The notes under the pieces were generated by a model. The model had not been told where the DNA came from and ran no database searches. It worked only from the letters and a program-made list of their open reading frames with translations. The position numbers and the translations under genes are program-made. DNA of 20,008 bases from positions 1 through 20,008 of the IMG/VR virus record IMGVR_UViG_3300024346_000675; one strand, given 5' to 3'. Source of the DNA: a virus. The stretch's first letter is position 1; every line of letters begins with the position of its first letter. This document shows, one piece after another, positions 1 to 20,008 of this stretch.

Positions 1-59
1 CTAGTAGTTTAAGAAAACGGGTAGCTGATGCCCAAATTATTAACACTCTTAATAAATAA
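1..59 (+). CDS. C-terminal tail of an unidentified upstream gene (partial)
   Basis: An open frame enters from the left edge (frame starting at base 3) and ends at TAA 57-59. It encodes 18 residues ending RVADAQIINTLNK. Nothing in it identifies the product. It is supported only by the open frame and by the phage-like packing, since the queD promoter begins 30 bases later. It may equally be non-coding leader. Confidence 0.35.
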   Translation, partial: SSLRKRVADAQIINTLNK

Positions 60-88
60 GATAACCGGTCTCTTTGGGCTCATCCCGG

Positions 89-117
89 TATACAAACTCT
101 GCGTCCTATGCTATAAT
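89..117 (+). promoter_or_regulatory. sigma70-like promoter for the queD-queE operon
   Basis: The -35 is TATACA (89-94), followed by a 17-base spacer and a perfect TATAAT -10 (112-117). It lies 18 bases before the queD start codon, with the ribosome binding site AGGAGA between. The -35 is weaker than in the other promoters of this window. It probably drives queD through the epimerase, because these genes overlap or nearly touch. Confidence 0.6.
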
Positions 118-135
118 ATAACATAGGAGAACACA

Positions 136-618
136 ATGGCAAACAAAAAATTCTTTTCAACAAAAACATACAGACAAATAGGTCCTGTAGCATATCGTCA
201 ATGGCGTGCTGACAGTCATTGTAACTTGATTCATGGCTATGCTATGAGTTTTCACTTTGAATTTGAAGCTGATACATTAGATGCACGTAACTGGGTAACT
301 GACTTCGGTGGATTACGACCACTTAAAGATAAACTAGAAGAATGGTTTGACCATACACTGTTAGTAGCACAAGATGACCCAATGCGTGAACATTTACTAG
401 AACTAGGTAGATTGAAGCTGGCAAAGATTACAGAAGTAGAGCGCACGGGCTGTGAAGGATTATCAGACTTCTTATACGAATACATTAACACAATCTTTTT
501 GCCTAACTGCGGTAGTGAAGAAGCTAAACGTGTATGGTGTTGCAGAGTAGAGGTACGTGAGACTGATAGCAATATGGCAGGTCGCAGTGGTCATAGGGAA
601 GACAATGAATTCGCTTGA
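136..618 (+). CDS. queD: 6-carboxy-5,6,7,8-tetrahydropterin synthase-like protein (QueD/PTPS family)
   Basis: QueD converts dihydroneopterin triphosphate to 6-carboxytetrahydropterin, the second step of the preQ0/queuosine/7-deazaguanine pathway; the product is the substrate of QueE, encoded just downstream. Visible PTPS-family features are SHCNLIHGY (residues 27-35) with the candidate catalytic Cys29 and zinc-type His33, FDH (71-73) with the Asp-His pair, and VEVRET (138-143) with the pterin-binding Glu142. The usual HGH zinc motif reads HGY here and the early zinc His is not obvious, so the metal site is divergent. At 160 residues it is somewhat longer than E. coli QueD (about 120). The start is set by AGGAGA at 124-129. 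Family is confident; exact activity is inferred from the neighbouring queE. Confidence 0.85.
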   Translation: MANKKFFSTKTYRQIGPVAYRQWRADSHCNLIHGYAMSFHFEFEADTLDARNWVTDFGGLRPLKDKLEEWFDHTLLVAQDDPMREHLLELGRLKLAKITEVERTGCEGLSDFLYEYINTIFLPNCGSEEAKRVWCCRVEVRETDSNMAGRSGHREDNEFA

Positions 619-796
619 GAAAATTTGGGCAAGAGCGACCGGTCATCTAATGGGTAACACCGATGATGACAGGCCTGATGTCCCCATTCTTACATTGCGT
701 GAAGCAAAGATTGCATTGTTCCTAAAAACTTTCTGGGTGGTACTACATGTGATAACATGTTGTTTCATTATAGCAAACACAATACATAATTGGTAA
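605..796 (+). CDS. small membrane protein, unknown function
   Basis: A 63-residue protein starting MNSLEKIWARATG. The ATG at 605 is preceded by a good ribosome binding site (AGGGAAG), and the gene overlaps the last 14 bases of queD, so translation is probably coupled. The N-terminal half is polar and acidic (DDDRPD). The C-terminal half holds one hydrophobic segment, about residues 38-60, rich in Phe, Val, Ile and Cys, consistent with a single membrane helix. An open frame reaches back to 557, but that start lacks a binding site and lies inside queD. I do not recognise the family; its place between queD and queE does not by itself indicate a role in deazaguanine synthesis. Confidence 0.65.
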   Translation: MNSLEKIWARATGHLMGNTDDDRPDVPILTLREAKIALFLKTFWVVLHVITCCFIIANTIHNW

Positions 797-799
797 AAT

Positions 800-1648
800 A
801 TGAGTAACATAAAAATTTCAGAACTATTCTATAGTATTCAAGGTGAAGGTAGATACATGGGAGTACCTAGTGTATTCCTAAGAACATTTGGTTGTAACTT
901 TAAATGTGCAGGCTTCGGCATGCCTAAAGGTGAAGTAAGTAAAGAAGTAGAAGATATTGCCGCAAGGGTTCACTATTATGATGATTATAAAAAACTACCG
1001 TTGGTCAGTACAGGGTGTGACAGTTATGCTTCATGGGATCCTAGGTTTAAGCATCTTAGTCCTGTTCGCCCCACCGATGATATTGTTGACGACATTATGG
1101 CTATGCTTCCTCACAATCGCTGGATGGATGAGCACCTTGTCATCACTGGTGGTGAACCTCTTCTTGGGTGGCAAAGAGCGTATCCAGAACTGCTTTCAAA
1201 CGAGAAGATGAGGTCATTGAAAGAGATTACATTTGAAACTAATGGAACGCAAGAACTAAGCCAAGACCTATCAGTCTATCTACAGGGTTGGAAGATTAAC
1301 AGAGAAAAGAATGCACTTACATTTAGTGTTAGCCCTAAACTAAGTATCAGTGGTGAGAAGTGGGAAGAAGCTATTTGTCCTAGTATTATTCGTCAATATG
1401 AAAGTATCGGCTTTGTATATTTGAAGTTTGTTATCGCTACTAAAGAGGATGCAATTGAGGCAGACAAAGCCGTACAAGAGTTTCGTAATGGTGGATTTAG
1501 AGGTCCAGTATACTTTATGCCATGTGGTGGTGTAGAATCTATTTATAGTATGAATGCAAAGAATGTTGCTATTGAAGCAATGAATCGTGGTTATCGTTAT
1601 AGTGATAGACTACAAGTACCACTCTTTAAAAACGAGTGGGGCACATAA
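800..1648 (+). CDS. queE: 7-carboxy-7-deazaguanine synthase-like radical SAM enzyme (QueE)
   Basis: QueE is a radical SAM enzyme that contracts the 6-carboxytetrahydropterin ring to 7-carboxy-7-deazaguanine, the precursor of preQ0. The N-terminus has the typical substrate region SIQGEGRYMG (residues 12-21) and FLRTFGCNFKC (26-36). ITGGEPLL (115-122) is the radical SAM GGE motif, and ETNGT and FSVSPK match family motifs further on. The cluster-binding loop is unusual: Cys32 and Cys36 are three residues apart, but the next candidate ligand is Cys73 in TGCDSY, after a 36-residue insertion. The 282-residue length is longer than typical QueE (about 220) and is explained by that insertion. It lies 3 bases after the membrane protein gene, in the queD transcript. 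Confidence 0.88.
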   Translation: MSNIKISELFYSIQGEGRYMGVPSVFLRTFGCNFKCAGFGMPKGEVSKEVEDIAARVHYYDDYKKLPLVSTGCDSYASWDPRFKHLSPVRPTDDIVDDIMAMLPHNRWMDEHLVITGGEPLLGWQRAYPELLSNEKMRSLKEITFETNGTQELSQDLSVYLQGWKINREKNALTFSVSPKLSISGEKWEEAICPSIIRQYESIGFVYLKFVIATKEDAIEADKAVQEFRNGGFRGPVYFMPCGGVESIYSMNAKNVAIEAMNRGYRYSDRLQVPLFKNEWGT

Positions 1649-1660
1649 AATAGTCTCTAC

Positions 1661-1894
1661 ATGTTAGATTATCCAATATCTGATGATGTATTTTACAACA
1701 ATGCATTAATGAGAGGCCTAGGATCAACCCTTAAGTTTGCATGGTTGCCTAAAAGATGCGTGTTAACAGGCAAGTTAATTTGGTTAAAATATGGTTATAG
1801 AATTACAGCAATGTGGACAGGGCCAGGTGAGTCCATATTTGAACACAAATGGCATGATAAGAATGCCCACATTATGTGGTTATTAAAAAGGTAA
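1661..1894 (+). CDS. conserved-looking phage protein, unknown function
   Basis: A 77-residue protein starting MLDYPISDDVFYNN, 12 bases after queE. It is rich in Trp and aromatic residues (WLPKRC, IWLKYGYR, MWTGPGE, HKWHD, MWLLKR), which suggests a small compact globular domain. No membrane span or signal peptide is evident. The ribosome binding site is weak. I recall similar short aromatic proteins in T4-like phages but cannot give a function. Confidence 0.7.
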   Translation: MLDYPISDDVFYNNALMRGLGSTLKFAWLPKRCVLTGKLIWLKYGYRITAMWTGPGESIFEHKWHDKNAHIMWLLKR

Positions 1895-1898
1895 ATAT

Positions 1899-2072
1899 AT
1901 GTATGAATTAAGATATCTGGTCCGAAACGGTTGGGACGGACCAGAAAAAGTGTTACAATATAGAACACAAAGTGAAGTAACTGATTACGGTACAACTACC
2001 CTTAACGGCAGTTTTACTAAAAAACGTGAATGGACTGAATGGCAAGATGTACCTACTGTAAAAGATAAATGA
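1899..2072 (+). CDS. 57-residue hypothetical protein
   Basis: Starts MYELRYLVRNGWDGP and ends TVKDK. It begins 4 bases after the previous stop and its TGA overlaps the ATG of the glycosyltransferase (ATGA at 2069-2072), the junction type used throughout this window, which supports it being real. The VLQYRT segment and the repeated Trp residues (EWTEWQD) suggest a small beta-rich protein. Function unknown. Its coding sequence also contains a perfect 9-bp inverted repeat at 1916-1945. Confidence 0.65.
   Translation: MYELRYLVRNGWDGPEKVLQYRTQSEVTDYGTTTLNGSFTKKREWTEWQDVPTVKDK
1916..1945 (+). repeat. 9-bp inverted repeat inside a small gene
   Basis: TCTGGTCCG (1916-1924), a 12-base loop, CGGACCAGA (1937-1945): a perfect GC-rich stem near the start of the 57-residue gene. 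It could form an mRNA hairpin ahead of the glycosyltransferase gene or be a palindromic protein site. No T-run follows. Confidence 0.5.
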
Positions 2073-3406
2073 GAACATACGATAAACGAATTGGCTTTTT
2101 AGTAAGCTATCAAACCCTCATCCCTCATGGGGGAATAGGGCAATTTACAAAAAGCTTCTGTGAACTAATGGATCAACATAATATTAAAGTTGATATCATT
2201 ACCGATAAAGAACCCCAAGATACTGAGTTTGTTAAATCTATCAAAGCAAATGTTATTGCCCCATTAGAGTCATTAAAGTATACCGACCATAGCAATATCT
2301 TTATGTACGGTGATACATTCTGCTATGAGCGAATGGCTAACTTCCGTAATGCTATTGTAGAAGCACTGGAACATAATTTGTATGATGTACTGATATGCAA
2401 TACATATGAAACTGTACAGGTAGCTAGTACAATGGGACTTGAAGATTGTATTCAAATCATTGCATACACACACTTAGAAAGTCAAATCTTTAACGATACT
2501 AAAAATCCTTTTTTAAACAACACCAATGTGATGATGCGTCAACAATTAAGCACAACGAATATTGATATAGGAACTCAAAGTAAATTCAATCAAGTACACT
2601 TAGATGAATCATCCTATCATCTTCCTATTCCTATCACAGAAAAGGGTTTATTAGAAGAACATCATAAGCCACGTGAAGGTATATTGTTTGTTGGTAGATG
2701 GGAAGAAGGTAAAAATCCTGAGTTGTTTTTAGACTTGATTGAACAAACACAACTACCAGCAAAAGTAATGACTAGTGCAAATGGTGCAAAGAAGTTTGAA
2801 GATAGATTAAAGAAGATAGGTGTATCTTACGAAATTCGTGTAGGTATCATTGGTCAAGAGAAAGTTAACTTTATGACAAGTGCTAGAATTGCATTCAATC
2901 CTAGTATTGTTGAGAGTTATGGTATGGCATTCTATGAACAGCATATTCAAATGCCTACATTAGTGTTAGAACATCAACGTTGGACTAATAACTTTAACAA
3001 AGATTTCTTTTATACTTGTACTAAAAAAGACATGGCAAGTAAAGCAAAAGAGTTGTATGATATTTTTGAAAAAGCAGAAAGATGGTATAACTTGGGATCA
3101 TTAGAACATGCACAAGAACAAGAAGCTACTGTCTTTCATAAATGGAACAACTGTTTTAATGATTTTGAACCTAGAAAATCCAATAGTAATACAGCAAAAA
3201 TATGCAATGAGACTACAACTAAACACGTTGATTTTATTGGTGATCTAAACCGTAGTATTATTTGTATTGATGATGTACGTAGTGTGTTAACCAACAAGCA
3301 TAAATTTAGGGTTATCTATACAGATGACGATACATATTTAACAAAAGATCCAAACTTTGAACCAATAGAAGAAGCAGAAGGTCTATCATTATTTGAGGGT
3401 TTATGA
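2069..3406 (+). CDS. GT-B fold glycosyltransferase (GT4-like)
   Basis: A 445-residue protein that should transfer a sugar from a nucleotide-sugar donor. The N-terminal Rossmann-like domain starts with RIGFLVSYQ and the glycine loop HGGIGQFTKSF (20-30). The C-terminal domain opens with ILFVGRWEEGKNPELF (205-220), the classic GT4 sugar-nucleotide domain entry, and carries NPSIVESYGMAFYE (277-290) with the E-x7-E pattern (Glu282, Glu290) that binds the donor. About 100 residues after the core do not match the family and may hold an extra domain. It overlaps the small gene before it and the epimerase after it by ATGA, so sugar supply and transfer look coupled. The acceptor is unknown: a modified DNA base, the host surface or a virion protein are all possible. 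Confidence 0.85.
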   Translation: MRTYDKRIGFLVSYQTLIPHGGIGQFTKSFCELMDQHNIKVDIITDKEPQDTEFVKSIKANVIAPLESLKYTDHSNIFMYGDTFCYERMANFRNAIVEALEHNLYDVLICNTYETVQVASTMGLEDCIQIIAYTHLESQIFNDTKNPFLNNTNVMMRQQLSTTNIDIGTQSKFNQVHLDESSYHLPIPITEKGLLEEHHKPREGILFVGRWEEGKNPELFLDLIEQTQLPAKVMTSANGAKKFEDRLKKIGVSYEIRVGIIGQEKVNFMTSARIAFNPSIVESYGMAFYEQHIQMPTLVLEHQRWTNNFNKDFFYTCTKKDMASKAKELYDIFEKAERWYNLGSLEHAQEQEATVFHKWNNCFNDFEPRKSNSNTAKICNETTTKHVDFIGDLNRSIICIDDVRSVLTNKHKFRVIYTDDDTYLTKDPNFEPIEEAEGLSLFEGL

Positions 3407-4233
3407 AAAAGATTTTAATTACAGGATGCTCAGGATACATTGGCAGTCATCTATGCAAAATGCTTGAGAATGAATATGAAGTACATGGCTTAGATATTGA
3501 TGAACCACAAGCACCACTCAATGAGTTTTATCGTTGCGATATCAATAGACAATTTGTTATCCCGGGTGATATTGAATATGATTGTGTAATTCACTTAGCA
3601 GCCTTAGTTCGTGTAGGTGAAAGCGAAATAATGCCCATCAGATACTATATCACTAATTTAAACGGTACCATGAATGTTATTAACAGAATAAAGACAAAGA
3701 ACTTTATCTTTGCTAGTACAGGTGCCGCACAAGATTGTACCAGTGCTTATGGTATCAGTAAACGTGCGGCAGAAGATGTGGTAAGAGAATATTGTACAAC
3801 CCATCGATCAACACCATATACAGTCTTTAGATTTTATAATGTTATTGGAAGCACCGTCGTGGCTCCCACTAACCCCGATGGATTGTTCTATAATCTAATG
3901 AAGGCTCCGGAAATTGGATCATTCACTATCTATGGTAGCGATTATCCAAACACCAGTGATGGTACGTGTGTGCGTGATTATGTTCATGTAGAAGAAATCT
4001 GTCATGCATTATGTGAGGCAATTGAGAAACCGGCTAATCAGATTGAATGTTTGGGTCACGGTGTAGGTTACACTGTAAATGAGATGGCTAATCTATTTCA
4101 AAAAGTCAATAAATGTGACTTTGAAATTATCAAAGGACCTAGAAGAAAAGGTGATATTGAGTACTATGTACTTGAAGATGTGTCACCTTATATGAAGAAC
4201 CTTTATACTATAGAGGATTTGCTTAAGATTTAG
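3403..4233 (+). CDS. NAD-dependent nucleotide-sugar epimerase/dehydratase (GalE-like extended SDR)
   Basis: A 276-residue extended short-chain dehydrogenase. ILITGCSGYIGSHL (4-17) is the GxxGxxG NAD-binding motif, HLAALVRVGES (64-74) the following family block, and YGISK (116-120) holds the catalytic Tyr116 and Lys120. RFYNVIG (143-149) and TCVRDYVHVEEI are hallmarks of UDP-glucose 4-epimerase relatives. It probably converts a nucleotide sugar for the glycosyltransferase encoded directly upstream. It is shorter than E. coli GalE (338), with a compact substrate domain, so the exact sugar cannot be read from sequence. Its 3' end overlaps the convergent minus-strand gene by 11 bases. Confidence 0.87.
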   Translation: MKKILITGCSGYIGSHLCKMLENEYEVHGLDIDEPQAPLNEFYRCDINRQFVIPGDIEYDCVIHLAALVRVGESEIMPIRYYITNLNGTMNVINRIKTKNFIFASTGAAQDCTSAYGISKRAAEDVVREYCTTHRSTPYTVFRFYNVIGSTVVAPTNPDGLFYNLMKAPEIGSFTIYGSDYPNTSDGTCVRDYVHVEEICHALCEAIEKPANQIECLGHGVGYTVNEMANLFQKVNKCDFEIIKGPRRKGDIEYYVLEDVSPYMKNLYTIEDLLKI

Positions 4234-4648
4234 ACTTACGGATAAATTGTTCAGCTAGCATTACTAACTCTTGCATTTGCTCTACACTCTCACAGTTCCA
4301 TCTACGTAGTGCCTTATTGATTGGGCTATCTGGATCTCGTTTAGTCTTAGCACTTGCATGAGCCTTCTTCATTCCACTCATCCTTGCACAGAATGATTTA
4401 CGGCGTTTAGCACTTTTAGAACCTTTTTTCAACTTACTTGGCTTAGTAGTTACAGCCGTCTTTAGTTTACTACCAGGATTCTCTCTACGATAAGCACTGA
4501 CCGCTTTTTTACTCATTCCGTCAGTCTTATCCTTTTTATTGACCTTTTGCCAATCCTCATCAATTCCTTGCTCTTTCTTCTTACTAATGGCAATGGCGGC
4601 TTGTTGTGCTGGATTAGCGGCTTCAGTGATAAATTCGTTTGCTCTCAT
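4223..4648 (-). CDS. basic phage protein with Cys-containing C-terminal domain (DUF6321-like)
   Basis: A 141-residue, strongly basic protein. The N-terminus MRANEFITEAANPAQQ is the type of opening found on many T4-like cyanophage proteins. The middle is rich in Lys and Ser (KKDKTDGMSKKAVSAYRR, then KLKKGSKSAKRRKSF). The C-terminal block FCARMSGMKKAHASAKTKRD followed by NKALRRWNC matches, from memory, a small conserved phage domain (DUF6321-like). The charge suggests nucleic acid or capsid-interior binding, but this is inference. It is one of only two minus-strand genes in the window. A T4-late-like octamer, GATAAATA, lies on the minus strand at 4711-4704, about 56 bases before the start. Confidence 0.8.
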   Translation of the reverse strand: MRANEFITEAANPAQQAAIAISKKKEQGIDEDWQKVNKKDKTDGMSKKAVSAYRRENPGSKLKTAVTTKPSKLKKGSKSAKRRKSFCARMSGMKKAHASAKTKRDPDSPINKALRRWNCESVEQMQELVMLAEQFIRKSKS

Positions 4649-4666
4649 AGTGGTATCCGTAAATAG

Positions 4667-4695
4667 TTGACTTTATTGCGTAGGTATGCTACACT
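4667..4695 (+). promoter_or_regulatory. sigma70-like promoter for uvdE
   Basis: TTGACT (4667-4672), 17-base spacer, TACACT (4690-4695). It lies in the gap between the divergent minus-strand gene and uvdE. The ATG at 4686 falls inside the spacer, so a transcript starting near 4702 cannot use it; this supports the TTG start at 4728. Confidence 0.6.
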
Positions 4696-4727
4696 ACATC
4701 TATTATTTATCACTTTGGACTATTACT

Positions 4728-5753
4728 TTGACAAATCAATCTATCAAACGCATCGGCTTTGCTTGTAAATGGGCAGAAATCAACAAAAAGGGTGAGATTG
4801 TTTCAGCCGAAGGTCTTAACACGGGTGGTACTACACAAGCATGGGCAAAGCGTAATAAGCGTGATGTTGTAGAAGAAAAGATTATGGATGTTGCTAAACG
4901 TAACATTCTTAATACACATGCATTGGTTAAGCGTGTAGCTACATTAGAACCTGAATTGCGTATGTTGCGCCTTACTAGTGATATGCTCAGTTTTTATACT
5001 ATGGATGGATACAAAGAATTTTGGCATTCAACTGATGTACAAAACAGTTTAGAACGATGGTTTGCGCCAATCGGTGAGACCGCACGTGCCAATGATGTCC
5101 GTCTTAGTTTTCACCCTGACCAATTTGTTGTTTTAGCAAGTGACCGTGAAGAAGTAGTAAATAAGAGTATAGAAGAATTTGAATATCATTGTGACATGGC
5201 TCGTTGGATGGGTTATGGTCAACAATTTCAAGATATCAAAATCAATGTACATATCTCTGGTAGAAAAGGTCCTCAGGGTATCAGAGATGTTTATGGTAGA
5301 CTCAGCCCCGAGGCACGAAACACACTAACACTAGAAAATGAAGAATACACACATGGATTACTTGACTGCTTATCGTTATCTGACCTCGTCCCTACGGTCA
5401 TGGACATTCACCATCATTGGATTAAAACGGGAGAATATATTCAATCGACTGATGATCGGGTTAAAATGGTTAGGGATAGCTGGCGCGGTGTCAGGCCTAC
5501 TTTACATTACTCCGTCAGCCGTGAAGATTGTCTTGTTGAACACTCCCGACACGAACGTCCCGCCCATGATGCGTTGATTGAAGCAGGATATAGTAAACAG
5601 AAACTTCGGGCACATAGTGATTACTATTGGAACGAAGCGGTGAATGATTGGGCATTGACATTTATTGATAATTTTGATATGATGTGTGAATCGAAGGCAA
5701 AGAATCTTGCCAGCTTTAAATTACTAGAAAGATACAAATGTTTGAAAAACTAA
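4728..5753 (+). CDS. uvdE: UV damage endonuclease UvdE
   Basis: UvdE nicks DNA 5' to UV photoproducts and starts excision repair; it has a TIM-barrel fold with a metal centre. Family motifs in order are IKRIGFACKW near the N-terminus, RLSFHPDQFV (metal-binding His), KINVHISGRKG, LTLENEE (metal Glu), VMDIHHHW (metal Asp and His), LHYSVSRED and DIMVEAK-like MMCESKAKN near the end. The open frame extends to an ATG at 4686, but that codon lies inside the promoter spacer. The TTG at 4728 gives MTNQSIKRIGFACKW, which matches family members whose conserved block starts almost at residue 1. The ribosome binding site is weak. The length of 341 residues is slightly longer than Thermus UvdE. The end overlaps the next gene by 16 bases. 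Confidence 0.85.
   Translation: MTNQSIKRIGFACKWAEINKKGEIVSAEGLNTGGTTQAWAKRNKRDVVEEKIMDVAKRNILNTHALVKRVATLEPELRMLRLTSDMLSFYTMDGYKEFWHSTDVQNSLERWFAPIGETARANDVRLSFHPDQFVVLASDREEVVNKSIEEFEYHCDMARWMGYGQQFQDIKINVHISGRKGPQGIRDVYGRLSPEARNTLTLENEEYTHGLLDCLSLSDLVPTVMDIHHHWIKTGEYIQSTDDRVKMVRDSWRGVRPTLHYSVSREDCLVEHSRHERPAHDALIEAGYSKQKLRAHSDYYWNEAVNDWALTFIDNFDMMCESKAKNLASFKLLERYKCLKN
5655..5683 (+). promoter_or_regulatory. candidate sigma70 promoter inside the 3' end of uvdE
   Basis: TTGACA (5655-5660), 17-base spacer, TATGAT (5678-5683), located 55 bases before the next start codon (5738). The -35 is perfect and the -10 is one base off consensus. The position, just upstream of a gene and within a coding tail, repeats the pattern of the promoters at 6725, 9478 and 12745. 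Confidence 0.5.
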
Positions 5754-6172
5754 AAAACTTATTTAAAAAGCAAGAGGATACGCCTATTGCTAGGAAAGAG
5801 CTTCCTAAGCCTACTCCTAAACAAGTTAAAGCTAAGACTGAACTTACTGAAAAAGAAAAAGCAACGGCGGCAGGTGAACCCTATATTGCTATTACTAAAG
5901 TAGAAATCAATCCTGAGAACATCAATGATGGTGCATTTGATTTAGATTTCAATGATAAGTTTGTATTAAATCTTATCAAAGCAGGTTATAGGCAACGTGA
6001 AGATGATACAGATGTAATCATAGTTGATAGATGGTTTCAGACAGTATGTCGCAATGTAGCATTAGAGATGTATGAACAGCAGGTAGCTGATCCGGAGAAC
6101 CGTACAGAAAGCCGTGATGCAAGAGTTATTCGTACAAAAGATTTAGGTAACGGTAGAACAGAGGTAAGTTAA
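5738..6172 (+). CDS. conserved T4-like phage protein, unknown function
   Basis: A 144-residue protein. The first 45 residues (MFEKLKNLFKKQEDTP onward) are Lys/Pro/Glu-rich and probably unstructured. From about residue 48 it looks globular: YIAITKVEINPENINDGAFD, then FNDKFVLNLIKAGYR, VIIVDRWFQTVCRN and the C-terminal LGNGRTEVS. This order of motifs resembles a conserved hypothetical family of T4-like cyanophages as I remember it; no function is established there. It overlaps the end of uvdE by 16 bases and stops 2 bases before the next gene. Confidence 0.78.
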   Translation: MFEKLKNLFKKQEDTPIARKELPKPTPKQVKAKTELTEKEKATAAGEPYIAITKVEINPENINDGAFDLDFNDKFVLNLIKAGYRQREDDTDVIIVDRWFQTVCRNVALEMYEQQVADPENRTESRDARVIRTKDLGNGRTEVS

Positions 6173-6174
6173 TT

Positions 6175-6801
6175 ATGAATGATATGTTTGAATATATAGA
6201 TTACATTGAACCAATTGAATTACCCGAACAACTTCAAAAATCTGATAAATTTGATCCTCAATTTTTACATGAGTTAGTTAATAATTTACATGAAAGTGAG
6301 ACTGAATCAGTCAGATCCTTTATGATTAGGGAAATTGTAAAAGATAATAACAATAAAGGTGCATTTTGGGAAAGTGTGTTGGCTAAACATATGCCACATA
6401 CTATTAGGTTACTGCATAATGCGTGGCATAAGGATTTTTCAGACGGCACGGATGCTAAATTTGCCAGTGCTGTACGATACGAGTCCGGTGCATATCAAGC
6501 ATCTATTGGCATAGAAAATAAAACAGGAACACTAAGAGTTTGTATGATTGCGCCCGGCGTCGAGTCACGTAGATTATTCTTTATGTTAATTCCATATGAG
6601 TTTTATTCTACCCGAAATCCTAATAGTCCTTTAAAAATTACCTTTGAGAACTTTAGGCCTATTGGTGAAATATGGGATAAGTATCGCTGTTCATGGGAAG
6701 GGGTAATTAGTCCTATCTTAACAGTTGACAATAATACACAAATAGTGTATACTGATGAATATCAACTTTTAATAGATTCACATGAAGTACGCACTTATTG
6801 A
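6175..6801 (+). CDS. unknown protein, possible PD-(D/E)XK nuclease-like core
   Basis: A 208-residue protein with no clear family. A stretch is compatible with a restriction-endonuclease-like core: a helix with Glu66 in KGAFWESVLAK, then DGTDAKF (90-96) with acidic Asp90/Asp93, then IENKTG (113-118) giving Glu114-x-Lys116 at the end of a strand. That is the E...D...ExK layout of PD-(D/E)XK nucleases, but it is a weak pattern that can occur by chance. It is followed by a hydrophobic stretch, FFMLIPYEFY. The gene lies between a conserved unknown and the FEN-type exonuclease, which it overlaps by 20 bases, and it carries that gene's likely promoter in its own tail. Confidence 0.7.
   Translation: MNDMFEYIDYIEPIELPEQLQKSDKFDPQFLHELVNNLHESETESVRSFMIREIVKDNNNKGAFWESVLAKHMPHTIRLLHNAWHKDFSDGTDAKFASAVRYESGAYQASIGIENKTGTLRVCMIAPGVESRRLFFMLIPYEFYSTRNPNSPLKITFENFRPIGEIWDKYRCSWEGVISPILTVDNNTQIVYTDEYQLLIDSHEVRTY
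6725..6753 (+). promoter_or_regulatory. sigma70-like promoter before the exonuclease gene
   Basis: Perfect TTGACA (6725-6730), 17-base spacer, TATACT (6748-6753). It lies inside the last 26 codons of the upstream gene, and transcription would start about 20 bases before the exonuclease ATG at 6782. Confidence 0.6.
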
Positions 6802-7780
6802 TACAGCAAACACATTCTTCCGTGCCCGTCACATTGCATCACGCAACAGTGATACATGGGAAAAGATCGGAATGGCACTACATCTTACACTAGCATCGTG
6901 TAATCAAATAGTTCGCAAATTTGGTATTGACCACGTGGTGTTCTGTTTAGAGGGTAGAAGCTGGCGTAAGGACTATTACGAGCCGTATAAGAAAAATCGT
7001 GTTGTGGATACGCAAGCACAAACACAAGCTGAAAAAGAAGAAAATGAAATGTTCTGGGACACCTATGAAAAGTTCACAACCTTCTTACGAGAGAAAACTA
7101 ATGTAAGTGTATTACGTGATCCTAAGGCAGAAGCCGATGACTTGATTGCCCGATTCATTCACTTGCATCCAGAAGATGAACATTTTATTATCAGTAGCGA
7201 TAGTGATTACATCCAACTGATTACAGAAAATGTAAAACAGTACAATGGAATTACTAATCAATTAATTACACTAGATGGTTATTTTGATGACAAGGGTAAA
7301 CTTGTTAAGGATAAGAAAACAAGTGAACCAAAACTGTTAGGTGATCCACAATTTATCCTCTTCGAAAAATGTATGCGTGGCGACGCTACAGATAACGTAT
7401 TCAGTGCTTATCCAGGTGTGCGTAGTAAAGGTAGCAAAAACAAAGTTGGATTGATGGAAGCTTATGCTGACCGCAATAAACAAGGCTATTCGTGGAACAA
7501 CATGATGTTGCAACGCTGGTCTGACCACAATGAAGTAGAACATCGTGTACGTGATGATTATGAACGTAATCGGGTATTGATTGATTTGACTTGTCAGCCA
7601 GATGATGTTAAATTATCAGTAGATACGAACATTCGTGAAGGTGTTCGTACAACTGTTACTCCTCAAGTTGGCATTCATTTTATGAAATTTTGTGGTAAAT
7701 ACGAGTTGACTAAGATTAGTGAACAAGCTGATACATATGCAAAATGGTTAAACAATCCTTATAAGGGAAGTTTAGTATGA
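6782..7780 (+). CDS. 5'-3' exonuclease/flap endonuclease (T4 RNase H / FEN family)
   Basis: A 332-residue protein of the FEN/PIN-like 5' nuclease superfamily, which in phages removes RNA primers and flaps during replication. Metal-binding acids appear in the standard order: Asp7 in ALIDTAN, KAEADDLIARF (115-125, Glu117, Asp119, Asp120), ISSDSDYIQL (137-146, Asp140, Asp142) and RGDATDN (199-205, Asp201, Asp204). Next come GVRSKGSKNKVG, corresponding to the helix-hairpin-helix DNA-binding region, and RKDYYEPYKKNR (62-73) in the arch region, as in T4 RNase H. The size is close to T4 Rnh (305). Because the product could be a general 5' exonuclease rather than Rnh itself, I leave the symbol blank. 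It overlaps the next gene by ATGA. Confidence 0.88.
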   Translation: MKYALIDTANTFFRARHIASRNSDTWEKIGMALHLTLASCNQIVRKFGIDHVVFCLEGRSWRKDYYEPYKKNRVVDTQAQTQAEKEENEMFWDTYEKFTTFLREKTNVSVLRDPKAEADDLIARFIHLHPEDEHFIISSDSDYIQLITENVKQYNGITNQLITLDGYFDDKGKLVKDKKTSEPKLLGDPQFILFEKCMRGDATDNVFSAYPGVRSKGSKNKVGLMEAYADRNKQGYSWNNMMLQRWSDHNEVEHRVRDDYERNRVLIDLTCQPDDVKLSVDTNIREGVRTTVTPQVGIHFMKFCGKYELTKISEQADTYAKWLNNPYKGSLV

Positions 7781-8094
7781 GTAACAAAGAAGAAACACAA
7801 TGGGTTCTTGTAGATTGTGTTAGTACATTTAGAAATCGTTATATGGTTGAAGTGCCCGTAGGTACTGATGACTATGATAATGACAAAACATTATGGGCGT
7901 TAGATGCAGTAACAATGCAAGAGGCAAAGGAATTCAGCCAGGAGTACCTTGGCGAACAGATTGTCAGTCATCGTGTAGTTACGTATGATGAGGCATTAGC
8001 TTTATCTGATAAGGACAATGATTATACAGTATCATGGGATAATGATACCAAAGTTAAAACCTTTTTTACAACATTGACTGACCAAAAATTATGA
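7777..8094 (+). CDS. acidic hypothetical protein
   Basis: A 105-residue protein, strongly acidic (VGTDDYDNDK, SDKDNDYTVSWDND). It opens MSNKEETQWVLVDCVSTFRN with a beta-strand-rich look, and the middle block VSHRVVTYDEALALSDKDND looks like a conserved helix. No motif gives a function. It is coupled by ATGA overlaps to the exonuclease before it and the next gene after it, and is the first of the run of small genes reaching to 11040. Confidence 0.75.
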   Translation: MSNKEETQWVLVDCVSTFRNRYMVEVPVGTDDYDNDKTLWALDAVTMQEAKEFSQEYLGEQIVSHRVVTYDEALALSDKDNDYTVSWDNDTKVKTFFTTLTDQKL

Positions 8095-8327
8095 CCAAAC
8101 GTATTGGACCTATTACAATTGACAGTGAGACAGCGGATCGTATTACCTTGCTGAATTTAAAAGAATACAAGAGTTATCTCACAAAAGAGTTAACTGCGTG
8201 GCGTAAGAACCCGCAGACAGAAGATAATCCAAATGGTGTTTGGTTACACCCTGAGGATGTTACCGGTAATATGGCAGCTATCAATGCACTAAATATAATC
8301 ATTAAACATTTTAGTGTTGAAGTATGA
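8091..8327 (+). CDS. 78-residue hypothetical protein
   Basis: Starts MTKRIGPITIDSETADRI. A mostly helical central part (LKEYKSYLTKELTAWRKN) is followed by VWLHPEDVTGNMAAINALNI, ending in a helix. It overlaps both neighbours by ATGA, so it belongs to the same transcript. No family recognised. Confidence 0.7.
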   Translation: MTKRIGPITIDSETADRITLLNLKEYKSYLTKELTAWRKNPQTEDNPNGVWLHPEDVTGNMAAINALNIIIKHFSVEV

Positions 8328-8551
8328 CCTTTACTATTCCTGAAAAGACAATTAGAAAGATACATAATAAAGATCCTGACTTCATTATTGAGGATGGTAT
8401 AACTATTGCTACACGTGCCGCAATGGAAATCACAAAAGATTGTCCAAAAGAATATATGTTAATTATTGAAAAATGTATTAGTAGTGGCTGGCTTAAACCA
8501 GTAGCATATATGAAAGAATCTGAATACATTTGGGAAAAACTAGGAGAATAA
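8324..8551 (+). CDS. 75-residue hypothetical protein
   Basis: Starts MTFTIPEKTIRKIHNK; contains PDFIIEDGITIATRAAMEI and a C-terminal SEYIWEKLGE. Mixed alpha/beta, soluble and mildly acidic. It overlaps the previous stop by ATGA and is followed after one base by the next ATG; its last codons contain the AGGAGA binding site for that gene. Function unknown. Confidence 0.68.
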   Translation: MTFTIPEKTIRKIHNKDPDFIIEDGITIATRAAMEITKDCPKEYMLIIEKCISSGWLKPVAYMKESEYIWEKLGE

Positions 8552-8552
8552 A

Positions 8553-8750
8553 ATGAATAGAGATTACAACAACTTACAATACATTTTAAACAAAACACCA
8601 GAAGAATTGCATAAGTGGTGGTACTCATTGGATGATGAGGATCAGGCGTATGCTATGGAAATCATTGTAGAATATCGTAAAATGCTAGATGAACCACTAG
8701 TAGAGGACTTGTCTTTGGCAAGTAATTTATTAAAACAGTTTATGCTATAA
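8553..8750 (+). CDS. 65-residue acidic helical protein
   Basis: Starts MNRDYNNLQYILNKTPEELH. Nearly all predicted helix with many acids (DDEDQAYAMEIIVEYRKM). The start is supported by AGGAGAATAAA immediately upstream, one of the better ribosome binding sites in this block. The stop overlaps the next start as TAATG (8748-8752). Function unknown. Confidence 0.7.
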   Translation: MNRDYNNLQYILNKTPEELHKWWYSLDDEDQAYAMEIIVEYRKMLDEPLVEDLSLASNLLKQFML

Positions 8751-8989
8751 TGGCAAGTTTAGCAGAATATTTCAAAGCAAACCGATACTCTGGTAAATAT
8801 AATATCGGTGATCGTGTTATAGGAAAATGGAATAAAATTCCATTCGTTGGTACTGTGGGTAATGACACACTAATTAATGAGGTTGAAGGACCACGTATTA
8901 GTGTGCACCTAGATTTGCCCATTAAATATAAAGATAATATACATCGTGTTATAATTGTAAAACACAAGGATATAAAACTATTTAAATAA
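8750..8989 (+). CDS. small beta-barrel-like conserved phage protein
   Basis: A 79-residue protein starting MASLAEYFKANRYSGKYN. The core, NIGDRVIGKWNKIPFVGTVG (19-38) followed by PRISVHLDLP and a C-terminal VIIVKHKDIK, alternates strands and turns like a small SH3- or KOW-like barrel. I recall closely similar short proteins in T4-like cyanophages, without a known function. It overlaps the previous stop by one base (TAATG). Confidence 0.72.
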   Translation: MASLAEYFKANRYSGKYNIGDRVIGKWNKIPFVGTVGNDTLINEVEGPRISVHLDLPIKYKDNIHRVIIVKHKDIKLFK

Positions 8990-8997
8990 GGATGAAT

Positions 8998-9213
8998 ATG
9001 GATAACGAAAAACTTAAAGAACTTGCTGAAAAATGTATTACTGATGATGGATTTGCAGTAGGGTTACTGGCACAATTATTAATTGATGAATGTGTATTAG
9101 CACTTGATAGTGCTGGGAAATCGCATGTACATACTACATTTGACCAATCACAACATGCATGTAGTATTGTAGAAGCAAAGAAAGCAATTACAAAACATTT
9201 TGGAATTGAATGA
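8998..9213 (+). CDS. small phage protein ending in an AITKHFGIE motif
   Basis: A 71-residue protein starting MDNEKLKELAEKCITDDGF. An ATG at 8992 is also in frame, but the TAAGGA binding site (8986-8991) abuts it, whereas 8998 has a normal 6-base spacing; I therefore chose 8998. The layout (N-terminal KLKELAEKC, central LLIDECVLAL, C-terminal AKKAITKHFGIE) resembles a widespread class of short phage proteins of unknown role. Coupled to the next gene by ATGA. Confidence 0.68.
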   Translation: MDNEKLKELAEKCITDDGFAVGLLAQLLIDECVLALDSAGKSHVHTTFDQSQHACSIVEAKKAITKHFGIE

Positions 9214-9494
9214 ATAAAATATCTACTCCTACTCCCTTGCTTAATTATACCTTACGGTATAATATGTTAAAGGATGCTATGGAATTGTCAAAAGTCCGAG
9301 ATATTGCTACGGCTAAAGATATAGAAAAAGAAAAGATAGTAACAGCACAATCAACTAGACGTTTGGACCAAGACAGAGATTTCCAACAACATGTTGAAGA
9401 AATTAAACGGTATGAATCACTAAAACTTACCCGAGAATACCAAGAGTACCAATATCTATATAATCTTGGTACAAAGGTTGACATGTACATTTAA
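9210..9494 (+). CDS. coiled-coil-like hypothetical protein
   Basis: A 94-residue protein. After a short N-terminus (MNKISTPTPLLNYTLRYN) it is almost entirely charged helix: MELSKVRDIATAKDIEKEKI, LDQDRDFQQHVEEIKRYES, then YQEYQYLYNLG. This is consistent with a coiled coil or helical hairpin. Its start overlaps the previous stop (ATGA). Codons 12-18 contain a perfect 8-bp inverted repeat (9244-9263) just before an internal ATG at 9264, so a shorter form cannot be excluded. Confidence 0.65.
   Translation: MNKISTPTPLLNYTLRYNMLKDAMELSKVRDIATAKDIEKEKIVTAQSTRRLDQDRDFQQHVEEIKRYESLKLTREYQEYQYLYNLGTKVDMYI
9244..9263 (+). repeat. 8-bp inverted repeat (hairpin) at the start of a small gene
   Basis: ATTATACC, loop TTAC, GGTATAAT: a perfect stem with a 4-base loop. 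The right arm contains TATAAT. It lies just before an in-frame ATG (9264). It could fold in the mRNA or be a symmetric protein site; no -35 at 17 bases is evident. Confidence 0.5.
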
Positions 9495-9506
9495 ACATAG
9501 TATACT
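9478..9506 (+). promoter_or_regulatory. sigma70-like promoter for the 9525 gene
   Basis: Perfect TTGACA (9478-9483) inside the tail of the preceding gene, a 17-base spacer, and TATACT (9501-9506) in the short intergenic gap. It is followed by GAGGAAA and the ATG at 9525. Confidence 0.7.
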
Positions 9507-9524
9507 TACACAGAGGAAACACAT

Positions 9525-9986
9525 ATGACAAAAACACTAATTGCAAAACCCGTAGTTAAAAATCAATTTTGGATAGTTACTAATGGTAAAGAAAAAGTAG
9601 GTAATGTAATAGCTGACGGTTCAGGATTTGAAGTAAAATTACACGGTAACAAAAGCCATTATAAAAATACTTCAGCTATCAAACGTAAAACAAATATTGA
9701 ATTTGAAACTGCACAAAAGGTAGATAAAACTACACATGACTTGCCCTTTAAGGTATACCCTACAACAGGAAAAGTCTTTAATAGCATGTTAGATATCAAA
9801 CGTAAATTACATTTGTTTACTACAGGGCCCAAAAGTAAATGCTATCATGCAGCCGGTTGGTTTGTAATTCAACAAGGTAGTGAGAAAGAAACAGTTTTTT
9901 GCCCTAAATATATCTTTATTCAGCGTTATCCTTATCAAGGACCTTATAAAACTGAAATTGAGGCTAAAAAAACGATAAATAGTTAA
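9525..9986 (+). CDS. conserved-looking phage protein, unknown function
   Basis: A 153-residue basic protein opening MTKTLIAKPVVKNQFWIVTN. The N-terminal part (FWIVTNGKEKVGNVIADGSG) looks like a small beta sheet. The C-terminal part has the block KSKCYHAAGWFVI followed by a Tyr-rich end (YIFIQRYPYQGPYKTEIEAK). It has its own promoter and a strong GAGGAAA ribosome binding site, so it may start a transcription unit. I recall related proteins from T4-like phages but no function. Confidence 0.75.
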   Translation: MTKTLIAKPVVKNQFWIVTNGKEKVGNVIADGSGFEVKLHGNKSHYKNTSAIKRKTNIEFETAQKVDKTTHDLPFKVYPTTGKVFNSMLDIKRKLHLFTTGPKSKCYHAAGWFVIQQGSEKETVFCPKYIFIQRYPYQGPYKTEIEAKKTINS

Positions 9987-10186
9987 TGTTACATATAAAA
10001 CGATTTATAGACAAAGTATCCATGATGGAGACTAGACAGGGAAAAGATGTTGTAATTCCTATCAGTGAGGCTCGGGTATTGCGTGATGAATTGAGTAAAT
10101 TAATTATTGATAACTATGAGTTATCACAAAATAAGGTTGTAGCAGAACCTGTATTTCAAATAGAATTAAACGGTGGTAGATTTTAA
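9986..10186 (+). CDS. 66-residue hypothetical protein
   Basis: Starts MLHIKRFIDKVSMMETRQGK. A helix-rich middle (VIPISEARVLRDELSKLIID) ends with QIELNGGRF. It overlaps the previous stop by one base (TAATG) and its own stop overlaps the next start the same way, indicating coupled translation. Function unknown. Confidence 0.7.
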   Translation: MLHIKRFIDKVSMMETRQGKDVVIPISEARVLRDELSKLIIDNYELSQNKVVAEPVFQIELNGGRF

Positions 10187-10479
10187 TGTCTAGGACACAA
10201 CCTAAAGTCTTAATTGAACTAGTAGACAAAGTAACATACAAATGTGACCAGATTGTAGAAGCTTCTGGCATATGGGCTGTGTTCTATGAGGGTCAACCTA
10301 TTAATCTAAAAAGTCAGCATTATTTAGATAGCGAAGCGACACCTAAGTATAAAAAAACTAGTTTTAGTAATCCAGGACACGCACGTAATTTGTGTCGTAA
10401 ACTAAACCTACAATTTAAAACAGATAAGTTTACAGTAGTGTTTATGAATTCAGGTAGAGTTGTCTACCCAGATGAGTAA
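10186..10479 (+). CDS. 97-residue hypothetical protein
   Basis: Starts MSRTQPKVLIELVDKVTYKC. Mixed beta/alpha; contains IWAVFYEGQPINLKSQHY and GHARNLCRKLN, and ends TVVFMNSGRVVYPDE. Basic, soluble, with no recognisable motif. Linked by TAATG to the previous gene and overlapping the next by 8 bases. Confidence 0.72.
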   Translation: MSRTQPKVLIELVDKVTYKCDQIVEASGIWAVFYEGQPINLKSQHYLDSEATPKYKKTSFSNPGHARNLCRKLNLQFKTDKFTVVFMNSGRVVYPDE

Positions 10480-10879
10480 ACGTAAGACCCTTAAAGAAAC
10501 TATTACAGAAGTTGTATTGGCTCAACTTCCTGATTCCCTAAAACAAGATAAAACTATCCCAGTAGATAAGCTACTATTCAAGTGGTGGATGACTGGGCGC
10601 CAAGATGGACTACGTTTAACTGATGTAGGTGATTTAGCATTCAGAATGGCAGAAATAGAATTCTATCAATATGAGTTAAAATTACAACCAGAAACTCAAT
10701 ATCATGCCTATATATTAGAACTTAATAAAAAAATCAAATGCCCCTATTATATGGGGGTAAATAAAGATGGAAAGAAAAGCTTTCCCTATATAAGATTTTA
10801 TGATAGCAAAATAGCTATGTTGGTCAGCTTGTATGGAAATGTAAATGAATATTTAGATAGCATAAAGGTAAAAAAATGA
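10472..10879 (+). CDS. conserved T4-like phage protein, unknown function
   Basis: A 135-residue protein starting MSKRKTLKETITEVV. I chose ATG 10472, whose ATGAGTAA contains the previous stop, over the TTG four codons upstream. Conserved-looking blocks are KLLFKWWMTGRQDGLRLTDV, FRMAEIEFYQYEL, CPYYMGV and FYDSKIAMLVSLYGN. The same blocks appear, as I recall, in conserved hypothetical proteins of T4-like cyanophages. The aromatic-rich first block could bind a nucleic acid or partner, but that is speculation. Confidence 0.78.
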   Translation: MSKRKTLKETITEVVLAQLPDSLKQDKTIPVDKLLFKWWMTGRQDGLRLTDVGDLAFRMAEIEFYQYELKLQPETQYHAYILELNKKIKCPYYMGVNKDGKKSFPYIRFYDSKIAMLVSLYGNVNEYLDSIKVKK

Positions 10880-11040
10880 CAGAAAAGAAAAACCCAAATC
10901 CATTCATTAATTTAGCTAACGAAGCTAAAAAGAAAAATACACCAATGTTAACAGGTAAAAAATCTGAACAGAAAGTCCCAAAGCCTAATAAAGGTTTTGG
11001 AGGTGCAAGTGTTGTTCGTAGAACGGGTAGGGGTGGTTAA
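10876..11040 (+). CDS. 54-residue basic low-complexity protein
   Basis: Starts MTEKKNPNPFINLANEAKKK and ends VVRRTGRGG. It is coupled to the previous gene by ATGA (10876-10879). It is rich in Lys, Asn, Pro and Gly, with a C-terminal Arg/Gly tail (FGGASVVRRTGRGG), so it is probably flexible and could bind nucleic acid. Its stop overlaps the stop region of the convergent minus-strand gene by 4 bases. Confidence 0.65.
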   Translation: MTEKKNPNPFINLANEAKKKNTPMLTGKKSEQKVPKPNKGFGGASVVRRTGRGG

Positions 11041-11546
11041 TACCACTCTCCTTCATTACGCATACGTTTAATGAAGGTTAGATAGGTGCTACATACTCCG
11101 TAGCATCTTAATTGCACAGTGCTAAACAATGCCCTGTCTTTTATTTCAGGTAGAACAACAATGCTAGTATCATTTACCGGAACTGTTCCGGGTGTCCATA
11201 ACCTATTGCTACTAGTTAATGCATTTACATTAGAATTGGGTTGATAGAAATAGTTGGGATATTGTCTTAATGATTGTGTAGTAAACCAATCATATGTTTC
11301 CTGATTTCCGCATTTAATCCAAAAACGATTACCCTGTAGATATTTGTCAGTTACCGGGATAGGTGCTTCTTCTGGACCTACACAAAGAGTACTATCTATT
11401 CTCCAAACGTCAACCATACAAGCAAATCCGTTATTAAATGATTTACCTATTTGGTCAGGTGTGTTGGCATATTCGTAGTTTTGCCCGTCGTAAATTCCCT
11501 GATAAGATATATATAACATAGTAGTATTTATGTCAACGAAATACAT
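11037..11546 (-). CDS. hypothetical minus-strand protein, possibly late
   Basis: A 169-residue protein, rich in Tyr, Asn, Thr and Trp (TMLYISYQGIYDGQNYEY, FWIKCGNQETYDWF, YPNYFYQPNSN), with a composition like phage structural or virion-associated proteins, but no family recognised. The start is uncertain: ATG 11546 gives MYFVDINTTM, while the internal ATG at 11519 gives MLYISYQGIYDG. On the minus strand a CATAAATA octamer (11532-11525) and a TTGACA (11536-11531) fall inside the first codons, which favours the shorter start or means they are chance. Opposite orientation to its neighbours suggests separate timing. Confidence 0.72.
   Translation of the reverse strand: MYFVDINTTMLYISYQGIYDGQNYEYANTPDQIGKSFNNGFACMVDVWRIDSTLCVGPEEAPIPVTDKYLQGNRFWIKCGNQETYDWFTTQSLRQYPNYFYQPNSNVNALTSSNRLWTPGTVPVNDTSIVVLPEIKDRALFSTVQLRCYGVCSTYLTFIKRMRNEGEWY
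11050..11077. repeat. strong hairpin at a convergent gene junction
   Basis: CCTTCATTACG, loop CATA, then CGTTTAATGAAGG: 11-12 base pairs with one bulged T. It sits just past the stop of the plus-strand gene (11040) and within the last codons of the minus-strand gene. There is no T-run after it on either strand, so it is not a classic intrinsic terminator; it may stabilise or end converging transcripts. Confidence 0.5.
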
Positions 11547-11610
11547 AGCTACCGCGTTATATATATGTAGACAATAAAAATCTACTTCATTAACTTAAAG
11601 GAATCTTAAA

Positions 11611-11859
11611 ATGAAAACATTAGCAATCGTAATCCTATCAGCATTGTCATTAACAGCATTCGCCCAGACTGCAACCCCTGCCGCTAAGCCAGCAACAGCT
11701 ACTCCGGCAGCTACTGCACCGGCTAAAGCAGAAGCACCAAAAGAAGAAATGAAGTTGGCTAAGAAAAAGGATGCTCCCAAGGCAGACACAAAAAGTGATG
11801 CAAAGCCTGCTAGTCCAGCAAAAGCTGACGATAAAAAAGCCGAAGCTTCTAAGAAGTAA
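11611..11859 (+). CDS. exported Ala/Pro/Lys-rich low-complexity protein
   Basis: An 82-residue protein with a clear Sec signal peptide: MKTLAIVILSALSLTAFAQ, with likely cleavage after AFA (residue 18). The mature part is built of short Ala-Pro-Thr and Ala-Lys repeats (PAAKPATATPAATAPAKAEA, then KADTKSDAKPASPAKADDKK), highly basic and probably disordered. Similar small secreted repeats are common in proteobacterial genomes, so it may be host-derived. In a phage it could act in the periplasm on envelope, nucleic acid or lysis, but nothing in the sequence decides this. AAAGGA before the ATG supports the start. It overlaps the next gene in another frame. Confidence 0.75.
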   Translation: MKTLAIVILSALSLTAFAQTATPAAKPATATPAATAPAKAEAPKEEMKLAKKKDAPKADTKSDAKPASPAKADDKKAEASKK

Positions 11860-12076
11860 TCCATACAGACTTATCGCAATTAAAACTTGGGGTCTTGATC
11901 CTAATAATGTTCTAATTGGTGATGAGGACATATTAGTCAATTCTCGTCGTATCATATTAAAGATTCAAACCTCTTTAATTAACAATGAGGAATTAACTGA
12001 TTATGTCAAGTTAAGATTGTTTCTAGGCAGAGAATTGGCTATGTCAAAATATAGAGAAATCTATCAGACGGCATAA
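11798..12076 (+). CDS. hypothetical protein with uncertain start
   Basis: The convincing part is the C-terminal 65 residues, from TWGLDPNNVLIGDEDILVNS through ILKIQTSLINNEELTDYVKL and LFLGRELAMSKYREIYQ, a compact charged domain. The only in-frame ATGs (11771, 11798) lie deep inside the secreted-protein gene, neither with a good binding site, and the residues from there to about 11863 are out-of-frame products of that gene's repeats. Real possibilities are a non-ATG start such as ATT 11879, a +1 frameshift from the upstream gene (whose stop is at 11857-11859), or an assembly indel. The end at TAA 12076 is firm; function unknown. Confidence 0.55.
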   Translation: MQSLLVQQKLTIKKPKLLRSNPYRLIAIKTWGLDPNNVLIGDEDILVNSRRIILKIQTSLINNEELTDYVKLRLFLGRELAMSKYREIYQTA

Positions 12077-12092
12077 ATATATATGAAGTTAG

Positions 12093-12111
12093 GGGTTCTT
12101 CATAAAAACCC
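12093..12111 (+). terminator. weak terminator-like hairpin
   Basis: GGGTT, a 9-base loop, AACCC, followed by AATTTTA. It lies between the stop at 12076 and the next gene. The five-base stem and short T-run make it weak. Confidence 0.3.
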
Positions 12112-12141
12112 AATTTTAAACACACACATAGGAGATATAAA

Positions 12142-12429
12142 ATGTTTAACACAGCAACTTACGCCTTTATTGACGGCGTTTCAGACTTTAAAAAGAAATT
12201 CGTAGAACAGACAGTTCAACACGAAGGCATCAAAACAGCATTAAACGGATTCATTGATGCACAATCAAAATATACCAAACAAGCCGCGGATGCAGGAATG
12301 CAATCTATGATGAGCTTGGGTATGATTTTCACAAGCAAAGATTTCTACACAGAAATGGGCGATCAAGTTAAAGCAATGGTTCCTGCTTTTAACATTGCAA
12401 AATCTGCTAAATCTACAAAGGCTAAGTAA
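12142..12429 (+). CDS. helical hypothetical protein, phasin-like in character
   Basis: A 95-residue, almost entirely alpha-helical protein starting MFNTATYAFIDGVSDFKKKF. It continues FIDAQSKYTKQAADAGMQSM, then LGMIFTSKDFYTEM, with a Lys/Ser-rich end (AKSAKSTKAK). Small amphipathic helical proteins with this type of N-terminus and Ala/Lys tail resemble phasins, which coat polyhydroxyalkanoate granules; this is a likeness in style, not a domain match. It has a very good ribosome binding site (AGGAGATATAAA), suggesting high expression. A CATAAATA octamer, resembling T4 late promoters, lies at 12072-12079. Confidence 0.7.
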   Translation: MFNTATYAFIDGVSDFKKKFVEQTVQHEGIKTALNGFIDAQSKYTKQAADAGMQSMMSLGMIFTSKDFYTEMGDQVKAMVPAFNIAKSAKSTKAK

Positions 12430-12430
12430 T

Positions 12431-12598
12431 ATGAAGAAAATTCTAGGAATGCTATTAGTGTTCCTAGGTTTCTCTACAGATACCTACGGAACAGAGTTAG
12501 AAAAATATATAGTCAGCCGAAATCCAAAAGACGCAGGCGACATTGAGCGATTGACCTACGAGTTCCATCGCAAACAATCAGATTGGAGATTTCTATGA
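12431..12598 (+). CDS. small exported protein (55 residues)
   Basis: Starts MKKILGMLLVFLGFSTDTYG, a signal peptide with Lys2-Lys3, a hydrophobic core and a likely cleavage after TYG. The mature part, about 35 residues, contains LEKYIVSRNPKDAGDIERL and YEFHRKQSDW. I recall short phage proteins with a related IVS-NP-DIERLT block; no function known. The start lies 1 base after the previous stop. An open frame reaches back to 12395, but the signal peptide and spacing favour 12431. Overlaps the next gene by ATGA. Confidence 0.68.
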   Translation: MKKILGMLLVFLGFSTDTYGTELEKYIVSRNPKDAGDIERLTYEFHRKQSDWRFL

Positions 12599-12678
12599 AC
12601 ACACTTAAACAACTATTTAACAGCCTACTAGAGGCAATACAGTCTATCAAAGACTACAAAGCGAGTAAACTAAAATGA
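12595..12678 (+). CDS. 27-residue micro-gene
   Basis: Starts MNTLKQLFNSLLEAIQSIKD and ends YKASKLK; a single amphipathic helix. Evidence is positional: ATGA overlaps at both ends (12595 and 12675) join it to coding neighbours with no spare bases. Too short for a confident call on its own. Confidence 0.5.
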   Translation: MNTLKQLFNSLLEAIQSIKDYKASKLK

Positions 12679-12776
12679 ATCAATGGCAGCCCATGACTGA
12701 CGAAGATTGGGAATGGGTTAACTATGGTACATTACCAAAACCCGTTGACAAACAAGCTAAACCAATTTATAATTAA
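12675..12776 (+). CDS. 33-residue micro-gene
   Basis: Starts MNQWQPMTDEDWEWVNYG and ends KPIYN; very rich in Trp and acids. It begins in an ATGA overlap with the previous micro-gene. Its last 11 codons contain a perfect TTGACA-17-TATAAT promoter, so the tail does double duty or the reading frame is incidental. Confidence 0.48.
   Translation: MNQWQPMTDEDWEWVNYGTLPKPVDKQAKPIYN
12745..12773 (+). promoter_or_regulatory. consensus sigma70 promoter for the 12803 gene
   Basis: Perfect TTGACA (12745-12750), 17-base spacer, perfect TATAAT (12768-12773), embedded in the end of the 33-residue micro-gene. Start of transcription would be near 12780, about 23 bases before the ATG at 12803, with AAAGGAAA between. 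Confidence 0.75.
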
Positions 12777-12802
12777 CACACATACACTTTAAAGGAAATA
12801 TA

Positions 12803-13072
12803 ATGTCAGACTATACACCAAAACTACCCGAAGTTAAATTTAATAAAAATGGCTATGAACTGCGTACCGATATTTTAGCTATGGCTAAAGACATGGTACA
12901 ACAAGAATACTCAAGTAAATTTGCTGGTTGGGAACTAACAGCAAAACGTGATGAAAAAACGGGTCAACTTGTTTCCACAGTCACAATGCCCGAGTTTCCT
13001 GGTCTAGACAAAATCCTTGAAACTGCTGAAAAAATGTACGGTTTTGTTAATCAAAGTACTATAAAAAAATAA
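12803..13072 (+). CDS. conserved-looking phage protein, unknown function
   Basis: An 89-residue protein. The block NKNGYELRTDILAMAKDMVQ (15-34), then FAGWELTAKRDEKTGQLVST and MPEFPGLDKILETAEKMYGFVN, looks like a compact alpha/beta domain. I recall related sequences in T4-like phages without a firm function. It has its own consensus promoter and a strong AAAGGAAA binding site, and is followed at once by an intrinsic terminator, so it forms a one-gene unit that is probably highly expressed. Confidence 0.78.
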   Translation: MSDYTPKLPEVKFNKNGYELRTDILAMAKDMVQQEYSSKFAGWELTAKRDEKTGQLVSTVTMPEFPGLDKILETAEKMYGFVNQSTIKK

Positions 13073-13084
13073 TATAGTAGTAAT

Positions 13085-13112
13085 AAAAAGGCCCCTTAAA
13101 TGGGGCTTTTTT
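13085..13112 (+). terminator. Rho-independent terminator
   Basis: AAAAAGGCCCC, loop TTAAAT, GGGGCTTTTTT: a GC-rich stem of five pairs (plus a G-T and A-T extension) ending in six T. It begins 12 bases after the stop at 13072 and ends 4 bases before the next promoter. It is the clearest terminator in the window. Confidence 0.9.
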
Positions 13113-13116
13113 ACGG

Positions 13117-13145
13117 TTGACAATAAATCAGTTTGGCTATACAAT
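13117..13145 (+). promoter_or_regulatory. promoter cassette for the FG-GAP lipoprotein
   Basis: TTGACA (13117-13122), 17-base spacer starting ATAAATCA, TACAAT (13140-13145). Shares the extended TTGACAATAAATCA core and the TTTGGCTATA before the -10 with the promoter at 19862. It follows the terminator directly. Confidence 0.75.
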
Positions 13146-13176
13146 ACACATTGATTATATTCATTTAGGTGTTACT

Positions 13177-14367
13177 ATGCGATTGATGTTGTCTTTGTTA
13201 TTTACGATTACATTGCAAGGGTGCGGCGGTGGTTCACCTGCTCCTAATCCTTTACCCGTTCCTGTTGCTAAGTATGTAAAAGCACCAACCAAAGTATTCC
13301 CAACTTCATATGAGAACATGAAGAATACCGGGTATGGACAAATTAAGTTCCCAGCTACACCTATACCACTTGCATATAGTCTAGCTAACTTCAATAACAA
13401 AGGCAATCTGGACCTATTTACTGCAACAGTACAATATACAAAAGATAACTTAGTTAATGCCACATTACAGTTTTATGAACAAGATGGATTTGGTGGCTGG
13501 GATAAAATCAACTTGTTAACTAGTGATTCCGAAAGCTGTTTACATCCACGCAAAGGTGTAGTTGCTGATTTTAACCAAGATGGTAAGCCGGATATTTATG
13601 TTGCATGTACTGGATGGGATTATGAACCATATCCCGGTGAACATGGACTAACCATTCTTTCACAGGCAGATGGTAAATATAAATCAAAGAAAACAAACTT
13701 CTCTGGATATTTGCACAGTGCAACTGCCGCTGATTTAAATGGTGACGGATATCCCGATTTGATTGTAGGTGACTCTATGTGGGGACATAGAGCTAATCAA
13801 GGCAATTGGGGAATCAACATTCTGTTAAACAATAAAAATGGAGAATTCACTTTAGACAAATCTGGTAGATATTACTCAGAATCAAATGATGGGTTGTTAG
13901 CAAGTAAAACCAACACTTTGGATTATGGTCCATTTGCTGTTGAACTTATTGATGTAAATCTAGACGGAAAACTAGATTTACTAATTGGGTATCACTATGA
14001 AAATGGATTGGGTGCTACTCTAAATCTAAACAATGGAAATAACTATTTTTTAAATAAACCAAGTAATTTTATTCCATCAGATTTAGGGTATGGCTTTGCA
14101 TTGGATTTCACATTCGTTGTCGAAGGTGCAAATAGAATTCTGTACATAAACAAGACGGGCGATAGGTCTAAACCAACTGCAGGATTTTATGATGGTACTT
14201 ATGTACAAAAATATAATCTAACTACTAGTACCAGCACAGTATTAAGAAATACAAGTTTAGGTAGGGATTATGCTAGCCCCTGGACTGCTTGGTTTGTACC
14301 AAGTACAGATGGGAAGAGCATTACTCCTTACCACTTCACTGCACACAATGGTTACACATTGAAATAA
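13177..14367 (+). CDS. FG-GAP/VCBS repeat lipoprotein
   Basis: A 396-residue predicted lipoprotein. MRLMLSLLFTITLQGC is a short signal peptide ending in the lipobox LQGC (13-16), with Cys16 for lipidation, followed by a Gly/Pro-rich linker. The body carries calcium-binding FG-GAP-type loops: DFNQDGKPD (131-139), DLNGDGYPD (186-194), DVNLDGKLD (259-267) and a degenerate NFNNKGNLD (71-79). Spacing of about 55-75 residues is typical of a beta-propeller. It should sit on the outside of a membrane and bind a protein or glycan. In a phage, an envelope lipoprotein suggests changing the infected cell surface, for example blocking a second infection; this is inference. A TTG at 13117 is in frame but lies in the promoter; ATG 13177 is correct. 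Confidence 0.85.
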   Translation: MRLMLSLLFTITLQGCGGGSPAPNPLPVPVAKYVKAPTKVFPTSYENMKNTGYGQIKFPATPIPLAYSLANFNNKGNLDLFTATVQYTKDNLVNATLQFYEQDGFGGWDKINLLTSDSESCLHPRKGVVADFNQDGKPDIYVACTGWDYEPYPGEHGLTILSQADGKYKSKKTNFSGYLHSATAADLNGDGYPDLIVGDSMWGHRANQGNWGINILLNNKNGEFTLDKSGRYYSESNDGLLASKTNTLDYGPFAVELIDVNLDGKLDLLIGYHYENGLGATLNLNNGNNYFLNKPSNFIPSDLGYGFALDFTFVVEGANRILYINKTGDRSKPTAGFYDGTYVQKYNLTTSTSTVLRNTSLGRDYASPWTAWFVPSTDGKSITPYHFTAHNGYTLK

Positions 14368-14371
14368 AAGG

Positions 14372-14400
14372 TTGACAATAAATCATTTTGGGTCTATAAT
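14372..14400 (+). promoter_or_regulatory. promoter cassette for the 14429 gene
   Basis: TTGACA (14372-14377), 17-base spacer beginning ATAAATCATTTTGGG, TATAAT (14395-14400). It begins 4 bases after the lipoprotein stop. The leader ends in AAAGGAG before ATG 14429. Confidence 0.8.
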
Positions 14401-14428
14401 AGAGTCTTATTCAGTCAAAGGAGCTAGT

Positions 14429-14644
14429 ATGAACTTCACACAATATATGCTTGATTTCTATGGTCCAAATGGTATCTATCCAGAGGGCTTTACTAGTACC
14501 CAAATTGGTCTTGCCACCCAACTTTACAAAATCCGTCTCCCTGAGGGTACAGAATTCTATGGGGACAGTATAGACCGTGAACGTGTCCGTGATATCATCT
14601 TGGCCGCACGTGAAGAAACGGTTCCTGAATACAGCAAAATTTGA
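14429..14644 (+). CDS. 71-residue hypothetical protein
   Basis: Starts MNFTQYMLDFYGPNGIYPEG; a soluble alpha/beta protein with LATQLYKIRLPEGTEFYGDS and a helical IDRERVRDIILAAREET. AAAGGAG gives a strong binding site. The TGA stop (14642-14644) lies inside the TTGACA of the next promoter. No family recognised; a gene of its own behind a strong promoter suggests early expression. Confidence 0.75.
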   Translation: MNFTQYMLDFYGPNGIYPEGFTSTQIGLATQLYKIRLPEGTEFYGDSIDRERVRDIILAAREETVPEYSKI

Positions 14645-14669
14645 CATTAAATGGCACTTGTGCTATAAT
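14641..14669 (+). promoter_or_regulatory. promoter cassette for the methyltransferase operon
   Basis: TTGACA (14641-14646), 17-base spacer starting TTAAATGG, perfect TATAAT (14664-14669). The -35 overlaps the stop codon of the previous gene. A leader of about 25 bases contains TTAACTAAAGGA before ATG 14700, resembling the leader at 19862. Confidence 0.82.
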
Positions 14670-14699
14670 ACTTGTATTGACTTAACTAAAGGAACACAA

Positions 14700-15281
14700 A
14701 TGACTACTGCTTATTTTATCTCTGATGGTGTAGTATTACATCAATCAGTACGCAAGAATAATCGTACTGGTTATACTTATGCGGCATTAAGCCCTAGTTG
14801 GACACTGAATGCCGACAAGCCGTTTATTGCGGCGTGTGGTAATCCTACAGACCCGGAGGTAATGAGAAATGTGGTGGCACAACAACGCACAAGTTTGCAT
14901 TTGGGTTCATATGCTGATGCCCGAGAGGCAGCGTATGTTGTGGGTAAGTATCATCAGGATCCAATCGGTACTATTCAATATGTAAATGTACATAGTGCAT
15001 GGGACAACTTCCCTTCTGATTTATATAGTTTACCTGAAGGTTTAGCTTTTGATAAAGCAGTATCATTATTGAATGCTCGTTTGACAAAGACTAGTAAATC
15101 AACAAGCAAGAGAATTAAGAAAATTATTTCTATGGATAATCGCCCTGCAAGGGAATCATTCTTTAGTAAGTATTCACAAGATATTGCTAAACAACTACGT
15201 AGCAAATTTGGCTCTGATTTAGTTCGCCGTGAATTTGACCTGTTAACTATTAATGAATTTGAATTGAGATTTGGTTTATGA
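14700..15281 (+). CDS. hypothetical protein with possible AP2-like DNA-binding region
   Basis: A 193-residue protein starting MTTAYFISDGVVLHQSVRKN. Residues about 15-90 may be a divergent AP2-type DNA-binding domain: VRKNNRTGYTYAAL, then KPFIAAC, then SLHLGSYADAREAAYVVGKY, echoing the usual sheet and the LG-F-T-EEAA helix. The C-terminal half is basic (KTSKSTSKRIKKII) and ends in a helical block. It has a strong promoter and AAAGGA site and overlaps the 1288-residue restriction-modification-like gene by ATGA, so it could be a specificity or regulatory partner. An open frame runs back to 14577 through the promoter, which I reject. The AP2 assignment is tentative. Confidence 0.72.
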   Translation: MTTAYFISDGVVLHQSVRKNNRTGYTYAALSPSWTLNADKPFIAACGNPTDPEVMRNVVAQQRTSLHLGSYADAREAAYVVGKYHQDPIGTIQYVNVHSAWDNFPSDLYSLPEGLAFDKAVSLLNARLTKTSKSTSKRIKKIISMDNRPARESFFSKYSQDIAKQLRSKFGSDLVRREFDLLTINEFELRFGL

Positions 15282-18200
15282 ATACGTCTTTTGATAATGC
15301 AGTAAAAGCTACGTTTGCACCACGTGGAAGTGTGGCTACTTTGAATTCTGTATCATGGTATAAGGATCATCCGGAACAAATTCTTCACGGTGAATTAAAT
15401 TGTTTTGATGATGCATTGACACATAGTATAACTGTAAGAACATGGATTGTCTATTTTAGAGTTATTAAAAAGACAGACGAAAATGGTAATTATTATTACG
15501 AACTAATTAGTCTTGGGAGAGCCAAGGTTGGTAAGGGATTTTTTGAAGATGGGAATGAAACTAGAGATCCTAGTGCAGGAGGATCTGACGGCATTTTAGA
15601 AACTTGGGCGTCGGTTGGATGCGTAAGCGAGAATGCCGCAAATGCGCTTGAGGAATTAATTCACGATGAATTAAAAAAACAGGGCCGATGGGTTCCTCCT
15701 ACTACTAACAGTCAAGGAAAAAATTCAGGAACTGAATGGTTTAAAGAATGGCCTCGTAACAAAGAAGAAGCTATTACGGAGTTTTATGACATTATCAGTA
15801 AAGTAACTACTGCAAAAAATATTGGTCGTCAAAATTTTATTAAAAAAGCTAGATACTATCAAGTGTCCGGAGCAGATATCATTACAGATTTTCTACTTAA
15901 TGGTGGGAATATGCGTGATTTTTTCCTATTGTATAAACCTAGAGCAGGAAAAAACTCTACAGTATTACTAGGATTGGCTAGGTATGTAAAGACATTGCAA
16001 ACACAGGGCATCACAGAATGTATTATTGCTGATTTTGTTAGTCAGTGGCCTAGTGCATTTAATGGTCTTACCAAAGATATCAAAGATTATACTTTTGAAC
16101 AAGGTATCCATATTGGATATGTAGACACCGGTAAAACAGATTGGATGACTAAACTGCAAGAATTGCGAGAAACTTGCGATCTTGTATTACGGTTAGTATC
16201 TATGCAAAGTATCAATCAAGCATACGCCAATAAATGCGAAGATGATGATAATAATGAGTATGAAGGGCCCGTGGATGCGTTTGACCAAAACAAAGTTGTT
16301 TTATTGAAATTAATTCCGGCTCATTTGTGTATCATCGATGAATCAGACCATGGAATGCGTACTACAAAAAGTAAAACATTTTTAACACAATTTGGATATA
16401 CTAAATGTGTTTGGATGAGTGGTACAGATTTGTATGCATTAAAACACAAGATACGTCCGGGTAACCATGCTATCTACGATATCATTCAAGAAAGAATTGA
16501 TATTGATAATGGTATTTTTGGTGAAGAAGTACGTAGTAAATTACGTTTACATAAATCATCTATTAATGATTTACCGTTTTCTAATCTTACCAGTGACGAA
16601 TTAGATGCTAAAGGACTTAGTCGCAGACAACTTAACTTATGTGCTGTACTAAACGGCACCGGTGGAATTAAAACGGGAATTGATGGTCTATCAAGGTGGG
16701 ATAACGGAAAGGGATCAATTGTTGAATTTAAAAATCCGGCAGAAGTTATAGCGGCATTCAATCAATATTATAACTGGATTAATATGTCCGGCATGCCGGC
16801 GCCAATAGATCACGATCATATTTTTTGGACTATGCCTGGCAAAAAATCCGGCGCCGCTCTAAAAAATCTTATTTTACAAGGTAAGATTACCTCACAGCAC
16901 AAGCCATTACTAGCAAATGACTTCGGAAGTGCAGGCATTATTGAAGAGGATGTTAATAATGAAATGGCACGTTTAAAACGTACTATCTTTATTACAATTG
17001 GTAGAATGCTGAGAGGTTCTAAAGCTCCATGGAGTGCAGTAGTACGCTGGGACGATTATACAGATTTTAAAGTTGGGTTGCAACTTATGCTACGTGGTCA
17101 AAACACTGCCAAAGAGTGGTTTGATGTATATGATTGTAATCCATATCGTGCTAGTATAATGCGTTATAACATTATCCGATCAAGAGCTAATGGTAAAAAA
17201 ATAGATAGTCAAGGAAAAGAGTTATATAACTTAGTCCCTATTTATAGATTAAGTTCATTTGATGCCACAGAGGAATCTTGGGAAGAAACAATATCTGCTT
17301 ATCAAGAATGTTCCTTAAAAGAAGGTTATAAGAAAGAAAGTAACCTTGATGAAGCCGGTCTATTAAAAGCGGCTGAATTCTTAGCCGGAGTAGACAAATC
17401 AGAAGAAAGCAAAACACCTGAAAGAGATCCTAATGCAGGCAAGAACGGGCCAGCAGTGCCCAGGTCCCCTTCTACTACATCAATTAATATTGAAAAAGAT
17501 CCATTGGCAGATCTAAAAAAACAAGGAATGACAATTTCTAGTATGTTGCCTTTATTGGTGATTTTGTCAAAAGGACAATACACTGAAATTGATGACCTGA
17601 TTAATAACACTGATGATGAAGTTTTTGTAGATTGGTTGACTCATTGTGGGGTGAAATATAAAAACACTTCAATATTAAACGCTAAACATTTTATTATTGA
17701 AATGTTCCAAGCTGAAGAAATCAACAATCAATTGACCAATACCAGTAGAAAAATTATTAATAATGGTTTTGATTGGATTAATTGGAAAGAATTTAACAGA
17801 GAAGATAAGGGTGATGTGTCTACATCTGCTGAGGCTGTTTCATCTTTGTTGTCACATATTCCTGAGGAAGTTTGGGCAAAAGGTCCATACAGTTTTGATC
17901 CTAGTTGTGGTACAGGTGAGTTTTTAGTATACATAGCTAATAAATTATGTGAGTATGGATATGATCCGGCTAAATATATCTATTACGCAGATAGTAGCCC
18001 AATAAATATTAGGATTGCTAGTCTAAGACTAGGAATTGATAATGGATTCTGTTATACTATGAATAAAGATATTGAAGGACAAATTATGAATAACATTAAC
18101 AACATTGACCCATTAATTAAATTTGATTTGTATGCTACAAATCCACCGTTTCAAAAAGCCGATAAGAACGGAAGAGATGATGATAATTTATGGCCGTCGT

Positions 18201-19144
18201 TTTTAAAGTTGAGTGATAGATTAACTAATGTCGACGGATATAAAGTTTTTATTACGCCGGGTAGTTGGGCTAGTCTAGGAACAAATTCTGATAAGCCGGG
18301 AAGTTCTATTCGCAGAAAACATTTTGATAACAATCAAGTTGAAGTAGTAGATTTTACAATAGGTGACCATTTTGATGTAGGTTCTACCTTTACTGGATAC
18401 GTACTTAAAAATAGTAAATCAGATCCCAATTTAACCACTGAATTAATATTCAAAGATAAAGTAATTAATGGCAAGTTTTCTGATTATCCGTGCTTCCCAT
18501 TGAACTATTCTAATAGTGAATTTATCGAGATTGTTAAACAATTTAGATTAGCCAATCACTATGATATGATACAAGAAGATCCTTATCATACACCTCGAGG
18601 ATCAATGCCTAATAAAATTAAAGAAGGTGACTATTCTACGGAACAGTCTAAATCACATCCTTGTAGAGCATACCATACTAATGCACAGGATAAACTATAC
18701 ACTAAATATAAAAACAAATTTCATTCACAATGGAAGGCAGTCTTTAGCTATAGCGGATCTTGGAAGGTAGATATTACAAACGATTGTAGTTTAACAGATG
18801 CTAGTATGTGTGTCCTTACTAATAGTAAGGAAGAGGCCGAGAGCGTCCAAAGTGTATTACAAAGTACTCCTATTAAGTTTTTAATTGACAAAGTATTCCG
18901 TTGGGGCGGCTACTACAATGCATTGTTTATTAAATGGATACCATCTCTACCGATGAATAAAATTTACTCGGATGAAGATGTATATAATCTATTGTTTACG
19001 GAAGCACAGGCTAGCCTCATAAAAAATATTTTACAAGAAGACCTCAGGATTAAAGAAGATAAAGCCGCAAAAAAATTGGCAGTAAAAAAACCCACAAAAG
19101 CAAAGGGTGCTAGTAAAAAATCTAAAAAGGTAGCTTCCAAATGA
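15278..19144 (+). CDS. fused GIY-YIG nuclease-like / SF2 helicase / adenine DNA methyltransferase
   Basis: A 1288-residue multidomain protein that resembles a single-chain restriction-modification enzyme. Residues about 54-160 look like a GIY-YIG nuclease of the T5orf172 type: TWIVYFRVIKK, then ISLGRAKVGKGF, the catalytic-type Glu in ANALEELIHDEL (121-132), and GTEWFKEW. Residues about 185-600 are SF2 helicase-like: a Walker A variant FLLYKPRAGKNST (216-228), CIIDESDHG (351-359) as motif II, WMSGTD (379-384) as motif III and IGRMLRG (574-580) as motif VI. After a linker (700-745), residues about 848-1230 are an N6-adenine methyltransferase: FDPSCGTGEF (873-882, motif I) and ATNPPFQKAD (953-962, motif IV), with a C-terminal FRWGGYYNALFIKWIP block. 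The last 30 residues are a Lys-rich tail. Both neighbours overlap by ATGA. Confidence 0.85.
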   Translation: MNTSFDNAVKATFAPRGSVATLNSVSWYKDHPEQILHGELNCFDDALTHSITVRTWIVYFRVIKKTDENGNYYYELISLGRAKVGKGFFEDGNETRDPSAGGSDGILETWASVGCVSENAANALEELIHDELKKQGRWVPPTTNSQGKNSGTEWFKEWPRNKEEAITEFYDIISKVTTAKNIGRQNFIKKARYYQVSGADIITDFLLNGGNMRDFFLLYKPRAGKNSTVLLGLARYVKTLQTQGITECIIADFVSQWPSAFNGLTKDIKDYTFEQGIHIGYVDTGKTDWMTKLQELRETCDLVLRLVSMQSINQAYANKCEDDDNNEYEGPVDAFDQNKVVLLKLIPAHLCIIDESDHGMRTTKSKTFLTQFGYTKCVWMSGTDLYALKHKIRPGNHAIYDIIQERIDIDNGIFGEEVRSKLRLHKSSINDLPFSNLTSDELDAKGLSRRQLNLCAVLNGTGGIKTGIDGLSRWDNGKGSIVEFKNPAEVIAAFNQYYNWINMSGMPAPIDHDHIFWTMPGKKSGAALKNLILQGKITSQHKPLLANDFGSAGIIEEDVNNEMARLKRTIFITIGRMLRGSKAPWSAVVRWDDYTDFKVGLQLMLRGQNTAKEWFDVYDCNPYRASIMRYNIIRSRANGKKIDSQGKELYNLVPIYRLSSFDATEESWEETISAYQECSLKEGYKKESNLDEAGLLKAAEFLAGVDKSEESKTPERDPNAGKNGPAVPRSPSTTSINIEKDPLADLKKQGMTISSMLPLLVILSKGQYTEIDDLINNTDDEVFVDWLTHCGVKYKNTSILNAKHFIIEMFQAEEINNQLTNTSRKIINNGFDWINWKEFNREDKGDVSTSAEAVSSLLSHIPEEVWAKGPYSFDPSCGTGEFLVYIANKLCEYGYDPAKYIYYADSSPINIRIASLRLGIDNGFCYTMNKDIEGQIMNNINNIDPLIKFDLYATNPPFQKADKNGRDDDNLWPSFLKLSDRLTNVDGYKVFITPGSWASLGTNSDKPGSSIRRKHFDNNQVEVVDFTIGDHFDVGSTFTGYVLKNSKSDPNLTTELIFKDKVINGKFSDYPCFPLNYSNSEFIEIVKQFRLANHYDMIQEDPYHTPRGSMPNKIKEGDYSTEQSKSHPCRAYHTNAQDKLYTKYKNKFHSQWKAVFSYSGSWKVDITNDCSLTDASMCVLTNSKEEAESVQSVLQSTPIKFLIDKVFRWGGYYNALFIKWIPSLPMNKIYSDEDVYNLLFTEAQASLIKNILQEDLRIKEDKAAKKLAVKKPTKAKGASKKSKKVASK

Positions 19145-19638
19145 GTGAGGAGGAACTTGTTAAAATATACTTACATTTGTTTGATAGAGAATACATGTCA
19201 GGAGTAGAGCGTGACCAGTCTAGGGTTAAGTCTACTGGTGAAGTCTTTACACCCGGAGCAGCCGTATCACAAATGTTAGATCAAGTGCCGGAAGAATTGT
19301 TTAGTAACCCTGCAAAAAATGCATTAGATCCAGCTTGTGGTGATGGTAATTGGTTAGCAGAAGTATTGTGGCGTAAATTGGTTAACGGGATTGATTTTGA
19401 AGTAGCATTAAAAACAATCTATGGTGTAGACCTTATGAATGATAATGTAATTGAGTGCAAAAAAAGATTACAATGTGGGAGAACAGAATTAACAGATATT
19501 GTTAATTTAAATATAGTGTGTGCAGACTCATTAAGATATCATTATAGATTTGATGGGACAGATCCATATAGTACTCTTGCAGAAGTTAAAAAACTGAAGT
19601 ATGAACAACATTTTAATGAATTGTATCATATTACATAA
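19141..19638 (+). CDS. short methyltransferase-like protein with motif I only
   Basis: A 165-residue protein. After an N-terminal helix it has STGEVFTPGAAVSQMLDQVP (31-50), LDPACGDGNWL (62-72), the SAM-binding motif I, and IYGVDLMNDNVIECKKRL (93-110), the acidic-loop region, ending near ADSLRYHYRFDG. The NPPY/NPPF catalytic motif of adenine methyltransferases is missing and the protein stops just where it would be expected. Short proteins of this shape are known from T4-like phages. It is coupled by ATGA to the large fused enzyme, so it may be a SAM-binding partner or a diverged, inactive copy. The 3' side is followed at once by a promoter, so no continuation is seen. Confidence 0.8.
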   Translation: MSEEELVKIYLHLFDREYMSGVERDQSRVKSTGEVFTPGAAVSQMLDQVPEELFSNPAKNALDPACGDGNWLAEVLWRKLVNGIDFEVALKTIYGVDLMNDNVIECKKRLQCGRTELTDIVNLNIVCADSLRYHYRFDGTDPYSTLAEVKKLKYEQHFNELYHIT

Positions 19639-19641
19639 AAT

Positions 19642-19670
19642 TTGACAATAAATGGATATTCTGCTATAAT
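19642..19670 (+). promoter_or_regulatory. promoter cassette for the 19704 gene
   Basis: TTGACA (19642-19647), 17-base spacer starting ATAAATGG, perfect TATAAT (19665-19670). It begins 3 bases after the short methyltransferase stop. The leader has AGACAGTTAA and a CGGAGT binding site. Confidence 0.85.
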
Positions 19671-19703
19671 ATACTCTTAGACAGTTAAATAACGGAGTTA
19701 ATT

Positions 19704-19865
19704 ATGACTGAAAAAGTAGAACTACATTGCACACAAGATGACGACGGTACATGGATGGTTTGGTTCCCACATCCCCTCGGTGGTATGGATGTGTTAGAGA
19801 CTTTTGACAATGAAACCGACGCTAGGGCCTTCCACAAAGACCAAGTTGATAGTGCCGAAATTTGA
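19704..19865 (+). CDS. 53-residue acidic hypothetical protein
   Basis: Starts MTEKVELHCTQDDDGTWMVW and ends KDQVDSAEI. Acidic, with a beta-strand-rich first half and a helical end (NETDARAFHKDQ). CGGAG lies 9 bases before the ATG. The stop TGA (19863-19865) lies within the TTGACA of the following promoter, as at 14642. Small, separately promoted acidic proteins are typical of early phage genes that act on host functions, but no function can be read here. Confidence 0.68.
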   Translation: MTEKVELHCTQDDDGTWMVWFPHPLGGMDVLETFDNETDARAFHKDQVDSAEI

Positions 19866-19890
19866 CAATAAATCAATTTGGCTATATAAT
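19862..19890 (+). promoter_or_regulatory. promoter cassette for the last gene
   Basis: TTGACA (19862-19867), 17-base spacer starting ATAAATCAATTTGG, TATAAT (19885-19890). Leader AGACAGTTAACTAAAGGA precedes ATG 19923. The -35 overlaps the stop of the preceding gene. Confidence 0.85.
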
Positions 19891-19922
19891 ACATACATAG
19901 ACAGTTAACTAAAGGACTCAAA

Positions 19923-20008
19923 ATGACTAAGTTTAGCAAAGATCGTTTTTCTGGTACAGAATATGTGAACTATTTTACACCCGAAGGTACTAACAAATTC
20001 ATAGCCCG
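19923..20008 (+). CDS. hypothetical protein (5' part, runs off the right edge)
   Basis: Starts MTKFSKDRFSGTEYVNYFTP; 28 complete codons are visible and the frame is open at the edge. AAAGGA lies 8 bases upstream of the ATG behind a consensus promoter. Too little is present to identify it. Confidence 0.6.
   Translation, partial: MTKFSKDRFSGTEYVNYFTPEGTNKFIA

What the first reader, a model, noticed from the sequence alone, without database searches (positions are those of the whole stretch)
14641..19638. Phage operon with an all-in-one nuclease-helicase-methyltransferase and two coupled partners
Seen: one consensus promoter, then three genes joined by ATGA overlaps. The first may carry an AP2-like DNA-binding region, the second (1288 residues) shows GIY-YIG-like, SF2 helicase and N6-adenine methyltransferase motifs in that order, and the third has SAM-binding motif I alone. 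Known: single-chain restriction-modification enzymes (type ISP, type IIG and related) fuse nuclease, translocase and methyltransferase domains, usually with other nuclease folds and a C-terminal recognition domain. Inference: this may be a phage-borne system that attacks host or rival DNA, or marks the phage's own, with a GIY-YIG nuclease in place of the usual one and separately encoded partners.
Basis: partly seen in the sequence, partly recalled or inferred. Interest (0 to 1): 0.75.

Follow-up and report, generated by a model that had tools for sequence, protein, structure and literature searches.

The report
Phage restriction-like operon with split methyltransferase
A phage carries an operon for one giant protein that probably finds, moves along, methylates and cuts DNA, plus a small separate protein that looks like the cofactor-binding half of a DNA methyltransferase; relatives in dozens of environmental phages come fused or split, and one phage has five recognition proteins apparently served by one such half.

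Summary
The operon is real: a perfect sigma-70 promoter, then genes of 193, 1288 and 165 residues joined by ATGA overlaps. The 1288-residue protein is an SF2 motor followed by a complete M.TaqI/CamA-type N6-adenine methyltransferase with recognition domain. Its N-terminal GIY-YIG (T5orf172-type) nuclease is probable, not proven. No support was found for an AP2 domain in gene 1. Gene 3 is the SAM-binding half (motifs X, I, II, III, no catalytic motif IV) of the same kind of methyltransferase. It has homologs on 65 IMG/VR contigs, 2 bacterial contigs, cyanophages and Aeromonas phages, and nearly always directly follows an NPPY catalytic subunit, usually with a nuclease and helicase upstream, fused or split. 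Catalytic subunits have usually lost one or both SAM motifs while the separate subunit keeps them. In one phage five catalytic genes with near-identical starts and unrelated recognition domains share one intact SAM gene; four truncated SAM fossils lie between them. Best reading: an ATP-dependent, Type ISP-like restriction-modification system whose methyltransferase is split into a reusable SAM subunit and exchangeable catalytic/recognition subunits. Restriction and methylation are inferred, not shown.

The parts
14641..14669 (+). Perfect extended sigma-70 promoter of the operon
   Evidence: 12/12 match, 17-base spacer, TG before the second hexamer; one of five copies of a repeated promoter motif, 0.05 expected
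14688..14693 (+). Shine-Dalgarno-like AAAGGA before gene 1
   Evidence: read from the sequence
14700..15281 (+). Gene 1, 193 aa, function unknown; last ~65 residues conserved in the first gene of two related operons (L006, L057)
   Evidence: phmmer E 9e-10 and 2e-8; no AP2; no phage homolog
15278..19144 (+). Gene 2, 1288 aa: probable GIY-YIG nuclease, SF2 motor, N6-adenine methyltransferase with recognition domain
15632..15751 (+). Residues 119-158, second half of a T5orf172/GIY-YIG-like domain (whole domain perhaps residues ~55-160)
   Evidence: Pfam 16.9 bits, E 0.0095, below cut-off; hhalign E 6e-5 to related N-termini
15938..15955 (+). Walker A of the SF2 motor, PRAGKN (relatives PRFGKT)
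   Evidence: alignment A6, sequence
16337..16348 (+). SF2 motif II, DESD
   Evidence: alignment A6, E355 invariant
17897..17917 (+). Methyltransferase motif I, DPSCGTG (motif X missing in cis)
18140..18151 (+). Methyltransferase catalytic motif IV, NPPF
19141..19638 (+). Gene 3, 165 aa: SAM-binding half of an N6-adenine methyltransferase (phrog_4376-like), without motif IV
19240..19254 (+). Motif X, EVFTP, of gene 3
   Evidence: T37 invariant in 57 homologs
19327..19347 (+). Motif I, DPACGDG, of gene 3
   Evidence: G67 and G69 invariant in 57 homologs
19642..19670 (+). Perfect promoter of the next unit, which bounds the operon

Best explanation
The operon encodes an ATP-dependent restriction-modification system of a phage. 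The recognition domain and methyltransferase of the 1288-residue chain read a DNA site; if it is unmethylated, the SF2 motor moves along the DNA and the N-terminal nuclease cuts, as in Type ISP enzymes; otherwise an adenine is methylated. The 165-residue protein is a dedicated SAM-binding half-domain that joins the catalytic half of the methyltransferase in trans. It would let one SAM subunit serve several exchangeable catalytic/recognition proteins. Shown by sequence: the operon, the SF2 motor, the methyltransferase, gene 3 as a SAM half, the modular conservation. Inferred: nuclease activity, translocation, SAM binding in trans, and the target (unmodified host or competing phage DNA).
For: Domain order as in Type ISP (PMC4666363). 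65 viral loci carry gene 3 homologs; 50 of 57 distinct ones follow an NPPY protein directly. Nuclease plus helicase lie upstream in fused or split form; GIY-YIG or Mrr-type. The SAM subunit keeps motifs X and I, catalytic subunits mostly do not, and some begin at NPPY with no SAM half of their own. Natural fusion of both halves in Aeromonas phage Asswx_1. L031: five catalytic genes, 92-95% identical starts, 19-34% identical recognition regions, one intact SAM gene and four SAM fossils.
Against: No activity data. GIY-YIG is weak in the window itself. Walker A has N where relatives have T. The window's chain keeps its own motif I, so gene 3 may not be essential there. Several loci have the split methyltransferase without a nuclease or helicase nearby (L005, L008, L010).
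Confidence: 0.55

Rival explanations
1. A self-protection methyltransferase: the phage methylates its own DNA to escape host restriction, and the N-terminal nuclease/helicase part is inactive or only helps the enzyme move along DNA.
For: Phage methyltransferases of this kind are usually read as protective (PMC7824862); loci without a nuclease-helicase exist; several recognition proteins would widen protection; weak GIY-YIG and altered Walker A in the window.
Against: Nuclease and helicase modules stay linked to the methyltransferase in roughly 40 distinct loci, fused in ten, and the nuclease is replaced by another nuclease type rather than lost.
Confidence: 0.25
2. Gene 3 is not a SAM donor but a redundant or regulatory paralog of the methyltransferase N-terminal half, for instance an inhibitor or dimerisation partner; gene 2 works alone.
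For: Gene 2 keeps motif I (DPSCGTG) and AF2 builds a complete methyltransferase fold from it.
Against: Motif X is missing in gene 2; catalytic proteins of L005, L013, L030 and L073 have no SAM half at all yet sit next to the SAM gene; SAM-binding residues are invariant in the subunit.
Confidence: 0.2
3. A recombination or repair machine: SF2 helicase plus T5orf172 nuclease resolving branched DNA, with methylation as strand mark.
For: T5orf172 has been proposed as a recombination nuclease in jumbo phages (PMC7824862); UvsW is among the nearest solved helicases.
Against: HsdR is equally near; an Mrr-type nuclease stands in for GIY-YIG in sister loci; recognition domains diversify in tandem arrays.
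Confidence: 0.07

Closest known systems
Type ISP restriction-modification enzymes (LlaGI, LlaBIII)
   Same: One chain with nuclease, SF2 motor, adenine methyltransferase and recognition domain in that order (PMC4666363)
   Different: Probable GIY-YIG instead of Mrr nuclease; a separate SAM subunit; no sequence match to solved Type ISP chains among the listed hits
Circularly permuted adenine methylases of jumbo phages
   Same: Same halves, catalytic first, in one chain; Aeromonas phage Asswx_1 has it
   Different: Here the SAM half is a separate gene and the catalytic half is fused to motor and nuclease
CamA, M.BseCI, M.TaqI (gamma-class adenine methyltransferases)
   Same: Fold of gene 2 residues 801-1288; gene 3 matches the N-terminal SAM part of CamA
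   Different: Those are single chains without motor or nuclease
phrog_4376 / phrog_3689 phage families
   Same: Gene 3 and the catalytic domain match them
   Different: phrog_4376 is annotated as unknown function; fusion with motor and nuclease is not described there
EcoP1I, Type III system of phage P1
   Same: A restriction-modification system carried by a phage (PMC2962900, listing)
   Different: Mod/Res two-gene system without a separate SAM half; P1 is temperate (general knowledge)

Membership tests
Type ISP restriction-modification | Mrr-family (PD-(D/E)XK) nuclease at the N-terminus of the chain | tested here: not met
   Window matches T5orf172 weakly and no Mrr family; some relatives have a separate Mrr_cat_2 nuclease
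Type ISP restriction-modification | SF2 helicase-like ATPase in the chain | tested here: met
Type ISP restriction-modification | Adenine methyltransferase followed by a recognition domain | tested here: met
Type ISP restriction-modification | Single-subunit system | tested here: not met
   Gene 3 follows with ATGA overlap and is conserved next to the catalytic subunit
Type ISP restriction-modification | ATP-dependent cleavage after translocation | not testable with these tools
   needs biochemistry
GIY-YIG nuclease superfamily (gene 2 N-terminus) | Family match over the curated score | tested here: inconclusive
   16.9 of 20 bits, half domain; two relatives over the cut-off; hhalign E 6e-5
Gamma-class N6-adenine DNA methyltransferase (gene 2 C-terminus) | Motifs I and IV (NPPY/F) in a TaqI-like fold | tested here: met
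SAM half of a split methyltransferase (gene 3) | Motifs X and I present, motif IV absent, next to a catalytic half | tested here: met
SAM half of a split methyltransferase (gene 3) | Binds the catalytic half and supplies SAM | not testable with these tools
   needs complex prediction or biochemistry
AP2 DNA-binding proteins (gene 1) | PF00847 match | tested here: not met
   none at E<=10

The most novel reading that the evidence does not exclude
A phage family of restriction-modification systems in which the methyltransferase is permanently divided into one constant SAM-binding subunit and a swappable set of catalytic-plus-recognition subunits, with interchangeable nuclease modules; phages accumulate several specificities by tandem duplication (five in L031) while keeping a single SAM gene, giving combinatorial specificity used against host or rival phage DNA.
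Probability: 0.4. Interest if true: 0.8.

Novelty: new variant of a known kind. Interest (0 to 1): 0.64.

Why it matters
It suggests an identity for a widespread phage protein family annotated as unknown function (phrog_4376): the SAM half of a split DNA methyltransferase. It points to phage-carried ATP-dependent restriction systems with exchangeable nucleases and recognition subunits. If a single SAM subunit really powers several recognition proteins, adding a specificity would need only one new catalytic gene, a directly testable way for phages to build or dodge restriction.

Tried and rejected
AP2 domain in gene 1: no PF00847 match at E<=10, no phage homolog. Gene 2 as a direct search query in viral contigs or PDB sequences: nothing. 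Using all SAM halves including cyanophage ones as a scan query failed because no conserved stretch was long enough; a narrower alignment worked. AF2 of residues 1-800 gave pLDDT 51.6, so the nuclease could not be tested by structure. Profile comparison of relatives' N-terminal groups A10 and A11 with the GIY-YIG-positive group failed (A10 against A8; A11 only against A10 and the window), so I do not claim that every relative has a GIY-YIG domain. A comparison of the window helicase with alignment A6 was discarded because A6 contains the window sequence; it was repeated without it. The relatives-only helicase profile A13 found no helicase in PDB, so that link rests on A6, on Pfam ResIII/Helicase_C in relatives, on fold matches and on motifs. 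Literature searches for split adenine methyltransferases and for phage nuclease-helicase-methyltransferase systems found no description; only open-access papers are held, so this does not prove novelty.

Full report
What is there. The window is a whole 20,008-base IMG/VR virus record, probably a fragment, with no near match among 50,697 phage records. At 14641-14669 lies a perfect extended sigma-70 promoter, one of five copies of a TTGACAATAAAT...TATAAT motif that chance gives 0.05 times. It is followed by three genes: 14700-15281 (193 aa), 15278-19144 (1288 aa) and 19141-19638 (165 aa), each pair overlapping by ATGA. The next perfect promoter starts at 19642, so the operon is a bounded unit.

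Gene 2. Its C-terminal 488 residues are a gamma-class N6-adenine methyltransferase with recognition domain: Pfam N6_Mtase and Eco57I, PADLOC MTase_II over 825-1225 at 2.6e-16, an AF2 model with pLDDT 78.5 and pTM 0.77 that matches CamA, M.BseCI and M.TaqI with Foldseek E down to 4.5e-14, and profile homology over 355 columns to phage catalytic subunits (E 1.5e-38). Residues 181-698 contain an SF2 motor: profile homology to the helicases of related loci (E 1.4e-6), a joint profile that finds HsdR 3h1t and UvsW, and Foldseek matches to Snf2, DEAD-box and SauUSI motors from a low-confidence model. Its Walker A reads PRAGKN where relatives have PRFGKT, so motor activity is not assured. The N-terminal GIY-YIG call is probable only: T5orf172 at 16.9 bits, below the 20-bit cut-off, over residues 119-158; hhalign E 6e-5 to related N-termini, of which 7 of 11 match MUG113 and 6 of 11 T5orf172 at E<=0.1; in two of the related loci the T5orf172 match exceeds the curated cut-off.

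Gene 3. It matches the N-terminal SAM-binding part of CamA and, weakly, of M.BseCI, phrog_4376 of unknown function, and the N-terminal half of the catalytic subunits (E 1.1e-12; that profile includes the window's gene 2). It has motifs X (EVFTP), I (DPACGDG), II and III, and stops before motif IV. It is the half of the fold that binds SAM.

Relatives. A scan of viral contigs with a five-member alignment gave 65 loci; bacterial genomes gave two; cyanophages and Aeromonas phages carry it too. In 50 of 57 distinct cases the SAM subunit lies directly behind an NPPY-type protein, often overlapping it. Upstream, in about 40 distinct loci, come a nuclease-position gene and a helicase, arranged as one fused chain (window, L006, L011, L026, L027, L034, L046, L048, L049, L051), as a roughly 740-aa protein plus a 390-aa catalytic protein (for example L003, L024, L061), as separate 270-380 and 420-490 aa genes (for example L015, L018, L031), or as a ResIII helicase with an Mrr-type nuclease of about 190 aa (for example L035; L004, L017, L054 and L007 have nuclease genes in the same BLAST cluster). 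L006 has the window's exact three-gene order including a gene 1 homolog. Not every N-terminal group could be tied to GIY-YIG by profile.

Why gene 3 is read as the SAM half of a split enzyme. Across 57 aligned SAM subunits R28, E34, T37, G67, G69 and N102 never vary. Of 64 catalytic proteins only 4 keep both motif X and motif I in cis, 20 keep only I (the window is one), 6 only X, 25 neither, and 9 begin at or near NPPY (classification by pattern, so approximate). In Aeromonas phage Asswx_1 both halves are fused in one 384-aa chain, catalytic half first, and a circularly permuted adenine methylase has been noted in jumbo phages (PMC7824862). In L031 five catalytic genes share N-terminal halves of 92-95% aa identity but recognition regions of 19-34%. 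Behind each of the first four lies a fossil of the SAM gene's first codons (HARNREYMSG-), and only the last catalytic gene is followed by an intact SAM gene. The simplest reading is that one SAM subunit serves all five; a store of silent cassettes is the alternative, less likely because the copies are intact and promoter-like sequences precede them.

Mechanism. The arrangement works like a Type ISP enzyme (order nuclease, SF2 motor, methyltransferase, recognition domain; PMC4666363), with the SAM half detached. I do not file it as Type ISP, since the Mrr nuclease and single-subunit criteria were tested and not met. Cleavage, translocation, trans complementation and target are inference. Self-protective methylation without restriction remains the main rival.

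Verdict.

Noticed in passing
L031:3311-10349: Five tandem catalytic-half genes, each of the first four followed by a truncated fossil of the SAM gene start and then a promoter-like sequence; only the last has an intact SAM gene.
   Followed up: partly
L070:8180-11014 (and L069): A SAM half-domain sits at about residues 607-741 of a 944-aa protein that looks like a phage virion protein, with no NPPY partner seen next to it.
   Followed up: no
136-1648: QueD-like (PTPS) and QueE-like (radical SAM) genes: part of a 7-deazaguanine pathway, so this phage may also modify guanine in DNA or tRNA (QueE by sequence reading).
   Followed up: no
12745-19890: Perfect or near-perfect sigma-70 promoters of a shared TTGACAATAAAT...TATAAT form stand before many units in this window, far more than chance.
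   Followed up: partly
13168-14367: FG-GAP repeat protein with a possible lipoprotein start, unusual cargo for a phage.
   Followed up: no
4686-5753: UvdE-type UV endonuclease gene.
   Followed up: no
15938-15955: Walker A of gene 2 has N in place of the usual T/S (PRAGKN); a run of six A lies there (15949 on), in frame throughout.
   Followed up: partly
L073:7991-10453: A Micrococcales genome bin (a GTPase gene resembling HflX is next door, so not obviously phage) has a 378-aa gene of unknown family, a catalytic half starting at NPPF and a SAM half: possibly a plain bacterial restriction-modification system with the same split enzyme.
   Followed up: partly
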